Below, in pieces: positions 1 to 64,000 of a stretch of 64,000 nt of DNA (position 1 is the stretch's first letter; each line of letters begins with the position of its first letter). The position numbers were made by a program, and so were the translations under genes. Source of the stretch: Chloroflexota bacterium (GTDB lineage Bacteria > Chloroflexota > Dehalococcoidia > Lucifugimonadales > UBA1127); contig JAPONS010000080.1 of NCBI GenBank assembly GCA_026713825.1, forward strand, positions 1 through 64,000, written 5' to 3'. Below the pieces are notes generated by a model. It made no database searches and had not been told where the DNA came from. It was given only the letters and a program-made list of their open reading frames with translations.

Positions 1-504
1 CTCAGCGCCAACCAGTTGAGCGGGGAGGTACCGCCGGAGGTCGGGAACCTCGCCAGCCTGCGAGTGCTGAGCCTCAGCAACAACCAGTTGAGCGGGGAGA
101 TACCGCCGGCGTTGGCCAACCTCGCCAACTTGGAACATCTGAACCTCAGCGCCAACCAGTTGAGCGGGGAGGTACCGCCGGAGGTCGGGAACCTCGCCAG
201 CCTGCGAGTGCTGAGCCTCAGCAACAACCAGTTGAGCGGGGAGCTGCCGCCGGAGGTCGGGAACCTCGCCAGCTTGGAAGGTCTGGACCTCCACGGGAAC
301 GAGTTGAGCGGAGAGCTAGCACCGGAGTTGGGCAACCTCGCCAACTTGGAACATCTGAACCTCAGCGACAACGAGCTAACCGGGGAGATACCGCCGGAAC
401 TGGGCAACCTCACCGGACTGGAATCGCTGCGCCTCAGCAACAACCAGTTGAGCGGGGAGCTGCCGCCGGAGTTGGGCAACCTCGCCAGCCTGCGAGTGCT
501 GAGC
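1..504 (+). repeat. Tandem 72-bp units encoding LRRs
   Basis: Seven consecutive 72-bp units (1-72, 73-144, 145-216, 217-288, 289-360, 361-432, 433-504), each encoding one 24-residue LRR. Units 1-72 and 145-216 are identical at the DNA level, and others differ by a few bases, which indicates recent duplication or gene conversion within the gene. Confidence 0.9.
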
Positions 505-597
505 CTCAGCAACAACCAGTTGAGCGGATGTGTGCCAAAAGTTTTGCAGGATCAATTGGCGAGCCACGATCTTGGCGACTTGCCCTTCTGCCCATAG
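1..597 (+). CDS. Leucine-rich repeat protein, C-terminal part (5' end outside window)
   Basis: The reading frame is open from base 1, so the start lies upstream of the window. Eight 24-residue LRR units of the plant type (LSxNxLSGExPxxLGNLxxL) are visible, ending in a short cap with two cysteines (GCVP near residue 175 of the visible part, and LPFCP at the end). Such repeats form a solenoid used for protein or glycan binding; the partner is unknown. The C-terminal Cys pair probably closes the solenoid and fits an exported protein, but no signal peptide can be seen because the N-terminus is missing. A weak hairpin (607-629, stem tccccc/ggggga) follows the stop. Assignment to the LRR family is firm; the function is unknown. 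Confidence 0.9.
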   Translation, partial: LSANQLSGEVPPEVGNLASLRVLSLSNNQLSGEIPPALANLANLEHLNLSANQLSGEVPPEVGNLASLRVLSLSNNQLSGELPPEVGNLASLEGLDLHGNELSGELAPELGNLANLEHLNLSDNELTGEIPPELGNLTGLESLRLSNNQLSGELPPELGNLASLRVLSLSNNQLSGCVPKVLQDQLASHDLGDLPFCP

Positions 598-710
598 GCC
601 CCGGCATCCCCCGATATGAGGATGGGGGACAGAATACGCCCCACGTGACAGGGCACAATCCGACGCCGACACCTATAATGCCCCTGCACACCTACACAGG
701 AGGCCTCCCA

Positions 711-1739
711 ATGCGGGGCATGCTCTTCCTCGGCGACAAACGCGTGACGCTGCGTGAGTTCCCGACGCCGTCCGGCCCGGCCGGCCGCCAGGTCGTCGTC
801 AAGATGCGGGCCTCGGGCATCTGCGGCAGCGACCTCTCCTCCTATCGCAACGTGCCCGAGGGCCTCGGGGTCCGCGCGCACATCATCGCCGGCCATGAGC
901 CCTGCGGCGAGGTCGTCGAGGTCGGCCCCGAGGCCCGCAACGTCCGCGTCGGCGACCGCGTCATGGTCTACCACTACAGCGGCTGCGGCCGGTGCGCCCA
1001 GTGCCTCTCCGGCTGGTGGCACATGTGCATCCACGGCGAGGTGATCTACGGCGCGCAGGCCAACGGCGGCTTTGCCGACTACCATCTTGCCGAGGACTAC
1101 ATGTGCATCCCCATGCCGGACGGTCTCAGCTTTGAGGAGGGCGCCGCCTGCGCCTGCGGCACGGGCACCGCCTATCAGGCCATCAGACGGCTCGACGTGA
1201 ACGGCCGCGAAACCCTTGCCGTCTTCGGCCAGGGCCCTGTGGGGCTGTCCGCCACCATGTTCGGCGCGGCAACTGGCGCCTACGTCATCGCCGTCGACCC
1301 CGTCCCCGAACGCCGCGCGCTCGCCGAGAAGCTCGGCGCTGCGCAGACCGTCGACCCCTTCGACGCCGACCCCATCGAGGTCGTCAAGGCCGCCACGCAC
1401 GGCCTCGGCGCCGACGCCTCCATCGACGCCTCCGGCATCGCCGAGGTGCGCACCGCCGCCGTCCGTTCCGTCCGCGACTGGGGCCGGAGCTGCTTTGTCG
1501 GCGAGGGCGGCACCGTCACCTTTGAGGTCACCAACGACATCATGCGCCGGCAGCTCACCCTCATGGGGTCCCGCACCTTCAGCACCATTGTGCTGGAAGA
1601 GTTGGGCCGCTACGTCGCCGACCGCAACCTGCCCCTCCGTGACCTCATCACCGCGCGCTTCTCCCTGGACCGGATCGACGAGGCATTCGCGCAGTTCGAG
1701 GCTGGCGCGCCGGGCAAGTTCGTCGTGACGTGGGACTAG
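711..1739 (+). CDS. Zinc-dependent medium-chain alcohol dehydrogenase (first of a tandem pair)
   Basis: A 342-residue cytosolic MDR-family dehydrogenase that would oxidise an alcohol or polyol with NAD(P). The catalytic zinc site is visible as CGSD and GHEPCGEVVEVG near the N-terminus; the structural zinc lobe has four closely spaced cysteines (CGRCAQCLSG...C); the cofactor-binding Rossmann motif is GQGPVGLSA. The frame is open much further upstream, but the ATG at 711 is chosen because aggagg lies at 698-703, seven bases before it. It is followed 61 bp later by a close paralog. The substrate cannot be told from sequence; threonine/sorbitol dehydrogenase-like enzymes are the nearest general class. 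Confidence 0.92.
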   Translation: MRGMLFLGDKRVTLREFPTPSGPAGRQVVVKMRASGICGSDLSSYRNVPEGLGVRAHIIAGHEPCGEVVEVGPEARNVRVGDRVMVYHYSGCGRCAQCLSGWWHMCIHGEVIYGAQANGGFADYHLAEDYMCIPMPDGLSFEEGAACACGTGTAYQAIRRLDVNGRETLAVFGQGPVGLSATMFGAATGAYVIAVDPVPERRALAEKLGAAQTVDPFDADPIEVVKAATHGLGADASIDASGIAEVRTAAVRSVRDWGRSCFVGEGGTVTFEVTNDIMRRQLTLMGSRTFSTIVLEELGRYVADRNLPLRDLITARFSLDRIDEAFAQFEAGAPGKFVVTWD

Positions 1740-1800
1740 CCCGGCGCAAACCTGAGAGGCAGGGCCTATAATGGCCCCATCACCCACTAGGAGGCCCGCC

Positions 1801-2829
1801 ATGCAGGGCATGTTCTTTCTCGGCGACAAGCAGGTCGCGCTCCGCGACTGCCCCGCGCCGTCCGCCCCCACCGGCCGCCAGGTGGTCTTGAAGATGAAAG
1901 CGGCGGGCCTCTGCGGCAGTGACCTCCGCCCATATCGCTCGACGCTCGAGGTCCTCGGCCCGCGCGCCCACGTCATCGGCGGCCATGAGCCCTGCGGCGA
2001 AGTCGTCGAAATGGGCCCCGAGGCGCGCAACGTCCGTATCGGCGACCGCGTCATGGTCCACCACTACTCCGGCTGCGGCCGCTGCGAGCACTGCCTCTCC
2101 GGCTGGTCGCAGCTCTGCCCCAACGGCATGACGCTGTACGGCTCCCAGGCCCACGGCGCCATGGCTCCCTACCAGTTGGTCGAGGACCATATGTGCGTCC
2201 CCATGCCCGACGGCCTCAGCTTTGCGGAGGGCGCGGCCTGTTCCTGCGGTACCGGCACCGCCTACCAGGCCCTCAGGCGCCTCGGCGTCTCCGGGCGCGA
2301 CACCTTCGCAGTCTTCGGGCAGGGGCCCGTCGGGTTGAGCGCCACGCTGTTCGGCGCGGCCAGCGGCTCCTACGTCATCGCCGTCGACCCCATCCCCGAG
2401 CGCCGCGCCCTCGCGATGAAGCTCGGCGCATCCGAGACCATCGACCCCAACGAGGTTGACCCCATCGAGGTCATCAAGGCCGCCACCCACGGCCGCGGCG
2501 CCGACGCCACCCTCGACGCCACCGGCGTCGCCGAGGTCCGCGCCCAGGCCGTCCGCTCCACCCGCGTCTGGGGCCGTAGCTGCCTCGTCGGCGAGGGCGG
2601 CGCCGTCACGTTCGACGCCACCAACGACATCATCCACCGTCAGGTAACGCTGATGGGCTCATGGACGTTCAGCACAGTGGTCTTGGAGGAGCTCGGTCAC
2701 TACGTCGTCGACCGGGGCATACCCCTGCGCGACATGATCACCAAGACGTTCACGCTGGACCAGGTAGCGGAAGCCTTCGCAGACTTCGAGGCGGGCGCGG
2801 CGGGCAAGTACGTGGTGACGTTCGAATAG
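1801..2829 (+). CDS. Zinc-dependent medium-chain alcohol dehydrogenase (second of a tandem pair)
   Basis: Same length (342 residues) and architecture as the preceding gene: CGSD and GHEPCGEVVEMG for catalytic zinc, CGRCEHCLSG for structural zinc, GQGPVGLSA for NAD(P). The two proteins align end to end without gaps and are clearly tandem duplicates. The ATG at 1801 is preceded by aggagg at 1789-1794. Differences concentrate around residues 105-125 (the loop after the structural zinc lobe), which may indicate a different substrate. Both copies carry a cctataatg element upstream of the ribosome binding site. Confidence 0.92.
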   Translation: MQGMFFLGDKQVALRDCPAPSAPTGRQVVLKMKAAGLCGSDLRPYRSTLEVLGPRAHVIGGHEPCGEVVEMGPEARNVRIGDRVMVHHYSGCGRCEHCLSGWSQLCPNGMTLYGSQAHGAMAPYQLVEDHMCVPMPDGLSFAEGAACSCGTGTAYQALRRLGVSGRDTFAVFGQGPVGLSATLFGAASGSYVIAVDPIPERRALAMKLGASETIDPNEVDPIEVIKAATHGRGADATLDATGVAEVRAQAVRSTRVWGRSCLVGEGGAVTFDATNDIIHRQVTLMGSWTFSTVVLEELGHYVVDRGIPLRDMITKTFTLDQVAEAFADFEAGAAGKYVVTFE

Positions 2830-2848
2830 CCCCCTACACCAGCAGCCT

Positions 2849-2875
2849 CCATACCGGCGGAAGCCGGTATCCAGA
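2849..2875. repeat. Dispersed palindromic repeat, family A
   Basis: Inverted repeat with arms taccgg / ccggta followed by tccag. The same pattern recurs in many intergenic spaces of this window with two arm versions (taccgg or ttcc[ct]gc). It resembles REP-like elements; it lies between convergent genes here. Confidence 0.8.
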
Positions 2876-2896
2876 GGGGCATGGGAGGTGCGGCGT

Positions 2897-3577
2897 CTAC
2901 CCCCGCGGCCGGGGCTTCATGCGCAGGCGGTTGGCAATCTTGTTGTAGGTCGTGACGCCGTGCATCAGCGGCTGCGCCCACCACGGCGGCGCGTACGGGT
3001 GCAGTGTCGCCTCCCGCAGCGCGTCGAGGAATCCCTGCGGTGTCCCGTCGAACTCCGGCATCTCCGTGTACGTGCACCCCAGCTCCCACGGGTGGTGCGA
3101 GTCGCTGACGGCGGTGACTGCGAGCCCATGCTCCTCGGCAGCGGCCCGAGCCCGCTCCTCCGCGCCCCGGAAGACGTTGCGCGCGTTGAACGCCTCGATG
3201 ATGTCCGCGTGCGGCAGCACCTCGACCATCGCGTCCTCCGAGAGCACGCTGCTCCGCACGTTGTCGTACGGGTGAGGTATGGAGACCAGCCCGCCCTGCG
3301 CCTTGATCCGTTCCACAGTCTCCATCGGCGAGAGCCCGCGCGGCACCTCCTCCGTCAGGAACAGCCCCGTGATCTCCCCGTGCGTGCTCTTGACCTCCGA
3401 CGCGACGATTACCGGGAACGGCGCGATCTTCGCAACCGCCTGCCCGCCGCGAATCGTGTTGTGGTCCGTCACCGCAATACACCCCAGCCCCATCTTCACG
3501 GCGCGCGCCACCAGCTTCTCCGGCGACGTCGCGCAGTCCCGCGAGTACCAGGTGTGCATATGGAAATCGCCGCGCAT
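2897..3577 (-). CDS. PHP-domain metal-dependent phosphoesterase
   Basis: A 226-residue PHP-family protein. Metal-ligand motifs are visible in order: DFHMHTWYS at residues 4-12, TDHN near 38-41, a Glu in ASEVKS near 60, HPY near 101, and SDSHH near 158. This matches small TrpH/YciV-type PHP phosphoesterases, which hydrolyse phosphoesters such as nucleotide 3',5'-bisphosphates or the ends of short RNAs. It stands downstream of xseB on the same strand after a 92-bp gap containing a family B repeat, so it may be the last gene of that transcript or independent. The exact substrate is not shown by the sequence. Confidence 0.85.
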   Translation of the reverse strand: MRGDFHMHTWYSRDCATSPEKLVARAVKMGLGCIAVTDHNTIRGGQAVAKIAPFPVIVASEVKSTHGEITGLFLTEEVPRGLSPMETVERIKAQGGLVSIPHPYDNVRSSVLSEDAMVEVLPHADIIEAFNARNVFRGAEERARAAAEEHGLAVTAVSDSHHPWELGCTYTEMPEFDGTPQGFLDALREATLHPYAPPWWAQPLMHGVTTYNKIANRLRMKPRPRG

Positions 3578-3627
3578 GGTCGTCTTTGCCTCTCAGTCAC
3601 CGGCGTAGTCGCCTGCGCCATCCCCGC

Positions 3628-3653
3628 CGTTCGCCCTGAGGGAAATCGAAGGG
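3628..3653. repeat. Dispersed repeat, family B
   Basis: Copy of the gttcgccctgag...atcgaaggg motif that recurs at about 9800, 10640, 20504, 48637 and 49286. It lies in the gap between the PHP gene and xseB. Confidence 0.7.
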
Positions 3654-3669
3654 AGTGAGCGGCGAGGGC

Positions 3670-3954
3670 CTACGCCTCGTACTCCTCTTCCTCGTCCTGC
3701 ACGCCTTGTGCGTCGGACATGAACCGCATCTGCTCGCCCATCGAGGTCTGCAGCCGCGTGATCCGGAGCTCGGCCGCGCTGAGCAGCTCGTTGCAGACGC
3801 GCGCCAGCCGGGCGCCCTCGGCGTAGAGCCCCGTCGCCTCGTCGAGCGTCAGCCCGCCGGCCTCCAGCGCCTGCACCGTCTCCTCCAGCCGCTGGTACGC
3901 CGCCTCGAAGGTCAGCTGCTCCTCGGTCTCTCCGTCATTCTTCTTGGACGTCAT
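3670..3954 (-). CDS. xseB: Exodeoxyribonuclease VII small subunit
   Basis: A 94-residue acidic helical protein matching XseB: the core (residues about 15-75) contains the conserved FEAAYQRLEETVQALEAGG...LDEA..LYxEG pattern. XseB forms the elongated helical stalk that binds XseA to degrade single-stranded DNA. The start at MTSKKN is chosen since the family core begins about 15 residues later; the frame is open for 23 more residues upstream. In most genomes xseB directly follows xseA; here xseA is about 2.1 kb upstream, separated by a cytochrome gene and a restriction-modification cassette. Confidence 0.93.
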   Translation of the reverse strand: MTSKKNDGETEEQLTFEAAYQRLEETVQALEAGGLTLDEATGLYAEGARLARVCNELLSAAELRITRLQTSMGEQMRFMSDAQGVQDEEEEYEA

Positions 3955-4053
3955 CTTCCCCGCTCCCGGCCCTCGCGCTGGATACATGGAACCTGGGCAA
4001 CAGATACAGGGCAAGTGTAGCACACGAGGACTTGGGGCCGATGCGGGGGCAGC

Positions 4054-4536
4054 CTATGGTGTGGCCGGTGCGGGCGCGGCGTCCGCTGGCGCGGGCTCCT
4101 TGAGGTTGACCAGGTACGCGACCACGGCCTCGTAGTCGTCGCCGAGGACGTCATTGAGTCCCGCGGTCATGAGCGGCGTGTAGTCGGGGGCGATGAAGGC
4201 GGCGGGGTCCTCGATGGACTGCCGGATGTACTCCTCGGCGCTGAGGCTCGTGCGGGTGGCCGCCACCGTGCCGATGTTGCTGAGCTCCGGCCCGATGGTG
4301 CCCGTCGTGCCGGCGTCCGCGACGGTGTGGCAGATGCCGCACGTCGTGACGAACGCTGCGGGCACGCCCTCGGGCGCTGCGGGGCCGCCCTCTCTGATGA
4401 TGGGGACGATCATGCCCAAGGGAGGGAGTGGGCCGGGCTGCGCGACTACCGTGGGGCCCGGGTTGAAACACGCCGTCAACAATACGACGGCCCCTAACGC
4501 GAGGGCCAACACTGTCACGATGATGCGGGAAGGCAT
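4054..4536 (-). CDS. Monohaem cytochrome c lipoprotein
   Basis: A 160-residue exported protein. Residues 1-22 form a hydrophobic signal with a lipobox (LLTAC, lipidated Cys23). The haem-binding motif CGICH is at residues 66-70, and a plausible axial Met is at about 123 (PLMTAG). The region between contains the EEYIRQSIEDP pattern typical of small class I cytochrome c domains that carry electrons to terminal oxidases. The start ATG at 4536 gives a standard short signal peptide. A Pro/Ala-rich tail ends the protein. It probably acts at the outer face of the membrane as an electron carrier; its redox partners are not encoded nearby. Confidence 0.88.
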   Translation of the reverse strand: MPSRIIVTVLALALGAVVLLTACFNPGPTVVAQPGPLPPLGMIVPIIREGGPAAPEGVPAAFVTTCGICHTVADAGTTGTIGPELSNIGTVAATRTSLSAEEYIRQSIEDPAAFIAPDYTPLMTAGLNDVLGDDYEAVVAYLVNLKEPAPADAAPAPATP

Positions 4537-4638
4537 GCCCGGTCTCCAGTCCAAGTGCAGCATCACAGCACTATGTTACGACTTTCACACACGGGTGTCC
4601 AGATAGTCCGAAGATGATTTTTTGACACGGCACAACCT

Positions 4639-4724
4639 CTACGCTGACGCTTCTCCAGACCCCCAATCCCCCTCCACGCGCGCGCTGAACTCGCCGCGAT
4701 GCAGCCGCACCCGGCGCACATGGC
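4639..4724 (-). pseudogene. Displaced 3' end of xseA
   Basis: On the minus strand this stretch reads RVRLHRGEFSARVEGD followed by a different short tail and a TAG stop at 4639-4641. It matches the C-terminus of intact xseA (RVRLHRGGFGARVEGD): bases 4667-4712 agree with 6096-6141 at 42 of 46 positions, mostly at codon positions that keep the protein alike. It abuts the stop codon of the restriction endonuclease gene. The simplest reading is that it is the original xseA terminus, cut off when the R-M cassette arrived with its own xseA 3' end. Confidence 0.75.
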
Positions 4725-5243
4725 CTAAGATGATTGACCCATCACTTCTGAGCGGACCCAACCTGTAAACTCTTCAATTGGGCGCATTTCTGCCAGGCGC
4801 TTGGTCAGTTTGTGAGTTGTGCTTTGCCCTTCTGCCATCCGAACAAGCGATCCTGCTCCTCCCTCAGACACGACACCCTTCCGCCAAGCGCGGAATACAA
4901 TGCTCTGAGGGGCTATGCCAAGGCACAGCAGATATTGGTATGTCCTGTCCAGCCGGATGTGATTGAACTGAAATGTGCCATTCGTTCCCAGCGATGCCGT
5001 CTTGACTTCAAACCTCTGACCGGCAATGAGCAGGTCTGTAGGTGTTACTCGAGTGCCCTGGCTTACCGGAATGCCTGCCTGCGACAGGAACCGCATGACG
5101 AAGTCTTCACCAATTTGTCCACGATTGGTGTTGCCGAGGCGGCGGTAGCCCTCCATTGGTGAATCTATCCAAATCGAGCGCGGCGTACGCTCGGCTATGA
5201 TATCCACCATGAGACTTACGGGATCTATTGGGGAGGTTCCCAT
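4725..5243 (-). CDS. Putative type II restriction endonuclease (PD-(D/E)XK fold)
   Basis: A 172-residue protein with the signature of a PD-(D/E)XK nuclease: an upstream helix Glu in GQIGEDFVMRFL (Glu46), TPTDLL (Asp70) and FEVK (Glu79, Lys81). It overlaps the end of a DNA methyltransferase gene by about 19 bp, the usual arrangement of a type II restriction-modification system. A TTG 27 bp upstream (5270) is an alternative start. GC content is clearly lower than in the flanking housekeeping genes, which supports horizontal transfer. The recognition site cannot be deduced. An alternative is a nuclease of the Holliday-junction-resolvase-like group, but the pairing with a methyltransferase favours restriction. 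Confidence 0.72.
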   Translation of the reverse strand: MGTSPIDPVSLMVDIIAERTPRSIWIDSPMEGYRRLGNTNRGQIGEDFVMRFLSQAGIPVSQGTRVTPTDLLIAGQRFEVKTASLGTNGTFQFNHIRLDRTYQYLLCLGIAPQSIVFRAWRKGVVSEGGAGSLVRMAEGQSTTHKLTKRLAEMRPIEEFTGWVRSEVMGQSS

Positions 5244-5956
5244 ATAGGACTGCTTTCGCCTCGCTTCCAAAGTACAAGGAAATAGGAATGGTTTTTTCTT
5301 GCATGGACCTGCTTGACAGCTCGGCTGACGCCCGGCCGGTTGTTGCGCACTACCACAAAGAGGTCCTCGGCAACGAATCCAAGCCCCGCAAAGGTCTGCA
5401 TCAGCTCAACGTGGGTAAATCGTTGCCGATTGGCGCATACCTCATCCTGGCACTTGACGATGAAGATCCCGCGTTCTCGAAGCACCCTGTAGGCTTCCGC
5501 GCCTGCACCCGCGTATAGCTCCAAAACAGCTTCATGGTACTTCCCGGCGGTCTGTCTTCCTGAACCGTTGTTGCTGTAATAGACCTCAAATGCCTCATGC
5601 CCCTGATGCGCTGTGCCCCCGGGAGTGTGCATGTAGGGGGGATCAAGCACAACGCAGTCAATCTCTCCATCCCCGTACGGCAATGCACGACAGTCCACTC
5701 CCGTCTGGAGGTCCGTAGCCTTGAGAATGTATCGTCCCTTTGGGACCCACCGCCAGAAAACGCCTTTGCCATAGGTCACATCGGCAACGACACTGCCTGG
5801 CTTGACGTAGAGATCGAGTATTTGGGGGAAGACCGATTCATTGCCGTCTACGTGTGCGCTGACGACAAGTTTATTGGTCGGAGCGCCATTCGATACTGTT
5901 CGCCTGTTTTCAATCGGCGATTCTTGTATAGAGGTGCCGTTGAGGTCTGGCTGCAT
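5225..5956 (-). CDS. DNA methyltransferase of the R-M cassette (DPPY type)
   Basis: A 243-residue SAM-dependent methyltransferase. The cofactor-binding motif I-like segment ADVTYGKGVF is at about residues 58-67 and the catalytic motif IV DPPY at 105-108, in the order I then IV, as in amino-methyltransferases acting on adenine N6 or cytosine N4. It is immediately upstream of, and overlaps, a PD-(D/E)XK nuclease gene, so it most likely protects host DNA from that enzyme. There is no obvious long target-recognition domain. Lower GC than its neighbours and position at the 3' end of xseA mark it as an insertion. Confidence 0.78.
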   Translation of the reverse strand: MQPDLNGTSIQESPIENRRTVSNGAPTNKLVVSAHVDGNESVFPQILDLYVKPGSVVADVTYGKGVFWRWVPKGRYILKATDLQTGVDCRALPYGDGEIDCVVLDPPYMHTPGGTAHQGHEAFEVYYSNNGSGRQTAGKYHEAVLELYAGAGAEAYRVLRERGIFIVKCQDEVCANRQRFTHVELMQTFAGLGFVAEDLFVVVRNNRPGVSRAVKQVHARKNHSYFLVLWKRGESSPIWEPPQ

Positions 5957-6076
5957 TGGCTGTCCCTAAGGCAAGAGTTTTCTTGAGGCGAGTTCTCCTG
6001 GTGACAAGTTATCATCAAGCAGACCATTTGTGTCAATAACAGTCGGCGGCATTTTACGCGCCTTTGCCCACACCGC

Positions 6077-7273
6077 TCATTGTTTCGTTTGACCATCCCC
6101 CTCCACGCGCGCGCCGAACCCGCCCCGGTGCAGCCGCACCCGCACGACGTCCCCCGCCGCCACGTCCGCCGCGTCCAGAAGCGTCTCCCCTGTGTCCTCG
6201 CGGCTGACGACGGCGTAGCCCCGCCGCAGCACGCCCGCCGGGTCCAGCGCGCTCAGCCGCTGGTCGAGCCCCGTGGTCCGCTGCCGGTGCATCGCGAGGC
6301 TGTTCTCCAGCCGCATGACGAGCCCCGCCAGCAGGTCGTCCACCTGCTGCCGCCGCGACGCAGTGTCGGGCACGCGCCGCTCAATGACCGAAAGGCAGTC
6401 GCGAACGTCCGCCATCCGCAGCGCAAGCTCCTGCTGCACGCCCTGGTACAGCGTCTGCCCGTTCTGCGCGACGCGCGCCGCCAGGATGCGCGAGTCCGGC
6501 ACCGCGAGTTCCGCCGCGGCTGAGGGAGTCGGCGCGCGCACGTCCGCCACCATGTCCGCCACAGTCGTGTTCGTCTCGTGCCCGACCGCGCTGATGACCG
6601 GCGTCCGGCTGCCGTACACGGCCCGCGCAACCGGCTCCTCGTTGAATACCCACAGGTCCTCTGTCGAGCCGCCCCCGCGCGCCAGGATGACGGCGTCGAT
6701 GCCCGGCTCCGCGTTGATGACCTCAAAGGCCTCGATGATGGACGGCGCCGCCGTGTCCCCCTGCACAAGGCACGGCGCCAGCGCCAGCTCCGCCAGCGGG
6801 TAGCGCCGCTCGACGACCGTCTGGATGTCGTGCCAGACGGCTCCCGTCGGCGACGTGATGACCCCCAGCCGCTGCGGAAACGCCGGCAGCGGGCGCTTCC
6901 GGCTCGGCTCGAAAAGGCCCTCGCTCTCAAGCTTGACGAGCAGCCGCTCCAGCTCCAGGTACCGTTCGCCCATCCCCTCGGGGCGCGCCAGGTCGACGAT
7001 GCACTGCAGGTCGCCCCGCGCCTCGTACACCGAGATCCGCCCGTGCGCCGAGACCGCCGCTCCGCTGCCCAGGTGCTCGTGGCCGCTCCCGCCGCGGAAC
7101 ATGACGCACCGCAGGACGGTGTTGGCCTCTTTCAGCGAAAAGTAGCTGTGCCCCGCCGACGAGCGCGTGTAGTTCGAGACCTCGCCGCTCACCCACAGGT
7201 CGGCCAGCAGGGCGTCGCGTTCCAGCGACTCCTTGATGTACCGCGTGACCTGCGAGACTGTGTAGACGGCCAT
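6077..7273 (-). CDS. xseA: Exodeoxyribonuclease VII large subunit
   Basis: A 398-residue protein matching XseA along its length: N-terminal OB-fold (YTVSQVTRYIKESLERD...LWVSGEVSN), the central catalytic domain with VITSPTGAVWHDI and ILARGGGSTEDLW and VSAVGHETN motifs, and the coiled-coil C-terminal part. With XseB it degrades single-stranded DNA to oligonucleotides. It lies 79 bp downstream of efp in the aroQ-pepP-efp-xseA order. The last residues (GDGQTKQ) differ from the displaced old terminus at 4639-4724 (GDWGSGEASA), so the extreme C-terminus was probably replaced with the inserted R-M cassette. Confidence 0.96.
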   Translation of the reverse strand: MAVYTVSQVTRYIKESLERDALLADLWVSGEVSNYTRSSAGHSYFSLKEANTVLRCVMFRGGSGHEHLGSGAAVSAHGRISVYEARGDLQCIVDLARPEGMGERYLELERLLVKLESEGLFEPSRKRPLPAFPQRLGVITSPTGAVWHDIQTVVERRYPLAELALAPCLVQGDTAAPSIIEAFEVINAEPGIDAVILARGGGSTEDLWVFNEEPVARAVYGSRTPVISAVGHETNTTVADMVADVRAPTPSAAAELAVPDSRILAARVAQNGQTLYQGVQQELALRMADVRDCLSVIERRVPDTASRRQQVDDLLAGLVMRLENSLAMHRQRTTGLDQRLSALDPAGVLRRGYAVVSREDTGETLLDAADVAAGDVVRVRLHRGGFGARVEGDGQTKQ

Positions 7274-7296
7274 CGCTCATCCCCTGTGCAGCGCGA

Positions 7297-7321
7297 GGGG
7301 CGCCGTGTGCACCGGCGCCCC
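7297..7321 (-). other. Hairpin between efp and xseA
   Basis: A perfect 9-bp stem (ggggcgccg / cggcgcccc) with a 7-base loop in the 79-bp gap between efp and xseA. There is no T tract on the minus strand, so it is not a standard intrinsic terminator; it may dampen transcription or stabilise a processed mRNA end. Confidence 0.5.
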
Positions 7322-7352
7322 TTCGACAACCTCGTTTCGTGTCCCCGACCGG

Positions 7353-7922
7353 TTACTTCACCAGCGACAGGTACTCGCCGGTGCGGGTGTCCACCTTGAC
7401 GACCTGCCCGACAGTGACGTGCATCGGCACCCTGACCTGCGCGCCCGTCGCCAGCGTCGCGGGTTTGCGCCCCGACGACGCCGTGTCGCCCTTGAACGCC
7501 GGAGGCGTGTCGACGACCTCCAGGTCCACTGTCGTCGCCAGCTCGACGCTCAGCGGCTCGCCCTTGAACGCGACGATGGTGATGTTCTCGCCTTCCTTCA
7601 GGAACTTGGACTGGTCGCCGATCTGGTCCGGCGTCAGCGGGAACTGGTCGAACGACTCCATGTCCATGAAGATGTACGACGTGCCGTCGTTGTACAGGTA
7701 CTGCGCCTCGCTCTCCTCCACGTCCGCGACGGTGAGCCGCTGGCTTCCCGGCAGGTTGCGCTCGAACACCTTGCCCGTGCGCAGCTGCCGGACCTTCAGC
7801 GTGAGCGTCGGCGCCCGCTGCTGCATATAGACGTGCTTGAAGTCCACGATCTGGTAGGCGTCGCCGTCCATCTCGATAGTCAGGCCCCTGCGTATCTCGT
7901 TGTAGTTCACCGTATCCGCCAT
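7353..7922 (-). CDS. efp: Elongation factor P
   Basis: A 189-residue EF-P with the expected three beta-barrel domains: KOW-like N-terminal domain, OB domain starting near residue 68, and C-terminal domain with VPMHVTVGQVVKVDTRTGEYL. EF-P relieves ribosome stalling at polyproline stretches. The tip of the domain I loop that usually carries a modified Lys or Arg reads YMQQRAP (residues 32-38): no lysine is present, and the only basic residue is Arg36. The gene belongs to the aroQ-pepP-efp-xseA string but is 225 bp from pepP, a gap filled by two palindromic repeats. Confidence 0.95.
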   Translation of the reverse strand: MADTVNYNEIRRGLTIEMDGDAYQIVDFKHVYMQQRAPTLTLKVRQLRTGKVFERNLPGSQRLTVADVEESEAQYLYNDGTSYIFMDMESFDQFPLTPDQIGDQSKFLKEGENITIVAFKGEPLSVELATTVDLEVVDTPPAFKGDTASSGRKPATLATGAQVRVPMHVTVGQVVKVDTRTGEYLSLVK

Positions 7923-7955
7923 GCGTGTCTCCTTGCCTTGGCCCTATCCCCGTCC

Positions 7956-8118
7956 CGTCGTTCCTGCGCAGGCAGGAACCCCGACGAATGCTGCCCTCTC
8001 CATCCTGAGGAAAACGCCCCCGCCACTCCGCATTCCCGTGGGGGGGAAATGGCGAGACCATCCTCCGTTCGCCCCCCTTATCCCCGCCCCGCCATTCCGG
8101 CGAATGCCGGAATCCAGA
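7956..8118. repeat. Two family A palindromic repeats between pepP and efp
   Basis: Copies at 7956-7984 (arms gttcctgc/gcaggaac) and 8092-8118 (arms attccggc/gccggaat followed by ccag). They sit inside an otherwise co-directional operon and may fold in the transcript. Confidence 0.75.
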
Positions 8119-8147
8119 ATGGCTGTGGGGCGCCCTTCCATAGGCCC

Positions 8148-9236
8148 CTACCCGTGCTTCGGGTTCTCGTGCTTGTGCGACGTGGTCAGCGAGCGCACCT
8201 TGCCGTTCTCCATGACCACCGTGTCCTCGATTCGCACGCCGCCCCAGCCGGGGATGTAGATGCCCGGCTCGATGGTGAAGACCGTGCCGTCCACCAGCGG
8301 GTCTTCCGTGCGCGGGCTCACCCGCGGGTACTCGTGCACCGCGAGCCCAATGCCGTGCCCGAGGCTGTGCCCGAACCGGTCCCCGTAGCCCGCCTTGTCG
8401 ATGATGTCCCGCGCGATGCCGTCGGCGTCGCCCGAGTTCATGTCCGGCGTGACCGTGACCGACGCCGTCATCTGTGCGTTCAGCACCGTGTCGTACACGA
8501 TGCGGAACATCTCGTCCGGCTCACCCAGGCAGATGGTGCGCGTCATGTCGCTGTTGTAGCCCATGTACCGCGCGCCGAAGTCCATCACTACCGTCTCGCC
8601 CGCGCCGATGCGCCGCTCCGTCGGGTGGTGGTGCGGTTTCGCGGCGTTCGGCCCCGACGCAATGATCGTGTCGAAGGCCAGCGCCTCCGCCCCCGCCTCA
8701 CGCATCGCCCACTCCAGCCGCCACGCGACCGACTCCTCGGTGTCGCCAATCTCGATCGTCGGCGACACGACGGCGAAGGCGTGGTCGGCGATCTCCATCG
8801 CCCGCGTCAGCAATGCCAGCTCGTCCGGCTCCTTGATGGCCCGCAGCGGGTCGATGAATTGCGACGTGGCCAGGAGGCTGACCTCCTTGGCAGCCTCGTC
8901 CTCCTTCAGCGCGTTGACGATGGCCGAGTGCAGCGCAACGGTCATGTGCCCCGCCTCGAACCCGACGCGCTTGACGCCAAGCTCCTTGAACAACTCGGCC
9001 ACCCAGCTCAAGCCGCCGCTGATGCGGTCGACGCGGAAGTCCGGCGCCTGCAGCTCCGCCTGCTCCGTGTAGCGAAAGTCCGTCGCCAGCACGGCCGCAT
9101 CTTGGCTGATGACCAGGTACCCCGCAGAGCCAACAAACCCGGACAGATACCGCCGGTTCTCAGGCGAAGACACGAAGAACGCGTCCAGCTCCAGAGTGGA
9201 GAACTTCTCCCGCAGCCGTTCCAACCGATTCTTCAT
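8148..9236 (-). CDS. pepP: M24 family metallopeptidase (Xaa-Pro peptidase type)
   Basis: A 362-residue two-domain creatinase-fold peptidase. The N-terminal creatinase-like domain covers about residues 1-130; the C-terminal pita-bread domain has the five dinuclear-metal ligands Asp219, Asp230, His294, Glu323 and Glu337 in their usual motifs (MDFGARYMGYNSD, GHGIGLAVHE, TIEPGIY, VRIEDT). It removes N-terminal residues before proline or cleaves Xaa-Pro dipeptides. The ATG overlaps the aroQ stop by four bases (ATGA), indicating translational coupling. It may equally be called a pepQ-type dipeptidase. Confidence 0.92.
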   Translation of the reverse strand: MKNRLERLREKFSTLELDAFFVSSPENRRYLSGFVGSAGYLVISQDAAVLATDFRYTEQAELQAPDFRVDRISGGLSWVAELFKELGVKRVGFEAGHMTVALHSAIVNALKEDEAAKEVSLLATSQFIDPLRAIKEPDELALLTRAMEIADHAFAVVSPTIEIGDTEESVAWRLEWAMREAGAEALAFDTIIASGPNAAKPHHHPTERRIGAGETVVMDFGARYMGYNSDMTRTICLGEPDEMFRIVYDTVLNAQMTASVTVTPDMNSGDADGIARDIIDKAGYGDRFGHSLGHGIGLAVHEYPRVSPRTEDPLVDGTVFTIEPGIYIPGWGGVRIEDTVVMENGKVRSLTTSHKHENPKHG

Positions 9237-9676
9237 GCCCTACTCTCCTTCAAGTGCTCCACCAGGTAGTCTATCGCATAGAGGTAGCCCCGCCAGCCCA
9301 GTCCCGCGATCGCGCCTCGGGCAACCTCAGCCGTCACCGACTGCCGCCGCCACCGCTCCCGAGCGTGGATGTTCGACAGGTGTACCTCGACGACCGGCAG
9401 CCCCGCATCCACAAGCGCGTCCCGCAGCGAGATCCCATAGTGCGTCAGCGCCCCGCCGTTCAGCACAACCCCGTCCGACGACGCCGCCTCAGCCTGCAAG
9501 AAGTCAACAATAGCGCCCTCGTGGTTCGACTGGAAGCAGACAACCTCCGCCCCCAGCTCCGCCCCACGAGCAGCAGCAGCCGCCTCAATCTCCGCAAGCG
9601 TAGTCGTCCCGTACAAAGACGGGTCCCGACGCCCCAGCATATTGATATTCGGCCCGTTGACCAGCAGAATCCGCAA
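9233..9676 (-). CDS. aroQ: Type II 3-dehydroquinate dehydratase
   Basis: A 147-residue protein matching type II dehydroquinase, which converts 3-dehydroquinate to 3-dehydroshikimate in aromatic amino acid synthesis. Visible hallmarks are NGPNINMLG at the N-terminus, QSNHEG in the middle, the NGGALTHYGISLRDAL segment, and EVHLSNIHARE with the catalytic His. The start is TTG at 9676, preceded by aggagggg on the minus strand. It is first in the aroQ-pepP-efp-xseA operon, a gene order seen in many bacteria. Confidence 0.95.
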   Translation of the reverse strand: MRILLVNGPNINMLGRRDPSLYGTTTLAEIEAAAAARGAELGAEVVCFQSNHEGAIVDFLQAEAASSDGVVLNGGALTHYGISLRDALVDAGLPVVEVHLSNIHARERWRRQSVTAEVARGAIAGLGWRGYLYAIDYLVEHLKESRA

Positions 9677-9754
9677 AACCCCTCCTCAGACAATGACCGC
9701 CAACGCCCTCAGTCTACCTGAGGGACGCCCAACCCGCCAACCGGCGCCCCACAT

Positions 9755-9828
9755 CGTCATACCGGCGAAAGCCGGTATCCAGGGGCGATAGAGTGGGGTC
9801 GTTCGCTCTGAGAGAAATCGAACGGAGG
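9755..9828. repeat. Family A plus family B repeats
   Basis: A family A palindrome (9755-9783, arms taccggc/gccggta, then tccagg) followed 16 bp later by a family B copy (9800-9828, gttcgctctgag...atcgaacgg), in the divergent gap between aroQ and vapB. Confidence 0.75.
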
Positions 9829-9855
9829 GGCAGAGAGCCGGCTTGACGATATGGC

Positions 9856-9884
9856 TTGACCATCGATGACAATATGGTTAGTAT
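9856..9884 (+). promoter_or_regulatory. Putative sigma-70 promoter of the toxin-antitoxin pair
   Basis: TTGACC at 9856-9861, a 17-bp spacer and TAGTAT at 9879-9884, seven bases before the antitoxin ATG. Three [ag]tatgg repeats (around 9849, 9872 and 9882) lie in and next to it and could be binding sites for autoregulation by the antitoxin-toxin complex. Confidence 0.45.
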
Positions 9885-9890
9885 GGCACT

Positions 9891-10139
9891 ATGAAAACAA
9901 CGCTCAACATCCAGGACGAATTGCTAACGCGCGCAAAGCGGCACGCTCAGCGGACCGGACGTCCACTGCGTGCCGTAGTCGAAGAGGGTCTTCGCCAGGT
10001 GCTCTCTTCCGAATCCCCTGGTGGACACTATATTCTGCCTGATTGCAGCGTCGGCGAAGCTGGAGGCAGGGATCCCCTGGAGGCGTACTCCTGGCAGGAC
10101 CTCCGTGAGGAGATATACGGAGCGCCTGAACGCCGATGA
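9891..10139 (+). CDS. vapB: VapB-like antitoxin
   Basis: An 82-residue small protein with an N-terminal ribbon-helix-helix-like segment (MKTTLNIQDELLTRAKRHAQ) of the type found in VapB/AHH antitoxins, and a C-terminal tail that would wrap around the toxin. It overlaps the downstream PIN-domain toxin by four bases (ATGA). The product would neutralise VapC and repress its own promoter. The pairing with a PIN toxin makes the assignment secure; the exact VapB subfamily is not. Confidence 0.85.
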   Translation: MKTTLNIQDELLTRAKRHAQRTGRPLRAVVEEGLRQVLSSESPGGHYILPDCSVGEAGGRDPLEAYSWQDLREEIYGAPERR

Positions 10140-10573
10140 TCGCCGTCGACACCAACCTGCTGGTGTATGCGCACCGGCGCGAATCACGGCTTCATGTAGC
10201 GGCCTCTTCGCTTTTGCGCGGATTGGCAGAGGGCAACGACGTATGGGCTATTCCTTGGCCATGCTGCTACGAGTTCCTCAGCGTGGTGACCAACCCTCGA
10301 ATCTGGAAGGATAGCGCGACCACGCCGGATCAGTCATGGCGTCAACTCGCTGCTTGGACAACCTCCCCTTCCGTACGTCTGATAGGAGAGACAGAGGACT
10401 TTCCGGAGATACTCGAGAGTTTAGTTCGACGCCCCCGGGTCATCGGCGGCGTTGTGCATGACGCCAGGATAGCGGCGATATGCGTAGCCCATGGAGTGGA
10501 AGCGCTCCTGACCAGGGACCGCGACTTCTCACTGTTCCCCGAACTCAAGACGCGGGACCCGCTAGCCGGGTGA
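10136..10573 (+). CDS. vapC: VapC-like PIN-domain ribonuclease toxin
   Basis: A 145-residue PIN-domain protein. The acidic catalytic residues are present: Asp5 (AVDTNLLVYA), Glu46 (CCYEFL), Asp109 (VHDARIAA) and Asp128 with Asp130 (TRDRDFSLFP). Members cleave RNA, often tRNA or rRNA, when freed from antitoxin. It is translationally coupled to vapB. The pair has slightly lower GC than the surrounding operon genes, in keeping with a mobile toxin-antitoxin module. Confidence 0.9.
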   Translation: MIAVDTNLLVYAHRRESRLHVAASSLLRGLAEGNDVWAIPWPCCYEFLSVVTNPRIWKDSATTPDQSWRQLAAWTTSPSVRLIGETEDFPEILESLVRRPRVIGGVVHDARIAAICVAHGVEALLTRDRDFSLFPELKTRDPLAG

Positions 10574-10987
10574 CCGCAGTTGGCAAGCCCTTCCCCGTCG
10601 TTCCTGCGCAGACAGGAACCCCGAAGCACGCATTGTCCCCGTTCGCCTTAAGGGGAATCGAAGCCTGTCCTGAGGCTCTCGAAGGGGAGGAAGGTTTGCG
10701 CTGGGCAGCCCCACACCTCCCTGCCACCACCCCCTCGCGCGAACGCCTCGCCCCTCGCTACCATTCCCCCATGCACAGCGCGACGGCGCGCACACTCAGC
10801 CATCTCGAAAATGCAGGGAACACCGGAAAAGGGGACAGAAATGCAGTTCTCGACAGCTAGGAAGCCCATTCGCAGCGGACTATACGAGTCATATCTGTAG
10901 AGGGCAGTTTCCTAGGGGCCTCGTTCTGCAGAAAAGCACATCAAGCGACTCGAATCGAATGCCGCGCAACCCGGCCGGCAACCACCC
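10574..10987. other. 414-bp gap: repeats, no convincing gene
   Basis: Between convergent vapC and the TPP enzyme gene. The first quarter contains family A and B repeats (see 10596-10687). The remainder has open frames only in high-GC shadow fashion and no ribosome binding site, tRNA or clear terminator that I can recognise. Confidence 0.6.
10596..10687. repeat. Family A plus extended family B repeats
   Basis: Family A copy at 10596-10624 (arms gttcctgc/caggaac). Family B copy at 10640-10687 in a longer form, with gttcgcctta...atcgaagcctg followed by tcctgaggctctcgaagg; the same long form occurs at 48637-48683. Confidence 0.75.
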
Positions 10988-12589
10988 CTAGAACGACGAC
11001 TCCATCATCCCCACCGGCACCTCGATCAGCGTCGGCGCCTCGACCGCTATGGACTCCCGGATCGCCGTCTCCAGCGCGTCCGCGTCGTGCACCCGAAGCC
11101 CCCGCGCGCCGAAGGACTCGGCCATCTTCACGAAGTCCGGGTTGTGCAGCTCCGCCCCGTACGGGTGGTCGTTGAACCGCCGCACCTGCTCCCGCAGCAC
11201 GTTGCCGAACGCATTGTCGTTGAACACAACGGTCACCGTGTTGATCCCGTAGTGCACGGCGGTGGCCAGCTCCTGCACGTTGTACATGAAGCCGCCGTCG
11301 CCGGTCACGCAGACCACCGGCGTGTCCGGCCGCGCCACCTTCGCCCCCAACGCCGTCGGGAACGCGAACCCCAGGTTCCCCGAGTACGATGACGTGATGA
11401 ACGTGCCCGGCTTGTAGACCGGAAAGTACGCCCGGCTGAAGTACCCTATCTGCGTCATGCCGGAGATGAAGATGCCGTCGTCCGGCAGCGCGTTGCGGAT
11501 GGCCCGCATGAAAGACCCCTGCGGCTCCATCAGGTTCGCCGGGTCATTGCGCGTCGCGCGGAACGCCTCGTACTCCGCTTGCCTGCTCCCGCTCGGCCCG
11601 GCGAGCCCCGACACCGCCTCGTGCAGCCGCTCCAGCGAAAGCGTCGCGTCGCCGAGCACCGGCAGCGTGTCCTTCCAGTTCCGCCCGATTTCCTCTGGGT
11701 CGACGTCGATCTGCACGACGCGGTGCCCCTCGGGCAGGTTCGCCGTCGCCAGCCGCGTCCCCACCGCCAACACGACGGAGTGGTCGGCGACCACCCGTTG
11801 CATCATCTCCTCCCGCCCTCGCGGCGAACCCAGCGACAGGTAGTGGCGGTCCGAGATCGCCCCCTTCCCCTCGCCCGTCGTGAGCACCGGCGCCTGCAGG
11901 TGCTCGGCCAGCCGCGTCAGCGCTGCCGACGCCGCCTCCGAGTTCGCGCCCCCGCCGGCCCAGATGACCACCTTGCCGTCGTTCTCTGCCAGCAGCCGCG
12001 CCGCCTCCGCGATCGAGTCCGCCGACGGCTCCGTGCGGTCGTACATGGCCGGCTCCAGCAGCTCCACGTCGAGCGCCTCCGCCAGCGTGTCGGGCGGGAT
12101 CTCGATCTCGACGGGCCGCGGCCGGCCAGTGTTGAGCTGCCGGAACGCCTCGTGCACGGCCGAGGGAACCTCGTCGGCGTTCAGCACGCGGGCCGCCCAC
12201 TTGGTTACGGCCTTCACCGACTCCAACTGGTCGTCGATCTCGTGCAGCATGCCCCTGTTCACGCCGATGAGGTCGCGGGGGATCTGTCCGGCCACCAGCA
12301 GCACCGGCGACGACGCCGAGTACGCCGTCGAGAGCCCCGAAGTCGCGTTCAGCACGCCCGGCCCCGGCACCACCATCGCCGTCCCGACCCCGCCGCCCGC
12401 GCGAGCGTACCCGTCAGCCATGAACGTCGTCGCCTGCTCGTTCCGAGTGCTGATCCATCGGATCCCCGGCTCATCGAAGAGCGCGTCGGTCGCATAGTAA
12501 AGCTGTGCCCCCGGCAGCCCGAAGATCACCCGCACCCCCTCCCGGTACAGCGACTTCGCCAACGCCTGCCCGCCGGTCATCTCAGCCAT
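10988..12589 (-). CDS. Thiamine pyrophosphate-dependent enzyme, acetolactate synthase-like
   Basis: A 533-residue enzyme of the acetolactate synthase/benzoylformate decarboxylase family. The N-terminal PYR domain holds FGLPGAQ and the catalytic Glu51 (STRNEQATTFMADGYARA); the central domain has the AGGGAN segment; the C-terminal PP domain has the TPP/Mg motif GDGGFMYNVQEL...VVFND. The ATG at 12589 is chosen because gggagga precedes it on the minus strand. No small regulatory subunit (ilvN) or other branched-chain genes are adjacent, so it may be a catabolic decarboxylase or carboligase rather than biosynthetic IlvB. Substrate unknown. Confidence 0.88.
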   Translation of the reverse strand: MAEMTGGQALAKSLYREGVRVIFGLPGAQLYYATDALFDEPGIRWISTRNEQATTFMADGYARAGGGVGTAMVVPGPGVLNATSGLSTAYSASSPVLLVAGQIPRDLIGVNRGMLHEIDDQLESVKAVTKWAARVLNADEVPSAVHEAFRQLNTGRPRPVEIEIPPDTLAEALDVELLEPAMYDRTEPSADSIAEAARLLAENDGKVVIWAGGGANSEAASAALTRLAEHLQAPVLTTGEGKGAISDRHYLSLGSPRGREEMMQRVVADHSVVLAVGTRLATANLPEGHRVVQIDVDPEEIGRNWKDTLPVLGDATLSLERLHEAVSGLAGPSGSRQAEYEAFRATRNDPANLMEPQGSFMRAIRNALPDDGIFISGMTQIGYFSRAYFPVYKPGTFITSSYSGNLGFAFPTALGAKVARPDTPVVCVTGDGGFMYNVQELATAVHYGINTVTVVFNDNAFGNVLREQVRRFNDHPYGAELHNPDFVKMAESFGARGLRVHDADALETAIRESIAVEAPTLIEVPVGMMESSF

Positions 12590-12720
12590 GCAGTCCTCCC
12601 GAAGTGCCGTCTCGTGGTCGTGGGGGCAAGCTATGGCAGGAGGGGGCAAGTGTCAAGGGAATGTAGTAAGCGGAACAATGAACACCCTCAATACCCAAGA
12701 AATCACGCGACAGTTGCACG

Positions 12721-13956
12721 CTATGGCCTGGAGGTAAGAAGCAGACGGTGGGATTCCTCGATATCCAGTTCTACGTTGACCAGATTTGCCATTCCTTCCA
12801 TTACGCGCAGGAGAAGAAGGAGATGGTCACGCAGCATGCGGAGGTTCTGCTTCTGGCGACCGGAATCATAATAGCTGGCGAAAACAAGATGATAGCCTAC
12901 TTGTCCCTCTGGGGGTGGCAGTTGCTGCATTCCGGTCCCACTAGCATGGATAATCTTGCTGAGGATCCTATAGTTGTTCTTCCACGCTTCTTTGAATGGG
13001 AACGAGGGGTTTCTCTCCTGAAACCGCTCCAGCATTTCCTTTGAGATTCGGATTGATTGTTGATTCTTGAGCGCCTGTCTCGTTTCTTTGCATTCCGGGA
13101 GGTCGTACAACACGATAAGGTGCTCCAGCCCAATACGTTGAAGGGCCAAAGCTTGCTCGTAGTAGCCCAGCTCCGAAAGGAACTTGGCGCAGCGCAAGAC
13201 CTTGAATATTCGAGAGGCTAGGTTCATCCCTTCTTCTACGAGGTCCAGTACCTCTTCAGCTTCCCGATTGCTTCCTACAGCATCAAAACCAATGGCCACC
13301 TTTCGCAGTGCACCAAATATGGCATCAAGGCCTTTATCCAATGCAGAAAACTCTTGTCGGTGTCTTTCGGCATTGAGTGACCAAGCCTCCAGTTCAATTT
13401 GTTGTAGAAGCGGTGTGATTGGCTCAGCCCCAAGTCGATCAAAGACACCTTGGGCTTCTTCGTATGAGTCAGGTTCAAGGAATAGGTCGATTGTCGGCAT
13501 GCCGACCGCCTGCGCAATAGCCGAAAGCGTCTTGAACTTAGCTCTTTGCTCACCCTTTTCTAGCCGGACCAAGGTTACTCTGCCAATTCCAGCTGCTCGC
13601 GCGAGAGCTTGCTGAGTCAAACCGGAAGCCTTGCGGACTTGGCGAATTCGGCTACCTAGTGTCTGTCTTCCTAGCCAAGCCTGCGATTCGATGCGCTCTC
13701 GGTAAGAAGCATCGCAATAGTGCCGGGCAAAGTCCCAAGGAATCTCAGGGTATCGACCTTCAATTCCAACCAAGAAAAGCTCGAATGGATTGGGTAGCTC
13801 CAAGCCAATAATTGACTCAGGTCCCTTCACATCCTTGAGAGCTTCAAATGGGATTGTGCCATAGCAACCGTCCGCGAATCTCACCTGAATTCCATCAGGC
13901 ATCAAGCTTGCAGAAGTCATCATTTGGTCGGCGTTTTTTAGTTCGATAGTGTCCAT
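12721..13956 (-). CDS. DUF2442-like / XRE helix-turn-helix fusion with long unknown C-terminal domain
   Basis: A 411-residue protein. Residues about 20-85 resemble DUF2442 (IQVRFADGCYG... ending near the IPWDF segment); residues about 100-158 are a clear XRE-type HTH (GSRIRQVRKASGLTQQALARAAGI...LVRLEKGEQ); residues 165-411 form an alpha-helical domain of unknown function that faintly recalls DUF5677-type proteins. The gene follows a DUF4160-like gene with only three bases between. DUF4160-DUF2442 pairs are widely seen and thought to be toxin-antitoxin-like; here the DUF2442 part is joined to a regulator and an extra domain. GC is near 47%, far below the flanks, which points to recent acquisition. 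Confidence 0.7.
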   Translation of the reverse strand: MDTIELKNADQMMTSASLMPDGIQVRFADGCYGTIPFEALKDVKGPESIIGLELPNPFELFLVGIEGRYPEIPWDFARHYCDASYRERIESQAWLGRQTLGSRIRQVRKASGLTQQALARAAGIGRVTLVRLEKGEQRAKFKTLSAIAQAVGMPTIDLFLEPDSYEEAQGVFDRLGAEPITPLLQQIELEAWSLNAERHRQEFSALDKGLDAIFGALRKVAIGFDAVGSNREAEEVLDLVEEGMNLASRIFKVLRCAKFLSELGYYEQALALQRIGLEHLIVLYDLPECKETRQALKNQQSIRISKEMLERFQERNPSFPFKEAWKNNYRILSKIIHASGTGMQQLPPPEGQVGYHLVFASYYDSGRQKQNLRMLRDHLLLLLRVMEGMANLVNVELDIEESHRLLLTSRP

Positions 13957-13959
13957 TAG

Positions 13960-14196
13960 CTACCTCTTGTGAATGGAGTACCATGTTCTGTTGATAAGGT
14001 CGGCATTTGTCAAGTACGCATCCATGATTCTCCCGGCCGTACCAGATGGCGGTTCTTCCATGAATTCCCCATCTCGCAGTCTGATTCGGCAAACGCTCAG
14101 GCCTCCAAAGAACACATGAACACGGGGCGGTTCATATAGGTTCTCTCTGGTGTTGATGACAAAACGCAAATTACCTTCTATGACTACGGTTGGCAT
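13960..14196 (-). CDS. DUF4160-like small protein
   Basis: A 78-residue protein with the features of DUF4160: MPTV start, a beta-rich N-terminal half with PPRVHVFFG, and a helical C-terminus ending in NRTWYSIHKR. DUF4160 proteins usually occur directly upstream of DUF2442 proteins, as here (three-base gap to the DUF2442-like/HTH gene). The pair is generally suspected to act as a toxin-antitoxin-like module; I know of no sure biochemical function. Low GC like its partner. Confidence 0.72.
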   Translation of the reverse strand: MPTVVIEGNLRFVINTRENLYEPPRVHVFFGGLSVCRIRLRDGEFMEEPPSGTAGRIMDAYLTNADLINRTWYSIHKR

Positions 14197-14367
14197 GGAG
14201 AATCCTTGAACGGGGTGATGGTTAAGATTCTAGCATGCATTCAGAGTGTATCATTCAACGATACACAACACAATCCCAACACCCCCCATCCTTGACACCC
14301 CTTCCCACCCCTCCCCACAATGCGAGCGCCAATCCCAGCCACGCCATCCTGTCACCGGAGGCCCCGC

Positions 14368-15828
14368 GTGCCCGGTAAGTTCCGTGACCTGCGCGAGTAC
14401 ATCGCCTTCCTCGAAGGCCGCGGCGACCTGCGCCGCGTGTCGACGCCCGTCAGCGCACACCTCGAGATCACGGAGATCGCCGACCGCCTCGTCAAGTCCG
14501 GCGGGCCCGCCGTGCTCTTCGAGAACGTCGAGGGCCACGACATGCCCCTCCTCATCAACGCTTTCGGCACGATCCCCCGCGTTGCGTCCGCCCTCGGCGT
14601 CGAGCGCCTCGACGAGCTGACGGAGCGCGTCCGAGGGCTGCTCGGCATGGTGAAGGAGCCGCACCAGGGGCTCTTCGCCAAGCTCAAGGCCCTCGGCCAG
14701 CTTGCGCAGATCGCGTCCTACCAGCCGAAGACCGTCCGCTCCGCCCCATGCCAGGAGGTCTTCATTCCCGGCGAAGAGGTCGACCTGTCGACGCTCCCCG
14801 TGCTCACGTGCTGGCCCGGCGACGCCGGCCCCTTCATAACTCTGCCCCTCGTCGTCAGCCGAGACCCCTTCACCGGCGTCCGCAACATCGGCATCTACCG
14901 CATGCAAGTGTACGACCGCAACACCACCGGCATGCACTGGCAGACCCACAAGATTGGCGCGCACCACCAGCGGCTCGCGCAGGACAAGGGCATTGAGCGC
15001 ATGGAGGTCGCAGTGGCCCTCGGAGGCGACCCCGCGACGATCTGGGCCGGGTCCGCGCCCCTGCCGCCCGACCTCGACGAATACCTCCTCGCCGGCTTCA
15101 TCCGCGGCGAGGGCATCGAGCTCGTGAAGTGCAAGACCGTCGACCTCGAGGTGCCCGCCCACGCTGAGATTGTGCTGGAGGGCTACGTCGACCCGGCGGA
15201 GAGCCGCCCCGAGGGCCCCTTCGGCGACCACACGGGCTACTACTCGCCCGCCGAGGACTACCCCGTCTTCCACGTCACGGCTATGACGCGCCGCCGAGAC
15301 CCCATCTACCCCACCTCCATGGTGGGCCGCCCGCCCACGGAGGACTTCTTCTTCGGCAAGGCCACGGAGCGCCTCTTCCTGCCCGCCATCCAGATGGTCC
15401 TGCCGGAGATCGTGGACATCAACATGCCCGCGGAGGGCATCTTCCACAACCTCATCATCGTATCCATCAAGAAGTCGTACCGCGGCCAGGCGCAGAAGGT
15501 CGCGCACGGCATGTGGGGCCTCGGCCTGCTCGCCCTCGCCAAGACCATCGTCATCGTCGACGCCGACGTCAACGTGCAGGACCTCTCGGAGGTCGCCTGG
15601 CGCGTCACCGCAAACCTCGACCCACAGCAGGACATCTTCTTCGCCAGCGGCCCCGTCGACGACCTCGACCACGCATCGAGCACCCCGCGAGTCGGCAGCA
15701 AGGTCGGCATCGACGCGACGGCCAAGGGCCCCCTCGATGGCCGCGAGCGCCCCTGGCCCGATGACATCGTCATGAGCGACGAGGTCAAGGCGCTCGTTGA
15801 CGGCAAGTGGTCGTCGTACGGCATATAA
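14368..15828 (+). CDS. ubiD: UbiD-family prenylated-FMN decarboxylase
   Basis: A 486-residue UbiD-family (de)carboxylase. Recognisable segments are the N-terminal FRDLREYIAFLEGRGDLRRV, the cofactor-binding region NIGIYRMQVYD, and the conserved acidic active-site stretch ESRPEGPFGDHTGYYSP. The family decarboxylates aromatic or alpha,beta-unsaturated acids with prenyl-FMN made by UbiX, encoded two genes downstream. A GTG start at 14368 is preferred: cggagg lies at 14356-14361; an ATG 48 bp upstream lacks a site. The ubiD-ubiA-ubiX order fits quinone synthesis, probably menaquinone by a futalosine-type route; an alternative is a catabolic aromatic decarboxylase. Confidence 0.92.
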   Translation: MPGKFRDLREYIAFLEGRGDLRRVSTPVSAHLEITEIADRLVKSGGPAVLFENVEGHDMPLLINAFGTIPRVASALGVERLDELTERVRGLLGMVKEPHQGLFAKLKALGQLAQIASYQPKTVRSAPCQEVFIPGEEVDLSTLPVLTCWPGDAGPFITLPLVVSRDPFTGVRNIGIYRMQVYDRNTTGMHWQTHKIGAHHQRLAQDKGIERMEVAVALGGDPATIWAGSAPLPPDLDEYLLAGFIRGEGIELVKCKTVDLEVPAHAEIVLEGYVDPAESRPEGPFGDHTGYYSPAEDYPVFHVTAMTRRRDPIYPTSMVGRPPTEDFFFGKATERLFLPAIQMVLPEIVDINMPAEGIFHNLIIVSIKKSYRGQAQKVAHGMWGLGLLALAKTIVIVDADVNVQDLSEVAWRVTANLDPQQDIFFASGPVDDLDHASSTPRVGSKVGIDATAKGPLDGRERPWPDDIVMSDEVKALVDGKWSSYGI

Positions 15829-15871
15829 TTGAAGGTGCAGCCCCAAATCCTGACACACAACTAGTGGACAC

Positions 15872-16756
15872 ATGCAGAACGTAGCGCACGAAAACGCCGG
15901 GCCCCTCAGGAAGCTCAACTACGTCCTCGCGGCGGTGAAGTTCGAGCAGAGCCTCTTCGCGCTGCCCTTCGCCTACATCGGCATGCTCCTCGCCGCCGAC
16001 GGTCTGCCCGAGCTCCAGCCGTTCATATGGGTCACACTCGCCATGGTCGGCGCGCGCAATGCCGGCATGGCCGTCAACCGCGTCTTCGACCGTAACATCG
16101 ACGCCGTCAACCCGCGCACCGCCGACCGCCACCTGCCGCAGGGCCTCCTGCAGCCGTGGGAGCTCTCGATGCTGGCCGTCGCCGGGCTCGCCCTCTACTT
16201 CGTCGCCGCGTGGCAGCTCAACCCGCTCGCCCTCGCGCTTTCGCCGGTCGGCGCCCTCTTCGTCGTCGGCTACTCGACCGTCAAACGGTTCTCCTGGCTG
16301 ACCCACTTCACCCTCGGCATGACGCTCGCCATCGCCCCGGCGGGCGGCTGGGTCGGCGTCACCGGCGAGCTCGCGTGGGAGGCCGTGCTGCTCTACGCCG
16401 TCGTCGCCACCTTCGCCAGCGGCTTCGACATCTTCAACACCGTCGGCGACATGGAGTTCGACCGAACCCACGGCATCAGGGCGCTGCCTGCCCGTTTCGG
16501 CATCCACGCCGCCTTCTGGGTCTCCCGCACCATGCACGTCCTGACCGCCTCCGCCCTGCTGGCTCTCGGCTTCTGGTTGGAGCTCGCGTGGCCCTACTTT
16601 ATTGGCTGGGGCATTGCCGCCGTGCTGCTCGTGTACGAGCACATCGCCCTCAAGCCCGATGACATGTCCAAGCTCCGTTTCGTCTTTACGCAGGTCAACG
16701 CCGTCATCAGCCTCGCCGTGCTCGTCTTCACCTTCATCGCGGTCGTGGTCGTATGA
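15872..16756 (+). CDS. ubiA: UbiA-family prenyltransferase
   Basis: A 294-residue polytopic membrane protein. The two prenyl-diphosphate/Mg sites are visible: N69-x3-D73-x3-D77 (NRVFDRNID) and D193-x3-D197 (DMEFD). The N-terminal pattern KFEQSLFALPFAYIG is typical of the UbiA-like enzymes (MqnP group) found with UbiD/UbiX in menaquinone clusters. It would prenylate an aromatic acid precursor in the membrane. It lies 43 bp after ubiD and overlaps ubiX by four bases, so the three are probably co-transcribed. Confidence 0.92.
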   Translation: MQNVAHENAGPLRKLNYVLAAVKFEQSLFALPFAYIGMLLAADGLPELQPFIWVTLAMVGARNAGMAVNRVFDRNIDAVNPRTADRHLPQGLLQPWELSMLAVAGLALYFVAAWQLNPLALALSPVGALFVVGYSTVKRFSWLTHFTLGMTLAIAPAGGWVGVTGELAWEAVLLYAVVATFASGFDIFNTVGDMEFDRTHGIRALPARFGIHAAFWVSRTMHVLTASALLALGFWLELAWPYFIGWGIAAVLLVYEHIALKPDDMSKLRFVFTQVNAVISLAVLVFTFIAVVVV

Positions 16757-17364
16757 CCACGCACGACGCGCGCCCCGTCATCGTCGGCGTCACCGGCGCC
16801 AGCGGTGCCGTCATGGCGAAGGGCCTCGTCGACGCCCTCCTCCGCCGCGAGACCGACGTCGCGCTCGTCTGCTCCTCCGGCGGCCGTCTCGTCTGGGCCG
16901 AGGAGATGGACCGCAGCTACGCTGCGACGGTCGCCGGCTGGCAGGAGTCGCCCCACTTCACGGAGTACGCCATCGGCGACCTCCGCGCCCCCATCGCCAG
17001 CGGCTCATACCCCACGCGCGGCATGGCCGTCGTCCCCTGCAGCATGAACAGCCTCTCCGCCATCGCCCACGGCCGCTCCGACAACCTCCTCCTCCGCGCC
17101 GCCGATGTCTGCCTGAAGGAGCGCCGCACCCTCGTCATCACCCCCCGCGAGACGCCCCTCCACTCCGGCCACCTCGAGAACATGCTCCGCGCGAGCCAGC
17201 TCGGCGCAGTCGTCCTCCCGCCCGAGCCCCCCTTCTACCTCCGCCCGCACACCATCGACGAGGTGGTCGACTTCGTCGTCGACCGCGTCCTGGTGGCCCT
17301 CGGTGTCGAGGAGGCCCTGGAGGACGAGCACCAGTACCGCCCCGGCCGAGAGCGCGAGGGCTAG
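16753..17364 (+). CDS. ubiX: UbiX flavin prenyltransferase
   Basis: A 203-residue flavoprotein of the UbiX/Pad1 family that attaches a prenyl group to FMN, making the cofactor for UbiD. Visible hallmarks are GVTGASGAVMAKGL at residues 12-25, CSMNSLSAIAHG in the centre, and the ITPRETPLHSGHLENML segment. It starts inside the ubiA stop (ATGA overlap) and is followed three bases later by a small retropepsin-like gene. Confidence 0.95.
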   Translation: MTTHDARPVIVGVTGASGAVMAKGLVDALLRRETDVALVCSSGGRLVWAEEMDRSYAATVAGWQESPHFTEYAIGDLRAPIASGSYPTRGMAVVPCSMNSLSAIAHGRSDNLLLRAADVCLKERRTLVITPRETPLHSGHLENMLRASQLGAVVLPPEPPFYLRPHTIDEVVDFVVDRVLVALGVEEALEDEHQYRPGREREG

Positions 17365-17367
17365 CCC

Positions 17368-17754
17368 ATGTCCACCTTCCCCTGCCGCGTGACCGTCTCC
17401 TCCCCCGACTGGCACGACCAGCGCGACGTCAGGGCAACCGTTAACATCGACCTCGCCTTCTCCATGCTCCCCGGTAACCTCCTGCGCGGCCTCGGCCTCG
17501 CACCCGACAGGCAGGCCCACTTCCCCCTCCCCGGCGGCCGCCGCGAGCTCATGGACATCGGCGACGTCCGTCTCACCGTCGAGGGCTCCTCCGGCGTCAC
17601 GCCCGTCGTCTTCGGCCCGGACGGCGCAGAGCCCCTGCTCGGCCGTGTCGCGCTAGCCTCGCTCAACCTCAAGGCCGACCCCACAACGCAGCGGCTCTTG
17701 CCCACCCACGGCTGGATGCCCACACGCCGCCCCATCCCCCCACGCTCCGGTTGA
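17368..17754 (+). CDS. Degenerate retropepsin-like aspartyl protease homolog
   Basis: A 128-residue protein that aligns along its length with the gene at 17867 (shared PVVFGP..A.PL.G.V.L..L.L..DP...RL..T.G at the C-terminal half). Where the intact paralog has the catalytic VDTGATYSMVP, this one has VNIDLAFSMLP at about residues 27-37, so the active-site Asp-Thr-Gly triad is lost. It is therefore probably not a protease; it could be a binding or scaffold protein, or decaying. It starts three bases after ubiX, so it is translated from the same transcript. Its last codons coincide with a 27-bp direct repeat (17735-17761). Confidence 0.75.
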   Translation: MSTFPCRVTVSSPDWHDQRDVRATVNIDLAFSMLPGNLLRGLGLAPDRQAHFPLPGGRRELMDIGDVRLTVEGSSGVTPVVFGPDGAEPLLGRVALASLNLKADPTTQRLLPTHGWMPTRRPIPPRSG

Positions 17755-17761
17755 CAACGCG
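17735..17761. repeat. 27-bp direct repeat, left copy
   Basis: Exact copy of 18231-18257 (begins tccccccacgctccgg). The pair bounds the second retropepsin-like gene at a distance of 496 bp. Confidence 0.9.
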
Positions 17762-17866
17762 CAGGCCGTCCAACGTACGTTGTTAGATGCGGGGACAAGC
17801 GCAAGCCCCCTGCTGCAACGGCATATATGCTAAAGTTGCTCTAGTCAATGTTCAGGAGGTCCCGCT

Positions 17867-18223
17867 TTGGGCACCTTTTACTGGCCGATGACTGTTTCTA
17901 CAGTGACCGGCGAGGGTTCCCGCGAAATCGAAACTTTGGTGGACACTGGGGCGACCTACAGCATGGTTCCTGAGAATGTCCTCCGAGAAATCGGCATTGC
18001 GCCAATCCGCGCATCCTTTTTCCAATTGGCGGATGGCAGCCGTGAACGGATGCAGATGGGAAGAATGCTCGTCTCCATTGGCGGGCTTGCTGAAATCTGT
18101 CCGGTTGTCTTTGGCCCGGAGAATGCAAGACCGTTGATAGGGGCAGTCACGTTGGAGGCGTTGCTTCTGACGGTAGACCCCATCAAACGCAGACTGGTGT
18201 CCACTGACGGCCTCTTGCTGTGA
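17867..18223 (+). CDS. Retropepsin-like aspartyl protease (clan AA)
   Basis: A 118-residue single-domain aspartyl protease homolog. The catalytic motif VDTGATYSMVP is at residues 24-34, followed by the flap-like ADGSRERM region and the C-terminal hydrophobic VVFGPENARPLIGAVTLEALLL. Such proteins must dimerise to form an active site. The start is TTG at 17867, supported by aggaggt at 17854-17860. The GC content is lower than that of its neighbours. It lies between the two copies of a 27-bp direct repeat. Another intact paralog is at 45999. Substrate unknown. Confidence 0.8.
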   Translation: MGTFYWPMTVSTVTGEGSREIETLVDTGATYSMVPENVLREIGIAPIRASFFQLADGSRERMQMGRMLVSIGGLAEICPVVFGPENARPLIGAVTLEALLLTVDPIKRRLVSTDGLLL

Positions 18224-18230
18224 TATCGAG

Positions 18231-18257
18231 TCCCCCCACGCTCCGGTTGACAACGCG
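18231..18257. repeat. 27-bp direct repeat, right copy
   Basis: Exact copy of 17735-17761, just after the stop of the second retropepsin-like gene. Confidence 0.9.
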
Positions 18258-18355
18258 AATCCCCCCTAGCTATGCTACCGCCCGAAGCGACTGCATCCGT
18301 GGGTGTTGTGCGCGCACGACTCCCGGCAGCCGCGCAAATTGACTGGAGGACAACC

Positions 18356-19312
18356 ATGATTCTGATCACAGGCGGCATGGGGTTCATTGGCCTGCACACG
18401 GCCCGCGCAATGCTCGACGCGGGCGAGGAAGAAGTGGTCATCACCTACTACCAGACCTGGCGAGAGCCCAGCTTCATCAAGGACGACTACGGCAGCCGCG
18501 TCCACGTCGAGAAGGTGGACGTGACCGACCGCGAGGGTCTCCTCGCCCTCGGCGAGAAGCACAACATCACCAGCATCTGCCACCTCGCCGTCACCGGCCT
18601 CGGCGCCTACGACGCCATCGGCGACATGCGCGTCAACCTGAACGGCCTGATGAACGTCATGGAGGCCGGCGTACAGTGGGGCGTCTCCCGGGTCTCCCTC
18701 GCCAGCTCCATCGCCATCTACTCCAGCGTCGCCGAGGGCCCGTTCAAGGAGGACATCGCCCTCCCCATCTACGGCACCGGCAACCCGACCGAGACCTACA
18801 AGAAGACCTTTGAGATTGTCGGCGGCCACGTCGGCGTCCGCTCCGGCATCGAGGTCGTCACCCTCCGCATCGGCGGCATCTGGGGCCCCCTCTACCACTC
18901 GATGGCCAACCTGCCGAGCCGCTTGGTGCACGCCGCCGTCAAGGGCGAGGAGCCCAACCTCGCCGCCGGCCGTGGCGGCGTCCCCTTCGCCGAGGACGAG
19001 GCCGACTTCTGCTACGTCAAGGACTGCGGCCTCGGCATCAGCATGGTCCACCGCGCCGAGTCGCTGCCCCACAAGACCTACAACATCAGCAGCGGCCGCA
19101 CCCACCGCAACCAGGACCTCGTCGACGGCATCAAGGAAGTCATCCCCGACGCCAAGATCGAGCTCCAGCCCGGCAACGGCCCCAACGCCCGCAAGGACCC
19201 CTACGGCGACCCGTCGCAGATCAGGGCCGATGTCGGCTACGAACCGCAGTTCACCCTCTACACTGGCATCGCCGATTACATCGGCTGGCTCCGCGCCGGC
19301 AACGAGCGGTAG
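18356..19312 (+). CDS. NAD-dependent epimerase/dehydratase (extended SDR)
   Basis: A 318-residue extended short-chain dehydrogenase. The NAD-binding motif GGMGFIG is at residues 6-12; the active-site Ser is in LASSIAIYSS (117-118). The usual YxxxK is not obvious: at that place the sequence is TETYKKTFE (Tyr148, Lys149, Lys150). Family members act on nucleotide sugars or on small keto/hydroxy acids. The ATG at 18356 follows ggagga at 18344-18349, and a strong intrinsic terminator lies just downstream (19345-19375), so it is likely a single-gene transcript. Substrate unknown. Confidence 0.85.
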   Translation: MILITGGMGFIGLHTARAMLDAGEEEVVITYYQTWREPSFIKDDYGSRVHVEKVDVTDREGLLALGEKHNITSICHLAVTGLGAYDAIGDMRVNLNGLMNVMEAGVQWGVSRVSLASSIAIYSSVAEGPFKEDIALPIYGTGNPTETYKKTFEIVGGHVGVRSGIEVVTLRIGGIWGPLYHSMANLPSRLVHAAVKGEEPNLAAGRGGVPFAEDEADFCYVKDCGLGISMVHRAESLPHKTYNISSGRTHRNQDLVDGIKEVIPDAKIELQPGNGPNARKDPYGDPSQIRADVGYEPQFTLYTGIADYIGWLRAGNER

Positions 19313-19344
19313 TCTCTACCAACCGCTCAACCGCGCAGCAAAAG

Positions 19345-19378
19345 GGAAGGGGCCGGAATGACCGGCCCCTTCCTCTTT
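19345..19378 (+). terminator. Intrinsic terminator after the SDR gene
   Basis: A perfect 12-bp GC-rich stem (ggaaggggccgg / ccggccccttcc) with a 5-base loop, followed by tctttcc. It closes the SDR transcript. Confidence 0.8.
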
Positions 19379-19381
19379 CCT

Positions 19382-19464
19382 CGTCGTTCCCGCGGAGGCA
19401 GGAACCCTGACACTTCCCTGCCAACTCCTCCCCAGACCGTCGTTCCCGCGCAGGCGGAAACCTC
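19382..19464. repeat. Two family A repeats
   Basis: Copies at 19382-19410 (gttcccgcggaggcaggaac) and 19438-19464 (gttcccgcgcaggcggaaac), both with partly decayed arms, in the convergent gap between the SDR and a zinc dehydrogenase. Confidence 0.7.
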
Positions 19465-19487
19465 ATCCTTTGCCGACAACAGCTCCC

Positions 19488-20474
19488 CTACGCGCTGGCG
19501 TCCATCACCACCTTGATGATCTCGTCCTGGTACCCCTCGTACATCTCGTACGCCCTCGGCGCCTCCGAGAACGGTAGCCGATGCGTCACCAGCCACGACA
19601 CGTCGAGCTGCCCGCTGTTCACCAGATCCACCGTCTCCCTGATGCAGCCCGTCGGGTCGTTCGTCGACGCGCTCACGTTGGGGATGATGATCGCCTGTCG
19701 TCGCATGAGCCCGACGTAGTCCAGCTCGACCTTCGGCTCCTCAGGCAGCCCGAACAGGGAAATGGTGCCGAACATCTTCACCAGCCCCTTGATCATCTCG
19801 ACCGTCTCGATCTGGCCGGCGGCTTCGATGACCACGTCGGCGCCCTCGCCGTCCGTCAGCTCGCGCACAACCGCGATCGGGTCCTCGTTGTAGGAGTTAA
19901 TCGTGTGCGTCGCCCCCAGCGACCGCGACTTCGCCAGCCGGTAGTCGTGGTGGTCGACGGCGATGACCTTCCCCGCGCCCATCTGCACGGCAAGCCGCGT
20001 GAAGGTCAGGCCGATGACGCCCTGCCCCAGCACCACAACCGACTGCCCGATGACGTTCGGCAGCCGCTTGGCCGCGTACAGCACCGTCCCCACGGGCTGG
20101 CACATCATGTAGGTGAACGGGTCCGCGCCCTCAGGTAGCGGAATGACCAGGTCCGGCGCCGAGAGCACGTACTGCGCGCCCATGCCGTAGTTGCCGCCGC
20201 GCCCGCCGCGTCCGATGTTCAGCGCGATGACCCGCGTCCCCGCCGGCACCTCCGCCGAGTCGCTCTCCTCCACGACGCCGACACATTCATGGCATGGCAT
20301 GCACGGCGCAAGCGGGTAGTTTTCCTCCGGGAACGCATACCGGAACGAGCGCATGTCGCTGCCGCAGATGGAGAGCACCTCGCTGCGGATGAGCAGCTGC
20401 CCGCTCTCCCGCTGCGGCTCCGGCACGTCCACCATCCGCATGTGCCTGGGCCCGAAGACCTGTATCGCCTTCAT
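19488..20474 (-). CDS. Zinc-binding dehydrogenase (MDR family), structural zinc site absent
   Basis: A 328-residue medium-chain dehydrogenase. CGSD (near residue 37) and MPCHECVGVVE replace the usual Cys and GHE catalytic motifs, and the cofactor motif is GQGVIGLTF. The lobe that normally has four cysteines for structural zinc reads NIGRGGRGGNYG, so that site is missing. The start ATG at 20474 has gaggagg upstream on the minus strand. It may act on sugars, polyols or a threonine-like substrate; this cannot be told from sequence. Confidence 0.88.
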   Translation of the reverse strand: MKAIQVFGPRHMRMVDVPEPQRESGQLLIRSEVLSICGSDMRSFRYAFPEENYPLAPCMPCHECVGVVEESDSAEVPAGTRVIALNIGRGGRGGNYGMGAQYVLSAPDLVIPLPEGADPFTYMMCQPVGTVLYAAKRLPNVIGQSVVVLGQGVIGLTFTRLAVQMGAGKVIAVDHHDYRLAKSRSLGATHTINSYNEDPIAVVRELTDGEGADVVIEAAGQIETVEMIKGLVKMFGTISLFGLPEEPKVELDYVGLMRRQAIIIPNVSASTNDPTGCIRETVDLVNSGQLDVSWLVTHRLPFSEAPRAYEMYEGYQDEIIKVVMDASA

Positions 20475-20503
20475 CGTTCCTCCTCGTGCTTTTGGTTGCC
20501 CTC

Positions 20504-20580
20504 CGTTCGCCCTGGCACCGTTCTGGTTTCGTCGAAGGGCAATCTCCAATTCGTCATACCGGCGAATGCCGGTATCCAGA
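20504..20580. repeat. Family B plus family A repeats
   Basis: A diverged family B copy (20504-20540, cgttcgccctgg...tcgtcgaagg) and a family A palindrome (20552-20580, taccggcgaatgccggta) between two minus-strand genes. Confidence 0.7.
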
Positions 20581-20594
20581 GCGCGCTTGCGTGC

Positions 20595-22001
20595 CTACAG
20601 CGCGGGCCTTTTTTCGTGCCAGCGGGCCTGCTGCTGGTAGGCGTGCCCCGCCTTCAGCGCCGTGTCCTCGCGGAACGGCGCAGCGGCAAGCTGCATGCCG
20701 ATGGGCAGCCCGTCGGACGAGAACCCCACGGGCACCGACATCGACGGCAGCCCCGTCTCGTTGAACGGCGCCATCAGGCTGGGCGTCATCATCATGCCCA
20801 GCGGGTCGAAGTCCGCAAGCGACGCCGCCGGTTTCGGCATGACGGTCGCCGCGATCAAGTCCACGCTCCCGAGCGCCTCCGCAAACTCCCGGCGGAGCCG
20901 GCTCCGCGCCCGCTGCGCCTGCACGTAGTCGCCCGCCGTGTACACCGCGCCGAGGATGAACCGCGTCCGCACAATGTCGCCGTAGTTCTCCGGCTGCGAG
21001 AGCAGGTTCTTCCGGTGGTACGCGTGCGCCTCGCTGATCATGATCACGTTGTTGGCGATGCTCGCATACTGCAAACTCGGGATCTCGATGTCCCGCACCG
21101 TCGCCCCCAGCTCGCCCAGCGTGTCGATGGCCTTGTTCACCGCGTCGGCCACCTCCGGGTCGAGGGCCACGTCGTCGCTGAAGAAGTAGTGGCGCGGCAC
21201 CCCGACGGTCAGCCCGCGCAGGTCGCCGCCCAGCGCCGCCGCGTAGTCCGGCACCGGCTCCGTGCTCGATGTCGGGTCCTTCGGGTCGTGCCCCGCAATG
21301 GCCTGCAGCATCAGCGCCGCGTCCTCCACCGTCCACGTCATCGGCCCGCAGTGGTCCAGCGACCAGCTCAGCGGCAGCACCCCGTACCGGCTGACACGCC
21401 CGTACGTCGGCTTCATGCCGACGATGCCGCACAGCGCCGCTGGCCCGCGGATCGACCCGCCCGTGTCCGACCCCAGCGTCCCCATCGCAAGTCCCGCCGC
21501 CATCGCCGCGCCGGAGCCACTGCTCGATCCGCCCGTCACGTGGTCCAGGTTCCACGGGTTGCACGCCTGGTCGAACAGGCTCGTCTTCGGCCCGCCCAGC
21601 GCGAACTCGTGCATCGCCAGCTTGCCAAGGGTGACCGCCCCGGCCTCGCGCAGCCGCACGATCGCGGTGCAGTCCTCCGTCGGCACCCGATGCTCCAGCA
21701 CCTTCGACTGCCCCGTGGTGCGCACGCCCTCCGTGTCGTACAGGTCCTTGTAGGCGATGGGCACGCCGTGCATAGGCCCGCGGTACGCGCCCCGCGCGAT
21801 CTCGTCCTCCGCCGTGCGCGCCTGCTGCAGCGCGGCCTCCGGCAGCAGCGTCACGTACGACTTGACCCTGTCGTCCAGCGCCTCGATGCGCTCCAGGTAC
21901 GCCTGCGTCAACTCCACCGGCGACAGCTTGCGGTCGCGCAGCAATCCGCTCGCCTCCCCGATGCTCATGAAGCAAAGCTCGTCGCGTGTCATCTGCGCCA
22001 T
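20595..22001 (-). CDS. Amidase (amidase-signature family)
   Basis: A 468-residue amidase-signature enzyme. The Ser-cisSer-Lys triad is visible: Lys85 (AYKDLYDTEG), Ser159 (TGGSSSGSGAA) and Ser183 (GSDTGGSIRGP), with the normal 24-residue spacing between serines. It hydrolyses an amide or acts in a transamidase-like setting. It begins two bases after the stop of a 63-residue GatC/AtzG-like gene, so the two are coupled, resembling AtzE-AtzG and GatA-GatC pairs. There is no gatB here, so a catabolic amidase is more likely than Glu-tRNA amidotransferase. Confidence 0.92.
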   Translation of the reverse strand: MAQMTRDELCFMSIGEASGLLRDRKLSPVELTQAYLERIEALDDRVKSYVTLLPEAALQQARTAEDEIARGAYRGPMHGVPIAYKDLYDTEGVRTTGQSKVLEHRVPTEDCTAIVRLREAGAVTLGKLAMHEFALGGPKTSLFDQACNPWNLDHVTGGSSSGSGAAMAAGLAMGTLGSDTGGSIRGPAALCGIVGMKPTYGRVSRYGVLPLSWSLDHCGPMTWTVEDAALMLQAIAGHDPKDPTSSTEPVPDYAAALGGDLRGLTVGVPRHYFFSDDVALDPEVADAVNKAIDTLGELGATVRDIEIPSLQYASIANNVIMISEAHAYHRKNLLSQPENYGDIVRTRFILGAVYTAGDYVQAQRARSRLRREFAEALGSVDLIAATVMPKPAASLADFDPLGMMMTPSLMAPFNETGLPSMSVPVGFSSDGLPIGMQLAAAPFREDTALKAGHAYQQQARWHEKRPAL

Positions 22002-22003
22002 GG

Positions 22004-22195
22004 CTACGCCCCCTTCCACACCGGCGTGAAGCTACCGGCCACCTCTTCGTCGTCCAGGTCCGCCTCGTGGAGTCGCCGCAGCCGCTCCTTGTTCACGCGA
22101 AAGACCCTCAGCATCTCCTCCATCTCTTCGCCAGAGAAGCTGAACCCGGAGTGGGCCAGCAGCGCGAGCAGTTCTTCCCGGTCGTCGTCCGCCAT
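22004..22195 (-). CDS. Small GatC/AtzG-like amidase partner
   Basis: A 63-residue acidic helical protein (MADDDREELLALLAHSGF... EVAGSFTPVW). Its size, helical nature, the terminal 'epa..F.P' type motif and its location directly before an amidase match small amidase companions such as AtzG (DUF4089) and GatC. It probably stabilises the amidase. The start MADDD is preferred to an upstream in-frame ATG at 22213. Family recognition is by pattern and context only. Confidence 0.6.
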   Translation of the reverse strand: MADDDREELLALLAHSGFSFSGEEMEEMLRVFRVNKERLRRLHEADLDDEEVAGSFTPVWKGA

Positions 22196-22305
22196 AGTGC
22201 GCCTTCCTTCCACCCGTCCATAGCGACGCTACGGACAGGCAATTGCTGCGCCGTGATTCTACCACCATTGCCGTCGTCACGGGCATTGCGCGCCTCGCGC
22301 GCGTG

Positions 22306-22334
22306 TTGACACTGGCAACTGCGCGGCGTAGATT
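22306..22334 (+). promoter_or_regulatory. Putative sigma-70 promoter of the Rieske oxygenase gene
   Basis: TTGACA at 22306-22311, a 17-bp spacer, and TAGATT at 22329-22334, about 40 bp before the ATG at 22374. Spacing and hexamers fit a housekeeping promoter. Confidence 0.6.
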
Positions 22335-22373
22335 GAAGCGGTATCCCAACGAACAGAATCGTGGAGGGTGTAA

Positions 22374-23708
22374 ATGCTGACGGCCAAAGACAACGCACTC
22401 TTGACCCAGGTGGGCCCCGGGACCCCCATGGGTGACCTCATGCGGGAGTTCTGGATCCCCGCGGTCCAGTCCATTGAGCTCCCGGAGCCCGACTGCCCGC
22501 CCGTCCGCATCAAGCTGCTGAGCGAGGAGTTGGTAGCCTTCCGCGACACCAACGGCGATGTCGGCATCCTCGACAACTACTGCCCGCACCGCCGCGCCAG
22601 CCTCTTCTTCGGCCGCAACGAGGAGTGCGGACTCCGCTGTGTCTACCACGGCTGGAAGTTCGACGTGAACGGCGAATGCGTCGACATGCCGTCCGAGCCC
22701 GCCGAGTCCAACTTCAAGGAAAAGGTCAAGATCAAGTCCTACCCCTGCCGCGAGCGCGGCGGCGTCATCTGGACCTACATGGGACCCCGCAAGGAGCTCC
22801 CGCCCCTCCCGGACCTCGAAGCCAACATGCTCCCCGAAGGCGAGTTTGCCGTCGCCACCGTCATGCGCAGCTGCAACTTCGTGCAGGCCCTCGAGGGCGA
22901 TATCGACACCTCCCACCTCGGCTTCCTGCACCTCGGCGCCGTTGACCCCGGGAATGCGGCCCCCGGCTCCTTCGACTACTACACCGTCAACGTCCGCAAC
23001 CCGCGCTACAAAATCATGGACACGGATTACGGCACCAGCTACGCCGCCTACCGTGACGCCTCGGAGGGCAACTACTACTGGCGCTTCGCTCACTTCTTGC
23101 TGCCCTTCTACTCGATGATCCCGACCGGTGTCCTCGGCATTCAGGTCCTCGCACGGGCGTGGGTGCCCATCGACGACGAGCACACCATGTTCTGGAACAT
23201 GATTGTCCCCAGCACTCGACAGAGCAATTCGGCTGGCCAGGGTGGCTCCGCGCCGCCGCGCAAGGGCGTCAACATCGACGGCAAGAGCGGCGCATCCTCC
23301 TACATCCCCAACGGCACCGGCTGGTACGACCGCTGGAACCTGACCCAGAACGCGGACAACGACTACATGATCGACCGCGAGGCCCAGAAGACCGGCCAGA
23401 ACTTCACCGGCATCGACGGCATTTACCTGCAGGACCAGGTGGTCACAGAGGCAATGGGCGCCGTCGTTGACCGCACCAGGGAGCACCTCGGCACCAGCGA
23501 CACCATGGTCATCAAGACCCGGCGCCGCCTGATGAGCGCCGCCCGCGACCTGCAGGAGGGCATCGTCCCCAAGCCCGTCGACCACCCAGAGCTCTACGCC
23601 CTCCGCTCCGGCGGCGTCGTCCTCCCCAAGGAGACCGACTGGCTCGAGGGCACGTCCGAGCTCCGCAAGGCCTTCGTCAAGCACCCCGGCCTGTCGACTG
23701 TGCAATAG
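22374..23708 (+). CDS. Rieske non-haem iron oxygenase, alpha subunit
   Basis: A 444-residue oxygenase component of the phthalate-dioxygenase-like group. The Rieske 2Fe-2S ligands are Cys70-x-His72 and Cys89-x2-His92 (CPHRRAS, CVYHGW). The mononuclear iron motif is Asp178-x2-His181-x4-His186 (DIDTSHLGFLH). Such enzymes hydroxylate or demethylate aromatic or related substrates using electrons from a reductase, none of which is encoded next to it. It has its own promoter and an intrinsic terminator-like hairpin after it. Very similar over the first 180 residues to the gene at 60931. Confidence 0.93.
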   Translation: MLTAKDNALLTQVGPGTPMGDLMREFWIPAVQSIELPEPDCPPVRIKLLSEELVAFRDTNGDVGILDNYCPHRRASLFFGRNEECGLRCVYHGWKFDVNGECVDMPSEPAESNFKEKVKIKSYPCRERGGVIWTYMGPRKELPPLPDLEANMLPEGEFAVATVMRSCNFVQALEGDIDTSHLGFLHLGAVDPGNAAPGSFDYYTVNVRNPRYKIMDTDYGTSYAAYRDASEGNYYWRFAHFLLPFYSMIPTGVLGIQVLARAWVPIDDEHTMFWNMIVPSTRQSNSAGQGGSAPPRKGVNIDGKSGASSYIPNGTGWYDRWNLTQNADNDYMIDREAQKTGQNFTGIDGIYLQDQVVTEAMGAVVDRTREHLGTSDTMVIKTRRRLMSAARDLQEGIVPKPVDHPELYALRSGGVVLPKETDWLEGTSELRKAFVKHPGLSTVQ

Positions 23709-23730
23709 GCCAACACGACCCGGCAGTTTG

Positions 23731-23759
23731 GAAGGGCTCCTGCGCCGCAGGGGCCCTTC
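23731..23759 (+). terminator. Hairpin after the Rieske gene
   Basis: Stem gaagggc / gcccttc extended by an inner tcctgc / gcaggg pairing; followed by tactt. A likely intrinsic terminator with a weak T tail. Confidence 0.6.
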
Positions 23760-23798
23760 TACTTGGGAGTCCCTTCCCCCCTCAGGGGGAAGGTTAGA

Positions 23799-23829
23799 GC
23801 CTGCCCCGTACTTGATACGGGGATGGGGG
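23799..23829. repeat. Dispersed repeat, family C
   Basis: gcctgccccgtac followed by ttgatacggggatggg: an inverted repeat with arms ccccgta/tacgggg. A related copy is at 39600-39632. Confidence 0.6.
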
Positions 23830-23902
23830 TGACGCGCAGCCCCCGCGGGACTATCCTGTACCCGCGCCTCGGCGAGGGGCGAATCGGCGGCCCAGGAGGA
23901 CC

Positions 23903-24967
23903 ATGAAGTTCGGCGTTTTCCTGCTACTGCACTCACCCGACATGAAACCCGCGGCCGATGTCTACCGCAACGCCCTGGAGCAGGCACGGCTCGCGGACGA
24001 GCTCGGCTTCGATGCGGTCTGGCTCGCCGAGCACCACTTCTCCAGCTACGGCTACGGCCCCAACCCCCTGACCTTCGCCGTCAAGGTGGCGGAGCAGACC
24101 CGGCGCGTGCGCATCGGCACCGCCGTCGTCGTGCTCCCCCTCTACCACCCGCTCCGCCTCGCCGAGGACATCGCCCTCGCCGACCACCTCACTGAGGGCC
24201 GCCTCGACGTCGGCCTCGGCCGCGGTTACCAGCGCTACGAGTTCGAGCGCCTCGGCCTCGAGCTCAGCGAGAACCGCGCCATGTTCGACGAGGCTCTTGA
24301 GGTCATGCTGGCCGCGTGGACCCAGGACACCTCCAGCTACGAGGGCGCCCACTTCTCCTTCCCGGAGACCACCATCTTCCCGAGGCCCCTGCAGCAGCCG
24401 CACCCGCCGCTCTGGATCGCGGCCCAGTCGCCGGGCAGCATCGTCGACGCCGTGCAGCGCGGCTACAAGTGCATCACCGGCGGCTCCAGCGCCCCCTCCG
24501 ACCGCGTCCTGCAGAGCTGGAACGTCTTCCGCGACGCCGTCAACGAGTCCGGCCTCGGCTGGCCGCAGGAGTTCGTCATCCAATCGCAGGTGCACGTCGG
24601 CGAGAATGATGCTGCCGCTCGCGCGCAGACCCAGAACGCCCTCTGGCACCTGCGCTCCGCCGGCGCCCTCCGCGCCAACACCCAGATCGTCCGCAACGGC
24701 CTCGCCGTGGAGCAGCCCCAGCCCAACGAGCCTCCGCCGGACCTGATGTACGACGAATGGGTCCTCTTCGGCGACTCCGACACCGTAGAGTTCAAGGTGC
24801 AGCGTCTCCTCAACAACACCGGCATCACCTATCTCAACTGCGTCTTCGCCATCGGCCGGCTGGAACACGGGGAAGTCATGAAGTCCATGGAGCGGTTCGC
24901 CCGGGACGTCATGCCCCAGTTCCGCGACAAGGTCGGCGTCTCCGGCGCCGTGGAAGCGCCCGTATAG
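23903..24967 (+). CDS. LLM-class flavin-dependent oxidoreductase
   Basis: A 354-residue luciferase-like TIM-barrel protein. Typical segments are VWLAEHHFSSYGYGPNPL (near residues 46-63), VRIGTAVVVLPLYHPLR, and the GRLDVGLGRGYQRYEFERLG loop; all match FMN-dependent monooxygenases of the bacterial luciferase family. It would oxidise an organic substrate using reduced flavin supplied by a separate reductase. The ATG at 23903 is preceded by aggagga. Three LLM proteins occur in this window. The substrate is unknown. Confidence 0.92.
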   Translation: MKFGVFLLLHSPDMKPAADVYRNALEQARLADELGFDAVWLAEHHFSSYGYGPNPLTFAVKVAEQTRRVRIGTAVVVLPLYHPLRLAEDIALADHLTEGRLDVGLGRGYQRYEFERLGLELSENRAMFDEALEVMLAAWTQDTSSYEGAHFSFPETTIFPRPLQQPHPPLWIAAQSPGSIVDAVQRGYKCITGGSSAPSDRVLQSWNVFRDAVNESGLGWPQEFVIQSQVHVGENDAAARAQTQNALWHLRSAGALRANTQIVRNGLAVEQPQPNEPPPDLMYDEWVLFGDSDTVEFKVQRLLNNTGITYLNCVFAIGRLEHGEVMKSMERFARDVMPQFRDKVGVSGAVEAPV

Positions 24968-24986
24968 CGCGAGAAAGGGGAACGTC

Positions 24987-25187
24987 ATGGGCTTTGGAGC
25001 CCCGCATCTCCCGCAGCATGACCCGTTCAACCGCTCGAATATTGAGCGCAACATGCAGCAGTCGCCCGGTCACCGCGACCACGGCCTCGGCCATACGCTG
25101 CACGGGCTCAATCTCCTGGAAGTGGCGATCATCGCCGCGGTGCTCGTCGGCATAGCGCTGGCGGTCCTGTTCTTCGTCATGCTCTAG
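24987..25187 (+). CDS. Small membrane-anchored protein, unknown function
   Basis: A 66-residue protein: a polar, His-rich N-terminal part (residues 1-42) and one C-terminal transmembrane helix (LLEVAIIAAVLVGIALAVLF, 43-62). It starts 19 bp after the LLM gene, with aaggggaa upstream, so it is probably co-transcribed. No family recognised; it may be a tail-anchored accessory protein. Confidence 0.5.
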   Translation: MGFGAPHLPQHDPFNRSNIERNMQQSPGHRDHGLGHTLHGLNLLEVAIIAAVLVGIALAVLFFVML

Positions 25188-25213
25188 CCGAGTCGGCGCG
25201 AGAGGAGGTCCCC

Positions 25214-25348
25214 ATGGGAGCCATAGGTAAGCCCCAGCGAAAGGTGGAGTACTGGCCCATCCGCACCCCCGTGCCCGAGCGCCGCTCGGCCCCTGCCGCA
25301 CCCCCGGTGACACCCGCGCCAACAAGGGAGCCCGCGCCCGTGCGGTAG
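25214..25348 (+). CDS. Very small Pro-rich protein, unknown
   Basis: A 44-residue open frame starting ATG at 25214, with a strong aggaggt site at 25203-25209 and a Pro/Ala-rich C-terminus (stop at 25346-25348). It lies 26 bp after the small membrane protein gene. The excellent ribosome binding site is the main support for its reality. No homology recognised. Confidence 0.4.
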   Translation: MGAIGKPQRKVEYWPIRTPVPERRSAPAAPPVTPAPTREPAPVR

Positions 25349-25400
25349 GCAATGAGGCATGATAAAGAGTGGAGGATCCAGCCTGGAACCAAGAGCAAGC

Positions 25401-25760
25401 ATGAATCGCCCATCTCATCAAGAGCAAGGCAGAATCTCTCTCGCGCAAGCTGAGGAGGAGTTGGCGAAAGACGACCTGCGGCAGGCGTCAGAGAAGGGAT
25501 GGGGAGCCGCGTCGCAGATGGTGAAGGCCGTGGCCGACGCCCGTGGCTGGGACCACAAGGGCCACGCACAGCTGTTCAAGGCAGTTGGATCGCTGGCCGG
25601 CGAGCATGACGACAAGGCGCTCAGGCGGCTGTTTTCTTCCTCAAATGACCTGCACATCAACTTCTACGACGGATACCTGAGCCAGCACGAGGTTTCTGTG
25701 CGCATGGAAGACGTCGCGCTGTTCGTGAGAAAAATGGACGCCATCCTCGCTGAAGCCTGA
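25401..25760 (+). CDS. PaREP1/HEPN-like protein
   Basis: A 119-residue all-helical protein. The pattern AEEELAKDDLRQASEKGWGAA...VKAVADARGW, then LHINFYDG and a final long helix, matches the PaREP1 family within the HEPN superfamily. HEPN proteins often act with nucleotidyltransferases or as RNases; the canonical Rx4-6H RNase motif is not clear here. A minimal nucleotidyltransferase occurs at 33382 but is not adjacent. An upstream in-frame ATG at 25359 is an alternative start. Function unknown. Confidence 0.65.
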   Translation: MNRPSHQEQGRISLAQAEEELAKDDLRQASEKGWGAASQMVKAVADARGWDHKGHAQLFKAVGSLAGEHDDKALRRLFSSSNDLHINFYDGYLSQHEVSVRMEDVALFVRKMDAILAEA

Positions 25761-25787
25761 CCCACTGCGGCCGGAGGCCACATTCGC

Positions 25788-26405
25788 ATGGCTGAAGCAT
25801 CCCCAATTGAGACCCGCCTCGGCTACGTGACGGCATGGCGCACGTGGCGCGTCTGGTCGTCGCCCGATAGCCTGTCGCTGCACAGCGTCGCCGCCGCGCC
25901 GTCGCTCGGGGAGTGGCAGCCCCTGCAACCGATGGAGGCCCGCTGCGGCTACCGTGAGATGCGCCCGCCCGCCTGCCAGTGCGAGTCCTGCCCCGGCGAC
26001 GGCAACCACTGCGGCATCTACGCCTACCGCGAGGCCCCCAGCGCCGTCACCCACGCCATGGGCGTCGTCGGCCGCGTCGCGCTCTGGGGCACCGTCATCG
26101 AGCACGCCACCGGCTACCGCGGCCAGTTCGCCTACCCCATAGACTTCGCCTACGGCCACTGCACCTGGTGCCGCTCGCCGGAGAGACCCAAGCTGCTGCC
26201 CTTGGAGGAATCGGTGGTGCTGGCCCCGGAGCGCGGAGAGGGCTGGCTGGTGTGGGCGTGCTCCAAGCACGCGCAGGCAGCTCTGGCGAGAGCGCGCGCG
26301 CTTGAAACCGGAAAGGCGTCGATGGGATGGGCGCCGATGCCCGGCCTGGACGTGGCGCGTGCCATCGCGGAAGTCTACAGCGTCGAGGTGGCCGCGGGCG
26401 GCTAG
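25788..26405 (+). CDS. Conserved hypothetical protein with a Cys-rich motif
   Basis: A 205-residue protein of no family that I can name. Visible traits: an N-terminal segment RTWRVW, a cysteine cluster (CQCESCPGDGNHCGIYAY, about residues 64-81), then VALWGTVIEHATGYRGQFAYP, a pattern I associate with unnamed proteins of other high-GC bacteria, and a further Cys pair (HCTWC). The cysteines may bind a metal. No signal peptide or membrane segment. It is last in a row of small plus-strand genes. Confidence 0.6.
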   Translation: MAEASPIETRLGYVTAWRTWRVWSSPDSLSLHSVAAAPSLGEWQPLQPMEARCGYREMRPPACQCESCPGDGNHCGIYAYREAPSAVTHAMGVVGRVALWGTVIEHATGYRGQFAYPIDFAYGHCTWCRSPERPKLLPLEESVVLAPERGEGWLVWACSKHAQAALARARALETGKASMGWAPMPGLDVARAIAEVYSVEVAAGG

Positions 26406-26851
26406 GGCTGCCCAACCGCCCGCGTGGGCGCTTCCACGAACGCCACTCGCGGCGGCGTCACCAGGTCCGCGATGGTTGTCCGCTCGAGGATCGTGTTGAT
26501 CGCGTCCTCCACCGTCTGCCAAACGTTCCGCTGGGCGCAGCAGTCGGACAGCGTGCAAGCGTTCTCGTCGTCGAGGCAACCCACAAGCGCGTTGGACTCG
26601 TCGAACGCGGACATGACCATGCTCAGATTGATGTCCTTGGGTTCCATCGCCAGCATGTGCCCGCCCAGGGGGCCTCGCAGCGTCGTAGTGAACCCGTGCT
26701 TGCTGAGCGTGTGGAGGATGTGGTTGAGGTAGGGCTCAGGCATCGCCATGGTCTTCGCGACCTGCGTGGCGTGCACCGGTCCCCTGCCCTTCTGCTGGGC
26801 AAGCGCAACAAGGGCCCTGACCGCGTAGTCCACCTTGATCGGAATGTGCAT
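26402..26851 (-). CDS. Rrf2-family transcriptional regulator of the suf operon
   Basis: A 149-residue Rrf2/IscR-type regulator: winged-helix DNA-binding part (residues 5-65, with KVDYAVRALVALA and LRGPLGGH) and cysteines Cys92, Cys99, Cys104 and Cys105 in the place where Fe-S-sensing Rrf2 proteins bind a cluster. It is the last gene of the sufB-C-D-S-U row and 39 bp after sufU, so it most probably senses Fe-S status and controls this operon. A candidate operator lies at 32294-32310. The start ATG at 26851 has aaggagggg upstream. Confidence 0.9.
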   Translation of the reverse strand: MHIPIKVDYAVRALVALAQQKGRGPVHATQVAKTMAMPEPYLNHILHTLSKHGFTTTLRGPLGGHMLAMEPKDINLSMVMSAFDESNALVGCLDDENACTLSDCCAQRNVWQTVEDAINTILERTTIADLVTPPRVAFVEAPTRAVGQP

Positions 26852-26890
26852 TGGCCCCTCCTTGCAGCGGGCGCCTTGTCCAATGCCCGC

Positions 26891-27346
26891 CTACTCCGTC
26901 GTTACCTGCTCCGCCTTCTTGGGGTCTAGTGAGGCCGCCATCGTGTGCCACGCCAGGCTGGCGCACTTGATGCGGTTGGGAAAGGCGCAGACCCCGGCCA
27001 GCGCCTCGAGCTCGCCGAGGCTGCCGGAGTCGAAGTCTTCCCCCGGCTCGCGCGTGACCATGCTGTGGAAGACCTCGAATAGCGCCCCTGCCTCCTCGAC
27101 GGACTTGCCCTTCACGTTCTGCGTCATCATCGACGCCGACGATTGCGATATCGCGCACCCGACGCCCTGAAACGCCACGTCGGCGATGACCCCATCCGTG
27201 ACCTTCAGAAACACCGACACCTGGTCGCCGCACAGCGGGTTATACCCATCGGCGGTGTTGCTCGCGTCCTCCATCGTCCGCTTGTTGCGCGGCCGGTTGT
27301 TGTGGTCCAGCACCAGCTCCTGGTACAGCTCGACAAGGTCACTCAC
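26891..27346 (-). CDS. sufU: SufU Fe-S assembly protein / sulfur acceptor
   Basis: A 151-residue SufU/IscU-like protein with the three conserved cysteines in YNPLCGDQ, FQGVGCAIS and RIKCASLAWH. In SUF systems of this type it is a zinc-dependent sulfurtransferase that accepts persulfide sulfur from SufS. The start is GTG at 27346, overlapping the sufS TAG stop by one base. Start [21 protein letters not shown] is typical. Confidence 0.95.
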   Translation of the reverse strand: MSDLVELYQELVLDHNNRPRNKRTMEDASNTADGYNPLCGDQVSVFLKVTDGVIADVAFQGVGCAISQSSASMMTQNVKGKSVEEAGALFEVFHSMVTREPGEDFDSGSLGELEALAGVCAFPNRIKCASLAWHTMAASLDPKKAEQVTTE

Positions 27347-28575
27347 TAGCTGAACACCTCAAAGGTCTTGTGGATGCCCTCCACCAGCGCGTCTATCTCG
27401 CCCCTGGTGTTGTAGAAGGCGAACGACGCCCGCGCCGTCGCCGGTATCTGGAACCGCTGCATCAGCGGCTGCGCGCAGTGGTGCCCCGTGCGAATGGCGA
27501 TGCCCTGCGTGTCGAGCACCGTGCCAATGTCGTGCGGGTGGATGCCGTCCAGCACGAACGACAGCACGCCGGCCTTCTCCCGCGCCGTGCCGATAAGCCT
27601 CAGCCCCTCGATGGCCTGAAGCTGCTCCGTGCCGTATTCCAGCAGCTCATGCTCGTGCGCGGCCGCCCGCGCCAGCCCGACGCCGTTCACGTAGTCGATC
27701 GCCGCGCCGAGCCCGATCACCCCCGCGATGTGCGGCGTGCCCGCCTCGAACTTGTACGGCAGGTCGTTGTAGATGGTCTTCTCAAATGTGACCGACTTGA
27801 TCTGCTCGCCGCCGCCCTGGTACGGGGGCATACTCTCCAGCCATTCGCGCTTGCCGTAGAGCACGCCGATGCCCGTCGGGCCGAAGAGCTTGTGGCCGGA
27901 GAAGGCGTAGAATTCGCAGTCCAGCTCCCGCACGTCGACCGGCAGGTGCGGCGTCGCCTGCGCGCCGTCCAGCAGCACCGGGATGCCGTGCGCATGGGCC
28001 AGCGCGACGATGTCCTTCACCGGGTTGATGGTGCCCAGCGCGTTGCTCATGTGCACAATCGAGACCAGCGCCGTCTGCGGGCCCAGCATGCTCTCGTACT
28101 CGTCCATGAGCAGCTCGCCGTCGTCGTTGATGGGCACTACCCGGAGGCGGCCGCCCTGTTGCTCGCACAGGATCTGCCACGGCACCACGTTGGAGTGGTG
28201 CTCCATGTTGGAGATGACCACCTCGCTGCCCTGCCCAACGCGCTGCGCCCCCAGCGTCTGCGCGACGAGGTTGATCCCCTCGGTAGTGCCCCGCGTGAAG
28301 ACGATCTCCGCGTCCTCGGCCGCATTGATAAGCTGCCGCACCTTGCCGCGCGCGCCCTCGTATGCCTCCGTGGCCTCCTGGCTGAGCGTGTGCACGCCGC
28401 GATGGATGTTCGCGTTCATGCCCGTGTAGTACGCAGAGAGCGTGTCGATGACCACCTGCGGCTTCTGGCTCGTGGCCGCGCTGTCGAGGTAGACCAGCGG
28501 CTTGCCCCCGATCTCACGGCTGAGGATGGGGAAGTCCCTGCGGACGGCCTCGACGTCGAAGGGCATGGAGGTCAT
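27346..28575 (-). CDS. sufS: SufS cysteine desulfurase
   Basis: A 409-residue PLP enzyme of the group II cysteine desulfurases. The PLP lysine is in [11 protein letters not shown] and the catalytic Cys in [11 protein letters not shown]. It takes sulfur from cysteine and passes it to SufU. The ATG overlaps the sufD stop by four bases (ATGA), and its stop overlaps the sufU start, so these genes are translationally coupled. Confidence 0.97.
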
Positions 28576-29918
28576 GCGGTCCTCCCCTGATGTCGAAGTG
28601 AAGCGGTGATGAGCTGCTCCAGGTGCACGCGCAAGGGCGTCAGCCCCACGTGTTCGAGCACCTCATTGGCGAAGCCATGCACCAGCATGCGGCGCGCCGC
28701 CGCCTCGTCGATGCCCCGGCTCTGCAGGTAGAAGAGCGCCCCGTCGTCGAGCTTCCCGCACGCCGCTCCGTGGCCGCAGCGGACGTCATCGGCGTAGATC
28801 CACAGCGCGGGCTTGGTGTCTACCTCCGCCTCGTCGGACAGCAGCAGGTTCTTGTCGGACTGCTTGGCGTTCGTCTTTTGCGCCGCCTGCCGCACGGTGA
28901 TGCTCCCGTGGAAGACTCCGCGCGACTTGCCATTCAGCACGCCCTTGTACACCTGCTCGCTCGTTGTGTGCGGCGCGATGTGCTCGACCAGCACCTGGTT
29001 GTCGACGTGCTGGCCCTGGTTGGTCATGTAGAGGCCGTAGAGCGTGCACTCGCTCCCCTCGCCCTCCAGCGCGACGCTCAGCGTGTGCCGCGCGATTGCC
29101 CCGCCGAAGTCGAAGGCGCCCGACGTGAAGCGGCTGTTCCGCCCCAACCGTACCTGCGCCGACCCGACGTGGTACGCCGGCAGCGCCTGCTGCTGCAGTC
29201 GGCACGCGTCGAGCTGCGCCCCCTCGGCGAGGACGTACTCGGACACAGCATTGGTGAGCGAGATCGTGTCCGTCAGGCCGCCATAGCTCTCGATGACTGA
29301 TGCCTTCGAGTTCCGGCCCATTGACACCAGCGTCCGTGGCTGCGTCACGGAGGACTGCCCCTCCGACGATGACAGGTAGATGAAGTGGATGGGCTCCTCC
29401 ACAACGGTGTCGTGCGGCACGATGAGCGCCGCGCCGTCGCGCAGAAAGGCGGTGTTGAGCGCCGTGAAGCCGCTCTCGTCGTAGGGAGCGTAGTGCCCGA
29501 GGTGGTCGCGCACCAGGTGCGGGTGGAGAGCCATCGCCTTGGCGAGGCTCGTGACCGTCACCTGTGGCGGGAGCGTCGGCATCGAGGTCAGCGACGGCAC
29601 CCAGTGCCCGTCCACGAAGACCATGCGGTTCCACACGGAGCCGCCCATGATGTGCTGGTCCAGCGCATCGGTTGCCACGCGCACCGGCGCCGCCGGCGCA
29701 AGGTCGTCGAAGGCCGCGTTCGCGATGGGCCCGATGTCCGTGTACTTCCACGCCTCGTTGCCGCGCCGCGCCGTCGGAAACCCGACCTCCTCGAACTTCG
29801 CGATGGCCGACTCCCGCAGCGCGTGCAGCTCGGCGGGCACGGCGGACGACGACGGCCCAATGACGGCGTTCCACGCCTCCACGTACCGTCGCTCCAGGGT
29901 TGCTGCCTGCTGCGTCAT
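28572..29918 (-). CDS. sufD: SufD scaffold subunit
   Basis: A 448-residue SufD of the SufBC2D scaffold. The N-terminal helical part precedes a right-handed beta-helix core, and the C-terminus has the conserved [37 protein letters not shown] region. It lies 20 bp downstream of sufC. Confidence 0.95.
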
Positions 29919-29938
29919 GCCTTCCCGGTCCCCCGCGA

Positions 29939-30697
<759 letters not shown>

Positions 30698-30735
30698 GTC
30701 ACTCTACCGTTGTCTTGAATTTTCCCGCGCCCCAA

Positions 30736-30786
30736 CCGTCATTCCCGCGCCCCCGACCGTCATTCCCGCGAAAGCGGGAATCCAGG
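30736..30786. repeat. Family A repeat and a half copy between sufB and sufC
   Basis: A half copy (30736-30752) followed by a full palindrome (30758-30786, arms cattcccgc/gcgggaat then ccagg). Its place inside the suf operon could shape differential stability of sufB versus the rest of the transcript. Confidence 0.8.
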
Positions 30787-30824
30787 AATGCCGGAAAGGA
30801 CGGCCCCTTATGGTCGGGCGCTCC

Positions 30825-32267
30825 CTACCCCACAGACCCCTCCAGGCTGACCTCCAGCAGTCGCGTCGCCTCGATGGCGAACTCGAACGGAAGCTGCTGG
30901 AAGACCTCCTTGCAGAAGCCGTTGATGATGAGCGAGTTGGCGTCCTCCGACGACATGCCCCGCTGCTGGCAGTAGAAGAGCTGCTCCTCGCTCACCTTCG
31001 ACGTGAAGGCCTCGTGCTCCAGGTGCGCCGAGCTGTTCTGCACCTCGACGTAGGGCGTCGTGTGCGCCCCGCACTGGTCGCCGATGAGCAGCGAGTCGCA
31101 CTGCGTGAAGTTCCGGGCGTCCGCCGCACGGGGCATCACCTTCACCAGCCCGCGGTACGTGTTCTGCCCGTGCCCCGCCGAGATGCCCTTGGAGATGATC
31201 TTGCTGCGCGTGTTCTTGCCCAGGTGGACCATCTTGGTGCCCGTGTCCGCCTGCTGGTAGCCGCGCGTCAGCGCGACCGAGTAGAACTCGCCGATCGAGT
31301 TGTCGCCCTGCAGCAGCACGCTTGGGTACTTCCACGTAATCGCCGAGCCGGTCTCGACCTGCGTCCAGGAGATCTTCGAGTTGTCGCCCGCGCACTTGCC
31401 GCGCTTGGTCACGAAGTTGTAGATGCCCCCGACGCCGTTCTCGTCGCCCGGGTACCAGTTCTGGATGGTGGAGTACTTGATCTCCGCGTTCTCCATCGCG
31501 ACGAGCTCCACCACGGCGGCATGGAGTTGGTTTGTGTCGCGCATTGGCGCGCTGCACCCCTCGAGGTAGCTGACGTAGGAGCCCTCCTCCGCGACGATGA
31601 GCGTCCGCTCAAACTGACCCGCCTCGGCGGCGTTGATGCGGAAGTAGGTGGAGAGCTCCAGCGGACACCGAACGCCCTTGGGGATGTAGCAGAAGGAACC
31701 GTCGGAGAAGACGGCCGAGTTGAGGGCGGCGTAGAAGTTGTCCGTGTACGGAACGACTGAGCCTAAGTACTTCCGTACGAGCTCCGGATGCTCCTGCACT
31801 GCCTCGTTGAACGACCCAAAGATGATGCCTTGCTTGCTCAGCGTCTCCTTGAACGTCGTCGCGACGGAAACGCTGTCGAACACCGCGTCCACCGCGACGC
31901 CCGCCAACCGCTTCTGCTCCTCCAGCGGGATCCCCAGCTTCTCGTACGTCGCCAGCAACTCCTTGTCGACGTCTTCGAGACTGGCTGGCTGGTCCTTCTT
32001 GGGAGCGGCGTAGTACACGCCGTCCGCGAAGTTGATGGGCGGGTAGTGGACGTTGGCCCACTTTGGCGACTGCTCCTTCTCAACTAGGGTGAGAAAGTGC
32101 CGGAAGGCCCGGAGCCGCCACTCCAGCATGAACTCCGGCTCCTGCTTCTTTGCCGAGATCCAGCGGATAGTGTCCTCGGTGAGCCCGCGGGGAGCGGTCT
32201 CCTCCTCGATGTCCGTGACGAACCCGTACTTGTACTCGGCCTGCGCCAGTGACTTGGGCGATACCAT
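30825..32267 (-). CDS. sufB: SufB scaffold subunit
   Basis: A 480-residue SufB, the scaffold on which Fe-S clusters are built. The characteristic beta-helix region with [21 protein letters not shown] and the C-terminal [20 protein letters not shown] segment are present. It is the first gene of sufB-C-D-S-U-rrf2 and follows a clear promoter (32323-32352) and a palindrome (32294-32310). Confidence 0.97.
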
Positions 32268-32293
32268 AGGCAGGACCCCTTCAATGGCAGTAG

Positions 32294-32310
32294 TAGACCA
32301 AAGTGGTCAA
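32294..32310 (-). promoter_or_regulatory. Candidate Rrf2-type operator upstream of sufB
   Basis: Near-perfect palindrome tagaccaaagtggtcaa (core GACCA-N3-TGGTC, outer positions one mismatch), 27 bp before the sufB ATG and just downstream of the predicted transcription start. A regulator bound here would block transcription. The Rrf2 protein of this operon is the natural candidate; binding is inferred. Confidence 0.55.
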
Positions 32311-32322
32311 GAATCTACAGGT

Positions 32323-32352
32323 AGTGTACGGCGGGCGATTTGGGGGTGTCAA
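32323..32352 (-). promoter_or_regulatory. Putative suf operon promoter
   Basis: On the minus strand: TTGACA (32352-32347), 18-bp spacer, TACACT (32328-32323). Start of transcription would be near 32316, immediately before the palindrome at 32294-32310. Confidence 0.6.
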
Positions 32353-32393
32353 CTTTGGTAGCGGCGGCCCCTTAACCTCGCTGGCGAGAGACG

Positions 32394-33395
32394 TCACGGA
32401 GTGGCGGGCGATGGAGCGTACTCTCGCGTCTCGGGGAACCGCACTCGCGCGTCTGCAAAAGCCAGCGCGATGTCTATAACTACGTGGAAGACAATGAGCG
32501 CTGTTGCTGTTGTCAATACTATGCCGTGCAACAGGAAGTCGTCGGCCGCAATCACTGCTTGCATCACCAGCATACCTGCGCCGGGCCACCCAAATAGCCA
32601 CTCTACGACAACAAGTGTACTGATGAAGGCGGAAACTCCAGTGATTATGGAAGCGGGTGGTGCCATTGCAGCGATTCGAACTCCATGCCTCAGTATGGTC
32701 TTCCACTCCGACAACCCCTGCATTCGCGCAAACTTGACGTGCTCAGAATTCAACTGCTTGAGCATTGCGCAGCGCATGTATCGTAGCGCGCCCACGGTGG
32801 AGAGCGCTAGGACCGTGACTGGGAACACAGGGCTTGCGAATCCGTCCGCCTCGGGACCTAGTGACCACCCTATAAATCCGAAGAATACCAAGATGAACTG
32901 CATGGAAATGCAAAGGACTGGAATGCTCTGTGAATTAAGCAACAGCTTTTCCCCAACGTAACCAAGCGGAGTATGTAGTTTGACTGCGCTAATCAGCCCT
33001 ATTCCAAGAGCAATGGGAACACCAATCCCCGCTGCCAGCCCTCCTAAGAAAAGGCTGTTAGGCAAACGTTGCCCGATAACTTCTATAACTCTTACGTCTT
33101 CTCTACTAAAGCCGAGTTCATCCACGGTAAAGCCGAGTTCACCCTTGATCAAATATCGAACGTATGTGTAGTACCCTTTGAAATACGATCCTTCTGAACC
33201 GAAAGGAACAAGTACCAGCCAGCGGTCTTCGGGGCAATGGAGGACATTGCAACGGAGATCCGGCGGGGCTAGATGGAATGCGCTGTAGAGGATGATAGTT
33301 ACTCCGAAGATAGCAATGGTCCCGTAGAGTAATCGGACGATGGCGTACCGCAGCCAACGGAGCGCCTCGCGACTGTGCGCCTCATTCTCGCTCAT
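32394..33395 (-). CDS. DppB-type ABC transporter permease (orphan)
   Basis: A 333-residue membrane protein of the dipeptide/oligopeptide permease (BPD_transp_1) family. About six transmembrane helices are visible; the first is YAIVRLLYGTIAIFGVTIIL, and the EAA-like coupling segment is in FARMQGLSEWKTILRHGVR. Normally DppB works with DppC, two ATPases and a binding lipoprotein, but none is adjacent. Its GC content is clearly lower than its neighbours'. It overlaps the end of a nucleotidyltransferase gene by 14 bp. Orphan status and composition suggest transfer or a remnant of a larger operon. Confidence 0.85.
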   Translation of the reverse strand: MSENEAHSREALRWLRYAIVRLLYGTIAIFGVTIILYSAFHLAPPDLRCNVLHCPEDRWLVLVPFGSEGSYFKGYYTYVRYLIKGELGFTVDELGFSREDVRVIEVIGQRLPNSLFLGGLAAGIGVPIALGIGLISAVKLHTPLGYVGEKLLLNSQSIPVLCISMQFILVFFGFIGWSLGPEADGFASPVFPVTVLALSTVGALRYMRCAMLKQLNSEHVKFARMQGLSEWKTILRHGVRIAAMAPPASIITGVSAFISTLVVVEWLFGWPGAGMLVMQAVIAADDFLLHGIVLTTATALIVFHVVIDIALAFADARVRFPETREYAPSPATP

Positions 33396-33699
33396 ACATC
33401 ACCGTGCCCTCTTGAAGGGCTTCCCGGAGGACCGTGCCATAGACGTGCCCTCTGCGCCGGATCTCTTCCGGCGTGGTTACGATGATGTCCTTGGCGACAG
33501 GCATACCGCTCAGTGCCACACGTATGTCGACGGCAACGCCGTGCTTGTCCGGCGCCTCGTCCAGCACCACCAGCAGGTCGACGTCGCTGTCTTCCCTGGC
33601 CGTGCCTCGCGCCCGCGAGCCGAACAGCAGCACACGAAGCGGCCGGTGTCGCTCCACGATGCGCTCAACCATGGCGCCGATGATGGTGTCCGTCGTCAT
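33382..33699 (-). CDS. Minimal nucleotidyltransferase (MNT type)
   Basis: A 105-residue nucleotidyltransferase with the motif LLFGSRARGTAREDSDVDLLVV (Gly-Ser and the Asp-x-Asp metal site). Minimal nucleotidyltransferases usually pair with HEPN proteins as toxin-antitoxin systems in which the MNT AMPylates the HEPN toxin. No HEPN gene is adjacent here. A GTG at 33717 is an alternative start. Confidence 0.82.
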   Translation of the reverse strand: MTTDTIIGAMVERIVERHRPLRVLLFGSRARGTAREDSDVDLLVVLDEAPDKHGVAVDIRVALSGMPVAKDIIVTTPEEIRRRGHVYGTVLREALQEGTVMYERE

Positions 33700-33788
33700 C
33701 ACATGCCCCACACCCACATTCTAGCAGAACACCCCTCCCTTACGGCGGCCGCGAGAGGGGTGTCAATGTTGGCGCGGGCTGTGGTGAG

Positions 33789-35189
33789 CTACAACCCCTT
33801 GACCTCGCTCACCAGCGACGTCACAGACCGCCGCGCGTCGCCGAACAGCATCCGCGTGTTGTCCTTGAAGAACAGGTCGTTGTCGATGCCCGCGAAGCCC
33901 GGGCTCATGCTGCGCTTCAGGACGATAACGTGCTGCGCCTGGTCGACGTTCAGGATGGGCATGCCGTACACGGGGCTGTCCGGCTGGTCGCGCGCCGCCG
34001 GGTTCGTCACGTCGTTCGCGCCGATGACCACCGCGACGTCCGTGTTGCGGAAGTCGTCGTTGATCTCGTCGAGGTCGTAGAGCTCGTCGTAGGGGACGTT
34101 CGCCTCGGCCAGCAGCACGTTCATGTGCCCCGGCATGCGCCCCGCGACGGGGTGGATGGCGTACTTGACGCGCACGCCCTTGCCCTCCAGCAGGTCCGCC
34201 AGCTCCCGCACCTGGTGCTGCGCCTGCGCCACCGCGAGCCCGTAGCCCGGCACGAAGATGACCGAGCGCGCGTACGCCAGCATGACCGCAGCGTCCTCCG
34301 CGCCGACGGAGCGCGCCGTGCGCGTCTCCACGGCAACCGGCCCGCCCGCCGTCACCGCGCCGAACGCCCCGAAGACCACGTTCGCCAGCGAGCGGTTCAT
34401 CGCCTTCGTCATGATGTTGGTCAGGATCAGGCCCGCCGCGCCCACCAGCGCGCCGCTCACAATGAGCGCCAGGTTGCCCAGCGCAAACCCCGCGGCAGCC
34501 GCGGCCACGCCCGAATATGAGTTCAGCAGCGAGATCACCACCGGCATGTCGGCCCCGCCGATGGGAATGACCAGCTGGATGCCCAGGATCAGGCTCAGGG
34601 CCACCAGCGCGTAGAAGACGTAGATGTTGAACTCGAAGCCCACCAGGTACACGATCATGCCCACGATGGCCAGGAACATGAGCCCGCTGACGATGTTCTG
34701 CAGCGGGTATGTGACGGGCCGGGTCGTCATCAGGTCCTGCAGCTTGGCGAATGCGATGAGGCTTCCCGTCAGGGTGACGAATCCGATGAGCACGCCCAGC
34801 ATGATCGTTAGCTTGACGTGTCCTTCGACGCTGATGTCCCCGTCCCATATTCGCACGAACTCCGACACCGCGATGACCGCCGACGCGCCGCCGCCCACGC
34901 CGTTGAAGATTGCCACCATCTGCGGCATCGCCGTCATCTTGATGGTGCGCGCCAGCACGGCGCCGATGACCGCGCCGATGGCGATGCCAATCGCGATCAT
35001 CTCGTAGTTCAGGACCTCTTCGTTCACCAGCGTCGCCACGATGGCGATGAACATGCCCAGTGCCGCGAGGAAGTTGCCGCGCCGCGCCGTCGCCGGCGAC
35101 CCCAGCAGCTTGATGCCGAAGATGAACAGCACCGCAGACGCCAGGTAGACGTACTGGATGACAAGGTTGATGCCCTCAAACACCGCCAT
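33789..35189 (-). CDS. pntB: NAD(P) transhydrogenase subunit beta
   Basis: A 466-residue protein: about nine transmembrane helices in residues 1-260, then the NADP(H)-binding domain III with VPGYGLAVAQAQH and the C-terminal GANDVTNPAAR and MPILNVDQA motifs. With PntA it couples proton entry to hydride transfer from NADH to NADP+. It begins directly where the upstream small alpha subunit ends (35189). Confidence 0.97.
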   Translation of the reverse strand: MAVFEGINLVIQYVYLASAVLFIFGIKLLGSPATARRGNFLAALGMFIAIVATLVNEEVLNYEMIAIGIAIGAVIGAVLARTIKMTAMPQMVAIFNGVGGGASAVIAVSEFVRIWDGDISVEGHVKLTIMLGVLIGFVTLTGSLIAFAKLQDLMTTRPVTYPLQNIVSGLMFLAIVGMIVYLVGFEFNIYVFYALVALSLILGIQLVIPIGGADMPVVISLLNSYSGVAAAAAGFALGNLALIVSGALVGAAGLILTNIMTKAMNRSLANVVFGAFGAVTAGGPVAVETRTARSVGAEDAAVMLAYARSVIFVPGYGLAVAQAQHQVRELADLLEGKGVRVKYAIHPVAGRMPGHMNVLLAEANVPYDELYDLDEINDDFRNTDVAVVIGANDVTNPAARDQPDSPVYGMPILNVDQAQHVIVLKRSMSPGFAGIDNDLFFKDNTRMLFGDARRSVTSLVSEVKGL

Positions 35190-35503
35190 TACGCCCCCTC
35201 GCCCGGCCGGCGGCGGAACATCTGCAGCATCCGGTCAGTCACCATGAACCCGCCCACCACGTTGATCGTCGCCAGCACCAGCGCCGTGAACCCGAGCGCC
35301 ACCGCGAGGTTGGCGTCCCGCGGCCCCACGACCACCATCGCGCCAATGATGGTGATGCCGGAAATGGCGTTGGCGCCCGACATGAGCGGCGTGTGCAACG
35401 TCGGCGGCACCTTCGTAATCACCTCGAAGCCGACGAAGATGGCCAGCACGAATATGTACAGCGCGATGACCAGTGGAATCCCGATTAGTGCACTCTCTAC
35501 CAT
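35189..35503 (-). CDS. pntAB: NAD(P) transhydrogenase subunit alpha, membrane part
   Basis: A 104-residue protein with three to four membrane helices (LVIALYIFVLAIFVGFEVI, then SGANAISGITIIGAMVVVG). It corresponds to the C-terminal membrane domain of E. coli PntA, encoded here as a separate gene as in many bacteria with split PntA. Confidence 0.93.
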   Translation of the reverse strand: MVESALIGIPLVIALYIFVLAIFVGFEVITKVPPTLHTPLMSGANAISGITIIGAMVVVGPRDANLAVALGFTALVLATINVVGGFMVTDRMLQMFRRRPGEGA

Positions 35504-35517
35504 CTTCCCTGCGCCTT

Positions 35518-36675
35518 CTATCCAGATCCTGAAAGCAGCCCAAGCGTCGGGCCGTGAATGACCTCGCCGCCGTACGTGATGCAGCAGTCCTTGATGATGG
35601 CGTCCTCCCAGTCCAGCGTCAGCTCGCCGTCGCGGACCAGGTGCTGCAGCAGCGTCAGCATGTTGCGCGAGTACATCTGGCTGGAGACCACCGGCACCGA
35701 CGAGGGCACGTCCAGCGGCCCGAGGATGGTGACGCCGTTCGCGATCACCGTTTCGCCCGGCTTCGTCAGCTCGCAGTTGCCGCCCGTCTCAGCCGCCAGG
35801 GCGATGATGACGGCGCCCGGCCGCATGTCCCGTACCATCGCCGCAGTGACCAGCTTCGGTGCGGATTGTCCCGGAATTGCCGCGGTCGAGATGATGAAGT
35901 CCGACGTCCGCGCGTGCTTGTGGATGAGGTCCTGTTCCAGGTTCTGGGCCTCTTCATTGAGCTGCTTCGCGTAGCCGCCCTCGTCCTCGATGTCCTCGGT
36001 GTGGATGGCCTCCTGGATGAACGTCGCGCCAAGGCTCTCCACCTGCTCCTTCACCACCGGCCGCACGTCGAAGGCCGCGACGACGGCCCCCAGCCGCCGC
36101 GACGTCGCGATGGCCTGCAGGCCCGCAACCCCCGCGCCCAGCACAAGACCCTTGGCCGGCGGCGTCGTGCCCGCGGCAGTCACCATCATCGGCAGGTAGA
36201 TGCCCAGGGCCTCGGCTGCCATGATGGCCGCCTTGTAGCCCGCGATGGAGCTCATGGAGCTGAGCGCGTCCATGGACTGCGCCCGCGCAATGCGGGGAAC
36301 GGCGTCCATGCTGAAGCTGGTGACGCCCATTTCAGCCAGGCCCTTCGCCATGGCCGGGTGGTAAAGAGGCTGCAGCAAGCCGATGAGGACTTCGCCGGAA
36401 CGGAGCATGGAGGTCTCCGGCGGCTCATCCTCACCGCCGAATGTGGGCCGCTGCACCTTCACCAGGATGTCGGCCCCCTCGTACACCGCCGAGGCGCTGG
36501 AGACGATGGCGGCTCCGGCGTTCCGGTACGCCGCGTCCGCGAAGTGGGCGCCCAGTCCGGCGCCCTCCTCCACAATGACTTCCATCCCCGCGTCGGTCAG
36601 CTTGGCCACGGACTCCGGCACCAGCGCCACCCGCCGCTCGTTGGTTCTGACCTCCCTGGGAACGCCTACCTTCAT
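35518..36675 (-). CDS. pntAA: NAD(P) transhydrogenase subunit alpha, NAD-binding part
   Basis: A 385-residue soluble domain I of transhydrogenase, related to alanine dehydrogenase: MKVGVPREVRTNERRVALVP start, LGAGVAGLQAIATSRRLGA Rossmann motif, and the VKEQVESLGA region. The ATG at 36675 is preceded by aagggag. First gene of the three-gene pnt operon, read from a promoter at 36743-36771. Confidence 0.95.
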   Translation of the reverse strand: MKVGVPREVRTNERRVALVPESVAKLTDAGMEVIVEEGAGLGAHFADAAYRNAGAAIVSSASAVYEGADILVKVQRPTFGGEDEPPETSMLRSGEVLIGLLQPLYHPAMAKGLAEMGVTSFSMDAVPRIARAQSMDALSSMSSIAGYKAAIMAAEALGIYLPMMVTAAGTTPPAKGLVLGAGVAGLQAIATSRRLGAVVAAFDVRPVVKEQVESLGATFIQEAIHTEDIEDEGGYAKQLNEEAQNLEQDLIHKHARTSDFIISTAAIPGQSAPKLVTAAMVRDMRPGAVIIALAAETGGNCELTKPGETVIANGVTILGPLDVPSSVPVVSSQMYSRNMLTLLQHLVRDGELTLDWEDAIIKDCCITYGGEVIHGPTLGLLSGSG

Positions 36676-37019
36676 GCAACTCCCTTGCGCGCCCGATGCT
36701 TCTGAGCGCACTCATCCAGTTTGAAATGCGGGGACTGCTAGCATTCTAGCCAATGCGCCACACCATGTGAAGTGTTGCACAAGCCCGATAGCGTCGGCCC
36801 TGAGTCAACAAAGGTTAAAACAACGTCCTCGGTGATAGTAGGTATACGCGTGCAATGTTCCCGGCGAGACCGGTCCTTCCCGGGATGCGTTTGACACGTC
36901 TACTGGGCGTTCCGTACCCTTTGCCTTTGAGCCGGACCCCCAATCCCGCCGTTCAGGATGGCCCGCCACCCGTCGTACTCGGCAACGGACCTCCACGCGC
37001 GGCGCCGGAAAGGCGGCGG
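36676..37019. other. 344-bp divergent region between pnt and an MFS gene
   Basis: Holds the pnt promoter (36743-36771). A TTGACA at 36891-36896 may belong to an MFS promoter, but the -10 at proper spacing is poor. No gene or RNA recognised. Confidence 0.5.
36743..36771 (-). promoter_or_regulatory. Putative pnt operon promoter with overlapping inverted repeat
   Basis: On the minus strand: TTCACA (36771-36766), 17-bp spacer, TAGAAT (36748-36743). A perfect inverted repeat GCTAG-N4-CTAGC (36737-36750) spans the -10 hexamer and could be an operator. Confidence 0.6.
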
Positions 37020-38381
37020 ATGCGCACCGCATCAGTTACCCAGAAGCGCCCAAGGATCTTCTACGGCTGGTACATCGTCGCCGCCAGCTTCACGTGCAAC
37101 GTCTTCACATCGGGCGCTTACTGGCAGGGCTTCCAGGTCTTCTTCCTCCCCATCCTGCGAGAGTTCGGATGGTCGCGCGCCGCCCTCTCCGGCGCCTTTG
37201 CCCTCCGCCAGATCGAGACCGGCGCATTCGCCCCCATCCTGGGCTTCGTCGTCGACCGGATCGGCCCCAAGCCGGTCATCATATCCGGCGCCGTCCTCCT
37301 TGGTGTCGGCATGATCCTGATCTCCTATACTTTCTCCATTTGGAGCTTCTACCTCTTCTTCGCCGTCGCCTCCATCGGGGCCAGCGGCACCTCCCACGCC
37401 ATCGGGTGGACCGTGGTCATCGTGCGATGGTTCCGCCGTCTCCGGGGGACCGCCCTGGGCATCGGCGTCTCCGGCCCCATCCTCACCGGCGCCGTCCTCT
37501 TCGTCCTCGCATGGTTCCTCGGCGAGGTCGGCTGGCGATGGACGATCCGCGGCACCGGCGTCGCCCTCATCCTCATCATCATCCCCCTGGCGATGCTCAT
37601 CCGCATGAACCCCATCCAGCACGGCTGGCTGCCCGACGGCGACCGCCCGCGCAGCCCCGGCGATCCCGACATTGCGCCGGGGGACATCCAGGCGGTGCGG
37701 CAAGCGCGGCGTGCCCACCGGGCGGCCTTGGAGGACGACCAGGGCATGACCGCCAGCGTCGCCCTGCGGACGCGCTCCTTCTGGTTGGCCTCATCCGTCT
37801 TCATGGCGATGTTTCTCGGCACCAGCGCCCTGCAGGTGCACCAGGTGCCCCTGTTCGAGAGCAAGGGCTTCAGCACTGCCGAGGCCGCCGTCACCGTGTC
37901 GCTCGTCTTCCTGGCCAGCGGCGTCGGCCGCATCGGCGCGGGCTTTCTCGCCGACCTGTTTGAAGTCCGCTACGTGCTCGCGCTCATGGTCGGGATGCAA
38001 GCCCTCTCCTGGCTCTACCTGTTTGTGTACGGGACCACGGCGCTGTGGGCCGCGGTGCCCTTCACCATCTTCTACGGCGTCGCATTTGGCGCAATGGTGT
38101 CCGTGCGGCCCGTGCTGCTTGCCCAGCTCTTCGGCACACGGGCGCTCGGCTCGCTTGCCGGCATGCTCCAGGCGACTGCCCTCGCCTCTGGAACCGTTGG
38201 CCCGGTGTTCATGGGTTGGATTTTCGACATCAATCAGTCGTATGATGTGGCCGTCTTTACCTTCATCGTCACCACGGCCGCCGGACTCCCGATGGCGTGG
38301 GCCGTCCGCCCCACCGGCTCGCCGGCCGCGCGGCTCCGGCGCGCCCGGCGCCTCGGCGCCAGAATGCGAGGTTCACCATGA
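37020..38381 (+). CDS. MFS transporter
   Basis: A 453-residue major facilitator protein with 12 predicted helices, starting RIFYGWYIVAASFTCNVF. The motif in the loop after helix 2 is GFVVDRIGPKP and the second half has FLADLFEVRYVL. This pattern (W-Y-V-A near the N-terminus, two blocks of six helices with a charged loop near residue 215-255) fits monocarboxylate/oxalate-formate antiporter-like members. The start at 37020 is preferred to an in-frame ATG 165 bp upstream that would add an unlikely polar Pro/Arg stretch. It overlaps a MOSC gene by four bases. Confidence 0.88.
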   Translation: MRTASVTQKRPRIFYGWYIVAASFTCNVFTSGAYWQGFQVFFLPILREFGWSRAALSGAFALRQIETGAFAPILGFVVDRIGPKPVIISGAVLLGVGMILISYTFSIWSFYLFFAVASIGASGTSHAIGWTVVIVRWFRRLRGTALGIGVSGPILTGAVLFVLAWFLGEVGWRWTIRGTGVALILIIIPLAMLIRMNPIQHGWLPDGDRPRSPGDPDIAPGDIQAVRQARRAHRAALEDDQGMTASVALRTRSFWLASSVFMAMFLGTSALQVHQVPLFESKGFSTAEAAVTVSLVFLASGVGRIGAGFLADLFEVRYVLALMVGMQALSWLYLFVYGTTALWAAVPFTIFYGVAFGAMVSVRPVLLAQLFGTRALGSLAGMLQATALASGTVGPVFMGWIFDINQSYDVAVFTFIVTTAAGLPMAWAVRPTGSPAARLRRARRLGARMRGSP

Positions 38382-38902
38382 GCGGCGTGGTCATCCAGGT
38401 CAATCGAAAGCCGGAAACGCCCGGCCAGCACGGCCTCCCCAAGATCCCCGCCGACGCCGTCCGTGTTACTGCGAACGGGCTCGACGGCGACTACAACCGT
38501 TTCCGTACGTTCGCCAAGGGCGGCGACCCCGCCCGCGCCGTCATGATCATGCCCATCGAGATGCTGCACCAGCTCAACGCCGAGGGCTGGCCCGTCCACC
38601 CCGGCGACATGGGCGAGAACATCACGTCCCAAGGCATCCCCTACAACGACTTCACCATCGGCGCACGCTACCGGATTGGCGAGGCCGTCATCGAGATCGC
38701 CGAGCCGTGCCTCGCCTGTATGAACCTCGCCGCGCTGCCCTTCATCGGCCAGGAGCGCGGCCCCGCCTTCATCAAGACGCTCACCCGCATGGAGGGCAAC
38801 GCCCTCTTCAACCGCCGCGGCTGGTACGCCGCCGTCGTCCGTGAGGGCATCGTCTCCCCAGGCGACGCCATCACGCCACTCCCCGCGCCCGCGCGCGCTT
38901 GA
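38378..38902 (+). CDS. MOSC-domain protein
   Basis: A 174-residue MOSC (molybdenum cofactor sulfurase C-terminal) domain protein. It has the VIQVNRKPETPG start, RAVMIMPIEMLHQLN, HPGDMGENI and a CLAC pair (Cys111, Cys114) in the place of the conserved Cys that binds sulfur or molybdopterin. MOSC proteins act in molybdenum-cofactor sulfur transfer or reduction of N-hydroxylated compounds. Its ATG overlaps the stop of the MFS gene (ATGA). Confidence 0.88.
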   Translation: MSGVVIQVNRKPETPGQHGLPKIPADAVRVTANGLDGDYNRFRTFAKGGDPARAVMIMPIEMLHQLNAEGWPVHPGDMGENITSQGIPYNDFTIGARYRIGEAVIEIAEPCLACMNLAALPFIGQERGPAFIKTLTRMEGNALFNRRGWYAAVVREGIVSPGDAITPLPAPARA

Positions 38903-38979
38903 CGCCCTCCACACTCGGTGCAATCATGCCTGAAACCGGCCAATAGGGCAGTTCCGCAGCCATTCGAAGGAGGTCAGTC

Positions 38980-39480
38980 ATGGGTGGCTTCACTATCAGC
39001 AGGGTCGGACATGTGGGCGTGCAGGTCACGGACATGGACCGCTCCCTTGACTTCTACTGCAACAAGCTCGGCCTCACCCTCACCGGCCGGTGGCCCCGCG
39101 GCGAGATGGGCGACATGGCCTTCATCCGCTTCGGCGAGATGCACCATGACATCGTCCTCTTCACCCACCCGGACCACCCGCAGTCCGACAACCGCCGCAT
39201 CGGCTACAACGCCCTCCAGCACATCGCCATGGAGATCGACTCCCGCGACGAGTGGCTCAAGGCCCTCTACGACCTCAAGAGGAAGGGCGTCGAGATCGTC
39301 AGCGGCCCCCTCGTCCACGGCGCCGAGGGCGACCCCCGCAACATCGGCGGCAGCGGCACCCGCTCCTTCTACTTCGAGGACCCCGACGGCAACTCCCTCG
39401 AACTCTACTGCGACATGATGCGTGTCCCCAACGGCGAGCCCTTCCCCCGCCCCGAGTACGCCGACGTCTGGACCCTGTAA
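38980..39480 (+). CDS. VOC-family (glyoxalase/dioxygenase-like) protein
   Basis: A 166-residue vicinal-oxygen-chelate protein. The betaalphabetabetabeta pattern starts VGHVGVQVTDMDRSLDFYC and ends with the metal Glu in FYFEDPDGNSLELYC; a His near HIAMEID is a likely ligand. The family includes ring-cleavage dioxygenases, glyoxalases and antibiotic-resistance proteins; the reaction here is unknown. A strong aaggaggt lies at 38967-38974, and an intrinsic terminator follows. Confidence 0.9.
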   Translation: MGGFTISRVGHVGVQVTDMDRSLDFYCNKLGLTLTGRWPRGEMGDMAFIRFGEMHHDIVLFTHPDHPQSDNRRIGYNALQHIAMEIDSRDEWLKALYDLKRKGVEIVSGPLVHGAEGDPRNIGGSGTRSFYFEDPDGNSLELYCDMMRVPNGEPFPRPEYADVWTL

Positions 39481-39499
39481 CCCACTCCCGCACACAACA

Positions 39500-39535
39500 G
39501 AGACCCTCGGCGAAACAACGCCGGGGGTCTCTCAC
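39500..39535 (+). terminator. Intrinsic terminator after the VOC gene
   Basis: Stem gagaccc-t-cggcg / cgccg-g-gggtctc (one mismatch) with a 6-base loop, then tcacttt. Confidence 0.75.
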
Positions 39536-39599
39536 TTTCAGTCACCGCAGCGAACCCGCCCTCCGTCCGCCCTGACCTCCAACTCGTCGTTTCTGCGAA

Positions 39600-39761
39600 G
39601 CCTGCCCCCTACCCCGATACGGGGGCAGGGGAACCCAGGCGGTGAGGTACGGGAGGGGTCCCCGCAGCGCACCCTCGCCACCCCACACCCTCATACCGGC
39701 GAATGCCGGTATCCAGAGGAGCTGCGGTGGGGGCGCGTAGGGGCGACCCTCCTGGTCGCCC
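39600..39761. repeat. Cluster of repeats: families C, A and D
   Basis: Family C copy 39600-39632 (cctgccccctac...gatacgggggcagg), family A palindrome 39690-39717 (taccggcgaatgccggta), and family D hairpin 39737-39761 (gtaggggcgacc...ggtcgccc). All lie between convergent genes. Confidence 0.75.
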
Positions 39762-39764
39762 GCC

Positions 39765-40610
39765 CTACAGCAGCGCCCGCGCGTGGCTCTCGAGCTGCGC
39801 CAGCGCCTCATCCCGCCCCGCAGTGTCTATCTGGATGACGACCCTGTCGACCCCGGCCTCTTCCAGCGCCCGAACGTGCTCGGGGTCCGGCGGCACCTGG
39901 TAGCACGTAACCTCCAGCGAGCGAGGGTCCCGCCCCGCCTCTTCCGCCAGCCGGTCCAGCTCCTTGCGCCCCTCGGCGACCCGCTCGGGCCGCGCCCGAA
40001 GCGGCAGCCACCCGTCGCCGTACTCGATCACCCGCTTGAACACGTTCCGCGCGCCGCCGCCGAGGATGATCGGCGGGTGCGGCCGCTGCACAGGTCTCGG
40101 GAACGAGACCACCTGGGGAAAGTCATAGAACTCCCCGTGGTACTCGCTGTACACCGTCGTCCACAGCTCCTTCATGGCCAGCACGGACTCCCGGCACTGC
40201 GCCCATCGCCGCGGAAAGTTGCCGCCCATGATCTCCGTCTCCTCCGTGATCCACCCCGCGCCGATGCCCATGATGAACCGCCCGCCGGAGATAAGGTCCA
40301 GCGTCGCCGCCTCCTTCGCGAGCAGCAGCGGGTTCCGCTCCGGCAGCAGCGTGACCCCCGTCGCCACCTTGAGCGTCGTCGTTGCCGCGGCGGCCGCCGC
40401 CAGCGTCACGTACGGGTCCACCACGTCGAAGTACTTCTTCGGCAGCTCCTCGTCCGTGCTGTCCGCAGGCACCTTCTGCGTCCGCTCCACCGGGATGATC
40501 GGGTGCTCCGGCGCCCACAGCGAGTCAAACCCAAGCTCCTCCGCCCGCGTAGCCAGCGTCACCACGTCGATGGAGTAGTCTGTCAGGAAGGACGACACGC
40601 CAATCTTCAT
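39765..40610 (-). CDS. LLM-class (F420-type) oxidoreductase
   Basis: A 281-residue luciferase-fold protein: MKIGVSSFLTDYSIDVV start, FDSLWAPEHPIIP, VATGVTLLPERNPLLLAKEAATLD, and RFIMGIGAGWI. The pattern matches F420-dependent LLM proteins (TIGR03619-like) more than FMN luciferases. It probably reduces or oxidises a small organic molecule; no F420-synthesis genes are visible in this window. The ATG at 40610 corresponds to the conserved family start. Confidence 0.88.
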   Translation of the reverse strand: MKIGVSSFLTDYSIDVVTLATRAEELGFDSLWAPEHPIIPVERTQKVPADSTDEELPKKYFDVVDPYVTLAAAAAATTTLKVATGVTLLPERNPLLLAKEAATLDLISGGRFIMGIGAGWITEETEIMGGNFPRRWAQCRESVLAMKELWTTVYSEYHGEFYDFPQVVSFPRPVQRPHPPIILGGGARNVFKRVIEYGDGWLPLRARPERVAEGRKELDRLAEEAGRDPRSLEVTCYQVPPDPEHVRALEEAGVDRVVIQIDTAGRDEALAQLESHARALL

Positions 40611-40697
40611 ACCCGAAGCCCAGCCTTTCCCGGTGAGGTTTACACGAGACTGCGCCACTATAGCAGTTGACGCTCGGCGGCGCAGGCAACCCTGCAT

Positions 40698-40744
40698 ATG
40701 TAAACAACAACAGGCCCCGCCCCCTGCGAGAGGGGACGGGGCCT
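40698..40744 (-). terminator. Intrinsic terminator after the binding-protein gene
   Basis: On the minus strand: stem aggccccg-tcccct / gggggcggggcct (one bulge) with a short loop, followed by gttgttgttt. It follows the stop of the solute-binding lipoprotein gene by about 20 bp. Confidence 0.75.
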
Positions 40745-40764
40745 GCGTTAGCGCCGTTCAGGGT

Positions 40765-42552
40765 CTACTTCTTGACGGCCTCGATGTTCTCCAGGTGAGT
40801 CCAGGTGCCGGTGATGGACCCCGGCCAGACCCAACCCGCAATGACTTCCTTGTTGATGACCGCCTCAGCGGGCAGCCAGAAGAGCGGGATGGAGATGAAC
40901 TGGTCGAAGAAGATGTCGCCCATCTGACGCGCCAGGGCGTCAGCCTTCACGGGGTCAAGCGTCTGGATGAACTCGCCCATGATCCTGCTGCTCTCAAGGA
41001 TCTCCACACCGCCGCCCCGTGGCGGGAAGGAGGTGTTGTAGACCTTCGGGCCGATGGTGATGTTGGAGCTCGTGCCGCCCATCGCGATTTCCCGCGTGTA
41101 CTCGAAGTTGCGTCCGCGGGCGCGCCTTGTGGCCGTGTCCTCCGTGTACTGGTTGACCTTCACGCCGATGTCGGACCAGTAGCCGGCCATAATCTCGATG
41201 ATGTCGTCAGCGCCCGCGTAGCGGGACAGCGGCGCCACGTTGATGTCGATCTCCAGCGGGTTGCTGGCGTCGTAGCCGGCCTCCGCCAGGAGTGCCTGAG
41301 CGGCATCCGGGTCGAAGCCGTACTTGGCCGGGAATTCCTGGACCCACCGCTCATTCCAACCGGGGCGGCCGGGGTTCAGGTGGTTAACCTGCATCAGCAC
41401 ACCCTTGTCGCCAAAGTACGCGCTGTTGATCTCATCGCGGTTGATGGCCCGGTTCAGCGCCTGCCGGACGCGAACGTCCAGGAAGGGGCTGCCGGTGTCC
41501 TGGTAGCCGGTGCCCTGCGCGGAGGCTTCATCCTCATACTGGCCGCGGAACTGGGCGAAGGCCCGGAGCGCGGTCACGTTGCCCCGGACGACGCCATAGC
41601 CGTCGGCCACTGCCTGCTGCAGGTTGTCCTCAGGGAGGTTGGTAAGGTGGACCTCACCGGTGAAGAGCGCGGCCAACCGAGTGGACGCCTCATTGATGAA
41701 CTTGATCTCCAACTCCGGGAAGTCGGGGCTGAAGCGCCAGTGGTCAGGCGTCCGCTCGAAGACGATGTTCAGGGCCTGCTCGCGCTCCAGGTACTGGTAG
41801 GAGCCGGTGCCCGCAATCGGGTCGTCCTCGCCGATGACCACCGGGTCGCCCTCGGCCTCGTGGTGAGCCTTGGAGATGATCTCAAAGCCGCCCTGCAGCC
41901 GAGAGAACTGGGCGAAGAAGTTGCTGTCGTTGCGGGACAGCTTGATGATGACCTCGTAGTCACTGACCACGACGGCCTCGGGGGTAACTGTCTGGAAGTA
42001 GACCAGCTCGCCGTGGAGGCCGCCCTCGCGCTGGTGGTTCATCAGCGTGTGGACCACGTCCGCGGAGGTGAACTCACCCCAGTCGTCGTGGAACTGCACG
42101 CCCTCACGCAGCTTGAAGCGGACCTGCGGCCCTTCCTCGACCGCCCACTCCGTCGCCAGGCCGGGGATCATCTCGTCCGAGACCGGGTGGGAGTCCAGAA
42201 GGTACTCATACATCGGCTTGAGCTGCCACACCGTCGTCTGGCCAATGTGGCGGGTCTCGTTGCCCTCAGTCGATGGTGCCTCAAAGGCAGTGACCACGCG
42301 GTCCTCCACCGGCTCCATCATGGCGGGTTCTTCCGTCGTCATGGCGGGCGCGGCAGTTGGCTCCGCCGCTGCGGTCGTCGAGGTGTCGGTCGTGGTCGTT
42401 GTGGACGTCGACGTGTCGGTCTGCGGCGCGGCGGCTCCAGAGCCGCTGTCACCGTCGTCGCCATCCCCACCGCACGCCGCCACCATCATCATGGCTGCAA
42501 TGAGCAACGCCACGACCAGCAGCAACCTCTTCGAGATATAACTGTCAACCAT
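40765..42552 (-). CDS. ABC transporter solute-binding lipoprotein (family 5, peptide/nickel type)
   Basis: A 595-residue exported lipoprotein: signal peptide in residues 1-26 with lipobox VAAC, a Thr/Ser/Ala-rich linker, then the SBP_bac_5 domain with the motif LREGVQFHDDWGEFTSADVVHTL and VRQALNRAINRDEI. Proteins of this family bind oligopeptides, nickel complexes or other organics for DppBCDF-like importers, whose genes are not adjacent. The ATG at 42552 is preceded by aaggag with a longish 11-base spacing. A homolog with the same linker style is at 62291. Confidence 0.93.
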   Translation of the reverse strand: MVDSYISKRLLLVVALLIAAMMMVAACGGDGDDGDSGSGAAAPQTDTSTSTTTTTDTSTTAAAEPTAAPAMTTEEPAMMEPVEDRVVTAFEAPSTEGNETRHIGQTTVWQLKPMYEYLLDSHPVSDEMIPGLATEWAVEEGPQVRFKLREGVQFHDDWGEFTSADVVHTLMNHQREGGLHGELVYFQTVTPEAVVVSDYEVIIKLSRNDSNFFAQFSRLQGGFEIISKAHHEAEGDPVVIGEDDPIAGTGSYQYLEREQALNIVFERTPDHWRFSPDFPELEIKFINEASTRLAALFTGEVHLTNLPEDNLQQAVADGYGVVRGNVTALRAFAQFRGQYEDEASAQGTGYQDTGSPFLDVRVRQALNRAINRDEINSAYFGDKGVLMQVNHLNPGRPGWNERWVQEFPAKYGFDPDAAQALLAEAGYDASNPLEIDINVAPLSRYAGADDIIEIMAGYWSDIGVKVNQYTEDTATRRARGRNFEYTREIAMGGTSSNITIGPKVYNTSFPPRGGGVEILESSRIMGEFIQTLDPVKADALARQMGDIFFDQFISIPLFWLPAEAVINKEVIAGWVWPGSITGTWTHLENIEAVKK

Positions 42553-42742
42553 TAATTCTATTCTCCTTCTCCCCCCAAACAATTACTAGCGACCATTCTT
42601 TATGTCTGACCGTCAACTGTCAACAAGCTAACGTGTGATTACGGCCAGATCATAGCCGAAACCATGCAAAAGTGTTTAGAGGCGGGGCTGGCTTTTGGTC
42701 GCATTTTGTCTATAGACGCCGAAATGCGCCAATCGGTTCCCG

Positions 42743-43873
42743 CTACCAGAGCTGCTCGGAGGCCAGCCGCGCGCCCTCCGCGAGCGACGCCAGCTTCGCC
42801 CACACGATGCCCGGCTGCACGTTCGGCGCCGTGCTCGCAAACGTGCCGAAGCCGCAGTCCGAGCCTGCGATCACCCGCTCCTTGCCCACCACCTCGGCAT
42901 ACGCGACGATCCGCTGCGCCACCAGCTCCGGGTGCTCGATGAAGTTGGTCGTCGAGTCGATGACCCCGGGGATGACGGCCATGTCGTCCGGCAGCGGCAC
43001 GTCCTTGAAGACCGCCCACTCGTGCGCGTGGCGCGGGTTGGCGCCCTCCATCGAAATAGCCCCGACGTTGGCCTTCAGCACCACCGGCAGGATGTCCCGA
43101 AGCGGCACGTCGCGGTGGTGCGGGCCCTCGTAGTTGCCCCAGCACAGGTGCAGCCGCACCCGGTCCGCCGGGATGCCGCTGATGGCGTGGTTCAGCGCCT
43201 CGACGTTGCCCTCGGCGATCTTGAGGAAGTCGGCGATGTCCAGGTCCGGGAAGCGCATGTGGCGGCTCATCGCCAGGTCCGGACAGTCCAGTTGCAACAC
43301 GAACCCGGCCTCGACGATGGCCTCAAACTCCTGCTTCATCACGTCCGACAGCGTCGCCAGGTACTCCTCCCGCGTCGCGTAGTACTGGTTGCCGAGGAAG
43401 TGCGCGATGACGCCCGGCGACGCCGCCGTCAGGAACCCCTCCTCCGCCGGATTGGCCTCCAGCGCCGAGTTGAAGGTCGCGACGTCCCCCTGCACCGCGT
43501 CGGGGTCCTTCCACGCGACCGGGCCGTTGCACGCGGGCCGCTTCACCCTCGCCGCCAGCGGGACCGAGGCGTCGGGAAAGTCCGCCCAGTCCGCCCGGAC
43601 GTTGACGGTCGCCTCCCCCTCGAAGCCCGTGAGCCGGTCCTTCACGTACGTTGAGTAGCCGATTTTGCCCTGCTCGCCGTCGCTGACCACGTCGACGCCC
43701 GCCTCGACTTGCTTCCGCACCGTCTCCGCCACGGCCTCCCTGACGGCCGCCGCCAGCGCTTCCGGGTCCGTCTCCTCGCCGTCGTCCTTCTTCAGCAGCA
43801 TCTCCGCTAACTCCAGAGGCCGGGGCAGGCTGCCCGTATGCGTCGTCAGGATCCGGTCGACGCTGCGCTTCAT
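42743..43873 (-). CDS. MetE C-terminal-like cobalamin-independent methyltransferase
   Basis: A 376-residue protein equal to the C-terminal catalytic barrel of cobalamin-independent methionine synthase. It starts ILTTHTGSLPRP as is usual for these short forms; zinc ligands are probable in LHLCWGNYEG (His-x-Cys) and the terminal SDCGFGTF Cys. Short MetE-like proteins transfer methyl groups from varied donors to thiols. It begins 8 bp after the stop of an HpaB-type monooxygenase gene, so the two are co-transcribed, which suggests a joint catabolic or demethylation role rather than methionine synthesis. Confidence 0.88.
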   Translation of the reverse strand: MKRSVDRILTTHTGSLPRPLELAEMLLKKDDGEETDPEALAAAVREAVAETVRKQVEAGVDVVSDGEQGKIGYSTYVKDRLTGFEGEATVNVRADWADFPDASVPLAARVKRPACNGPVAWKDPDAVQGDVATFNSALEANPAEEGFLTAASPGVIAHFLGNQYYATREEYLATLSDVMKQEFEAIVEAGFVLQLDCPDLAMSRHMRFPDLDIADFLKIAEGNVEALNHAISGIPADRVRLHLCWGNYEGPHHRDVPLRDILPVVLKANVGAISMEGANPRHAHEWAVFKDVPLPDDMAVIPGVIDSTTNFIEHPELVAQRIVAYAEVVGKERVIAGSDCGFGTFASTAPNVQPGIVWAKLASLAEGARLASEQLW

Positions 43874-43881
43874 GGCTCCCC

Positions 43882-45381
43882 CTAGAGCTGCTCGCCGTGC
43901 GGCAGCGGCTTCGATATCAGCTCCTCGATGCGCTCGATCATTTCGCTCTGGTCGTACGCACGCAGCATGTTCACGCGGTTGCGCGTGGGGTCGCCCGCGT
44001 GCCAGTACTCGTAGATGTCCTGCCGCATGCCGAAGGAGCTGGCGGCCAGCTCATGCGCGATGCGGTAGAGCCGCGACTTGTACTCCACGTCGACGTCCTT
44101 GCCCCTCATGTAAAGGTCCAGGTACTTGCGGATCTCCGGGTTGGCCAGGTCCGCCTCGCTCGGCTGCATGATCATGCCCGAGCCACTGACCTCCCGCATG
44201 AGCTGCACCATCCGTTGCGACGTGAACGCAAACCAGTTCTGCAACGCCGCCGCGCTGCCCGTGGGCTGCGCGCCGTCCTTGATGTACGTGGTCTCCTCCA
44301 CCCCCGCCATGGCGTAGCGCCACAGCTCGCAGTACGAGACCATTTCGCCCAGCTTGGCGCCCACCTCGCGGAAGTCGTACACGCCGATGGCCTTCGCGAT
44401 CATCGTCGTGACGGCCGTCATCAGCTTCATGCGGAAGTGCACTCGGGTCATGTTGGACCAACCGAGCAGGTTCAGCCCTCCCCCAAGTCCGGGCCCAAGG
44501 CCCGCGGGCGGCGGCTCGTAGAGCATGAACACCCGGTCCCACGGCACCAGCACGTTGTCGAAGAAGAGCATCGCGTCCTGCTCGTCGAGGGCGAGGAAGG
44601 GGTGGCCGTAGGTGCCTTGCCACATCCCGACGGGCTCCCGCACCAGCGTCTTCAACCCCGGCGTGCCGCTTGGGATCGAGAACGCCATGTAGAACTTCGG
44701 GTCCGCCCGCCGCGCAAACGTGGCCGACAGCGACACGTAGGTCTCATTCGTCATGTGCGCCGCGGTCGATAGCTGCTTCCCGCCCGTGACGATGATGCCC
44801 TCCTTGGTCTCCTCCACCACGTGCAGCGCCAGGTCCTCCTCCTTGACCGTCCGCCGCTCGTTCTGCGGCTGCAGGCTCCGGTCCACCTGCGGGTCGCCGA
44901 GGGCATGGGTCAGGAAGAGGTCGTTCTCGCGGCAGAGTTGGGTGTAGTTGATGATGTTCTCTCGGAAGTCGCAGTTGGGGTGCTTGATCTGCCCCAGCGC
45001 TTCCCGGCGGTTGTACAGCATCAGGATGTAGGGCGCCAGAATGTCCGGGCCCCTGCCGAGCTGCCCCCAGAGTTGCTCGTTCCACACCTCGCTGTTGCGC
45101 CGCTTCGCACGCGTCTGCTCCAGCGACTCCGGGATCATCCACGAGAGGCTCACGCGGTTGCCCGTGTCTGGCGACTCGTAGGTCATCAGGTCCCGGTACT
45201 CGTCCGTGTGCTGCAGGTCGTAGATCCGGGCCAACTCATTGATCATGGCAGCGAAGGCCGGCTCGGTCGTCACGTCGGCAACCTGCCTCCCGTCGAGGAA
45301 TACCTCGCGCCCGTCCTGCAGGCTCTTGATGTACCGTTCCCCCGTCATTGCGCCTTCTGGTCGTTGCGTGTCCAAAACCAT
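43882..45381 (-). CDS. 4-hydroxyphenylacetate 3-monooxygenase-like (HpaB family) oxygenase
   Basis: A 499-residue FADH2-dependent hydroxylase of the HpaB/HpaH family. The start MTGERYIKSLQDGREVFLDG, the central LTHALGDPQVDRS and the GTYGHPFLALDEQDAMLFFDNVLVPWDRVF region are typical. It hydroxylates phenols, or in relatives dehydrates 4-hydroxybutyryl-CoA, but the iron-sulfur Cys/His set of the latter is not evident. The ATG at 45381 follows aaaggag. It is followed closely by a MetE-C-like gene. A reductase partner is not adjacent. Confidence 0.9.
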   Translation of the reverse strand: MVLDTQRPEGAMTGERYIKSLQDGREVFLDGRQVADVTTEPAFAAMINELARIYDLQHTDEYRDLMTYESPDTGNRVSLSWMIPESLEQTRAKRRNSEVWNEQLWGQLGRGPDILAPYILMLYNRREALGQIKHPNCDFRENIINYTQLCRENDLFLTHALGDPQVDRSLQPQNERRTVKEEDLALHVVEETKEGIIVTGGKQLSTAAHMTNETYVSLSATFARRADPKFYMAFSIPSGTPGLKTLVREPVGMWQGTYGHPFLALDEQDAMLFFDNVLVPWDRVFMLYEPPPAGLGPGLGGGLNLLGWSNMTRVHFRMKLMTAVTTMIAKAIGVYDFREVGAKLGEMVSYCELWRYAMAGVEETTYIKDGAQPTGSAAALQNWFAFTSQRMVQLMREVSGSGMIMQPSEADLANPEIRKYLDLYMRGKDVDVEYKSRLYRIAHELAASSFGMRQDIYEYWHAGDPTRNRVNMLRAYDQSEMIERIEELISKPLPHGEQL

Positions 45382-45571
45382 GGTTTTCTCCTTTGTCTGG
45401 TGCCCGAAAATTGTGCGGCAAGCATACGACAACGCGCAGGTGTTGTCACGGGAGGGGGTGTCTGATTTCGCCCTTCTGCAGGCCCACTGTTTCACCGGAG
45501 CGGGCCGGTGGGTACAATGGGTATGAGACAGGGCTTGGCGGCCGTCGACGACGCGAACAGGGAGCGTGGCA

Positions 45572-45907
45572 ATGAAGGCATTGACCGCTGTGAGTGTGCT
45601 TTCCTCTGCGCGGCTTGCCGCTGCCGTCATGGGGCTTGCAGGCATAGCGGCCGGGATACTGTACGCCTTTGGAGGCGCCCTTTACGACACACTTGTGACC
45701 CTGGACTGGGTCACCTCTGCCGAGTCCGGCACATGGTCCACGCCCGGGCTTGGGTGGGGCACCGTGCTTGCCTTTGGCGCGCTCATCGGCATGCCCCTTA
45801 TCTTCGGCGCCGCGGGGCTCGCCGCCGGCGCCGTCGGCGCGCTCCTGTACAACGTGGCCGCGCGGCGGATCGGCGGCATTGTGCTCCACTTCGACCAGCC
45901 CCGGTAG
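45572..45907 (+). CDS. Small membrane protein, DUF3566-like
   Basis: A 111-residue protein with two transmembrane segments (LAAAVMGLAGIAAGILYAF and GTVLAFGALIGMPLIFGAAGLAAGAVGALLY) and a soluble end (NVAARRIGGIVLHFD) that resembles the end of DUF3566 proteins. The ATG at 45572 follows agggag at 45559-45564. Function unknown. Confidence 0.65.
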   Translation: MKALTAVSVLSSARLAAAVMGLAGIAAGILYAFGGALYDTLVTLDWVTSAESGTWSTPGLGWGTVLAFGALIGMPLIFGAAGLAAGAVGALLYNVAARRIGGIVLHFDQPR

Positions 45908-45998
45908 TTCCCGGCCCGCGCCGAGGTTGTGAGGGGCGAATGAGGAACTTGCGGGTGGTCTGTTACAATGGCAAAAGACTCAATCAATGAGGACAGGA

Positions 45999-46355
45999 AT
46001 GGGCGTTTTTGTCTGGCCACTTCGCTTGGATAGCCTCGACGGTGAGCGGTCGCTGGAAGTCGAGGCGATGGTGGACACCGGGGCATCCTACACGATTGTG
46101 CCCGGGCGCTTGCTGGAGGGTTTGGGAGTGACGCCCATCGACAAGGTTCGGCTCACGCTTGCGGACGGCTCCCAGGTTGAATTCGAGCTCGGCGAGGCAA
46201 TTGCAACCGTAAACGAACGGAGCATCTCCACCCTCGTAGCCTTTGGCGACGACAATGCCCGCTGCCTGCTGGGCGCCTACATCCTTGAGGGGCTGCGCCT
46301 GGCGGTCAACCCGGTTGATGGCAAGCTGGCGCCCGTCACCACCGCTTGGGCGTAG
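45999..46355 (+). CDS. Retropepsin-like aspartyl protease (clan AA)
   Basis: A 118-residue protein homologous to the gene at 17867 and of the same length. The catalytic motif VDTGASYTIVP is intact at residues 25-35; the flap-like LADGSQVEF and the C-terminal LLGAYILEGLRLAVNP are conserved. Probably active as a homodimer; substrate unknown. The ATG at 45999 is preferred over one at 45987 because gagga lies at 45989-45993. Confidence 0.82.
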   Translation: MGVFVWPLRLDSLDGERSLEVEAMVDTGASYTIVPGRLLEGLGVTPIDKVRLTLADGSQVEFELGEAIATVNERSISTLVAFGDDNARCLLGAYILEGLRLAVNPVDGKLAPVTTAWA

Positions 46356-46360
46356 CAACC

Positions 46361-47437
46361 CTACGCGTTCACCTTCGGCAGCACCTCGTTCACCAGCATC
46401 TCCATAGACGCCCGCCACTGCTCCTCCGGCTGCCACTCGTGGCCCATCACCAGCAGCACCCCGAAGCCGCCCACGTACTTGTTCAGCTCGCTCAGCTTCT
46501 CCGCCACTTCGTCCGGCCCCCCGACGATCCACACGTTGTCCGCCATGTACTCCGCGTCGATCTCGCTGTCCGGCATATCGGGGTCCGCCTTCAGCCCGTT
46601 CAGCCCGCGCAGTTTCGGCAGCAGCCGCCGGAAGTAGTCCGTGAAGTCGCGGCCCAGCACCCCGTCGATGGCCTCCCGCCGCGCCTTCTTGCTGTTCTCG
46701 CCCACGTACACCTCGCGCGCGATCCGCCACGTCGAGCGGTCGGCCGTCCGGCCGGTCTCCGCCGCGCCGGTCTCGACGCCGTCCCAGTGCGTCTTGAGGA
46801 TGCGCTGGTGCGCCAGGTTGATGCTCATCGGGATGTAGCCTCGCGCCCCCGCCAGTGTCAGCGTGTCGCTCTTCTCCGAGACCCCCGCCATGCCGATGGG
46901 CGGGTGCGGCTGCTGGTACGGCTTCACGTGGAATCGCAGCGCGATGTCCTCCTGCGGCTCCGGCACGGTGAACCGCCAGTACTTCGACTCGTACAGCCCC
47001 GGCTTCGGGTCGTCCCAGAGCTGCAGCACCAGGTCCACAGCCTCGCGCGTCATCCCCCGGTGCTCGCCCGTCGCCGGCACGAAGCCGAACACGTCGAAGT
47101 CGCCCGGGAACCCGCCGGACCCGACGCCCCAGTGGAAGCGCCCCTTCGCCATGTGGTCGAGCTGCGCCACCCGGTGCGCGATCACAAACGGGTTGTGGTT
47201 CGGCATGCACGTGACGCCCGTGCCGAGCACGATGTTCTCCGTCAGCGGCAGCGCCTGCGCGATGAACAAGTCGGGCGCCGGGATGTTCTCCCACGCCGTC
47301 GTGAAGTGCTCACCAATCCACGCCTCCCGGTACCCCAGCTTGTCGAGCGCGACAATCTGCTCCAGGTCGTCCTCCAGGGTCGCCGTCATGTTCGACCCCG
47401 GCGGGTGCATGGGCATGGTGAAGTACCCGATGTCCAT
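46361..47437 (-). CDS. LLM-class flavin-dependent monooxygenase
   Basis: A 358-residue luciferase-like protein: MDIGYFTMPMHPPG start, REAWIGEHFTTAWENIPAPDL, VLGTGVTCMPNHNPFVIAHRVAQLDHMAKGRF and WGVGSGGFPGDFDVFG. These match the FMN monooxygenases expanded in marine Chloroflexota and alkanal-type luciferases. It would insert oxygen into an organic substrate with reduced FMN from a separate reductase. The ATG at 47437 is preceded by ggaggt on the minus strand. Confidence 0.92.
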   Translation of the reverse strand: MDIGYFTMPMHPPGSNMTATLEDDLEQIVALDKLGYREAWIGEHFTTAWENIPAPDLFIAQALPLTENIVLGTGVTCMPNHNPFVIAHRVAQLDHMAKGRFHWGVGSGGFPGDFDVFGFVPATGEHRGMTREAVDLVLQLWDDPKPGLYESKYWRFTVPEPQEDIALRFHVKPYQQPHPPIGMAGVSEKSDTLTLAGARGYIPMSINLAHQRILKTHWDGVETGAAETGRTADRSTWRIAREVYVGENSKKARREAIDGVLGRDFTDYFRRLLPKLRGLNGLKADPDMPDSEIDAEYMADNVWIVGGPDEVAEKLSELNKYVGGFGVLLVMGHEWQPEEQWRASMEMLVNEVLPKVNA

Positions 47438-47576
47438 CGCGCGTGACCTCCAATTTGCGAGTTCCTGCAAGCCCAGCAAGCGCCAGGGAGCCCGTCCGCC
47501 CTGACCCCCCTCCTCAATCCGACGAAGGGGCCTGTAGAAGCGTCGCCCGAACGGACTCCCCGTACACCCTATCCCT

Positions 47577-47645
47577 CATACCGGCGAATGCCGGTATCCA
47601 GAGGCGGGGTGATGGTCGTAGAGGCGGCCACACGGGTCGCCCACC
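47577..47645. repeat. Family A plus family D repeats
   Basis: Family A palindrome 47577-47602 (taccggcgaatgccggta) followed by a family D copy 47616-47645 (gtagaggcggcc...gggtcgcc), between minus-strand genes. Confidence 0.7.
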
Positions 47646-47653
47646 CCCTTGCC

Positions 47654-48466
47654 CTACGAGGTAAAGAAGTCCAGCACGAGCTTGTTGAACTCGTCCGCCT
47701 TCTCCGTCGGCACCGCGTGCCCGCACTCCAGCACCACCAGCTGCGCGCCGGGGATGTTGGCCGCCGTCGTCTCGCCCATCTCCAGCGCGTTCACCTGGTC
47801 GTCCCTGCCCCAGATGACCAGCGTCGGCGCCTTGATGTGCTTCATGCGCCGCACGGTGTTGTACCGGGGGCGCGTCATCGGGTCGGTCATGTGCTTCATC
47901 ACCTTGGCAAACGCCTCGCCGTGCTCCGGCAGCTCGATCTTCTTGATGAACGTCGCCGCCATCTCCTCCGGGTCCACTGTCCCCTCCGGGTAGCGCCGCG
48001 TCATCTGCTCGCGGATCGCCTCTGGCGCGGGCACCTTGAACTCGACCATGTTCTGCAGCGGCCGCGTCGCCGTCCCGCCGCCCGCCACGTTGACGAGCTT
48101 GTTCACCCGGTCCGGGCTCTCGTACGCCATCAGCGTGACGATCCACCCGCCCATCGAGTGCCCGACGAAGTTCGCCTTGTCGATCTCCAGCACGTCCATG
48201 AACTCCCGCACGTGGTCGACCAAGTACGCGAACGACATCTCCTGGTTGAACACGTCGCCCAGCCCCCAGTTCAGGCAGTCGATGGCGTAGACGTGCAGCT
48301 TCTCAGAGAGCGGCCCCATCGCCAGCGCCCAGTTCTCGCAGCCGCTCACCCAGCCCGCGCCGTGGAGCAGGATGGTGGGGTAGCCCTCACCCGCCTCCCA
48401 GTAGCGCGTCTTGCCGTGGCTCATTTCCAGATACTTTTCCGTCCATACCTTGGACACGGTGGTCAT
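47654..48466 (-). CDS. Alpha/beta hydrolase (meta-cleavage-product hydrolase type)
   Basis: A 270-residue alpha/beta hydrolase. Oxyanion-hole segment LLHGAGWVSGCENW (34-47), nucleophile elbow GHSMGG (Ser104), acid in WGRDDQV and His in CGHAVPTEKADEF make a full catalytic triad. The pattern GAGWVSG..NW is typical of C-C hydrolases acting on ring-cleavage products (MhpC/BphD group), which would suit the ring oxygenases nearby, but esterase function is possible. The frame is open far upstream; the ATG at 48466, five bases after ggagg, is the real start. Confidence 0.9.
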   Translation of the reverse strand: MTTVSKVWTEKYLEMSHGKTRYWEAGEGYPTILLHGAGWVSGCENWALAMGPLSEKLHVYAIDCLNWGLGDVFNQEMSFAYLVDHVREFMDVLEIDKANFVGHSMGGWIVTLMAYESPDRVNKLVNVAGGGTATRPLQNMVEFKVPAPEAIREQMTRRYPEGTVDPEEMAATFIKKIELPEHGEAFAKVMKHMTDPMTRPRYNTVRRMKHIKAPTLVIWGRDDQVNALEMGETTAANIPGAQLVVLECGHAVPTEKADEFNKLVLDFFTS

Positions 48467-48557
48467 AGCATCCTCCAATGATGGTTTCCCATGGTCTTGC
48501 GCCATGATACCCGGACTTGGCGCGACTGCAAACCTACGCCCCGCCTGACACAGCTCG

Positions 48558-48683
48558 CCATACCGGCGAATGCCGGTATCCAGCGGTGGAAGTGTGGCCG
48601 GGCCGTAGCGGGCGGCTACAAGGGCCGCCCGCCCCTCCGTTCGTCCTGAGGGAAATCGAAGCCTGCCCTGAGGCTCTCGAAAT
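48558..48683. repeat. Cluster of families A, D and long-form B
   Basis: Family A 48558-48583, family D 48605-48630 (gtagcgggcggc...gggccgccc), long-form family B 48637-48683. This fills most of the 236-bp gap between DinB-like and hydrolase genes. Confidence 0.75.
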
Positions 48684-48702
48684 GGGGCGAACACGGCGCC
48701 CC

Positions 48703-49242
48703 CTACGCCCCAAACCACCCCTTCCCCGTGATCAACCCCCGCAGGTATTCGATCTGCCCCGTGTGCTTCATCGTGTCCGAGCACACCCCGAGTATCGACC
48801 GCCACTTCGGCCGAAGATCGCCGCGCCCCGGGATGTAGTGCACCATCTCCTCCAGCTGCTCCTGCGACAGCGAGTTCACCCGCTCGATGAACGTCGTGTG
48901 CGCCGCCTCCGTGTACCCCCACAGCAGCTCCGGCGGCGGTCGGAACTCGGCCACCTGCTCCGTCGAGTCGCCGATGCCCGTCCGCTCGGCCGGGATGCCG
49001 AAGCGCTCGCACCAGCCGTCCCGGATCCACACCTGCTCCTCGCCCGTCACCAGGTGCCCCTGCCAGTCCTTCCACCGGTTCATGTGCCACGCCAGCCACG
49101 CGATGTTGTTGGTGTCACCCGTAGGCTGGTGGAACACCTGCTCGTCCGTCAGCCCGTCGACCGCGCGCTTGAGAGACCCGTTGGCGTAGTCCAACAGGAT
49201 CGTCACGAAGTTCTGGATCGTCCCCGCGTTCTCGTCCGCCAT
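48703..49242 (-). CDS. DinB-family putative metalloenzyme
   Basis: A 179-residue four-helix-bundle protein of the DinB/YfiT type. Three His residues that would bind a metal are in LAWHMNRW, EAAHTTF and DTMKHTGQIEYLRG. In this fold many members are thiol-dependent transferases (mycothiol/bacillithiol), but function here is unknown. Confidence 0.82.
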   Translation of the reverse strand: MADENAGTIQNFVTILLDYANGSLKRAVDGLTDEQVFHQPTGDTNNIAWLAWHMNRWKDWQGHLVTGEEQVWIRDGWCERFGIPAERTGIGDSTEQVAEFRPPPELLWGYTEAAHTTFIERVNSLSQEQLEEMVHYIPGRGDLRPKWRSILGVCSDTMKHTGQIEYLRGLITGKGWFGA

Positions 49243-49285
49243 GCCTTCCTCCCACCTGCAGCGGTATAGCCGCAGCCGATGTTAG

Positions 49286-49312
49286 CCGTTCGCCCTGAGC
49301 CTGTCGAAGGGC
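49286..49312. repeat. Dispersed repeat, family B
   Basis: ccgttcgccctgagcctgtcgaagggc, an inverted-repeat-like copy of the family B element, between two minus-strand genes. Confidence 0.75.
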
Positions 49313-49355
49313 GCAGGAAGTAGGGCGGGATTGTCGATACTGACAGCCCGAAGGG

Positions 49356-50579
49356 CTACCCGGCGAGCGTATTGTCGCGTTCGGGGTCTTGGGTGTCCAC
49401 AAGCTCCGCCTGCCCCTCGAACTCCCTGATGCGCAGAACCGCGGAGCGGCGCCAGACCGAGTTCACGATGATGCCCGCCCCCGCTGCCGCCAGCATCACC
49501 GGCACGGTCACCACGCTGCCCAGTCCGCCGATGAAGAACCCGCCGACCGCCGTGAACGAGATCGCAAGGCTGTGCAGGCTCACCGCCCGCCCGCGCATGT
49601 TGGACGGCGCCGCCAGTTGCAGCAGCACCCCCAACGTCAGGTCGTAGACGTTCAGGAAGCCCATCACCGCTCCGGCGAAGAGCACCGCAAACGCCAGCGA
49701 GTAGGGAAGCGCGGGCGAAAGCGCAAATCCGATGAGCGCCAGGCCCGCCAGGAACGCGTAGTAGACGATGATGCGCTGCTTGTTGTGCCGGTCGCCCACC
49801 GCCGCCATCAGCAGCGTCGCCACGAACATGCCGACGCCGACGCCCGCGTTGATGTAGCCCAGGCCAAGGCCACCCGCGTCTAGCACGTTCTTGGCCATCA
49901 CCGGCACCATCACCAGGAAGGAGAATCCCAGAAACTCCATGACTATGCTCACGGTGAACAGCGTCCGCAGCGACGCGTTCGACGACGCGTACTTCAGCCC
50001 GTCGATCGTCTGCCTGATGAGCCGCCCGCCGGTCTCCTCCGTCACGCCCTTGACGCCGATGAGCAGCAGGAAAGGGAGCGAGACAATCAGGCTGCACGCG
50101 ATGAGCGTATACGCGGCCCAGATGCCTACCCAGTCGATCATCGCGCCCGCCAGAATGCTGCCTGCGATCATGACCGGCGTGTTCGCGATGCGCCACAGCG
50201 ACACCCCGTTCACCAGCCGCTCCGGCCCCACCAGGTCGTAGACGAAGCGGTTGGTCGCCGTGAACCGCGTCGCCCGCAGGCAGCCGACGAAGAAGGCCAT
50301 GCCGATGGCCATCCACAGCTCCATGACGTCGAAGTAGACGGCGGCTGCGGCAAACACGGCCAGCGACGCGCCAAGTACGCCCTCGATCAGCAGCACGTCG
50401 CGACGCTGAAAGCGGTCGGCCAGCGCCCCGGCGAACGACGAGAACAGCAGCTGCCCCCCGCCGAGCACAAGCGCGTAGATGCCCACCCAGAACTCGGAGT
50501 CGCCGGAGAGCTCCAGCACCAACCAACCGTGAACGGCCATCCGCACGTTCATGTCCACGGCCGCAAAGGCGCTGTGCAC
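49356..50579 (-). CDS. MFS transporter (EntS/MFS_3-like)
   Basis: A 407-residue 12-helix transporter with ADRFQRRDVLLIEG after the second helix, and the overall form of MFS_3-type exporters of siderophores or drugs. The reported GTG start at 50579 cuts the usual N-terminus: the frame continues upstream with FASFRQPGFKPFY, which looks like real family sequence, but has no ATG/GTG/TTG before a stop. A CTG at 50645, preceded by ggggggc, is a possible true start. See finding. Confidence 0.82.
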   Translation of the reverse strand: MHSAFAAVDMNVRMAVHGWLVLELSGDSEFWVGIYALVLGGGQLLFSSFAGALADRFQRRDVLLIEGVLGASLAVFAAAAVYFDVMELWMAIGMAFFVGCLRATRFTATNRFVYDLVGPERLVNGVSLWRIANTPVMIAGSILAGAMIDWVGIWAAYTLIACSLIVSLPFLLLIGVKGVTEETGGRLIRQTIDGLKYASSNASLRTLFTVSIVMEFLGFSFLVMVPVMAKNVLDAGGLGLGYINAGVGVGMFVATLLMAAVGDRHNKQRIIVYYAFLAGLALIGFALSPALPYSLAFAVLFAGAVMGFLNVYDLTLGVLLQLAAPSNMRGRAVSLHSLAISFTAVGGFFIGGLGSVVTVPVMLAAAGAGIIVNSVWRRSAVLRIREFEGQAELVDTQDPERDNTLAG

Positions 50580-50900
50580 GTAGAAAGGCTTGAAGCCCGG
50601 CTGCCGGAACGAGGCAAATGTTGACTGGTGCGAGAAGAGTCTCAGAAAAGCCCCCCGGTGACACGTCTGCCTTCCATGCTAGCAGAAAACCCGCCACCCC
50701 ACGGGAACGTCATCCCTCCATACCGGCGGAAGCCGGTATCCAGGGGCGGGGAATGCCATCTCCCAGCCGCCGTTGCCCTCCCGCCCTATCTCGCGTCGTT
50801 CCTGCGAAGGCAGAGCCTGCCCCCGCGAAGGCGGGGGAACCCCGACGAACCGCCCACCCCTGCGCCAAGTCACCGCCAACCACAGTCACCCAACCCACCA
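50580..50900. other. 321-bp gap with repeats and possible N-terminal coding sequence
   Basis: 50580-50645 probably encodes the real N-terminus of the MFS gene. 50718-50846 holds family A repeats. Nothing else recognised. Confidence 0.5.
50718..50846. repeat. Family A repeats, including a nested pair
   Basis: A palindrome at 50718-50743 (taccggcggaagccggta) and a composite at 50794-50846, where one copy with arms gttcctgc is interrupted by another with arms cccccgc/gcggggg. Confidence 0.7.
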
Positions 50901-51302
50901 CTATCGCGCGCCACCCCCCGCCGGCCACTTCCCCTCCACCGCGTACGCCTCCTCAGCCCCCGGCCAAGGCGGCATCGTCGCGATGAGAAACGTCAGCGGC
51001 TCCGGCCCCGTGTTGCGAAACTGGAACCCCACCCCCGTCGCGATGTCCACGCACACCCCCGGCCCGACGGCCAGCGTCTCCTCCGACGCCCCGTCGCTCC
51101 GCCACATCTCCCCCGCGCCGCTCAGGAAGTACCAGATCTCCTCGATGGCCCGGTGCGCCACAGCCCCCGACGTCGCTCCCGGCGGCAGCGTAAAATGGTT
51201 CAGCTCCCCCCGCTCCCCCCGCAGTAGGAACCGCACCTCGGACCCGTCCGGCGCCGTCGTGTCGACACCCTCCCCCACCCGCTTGTGCCGCAACTCCGCC
51301 AT
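50901..51302 (-). CDS. Cupin-domain protein
   Basis: A 133-residue single-domain cupin. The double-stranded beta-helix has the pattern LPPGATSGAVAHRAIEEIWYFLSGAGEMW (motif 1) and GPGVCVDIATGVGFQFRNTGPEPLTFL (motif 2); the usual metal His-x-His is reduced to a single His with Glu-Glu, so metal binding is uncertain. Possible roles are sugar or amino-acid derivative conversion or ligand sensing. Confidence 0.85.
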   Translation of the reverse strand: MAELRHKRVGEGVDTTAPDGSEVRFLLRGERGELNHFTLPPGATSGAVAHRAIEEIWYFLSGAGEMWRSDGASEETLAVGPGVCVDIATGVGFQFRNTGPEPLTFLIATMPPWPGAEEAYAVEGKWPAGGGAR

Positions 51303-51340
51303 GACCCGCCTCCCTGACAAAACTGAAACGCCCTAATCCC

Positions 51341-51366
51341 TGTAGAGGCGAACCTCGTGGTCGCCC
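51341..51366. repeat. Dispersed repeat, family D
   Basis: tgtagaggcgaacc...gtggtcgccc, upstream of the cupin gene. Confidence 0.6.
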
Positions 51367-51473
51367 TCGTCTCTGCGTGGACACCAATTCCCAAAACCCT
51401 GACACAAGCCCTTTGCGCGTAACTCTAAGACCCCTCTACCCTCATCCTTGAACACCAAACAAGGAGCGTGAAC

Positions 51474-51887
51474 ATGGTAGACCCATTCAAGAAACTCGAA
51501 AGCGACCTCACCAGCATGGTTCTAACCGCCGCCCAGAGCGCCGAGATCCGGAAGCAGCAGCCCGGTGCCGGTGAGAACAATGAAGGAATCGAGGAGGCCC
51601 AGCCAACCCGTAGGCGGCGAAGGGGGAAGCGCCGTCGCGGCGCCCCGTTGGGCAACCAGAACGCCCGCACGCACGGACTCTATGCCAAGGCATTGACCCG
51701 GGAACAACTTGAGCTCCTCCCGCTGGCCAGGAAGGCCTATTGCCTCTATGAAGAGGTTGCGGTCTGGCGCCTCAAGGTTCTGGACATCTTGGCTGATCGC
51801 AAAGCCGATCCGGAATTCCAGCTGCGTGCCATGCGGGTCCTCGTCCAGCTGGCGCGCACCGACGACCGGATGCGTTTCGGCCCTTAA
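51474..51887 (+). CDS. GAPxGNxNA-motif protein (phage/plasmid-type)
   Basis: A 137-residue basic protein. The middle has RRRRRGKRRRGAPLGNQNA followed by THGLYAK (about residues 45-70): the 'GAP-GNxNA-HG' motif is frequent in phage terminase-small-subunit-like and mobile-element proteins. The C-terminal half is helical. The ATG at 51474 follows aaggag. No other phage genes are adjacent, so this may be a remnant or a domesticated gene. Confidence 0.65.
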   Translation: MVDPFKKLESDLTSMVLTAAQSAEIRKQQPGAGENNEGIEEAQPTRRRRRGKRRRGAPLGNQNARTHGLYAKALTREQLELLPLARKAYCLYEEVAVWRLKVLDILADRKADPEFQLRAMRVLVQLARTDDRMRFGP

Positions 51888-51958
51888 CAGATACGAATTG
51901 TTTCCCAGATCACGATGATATTGTCGTAGCTGAAATCGCCCTTAACAGCTACCAATTG
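51881..51958. repeat. Short direct repeat after the GAPxGN gene
   Basis: cccttaacagatacgaattg (51881-51900) and cccttaacagctaccaattg (51939-51958) match at 18 of 20 bases, 58 bp apart; the first includes the stop codon of the gene. Confidence 0.7.
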
Positions 51959-51993
51959 ATAATCGAAAACAATGTCGCCGCCGGACGGCCGCC

Positions 51994-53616
51994 CTACAGG
52001 TTCAGAATATTGCCCTTCGCGTCGACGTCCAGCGCCCGAGGCGACCCCGGCAGCCCCGGCATCGTGACGATGCTCCCGGCGATCGGGTAGATGAACCCCG
52101 CGCCTACGGACGCGCGTACGTCGTTGACCTCGAAGGTGTACCCCGACGGCCGCCCGCGCAGCGACGCCTGGTGCGAGATCGACGCGTTGGTCTTCGCCAT
52201 GCACACCGGCAGCCCGCCCCAGCCGTTGGCCTCGAAGCCGCGCAACGTCCGCTGCGACGCCGCGCTCCAGCTCACGTCGGCCGCGTTGTAGACGGTCTTG
52301 GCCAGCGCCAGCACCTTGTCCTGGATGGAGGCGTCTTCCGGGTAGAAGTAGGAGATCTCCGGCTGCGGCCCCTCGGTCGCCTGGATGATCGCCTCCGCAA
52401 GCTCGATGCCGCCCGCGCCGCCCTCGGCGAACACCCGGCTCTCAACGGCCGCAAACGCCCCGGCGTCCTCGCAGCCGCGCTTGACGATGTCCATCTCGGC
52501 CTGCGTGTCCGTCGGGAAGTGGTTGACCGCCACCACCACCGGCAGGCCCGTCGCCTTCACCACGCCGATGAGGTGGGTCAGGTTCTCCATGCCCCGGCGC
52601 ACCGCGTCCTCGTCCGGCGTCGCCAGCTCGCGTACCGCCACGCCGCCGTGGTACTTCACGGCCCGCACCGTCGCGACGAGCACCGCCGCGCTCGGCTCCA
52701 GCCCGTTGAAGCGCGCCTTGATGTGCATGAACTTCTCGAAGCCCAGGTCGGCCCCGAAGCCCGCCTCGGACAGCACGAAGTCCGCGTACCCCAGCGCCAG
52801 CCGGTCGCCGACCACCGAGCTGCACCCGTGCGCGATGTTGCCGAAGGGCCCCGCGTGTACGATGACCGGCTGCCCCTCGGTGGTCTGAACGAGATTGGGG
52901 AGGATGGCATGGCGCAGCAACGACATCATGGAGCCAACGGCGTTCACGTCCCCTGCCGTCACCGGCGCGTTCTCGTCCGTGTACCCGACCACGATGCGGC
53001 CGAGCCGCTCGCGAAGGTTATCCAGGTCGCGGGCCAGCGCGAGTATCGCCATGATCTCCGACGCCGTCACGATGTCGACGCCCGTCTCGCGCAGGGGAGC
53101 GTTGGCCGATCCTCCCAGCCCCGTCACGATGCTCCGCAGCGCCCGGTCCTCCACGTCGGTGACCCGCCGCCAGGAGATCCGCTCCGCGCGAAAGCCCGCC
53201 ACCTGCCCCCGCTGCGCAGCGTTGTCCGTCAGCGCCGCCAGCAGGTTGTGCGCCGAGCCCACCGCGTGGGCGTCGCCGGTGAAGTGGATATTCACCTCGT
53301 CCTGCGGCTCCACCAGCGAGAGCCCGCCGCCGGTCCCGCCGCCCTTGATGCCGAAGATAGGCCCCAGCGACGGCTCCCGCAGCGTCGCCACCACGTTCTT
53401 GCCCAGCCGGCCCATCGCCTGCGTCAGCCCGACGGTCGTCGTGGTCTTCCCCTCGCCAGCGGGCGTCGGCGTGATGCCCGTCACCACCACCAGCTTGCCT
53501 CGACTGCCGCCCTCGCGGATGGCGTCCAGCGGGATCTTTGCCTTGTAATGCCCCTGCGGGATGATGGCGGCCGGATCAAGCCCCAGCCCCTCGGCGACTT
53601 CTGCTATCGGCTTCAT
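51994..53616 (-). CDS. fhs: Formate-tetrahydrofolate ligase
   Basis: A 540-residue ligase that makes 10-formyl-THF from formate, ATP and THF. The ATP-binding loop TPTPAGEGKTTTTVGL is at about residues 48-63, with REPSLGPIFGIKGGGTGGG and NIHFTGDAHAV following. Start ATG at 53616 has ggagg on the minus strand. It is divergent from metF; together with the downstream genes it forms a one-carbon block. Confidence 0.97.
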   Translation of the reverse strand: MKPIAEVAEGLGLDPAAIIPQGHYKAKIPLDAIREGGSRGKLVVVTGITPTPAGEGKTTTTVGLTQAMGRLGKNVVATLREPSLGPIFGIKGGGTGGGLSLVEPQDEVNIHFTGDAHAVGSAHNLLAALTDNAAQRGQVAGFRAERISWRRVTDVEDRALRSIVTGLGGSANAPLRETGVDIVTASEIMAILALARDLDNLRERLGRIVVGYTDENAPVTAGDVNAVGSMMSLLRHAILPNLVQTTEGQPVIVHAGPFGNIAHGCSSVVGDRLALGYADFVLSEAGFGADLGFEKFMHIKARFNGLEPSAAVLVATVRAVKYHGGVAVRELATPDEDAVRRGMENLTHLIGVVKATGLPVVVAVNHFPTDTQAEMDIVKRGCEDAGAFAAVESRVFAEGGAGGIELAEAIIQATEGPQPEISYFYPEDASIQDKVLALAKTVYNAADVSWSAASQRTLRGFEANGWGGLPVCMAKTNASISHQASLRGRPSGYTFEVNDVRASVGAGFIYPIAGSIVTMPGLPGSPRALDVDAKGNILNL

Positions 53617-53632
53617 GCAACTCCTCCATCTC

Positions 53633-53651
53633 CGTGGCAGACGCTGCCACG
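53633..53651 (-). promoter_or_regulatory. Hairpin in the fhs leader
   Basis: Perfect 8-bp stem cgtggcag / ctgccacg with a three-base loop, 17 bp upstream of the fhs ATG. A weaker hairpin ccctc/gaggg is at 53702-53716. These could be an operator or RNA element; no known riboswitch consensus was recognised. Confidence 0.4.
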
Positions 53652-53870
53652 CGCGAGCTTTGTGCCCTATGCAAGGCCCATGCCCGGGTTTACTGCCACA
53701 TCCCTCTTGACGAGGGTGCAAGCAGGCCCCATGATATGGCCTCAGTCATTATTCGTAAATCCGGTAGTAACATTTTTCTATCATTCCAATTAGAAGATGT
53801 TACAATGCCCTCGTAAAGGCGTCACAGGCGCGGCCCGCGTCACCGAGTCATGCTAAACGAGGGGGAGTGC

Positions 53871-54749
53871 ATGAGCAATCTCAAGGAAACCCTGGCTGGC
53901 GGCCGTTTCGCCGTCACTGCGGAGTTGAGCCCTCCCAAGGGCACCAACCTGGACTCCCTGTATGAGAAGGCGGACCTGCTCAAGGGCAGGGTCACCGCCT
54001 TCAACCTCACCGACTCCTACACCGCCAAGATGGCTATGGTTCCCCTTGCCGCAGCCAGGCTCCTCCTCGACCGCGGCGTCGAGAGCATCCTCCAGCTCAC
54101 CTGCCGCGACCGTAACCGCATCGCCCTGCAGGGCGACCTCCTCGGCGCAGCCGCCCTCGGCATTGGCAACGTCGTCTGCATGGGCGGCGACCCGCCCACC
54201 ATCGGCGACCACCCGGAGGCCAAGCCCGTCTTTGACTTCGACGCCGTCGGGCTCCTCGGTGCCGTAAAGGCGCTCACGGATGGCCACGACATCAACGGCA
54301 ACGCCCTCCGCGGCACACCGGAGTTCTTCGCCGGCGCAGTCGCCAACCCCGGCGCCGACGACCTCGACTTCGAGCTCGGCCGCGTGCAGATGAAGATTGA
54401 CGCCGGCGCCCGGTTCTTCCAGACCCAGGCCGTCTACGACCCGGCCGACTACGAGCGCTACGCTGCAGCTACGGCCGGTATGGGCGTGCCCATGCTGCCC
54501 AGCATCATCATGCTCAAGTCGGCAGACATGGCCCGCTTCCTGAACGAGAAGGTGCCCGGCATCACCGTCCCGGAAGCCATCATCAATGACATGGAGAACG
54601 CCGCCACCGCCGAGGAGCGGTCCGCCGTCAGCATCCGGATCGCGGCCCGCACCATACGGGAATTGCGCGGCATGGCCCAGGGCGTCCACCTCATCGCGGC
54701 CGGCTGGGAATCAAGGTTGCCCCGGGTCTTGGAGGAAGCGGGCCTCTAA
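53871..54749 (+). CDS. metF: Methylenetetrahydrofolate reductase
   Basis: A 292-residue MTHFR-type TIM barrel that reduces 5,10-methylene-THF to 5-methyl-THF. The N-terminal FAVTAELSPPKGTN, the FNLTDSYTAKM loop and the C-terminal pattern FFQTQAVYDPADYERY fit the family. The ATG at 53871 follows gagggggag (53859-53867). First of a three-gene row ending in a homocysteine methyltransferase that would use one-carbon units. Confidence 0.93.
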   Translation: MSNLKETLAGGRFAVTAELSPPKGTNLDSLYEKADLLKGRVTAFNLTDSYTAKMAMVPLAAARLLLDRGVESILQLTCRDRNRIALQGDLLGAAALGIGNVVCMGGDPPTIGDHPEAKPVFDFDAVGLLGAVKALTDGHDINGNALRGTPEFFAGAVANPGADDLDFELGRVQMKIDAGARFFQTQAVYDPADYERYAAATAGMGVPMLPSIIMLKSADMARFLNEKVPGITVPEAIINDMENAATAEERSAVSIRIAARTIRELRGMAQGVHLIAAGWESRLPRVLEEAGL

Positions 54750-54779
54750 CAGGGCCGCAGTGGGAGGACGACAGCTGCC

Positions 54780-55919
54780 ATGGAAAACCAGGCCCCATCG
54801 CTCCGCTTCTTCGACAACCGTGAAAAGTACCTGCAGTTCGTCTCCACCTGCAATGAGAAGCAACTCATCGCCCGCCGCGTCGCCATGGACATCCGCCACT
54901 TGGAGCCGGTCCAGCCCGCTCTCCGGGTCTTCGACGCCGGCATGGGCGACGCCACCGTCATCACGCGGCTCATGCGTCACCTCCACCAGCGCTTCCCCAC
55001 TGTGCCCTTACTCATCGTCGGCAAGGAGATCAGCCATGAGGACGTGCGCCTCAGCCTAGAGCGCATGGGCGACCGCCTGAGCGAGCACCCCCAGACGGTG
55101 ATCGTCGTCACCAACATGCTCTACACCGAAGCCCCCTACCTCTGGCCCTCGACGGAGGAGAAGCAGGCGAAGCTGAATTGGCGGGAAGTCGCCTTCGAAG
55201 GCAACACCGCGTACGACTTCGACGAGCAGATACGCGACCTCCTCCCGCTCGTAAGGGAATGGTGGCAGACCAAGCCCAGCGAGCGGACAGGCAACCCGGT
55301 CTATGCCGCCCCTTCCGTCCTCGTAATCTACCGCAAGGACCAGGAGTGGCCGCTATCGCCCGTTATCCCCCGTCGCGGCGACGGCGCCCTCGCCTATGAC
55401 CTCATGCTCGCAGCGCAGCCCTTTCGCGCAACGCAGCCGGCGTCGGCCAAGGTGAGGACGGTCCTGGCTCCGCTGGCCAAGGCCCTGGCGCCCGGGGGCA
55501 ACATGGTCATCGTGCAGTCAACGGGCAAGGACCCCGGCATGGAGATTATTCGCACCCTCTGGCCCGACGAGGACCCTTTCCAAACTCCGCGTTTCGACCT
55601 GCTCCGTGAGTTGCGCGCCCAGCTCGGCGAGTCCAACCCTGACCTCCGCTTTCTCAGCTACCCGGACTCCCGTGCTGAGTTCCGCTACGAGCTCCAGCTC
55701 CAGCCGGAGGAGGTCGCGAGCAACATCGGCACCTCAGCCCTGCTGGCCGCTTGGAACGCCGCCACCTACGTCGCGCAGACAGACGACGACCGCCTCCGGG
55801 ACGCCATGACCCGCGGCGACTACTTGGACGTGACCCAATCGGTGCTGCACAAGTACAACGGCCTCTGGTTCACCGACGAGTCTTTCCTGATTGCAAGGAC
55901 CCCTGCGGAGGCGGCGTGA
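54780..55919 (+). CDS. Unrecognised SAM-methyltransferase-like protein in the metF operon
   Basis: A 379-residue protein. Residues 45-100 look like a class I SAM-methyltransferase core, with RVFDAGMGDATVITRLMRHLH (motif I) at about 48-68 and a following PLLIVGKEIS strand; a second part (about 210-320) has LAPLAKALAPGGNMVIVQS, like the strand-5 region of such enzymes, with a long insertion between. I cannot place it in a named family. It lies 30 bp after metF and overlaps the start of a homocysteine S-methyltransferase, so it very probably works with folate or methyl metabolism. Confidence 0.6.
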   Translation: MENQAPSLRFFDNREKYLQFVSTCNEKQLIARRVAMDIRHLEPVQPALRVFDAGMGDATVITRLMRHLHQRFPTVPLLIVGKEISHEDVRLSLERMGDRLSEHPQTVIVVTNMLYTEAPYLWPSTEEKQAKLNWREVAFEGNTAYDFDEQIRDLLPLVREWWQTKPSERTGNPVYAAPSVLVIYRKDQEWPLSPVIPRRGDGALAYDLMLAAQPFRATQPASAKVRTVLAPLAKALAPGGNMVIVQSTGKDPGMEIIRTLWPDEDPFQTPRFDLLRELRAQLGESNPDLRFLSYPDSRAEFRYELQLQPEEVASNIGTSALLAAWNAATYVAQTDDDRLRDAMTRGDYLDVTQSVLHKYNGLWFTDESFLIARTPAEAA

Positions 55920-56818
55920 TGACAAGCAGTGCCGGAACAGCGCAGTCCCTCATGGAGCGTCTCGCGACGGGGCGGGGCATGGTGTCTGATGGCGCAACGT
56001 GGACATACCTGCAGCAGCACGGCCTGGAGTCGTGGCAATGCGCGGAGGAGTTCAACGTCACCAGCGGCGACGTCGTGCGGGGCATGGCCTCGGCCTACTT
56101 TGACGCCGGCGCGGAGATGGTGTTGACCAACACCTTCGGAGGCAACCGCTACAGCCTCGCCAAGTACGACCTCGGCGACAGGGTTCCAGAGCTCAACCGG
56201 GAGGCGGCTCGGCTCGCCAAGGCGCAGGCGGGGCCGGGCCGATACGTCGTCGGCTCAGTGGGCCCTCTCGGCGAGTTTCCCCTGCCCCTCGGCCGCGTGC
56301 ACCAGGATGATATGCGCGCCGCCTACGTTGAGCAGGTGAAGGCGCTTGCGGAGGCCGGCGTCGACGCCCTCCTGTTCGAGACGCTGCGGGTGATGCAGGA
56401 GGCAGTCATCGCCATTGAGGCCGCCAGGGAGCACACGGACTTGCCTATCATGGCCAGCATGGTCTTTGACCGGAGCGCGGACGGCTTTGTCACCATCATG
56501 GGCGTCACCCCCGCGCGGGCCATGGAGGAGTTGCAGAAGGCCGGCGCGGACGTGGTGGGGGCCAATTGCGGCAACGGCGTTGAAGACATGGTGGCCGTCG
56601 CGAGGGAGATCCGCAGCGCAGCCAGCGCTTATACCATCATCCACTCCAACGCAGGCATCCCGTCCATCAAGGACGCGGACATCGTCTACCCGGAGTCGCC
56701 GGAGTTCATGGCCCCGCAGTTTGCCGAGCTTGCCCGGATGGGCGTGAGCATCGTCGGCGGCTGCTGCGGCACCGGCCCGGAACACATCCGGGCGCTGGCA
56801 ACAGCGTTGAAGGACTAG
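55919..56818 (+). CDS. Homocysteine S-methyltransferase / BHMT-like
   Basis: A 299-residue zinc methyltransferase. Conserved segments are SDGATWTYLQQHGL near the N-terminus, LTNTFGGNRYSL, and the zinc cysteines in GANCGNG (near residue 220) and GGCCGTGPEH (near 280). It would transfer a methyl group from betaine, S-methylmethionine or a similar donor (or corrinoid/folate) to homocysteine. Its ATG overlaps the previous stop (tgATG). Donor is unknown; the pairing with metF suggests linkage to methyl-folate turnover. Confidence 0.9.
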   Translation: MTSSAGTAQSLMERLATGRGMVSDGATWTYLQQHGLESWQCAEEFNVTSGDVVRGMASAYFDAGAEMVLTNTFGGNRYSLAKYDLGDRVPELNREAARLAKAQAGPGRYVVGSVGPLGEFPLPLGRVHQDDMRAAYVEQVKALAEAGVDALLFETLRVMQEAVIAIEAAREHTDLPIMASMVFDRSADGFVTIMGVTPARAMEELQKAGADVVGANCGNGVEDMVAVAREIRSAASAYTIIHSNAGIPSIKDADIVYPESPEFMAPQFAELARMGVSIVGGCCGTGPEHIRALATALKD

Positions 56819-56833
56819 GGAAGGCAGACGCCC

Positions 56834-57901
56834 CTAAAACTCGACGATGGCCCGGCCCGCGATTTCGCCGTTGCGCAGCGCCTCGCACGCCTCGTTGATC
56901 TGCTCCAGCCGGTACCGCTGCGTCACCATCAGGTCCAACGGCAGCTTCCCCTCCTGGTACCACCGGACCAGCATGGGGAAGTCCCGGTCGGGGACACTGC
57001 ACCCGCCCGGCGCGCCCCGGTAAACGTTGCCGCGGAAGAGGTGGAAGGGAGAGATCTGCGGCGCCTCTCCGTGCGGCACCCCGACGAGCACCGCCGTCCC
57101 GCCCTCGCGCTCGCCGAGCCGCCGGGGCCGCGCCATCAGCAGCGCCTGCTCGATGGTCACCCCGATGCCGATGGCGTCGAAGGCGTACTCGACGCCGCCG
57201 TTCGTCAGCGCGGCCACCTCGGCCACGGCGTCAGTCTCGGAGGCAAGGACTCCATGGGTCGCGCCGAACTGCTTCGCAAAGGCCAGCTTCTCCGCCGTCA
57301 GGTCCACTGCGATGATGGGGTACGCGCCCATATTGGCGCACGCCTGAATGATGCTCAGGCCCACCCCGCCCGCGCCGATGATGGCACAGGAGGAGTTGGG
57401 CCGCACCATGGCGGCATTGACAGCAGCCCCGCAGCCCGTCATCACGGCGCAGCCAATGACTGACGTCACATCAGTTGCAACGTCCGGGTCCAGCTCTACT
57501 ACCATCTGCTCGTCCACGGCCACCGTCTCGGCCCACGTGAATGTGCCAGTTCCTACTGGCGCGCCAAAGTTCAGCGGCGTACCCTTGTAGGTGACCACGG
57601 CGGGAGTAGGAGGCGGGATCATGGGAGACGCGCCCCGCGGCACCCACGTCACCATGACGTTATCGCCTTCCTTGATATGCGTGACGTCACTGCCCACCGC
57701 TGTGACGCCCGGGGTGGACTCGTGGCCCAGCACCAGCGGCACGTTGGCGTTCGGGCGGTCAAGTTCGTGCAGCTGCGAGTGGCAAACGCCCGTCGCGTAC
57801 TGCTTAACAATAACGTGGGTCGGGCCCGGGTCCGGCAGGTCGATGTCGTCGATGACCATGGGCTTCCCGGCCTCAAGATAGAGGGCTGCGGGTGTCTTCA
57901 T
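56834..57901 (-). CDS. Zinc-type alcohol dehydrogenase (class III-like, no structural zinc)
   Basis: A 355-residue MDR dehydrogenase: GVCHSQLHELD (catalytic Cys), LVLGHESTPGV, and Rossmann motif IGAGGVGLSIIQ. The segment that would carry four structural-zinc cysteines (TWVPRGASPMIPPPTPA) has none. The start at 57901 is preferred because ggagg lies just upstream on the minus strand, inside the alternative start at 57913. Substrate unknown; the general pattern resembles aryl/benzyl alcohol or S-hydroxymethyl-glutathione-like dehydrogenases. Confidence 0.9.
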   Translation of the reverse strand: MKTPAALYLEAGKPMVIDDIDLPDPGPTHVIVKQYATGVCHSQLHELDRPNANVPLVLGHESTPGVTAVGSDVTHIKEGDNVMVTWVPRGASPMIPPPTPAVVTYKGTPLNFGAPVGTGTFTWAETVAVDEQMVVELDPDVATDVTSVIGCAVMTGCGAAVNAAMVRPNSSCAIIGAGGVGLSIIQACANMGAYPIIAVDLTAEKLAFAKQFGATHGVLASETDAVAEVAALTNGGVEYAFDAIGIGVTIEQALLMARPRRLGEREGGTAVLVGVPHGEAPQISPFHLFRGNVYRGAPGGCSVPDRDFPMLVRWYQEGKLPLDLMVTQRYRLEQINEACEALRNGEIAGRAIVEF

Positions 57902-57991
57902 CACGGCCTCCATATTGCTGTGTTGGGCGAAATCAAAGCCGCCCCACGGCTGTGCGCCGGACAGGGCGGCTTTGCATGGTTGCGATGGAGA

Positions 57992-58783
57992 TTACCGGCG
58001 GAAGCGCACGCGTCCGTCCGGTGTCGCGCCATCCGCGGTGTCCAGCTCGATGATGACCGCCGCGCCGCTGGTCCAGGACTCGTGGTTGCGCTCCACTTCG
58101 GGCGTCTCGTCGAAGATGCGCTTGCGCTCCGCGTCGCTCTCCTCGATGCGTGCCTTGCCGGTGAAGATCAGCGTTGAGCGCGTCGGGTTGTCGCGATAGA
58201 GCAGCGACATGTTGGGGTTGCTCTTGACGGCGTCGGCCAGGCCGGATTCCTTCCGCGCCCAGATGCTCAGTGCCTGGCCGCCGTAGGCGCGCACGCTGCC
58301 GCGCAGGGAGAGCTTCGGCTTCCCATCGGCGTCCACGTAGCTCACGGAGAGAGGAGTGTCGTTGAACAGGGCGTTGTTGACCGCCTCGCAGACAAATCCC
58401 GGAAGCTCGTTGACCTCGAAGAGCTCGGTGCCGATGACGTTCTCTTGGTCAACCCGGCTGATCTTGTCGTCGTCGTTGAAGGCGAAGGTGAGGTTCACCT
58501 GCGCCGGGCCAGCGCCCACGGGCGCCATCTTGCCGCGCACCACAACGTTGCCGTTCTCCTCAGCGGGGGAGCCCCATTCACCCTTGCGGTACACAGGGGT
58601 CAGGGGCCAGATGCCGGTGATATGCTCCAGGGCCTCATCGTAGCCGTCAAAGGTGCGATTGCCCACCTGCACTACGACGTCCTGAGCCAAGTGTGGCGCG
58701 GCCTCGTCCGCCGCCGCGCGGTCTCCAGTTGACAGCGCCTTCGTGTAGGCGCCTGCTGCTGCCAGTCGTTCCTGTGTCGCCAT
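57992..58783 (-). CDS. NTF2-like / PNPOx-like flavin-binding fusion protein
   Basis: A 263-residue protein. The N-terminal half (about 5-115) looks like a SnoaL/NTF2-like cone (AGAYTKALSTGDRAAADEAAPHLAQDVV), and the C-terminal half (about 135-263) like a pyridoxamine-5'-phosphate-oxidase split barrel (PLSVSYVDADGKPKLSLRGS, SNPNMSLLYRDNPTRSTLIFTGKA), which usually binds FMN, F420 or haem. A fusion of a small-molecule cone and a flavin domain suggests a redox enzyme. Function unknown. Confidence 0.7.
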   Translation of the reverse strand: MATQERLAAAGAYTKALSTGDRAAADEAAPHLAQDVVVQVGNRTFDGYDEALEHITGIWPLTPVYRKGEWGSPAEENGNVVVRGKMAPVGAGPAQVNLTFAFNDDDKISRVDQENVIGTELFEVNELPGFVCEAVNNALFNDTPLSVSYVDADGKPKLSLRGSVRAYGGQALSIWARKESGLADAVKSNPNMSLLYRDNPTRSTLIFTGKARIEESDAERKRIFDETPEVERNHESWTSGAAVIIELDTADGATPDGRVRFRR

Positions 58784-58954
58784 GTGTCACCACCTCCAAG
58801 CAGTTTCGCCGTGCAGCCAGGCAGCCGACAGAGACACCCCGGCTGAATGCGTTCCAAGTGAAGCGATGCTACCCAAAGCGGAGAAGGGGGTCAAGACCTG
58901 GTAGCGGGATAGTGGATATCCCACTCTGGGCTCCTTATAGGAGCGTCCCCCAAT

Positions 58955-60244
58955 CTAGGGAGGCCCCCAAGGCCGAATCTCCGCCACGCGGGGTTCTTTG
59001 CCGATAGCACGGATCTGCTGGTCTCGGCCAACGCCGAGGAGCGATATCGCGCACGCGACACCCCCGCTGATCGCAACGGCCAGAGGCGCCGTAATGGCGC
59101 TTGCGAGGAAGCCTACCTGCATCGAGCCCATCGGTTGAGCCAGCGTGTACGTCATGCCCCAGATGCCCATGACGCGGCCTCGGTACTCGTTGGGGACTTC
59201 CAGGTGGAGGATGCTCTGCCCCACAACGACAAAGAGTTCGTTGCCTGCTGCCGAGAGGAACTCCATGGCCAACAGCAACGCGTACCAAGGCGAAAGCGCA
59301 AAGGCAACGACCGCGCCGCCAAAGGTCAGCGCGCTGCCCGCCAACACCGCCCCCTTGTTCCGGATGCTGCCCAGCGAGCCGCCCAGGAGCGCGCCCGTCA
59401 TGCCGCCGACGCCTCCCGCCGCAAAGATGTAGCCGATGGCTGATCCCGACGCTTCGCCAAAGAGCTTGTCCGCGAAGACCGGCGCCAGGATGACGTGGGA
59501 TCCCGCGAAGAACGCGTTGGCCATGCTGGTGCCGATGATGAGAAAGAATATACGGTGGCTTCGCACATACCGCAGCCCGTCCATAAGGTCCTGCAGGCCG
59601 TTTGCGCCCTCCGCCCGCTTGATATTGCGGGGCTTGGTCAGAAACACCATGAAGCAGTAGATGAAGCTGCCGGCTGCCACGATGTACATGGCAATGCCCG
59701 CGCCCTCCATCGGGACGCCGAGGTAGTCGATGAGGTAGCCGGCCAGCACGGGCGCAAAGATGCGCGCGCCGGGATGGATGGCGGAGTTGAGGCCCACAGC
59801 GCTCGACATGTGGCGGTGGTCGATGAGGCTCGGGAAAATGGCCTGCCGCGACGCCTGCTGGAAGGACTGCACGGCGCCAACGGCGAACACCAGCGCAAGC
59901 ACCTGCCACACCTGGATGTTCCCAGAGTATGTGAGCGCGGCGAAAATGGTCCAGATTATGCCGACGATGGCGATGGTAATGGTCAGCAGCTTGCGTTGAC
60001 TGAACTTGTCCGCCGCAATGCCGCCCGCCAGACCCAGTACGACCGCCGGCGCCGCCCTTGCGAGGCCCAACAGGCCCAACTGCAGCGCCGAGCCTGTCAG
60101 TTCGAAGATGAGCCAGGCCTGGACAGTAATAGAAATCTGCTGGCCGATGACCGACATGAAGTTGCCGGTCCAGTAGAGACGAAAGTCCCGGTGTTGAAGG
60201 GCGTGAATGACCGCCAGTCTTTGGGCGATCGCATTGACGTTCAT
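58955..60244 (-). CDS. MFS transporter (EntS/MFS_3-like)
   Basis: A 429-residue 12-helix transporter: FRLYWTGNFMSVIGQQISITVQAWL start, GGIAADKFSQRKLLTI loop, typical of MFS_3 exporters of siderophores or drugs. Second member of this type in the window after 49356. No substrate-making genes are adjacent. Confidence 0.88.
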   Translation of the reverse strand: MNVNAIAQRLAVIHALQHRDFRLYWTGNFMSVIGQQISITVQAWLIFELTGSALQLGLLGLARAAPAVVLGLAGGIAADKFSQRKLLTITIAIVGIIWTIFAALTYSGNIQVWQVLALVFAVGAVQSFQQASRQAIFPSLIDHRHMSSAVGLNSAIHPGARIFAPVLAGYLIDYLGVPMEGAGIAMYIVAAGSFIYCFMVFLTKPRNIKRAEGANGLQDLMDGLRYVRSHRIFFLIIGTSMANAFFAGSHVILAPVFADKLFGEASGSAIGYIFAAGGVGGMTGALLGGSLGSIRNKGAVLAGSALTFGGAVVAFALSPWYALLLAMEFLSAAGNELFVVVGQSILHLEVPNEYRGRVMGIWGMTYTLAQPMGSMQVGFLASAITAPLAVAISGGVACAISLLGVGRDQQIRAIGKEPRVAEIRPWGPP

Positions 60245-60403
60245 TTGACGGTTGTCATAGCTCCGTAGAGCCTCCCCTGGTGCCGTGCATGCTACTCTTT
60301 GAGTCGGCCCACGTCCACCTGAGCGGCTCGCGAAGCAAAAGGGGCTCTGATGATGCCCCTTTGCAGTAGACGTTGCAGCGATGAGTCGAATGTGCTGCTG
60401 CCG

Positions 60404-60826
60404 TCACCGCCCTTCCAGGCGATCCCGAAGCTGCTCATCCTGCTCATGCAGCTCCTGGGTGAATGCCTTACCAAAGTCCTCCGGCTCATACACGGGGCGG
60501 ACCTCGATTTCACTTGGGCCGGGCATTGGGTTAGGCGCCCGCTTCACCCACTCGATGGCCTCGTCCATGTCCTTGACCTGCCAAACCCAGTAGCCGGCGA
60601 CGATCTCGTTGGGGTTGGCGAAGGGGCCGTTGACAACAGTGCGGCTGTCGCCGTCGAAGGCCACTCGAACGCCCTGGGAGGTCGGCTTCAGGCCGTCGCC
60701 GGCGAGCATGATGCCCGCGTTGGCCAGCTCTGTGTTGTAGGCGCCCATGGCTGCGATGAGCTCCGTGGAGGGCATGAAGCCTGCCTCACTGTCCACTGTC
60801 GCCTTGACCAACACGACGACGCGCAT
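60404..60826 (-). CDS. YCII-related domain protein
   Basis: A 140-residue ferredoxin-fold YCII/DGPF-like protein (MRVVVLVKATVDSEAG, FDGDSRTVVNGPFANPNEIVAGYWVWQVKDMDEAIEW). Such proteins are small enzymes or ligand-binders of unclear function, sometimes near ECF sigma factors. None is adjacent here. Confidence 0.82.
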   Translation of the reverse strand: MRVVVLVKATVDSEAGFMPSTELIAAMGAYNTELANAGIMLAGDGLKPTSQGVRVAFDGDSRTVVNGPFANPNEIVAGYWVWQVKDMDEAIEWVKRAPNPMPGPSEIEVRPVYEPEDFGKAFTQELHEQDEQLRDRLEGR

Positions 60827-60861
60827 TTCCGGTCTCCTCCCTGCCTGCCTTGCACAAGACA

Positions 60862-60896
60862 GGCCGCTCGTCCAATTGCGCCTCGGAGGAGCGGCC
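60862..60896 (-). terminator. Hairpin between Rieske and YCII genes
   Basis: Stem ggccgctc / gagcggcc with a 19-base loop, between co-directional genes. A possible terminator of the upstream Rieske gene; no clear T tract. Confidence 0.4.
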
Positions 60897-60930
60897 CGCT
60901 TTCTCGCAGTGAACCTATTACCGTACGACC

Positions 60931-62223
60931 CTACACCAGCGTCGGGTGCCCGGGGTTCTTCACCTTGGGCACCGTCTCCTCGAACGTGATTCCCCGGTCC
61001 TGGATCAGGGAAACCGAGCGCAGCCGGTACAGGCCGCCGTCCCGCGGCACGGAGGGCTCAGAGCCCTCCATGATCTCCCGCGCGCCCCGCAGGTAGACCC
61101 TGCGCAGGTTGATGATGGCCGAGTCAGAGGTGCCCAGGTGCTCCTTGGTCCGGTCGCAGATGGCTCCCATGCTCTCCTGGATGCCCGCGTCCTGCACGGA
61201 GCCGTTCTCAATGCCCGTGAAGTTGAAGTACTTCTGCATCTCGCGGTCGATGCCGTAGTCGTTGTCCTTGTTGACCGTGGCCCGCATCGTGCGCGGATCC
61301 AGCTCCAAGTCGCTGGCCGGGTGGTTCTCCCCCGGGCGCAGCGGGCGGCTGGCGTTCCAGCTGTAGGTGAACATCCAGCAGTTGTCGTCGTCCATCGGCA
61401 CCCAGCCGTGGCCGCTGTAGGTGAGCTCGTCCGCGTCGCCGATCCGGCCGGGGATGATGGTGAAGAAGGGCATCATGAAGGGGGTGATGCGCCAGTAGTA
61501 CTCGCTGTCGCCGGAGTTGCGCTGCGCGCCGTAGACAAACCCGAACTCGGTGTCCTTCACGATGAAGCGCGGCGAGCTGTCTCCGATCATCGCGTTCGGC
61601 TGGCCGCCGCCGTTGTTGCGGCGCGGCGCGTCCGGGTTGTCGCGCTGGTAGGGCGTGAGGCCGGAGTGCAGGAAGGAGACGTGGCTGGAGTCAATGCCGC
61701 CCTCAATGCCCTGGACGTAGTTGTTTTCCTGCAGGCGGCGGGAGACTACGCGGTGGTCGTCCGGCACCATGGCCCAGCCGACCTCCGGCAGGTCCGGCAT
61801 AAGCTCCGCCGGGCCCATGTAAACCCAGATGAAGCCGCCCCAGTCGCGGGCGGGGTATGCCTTGATCTTGACCTTGTCCTTGAAGTTGCTCTCCGCCGGC
61901 TCCGACGGCATGTCCACGCAGTTGCCGTTCACGTCGAACTTCCAGCCGTGGTAGACGCAGCGCAGGCCACACTCCTCATTTCGGCCAAAGAAAAGGCTGG
62001 CGCGGCGGTGGGGGCAGTAGTTGTCCAGGATCCCAACGTCGCCGTTGCTGTCGCGGAAGGCGACGAGCTCCTCGGACATGACCATGGCCCGCACGGGCGG
62101 ACAGTCCGGCTCCGGCAGCTCACGGGAGCAGAGAGCGGGTATCCAGAAGCGCCGCAGGTACTCACCCATCGGCGTCCCCGGACCGGTTCGGCAGATCAAA
62201 TCGTTGTCGTGCTGGGTCAGCAT
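60931..62223 (-). CDS. Rieske non-haem iron oxygenase, alpha subunit (second paralog)
   Basis: A 430-residue phthalate-dioxygenase-like oxygenase. Cluster ligands Cys70-x-His72 and Cys89-x2-His92 and iron ligands Asp178-x2-His181-x4-His186 have exactly the same positions as in the gene at 22374, and residues 46-115 are nearly identical, but the C-terminal catalytic domain differs greatly, which points to a different substrate. It is followed upstream (minus strand) by a binding lipoprotein gene 67 bp away, perhaps an uptake partner. No reductase adjacent. Confidence 0.93.
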   Translation of the reverse strand: MLTQHDNDLICRTGPGTPMGEYLRRFWIPALCSRELPEPDCPPVRAMVMSEELVAFRDSNGDVGILDNYCPHRRASLFFGRNEECGLRCVYHGWKFDVNGNCVDMPSEPAESNFKDKVKIKAYPARDWGGFIWVYMGPAELMPDLPEVGWAMVPDDHRVVSRRLQENNYVQGIEGGIDSSHVSFLHSGLTPYQRDNPDAPRRNNGGGQPNAMIGDSSPRFIVKDTEFGFVYGAQRNSGDSEYYWRITPFMMPFFTIIPGRIGDADELTYSGHGWVPMDDDNCWMFTYSWNASRPLRPGENHPASDLELDPRTMRATVNKDNDYGIDREMQKYFNFTGIENGSVQDAGIQESMGAICDRTKEHLGTSDSAIINLRRVYLRGAREIMEGSEPSVPRDGGLYRLRSVSLIQDRGITFEETVPKVKNPGHPTLV

Positions 62224-62290
62224 AGCGCCTCTCCTTACTCCAGTTGTTGCCCTATCCTACACCATTTATGTCCTCAGCGGACGCCTGCAG

Positions 62291-64000
62291 CTAGCCCTTG
62301 TTTGCCCGGATGAGGTCGAAGTGGCTCCAGAGGCCCGAGACGTTGCCCGGCCACGCCCAACTCTCGACGAACTCCGTGTTCAGCACGATCTGCGGCGGCA
62401 CCCAGAAGAGGTTGATGGCGATGTGCAGCGGGAAGGCGATGTCGCCAATCTCCCGCAGCAGCTCGTCCTGCCGGTTGGTGTCCATGGTGACCTGCAGGGT
62501 GTTGATCAGCTCGTGGATCTCTATCGGCTCAAAGCCGCCGCCCCTGGGCGTGCGGGCGGCATGGTGGACGCGGAAGCTCTGCACGTCAAAGGAGGCGGTG
62601 GCCGTCAGGCCCGTCCAGTTCTTCAGATCCAGCGCGCGAGACCGCGGCCGCTGGACTGCCGAGTCCACCACCTGCAGGTCCGTCTTGATGCCAATGTCGT
62701 TCCACATGCCGGCCATGGCTTCCTTCACGTCCTGGGCCTGGGGGTAGGCGGCCACGCGGCCCGCGTCCACGATGATCTCCAGCGGGTTGTTATCGTCATA
62801 GCCGGCCATGTCCAGCAGGGCGTGGGCGGCCGCGGGGTCATAGCCGTATTCCGCATCGTAGGCGTCGCGCCACGCGGAATTGAAGGCGGGGCTGTTCTCC
62901 GGGATGGCCTGGATGATCATGTTCTGGGCCGCGTTGCGGAAGAAGGCGTCGTTCAGGACCGACTTGTCGATGGCCTTGTTCATGGCTTTGCGGACACGCG
63001 GGTCCAGGAACGGCGAATCACAGTGGACATACCCGCACGGCGTGTTTTTCGCCTCGTAGAAGCTGTAACCGATGTCGAGGTAACCGCCCTGGAATGCGCC
63101 AAAGATGCGGGCGCCGGGCAGCGTGCCTGTCTCAACTTTCATGCCTTGCACCGAGGCTTGCTCCGTGCTGTCCGCGCCGAGCTGGGTGATGTGGATCTCG
63201 GCGGTCAGCAGCGATGCCAGGCGGGTGGACTCCTCGTTCATCCAGCGGATTTCCAGCTCCGGGAAGTCGGGGTTGCGGCGCCAATGGTCGTAGTCGACCG
63301 CCTTGAAGACGATCCCGACGTTCTGGGTGCGGCTGACGAACTCGTACCCCGCAGTGCCGGCCGTTGGGCCGGTGTCGAAGTCCGGAGGCCCGGTCTTCTC
63401 ATAGTCGGTCGCGCTCATGATCTCGAGGCCCCCCACCTGCTCCGAGAACCTGCGGACCTGCTCGGCGACCGGCGTGGTGAGCTTCCAGATGAACTCCAGG
63501 TCGCTCACCGGCTCGATAGTGGCCTTGCGGTAGTCGCGGGCGTGGGTGTGCTCCGAGTCGTCGGCGGATAGCTCCATCAAGGTGCGCTCGATGTCGCGCC
63601 AGGAGAGAGTGCCGTTGTCGCCGTGGAAGCGGACGCCCGCGCGCAGCTTGATGCGGAAGTCCTGCCCATTCGGCTCCACGGACCACTCCGTTGCCAGCTG
63701 CGGCACCAGCGCGCCGGTCTGGGCGTCCGTGCCGATCATGTATTCATACATTGGGACGAGCTGGATCTGGGACTGGGGCGAGAGTCCCTTGCCTACGTTG
63801 TTGGAGAGGAGGGTCGGTTGCTGCGCCCCCACAACTACGCGGTCCACCTTGGGGCCCATCATGGCGTCGCCTGAGGACGAGGTGTCCGGCATGGAGGCAG
63901 CGGCCGTGGGATCGGGCTGCGCCATGGTCATGCTGCTAGTGCCGCTGTCCGTGGGCGCGGCGGCCGAAGTGGACGAGGATGCCGTTGTGGTCGACGTCGA
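62291..64000 (-). CDS. ABC transporter solute-binding protein, family 5 (5' end outside window)
   Basis: The frame continues past the window edge; 570 residues are visible. At the start of the visible part is a Ser/Thr/Ala-rich linker, as in the protein at 40765, then the SBP_bac_5 domain with LRAGVRFHGDNGTLSWRDIERTL and VRKAMNKAIDKSVL. It would be an exported lipoprotein binding peptides or other organics for a DppBCDF-like importer. Its signal peptide, and any transporter genes, may lie beyond the window edge. Confidence 0.92.
   Translation of the reverse strand, partial: STSTTTASSSTSAAAPTDSGTSSMTMAQPDPTAAASMPDTSSSGDAMMGPKVDRVVVGAQQPTLLSNNVGKGLSPQSQIQLVPMYEYMIGTDAQTGALVPQLATEWSVEPNGQDFRIKLRAGVRFHGDNGTLSWRDIERTLMELSADDSEHTHARDYRKATIEPVSDLEFIWKLTTPVAEQVRRFSEQVGGLEIMSATDYEKTGPPDFDTGPTAGTAGYEFVSRTQNVGIVFKAVDYDHWRRNPDFPELEIRWMNEESTRLASLLTAEIHITQLGADSTEQASVQGMKVETGTLPGARIFGAFQGGYLDIGYSFYEAKNTPCGYVHCDSPFLDPRVRKAMNKAIDKSVLNDAFFRNAAQNMIIQAIPENSPAFNSAWRDAYDAEYGYDPAAAHALLDMAGYDDNNPLEIIVDAGRVAAYPQAQDVKEAMAGMWNDIGIKTDLQVVDSAVQRPRSRALDLKNWTGLTATASFDVQSFRVHHAARTPRGGGFEPIEIHELINTLQVTMDTNRQDELLREIGDIAFPLHIAINLFWVPPQIVLNTEFVESWAWPGNVSGLWSHFDLIRANKG

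Follow-up and report, generated by a model that had tools for sequence, protein, structure and literature searches.

A conserved IscR type 1-like operator at the suf promoter of a Chloroflexota order and its probable Rrf2 reader

The suf operon and its promoter region

The window (the whole 64,000-nucleotide stretch of DNA analysed) carries a suf operon on its minus strand, in the order sufBCDSU-rrf2. The products of sufB (30825..32267; NF008773/TIGR01980), sufC (29939..30697; TIGR01978), sufD (28572..29918; TIGR01981), sufS (27346..28575; TIGR01979) and sufU (26891..27346; TIGR01994) all score above the cut-offs of the respective models. The last gene (26402..26851) encodes a 149-residue protein of the Rrf2 superfamily, with 111.7 bits against PF02082 (cut-off 30) and 115 bits against TIGR00738 (cut-off 73.3), presumed to bind the operator described below. 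It is the single Rrf2 gene detected in the window genome (G000; 2.64 Mb, 96% complete), and one Rrf2 gene was likewise detected in each of four other members of the genus. The 127-bp gap between sufB and sufC contains a REP-like palindrome, GGATTCCCGCTTTCGCGGGAATGACG, with partial tandem copies (30722-30783). This element occurs about 40 times genome-wide at two or fewer mismatches, and could form a hairpin setting the sufB/sufC ratio.

A promoter is recognisable in the sequence upstream of sufB, with a -35 element TTGACA (32347..32352) and a -10 element TACACT (32323..32328) separated by an 18-bp spacer. It lies on the minus strand at 32352-32323; an earlier sequence-only reading of this DNA had proposed the same TTGACA-18-TACACT elements. 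Promoter spacing places the probable transcription start near 32316, 7 nt past the -10 element. The same reading had picked out the palindromic core GACCACTTTGGTC (GAC-N7-GTC; 32296..32308), describing it as following the promoter at once and ending 27 bp before sufB. The core is in fact found 14 bp downstream of the -10 element and 28 bp before the sufB ATG (32267-32265), corresponding to approximately +8 to +20 of the inferred transcript, with GAAGGGG (32276..32282) as the likely sufB ribosome-binding site. When the core is extended to the 17 bp originally claimed, the outermost pair is complementary (T...A) but the inner added pair is not (T-T).

The exact GACCANNNTGGTC dyad has 10 copies in the 2.64 Mb genome, so the bare 13-mer is unremarkable, could be due to chance, and was dropped as stand-alone evidence. 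A second half-site, CTACCAAAGTTGACA, overlaps the -35 element and was considered as an echo of the operator; it was also discarded, since G005 reads CTCAAGTTGACA at that place and the half-site is therefore not conserved.

Conservation of the site within and beyond the order

SufB was located in 184 of the 197 genomes of the order, and the DNA upstream was read for about 110. Most of these upstream regions contain a 25-bp palindrome, ATTGTTGACYA-NNN-TRGTCAACAAT, with sites drawn from at least 30 families. At the window promoter this order-wide operator is present in degenerate form, with GACCACTTTGGTC as its core, and reads ATTCTTGACCACTTTGGTCTACTAC (32290..32314, minus strand; centre 32302, 21 bp past the -10 element). 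The window genus carries this weaker form, with ATTGTTGACCAACTTGGTCTACTAA in G002 and G004; at the window site it is the right arm (GGTCTACTAC) that deviates from the order consensus. The proposal of a regulatory palindrome hinged on its conservation among suf operons, and conserved it is, throughout the order.

De novo counts recovered the dyads ATTGT-N15-ACAAT in 47 and GTTGA-N9-TCAAC in 29 of 110 sufB upstream regions, with no dyad exceeding 3 in any of 20 dinucleotide-shuffled sets. A position weight matrix trained without the window's family assigns 21.1 bits to the window site, the next-best position in the 64 kb scoring -0.5. In a calibrated sequence model with three sites from the genus among its input, the sufB promoter takes the top genome-wide rank in all members of the genus, with E=0.007 for that of the window genome. 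With the family excluded from training, the suf site of the window genome still ranks first, but with E=0.16. Given these modest genome-wide statistics for the window genome taken singly, the weight rests on conservation and position: the complete site at this place, unlike the bare dyad, is more than chance would give.

Promoter geometry is similarly constrained. A -35 element matching at 5 or more of 6 positions, with a spacer of 17-19 bp, was found in 91 of 111 sufB upstream regions of the order. The promoters follow the pattern TTGACx-17/18-TAnnnT, and their distance to the operator takes one of two fixed values. In 62 of the 91 promoters the operator is centred 13-15 bp past the -10 element, and in 27 it is centred 21-25 bp past it; the window genus belongs to the latter class, at 21 bp, and its TACACT hexamer is identical in G002, G003, G004 and G005. 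The operator is downstream of the -10 element in all classes, and in both distance classes it overlies the start region, where a repressor would be expected to sit.

The exact order consensus was sought in 84,980 species genomes, where 30 stretches carry it, 21 of them labelled Chloroflexi, Chloroflexota, Dehalococcoidia or SAR202; on the basis of these labels we refer to the order as Dehalococcoidia/SAR202-like. Among the nine others, two Polaromonas copies precede a gene for an IscA/ErpA-type (A-type Fe-S carrier) protein. A copy in Fusobacterium naviforme (L264 2615-2639) lies 23 bp from an Rrf2 gene, itself divergent from a gene for a metal-type solute-binding protein, and in an Acidimicrobiia genome the copy lies before a gene for nitrite/sulfite reductase.

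Kind of operator and kind of reader

The E. coli IscR type 1 consensus is the 25-bp sequence ATASYYGACTRWWWYAGTCRRSTAT (PMC3899308). The site described here is the unique best match to this consensus in the 64-kb window (19/25 on both strands; next 17), and the order consensus matches at 21/25 or more. The 19/25 match equals the 76% reported for site B of P. aeruginosa (PMC3899308). The sequence-only reading had regarded the site as different from IscR operators and possibly a new lineage-specific motif. This view does not hold in light of the type 1 match, the GAC-N7-GTC core shared with RisR, and the exact consensus copies in the two Polaromonas genomes. The type 1 match and the RisR core make the site one of a known kind, and its letters mark it as a variant of the IscR type 1 / RisR operator described long ago.

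Comparison with both systems reveals shared and divergent features. In common with the IscR type 1 sites of E. coli and P. aeruginosa are the 25-bp register of ATASYYGACTRWWWYAGTCRRSTAT and targets that comprise Fe-S assembly and, in relatives, the gene of the regulator. In contrast to those sites, position 3 is T rather than A and position 10 mostly C rather than T, and the operon controlled is suf instead of isc. In M. xanthus, the operator of RisR (MXAN_1152) occurs at risR-sufBCDSUT and isc, with footprinting and repression by holo-RisR (PMC9973013). The order resembles this case in encoding an Rrf2 protein with a sufBCDSU operon, in a GAC-N7-GTC palindrome with AT-rich flanks that overlaps the promoter, and in a regulator with three Cys ligands and a probable [4Fe-4S] cluster that does not retain IscR Ser40/Glu43/Gln44. 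It differs in that the RisR gene opens its operon whereas rrf2 closes it here, and in having GTCAACAAT where the RisR half-site ends in GTCC(t/a).

The window Rrf2 protein remains under every equivalog cut-off tried, namely those for IscR (TIGR02010, 77.8 against 207.55 bits), NsrR (45 against 182 bits), RirA, CymR and the Xanthomonas suf regulator, and is hence filed as an Rrf2 protein working like RisR/IscR rather than as IscR. The four cysteines noted earlier are indeed present, but only three of them (C92, C99 and C105) are retained without exception in 28 proteins of the order; C104 occurs in 6 of the 28, and the ligand set had thus been overstated. Asp8 and Arg12 are invariant in the same 28 proteins. 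The position equivalent to IscR His107 is Arg in 27 and Gln in one, so that the three Cys are present without the histidine of the IscR [2Fe-2S] ligand set (Cys3 + His107). The [4Fe-4S] cluster of S. coelicolor NsrR has Asp8 as its fourth ligand, and this residue forms a pair with Arg12 (PMC5411485). The order's proteins share Cys3, Asp8 and Arg12 with this NsrR at equivalent positions, although the targets here are Fe-S and iron genes rather than NO detoxification. The combination of Cys92/Cys99/Cys105 with Asp8, and Arg in place of His107, suggests an NsrR/RisR-like [4Fe-4S] sensor and not a [2Fe-2S] IscR. The recognition helix of the window protein reads S40P, E43N and Q44H relative to IscR, position 43 being Asp or Ala in most relatives, and its wing residue is R59.

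The operator is present in 89 of 94 genomes with Rrf2 compared to 8 of 16 without (Fisher p=2.8e-5), a statistic in which shared ancestry and functional co-loss are not separated. Five Rrf2-bearing genomes have no standard operator. Of the eight operator-bearing genomes with no detected Rrf2, seven are 70-89% complete and one (G137) 92%. In G158, G160 and G190, where suf and the Rrf2 gene are located on different contigs, a separate operator precedes the Rrf2 gene by 60-80 bp. G001, from the one further genus of the window's family that was sampled, has neither Rrf2 nor operator. The sequence-only reading had named the operon's own Rrf2 protein as the likely reader, a choice well supported by the fact that the genome's only Rrf2 gene is the last gene of the operon. 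Order-wide conservation, co-occurrence with Rrf2 and the sites before stand-alone Rrf2 genes further support it, and this protein very probably binds the operator over the suf start region.

Eight genomes were found to contain sufB but neither Rrf2 nor operator (G126, G001, G029, G036, G027, G075, G086 and G120). Most are small (1.2-1.9 Mb), which suggests that this control was lost in streamlining.

Predicted regulon and mode of action

A survey of the regulon, in which 20 further operator sites were read, places operators before SufT-like genes, most then followed by Mrp/NBP35 (12 genomes), and before a NadA gene in G165. Very strong operators precede genes for FbpA-type ferric-iron binding proteins in G033, G077, G171 and G175 (L225, L226, L227, L233, L234). 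The closest solved structures to these proteins are ferric-binding proteins (E=1.8e-79), and iron uptake would accordingly be predicted to fall under the same regulator. The window genus has an operator between a nitrite/sulfite reductase gene and a gene of the chlorite-dismutase/HemQ family. In the window genome this reductase promoter site (G000:C48:49467-49487, outside the window; L181, L244) is the second-best operator, and the suf and sulfite/nitrite reductase promoters are the top two places of the family-excluded model. It lies 21 bp past the -10 element of a TTGACA-17-TAGACT promoter, as at suf (distance counted by eye), and is much stronger in G002 and G004 (27-28 bits). SufT of the window genome was rejected as a target, its site being a 7-bit remnant compared to a 26-bit site in G003.

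Conservation, position, co-occurrence with Rrf2 and the coherence of the regulon point to the palindrome as the operator by which the operon's last product, an Fe-S-binding Rrf2 homodimer, controls its own operon, a reading to which we assign a probability of about 0.82. We infer binding, cluster type, repression by the holo form and a steric mechanism along the following lines. One winged helix-turn-helix would recognise each TTGACC half-site, and the wings would lie in the flanking AT-rich arms. Protein bound across approximately +3 to +27 would block RNA polymerase, either as it initiates or as it escapes. As long as the Fe-S supply suffices, suf is most likely repressed by the cluster-loaded (holo) protein, while loss of the cluster through iron shortage or oxidative/nitrosative stress would release the site, closing a negative feedback loop.

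It is possible, though unlikely, that Rrf2 binds the site but does so in the apo form, acts as an activator, or responds to NO or the redox state instead of the Fe-S supply. In E. coli, IscR without its cluster occupies type 2 sites and switches suf on; Glu43 keeps this apo form off type 1 sites, which IscR E43A binds cluster-free (PMC5411485). The Asn found here at position 43 and the NsrR-like ligand set are in keeping with such behaviour. Against this, an operator downstream of the -10 element in all classes fits repression better than activation, the regulon consists of Fe-S biogenesis and iron genes with no hmp-type NO gene among the operator sites read, and RisR, which shares the GAC-N7-GTC core, represses as the holo form (PMC9973013). 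That a different regulator (e.g. Fur- or SufR-like) occupies the palindrome while Rrf2 works elsewhere is quite improbable. The eight genomes that keep the site with no detected Rrf2 would agree with this, but the co-occurrence with Rrf2, the operators before stand-alone Rrf2 genes, the IscR type 1 match, the RisR core and the exact copy before the F. naviforme Rrf2 gene all favour an Rrf2 reader.

We give very little credence to the idea that the palindrome acts at the RNA level, through a stem-loop in the leader of suf. The palindrome does lie inside the predicted transcript, and GACCA and TGGTC could pair. However, pairing of opposite positions across 85 sites is close to random (e.g. 55/85 at +-4, 55.6 expected), with a small excess at +-11, and the hairpin was rejected as arm covariation is no greater than chance. 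What is conserved is the sequence, not the pairing; furthermore, the major-class operator starts 1-2 bp past the -10 element and is thus partly untranscribed. A functionless chance palindrome, for which the ten genomic copies of the 13-mer dyad might speak, is barely conceivable given the order-wide conservation and the rank of the site, and is refuted at the conservation level.

Returning to the Rrf2-operator model, a wider form of it could as readily hold as fail. Here, the order's master Fe-S/iron regulator would be a single Asp8-type [4Fe-4S] Rrf2 protein, neither IscR nor NsrR, controlling suf, SufT-like/Mrp, FbpA-type uptake, NadA, the nitrite/sulfite reductase and itself. The operator through which it acts would be IscR type 1-like and placed at either of two fixed positions in the promoter, family f28 having a co-diverged version. 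The analysis predicts, across the order, an operator and a regulon for Fe-S homeostasis in a lineage of Chloroflexota that is almost without cultured members, a subject on which no paper was found in the literature searched, and turns a guess from a single sequence into a directly testable binding prediction. Cultured SAR202 isolates have been reported (PMC10444878). The results also suggest that an IscR type 1 / RisR DNA site is read by a protein whose predicted cluster ligands are different, so that operator and sensor chemistry would evolve separately.

In family f28 itself (L098, L099, L106, L118, L128), the sufB operator is shifted, reading about ATTGCGTACCGAATnGGTCAGGAAT, and the Rrf2 proteins are more diverged (37-44% identity). 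Site and reader may possibly have co-evolved in this family.
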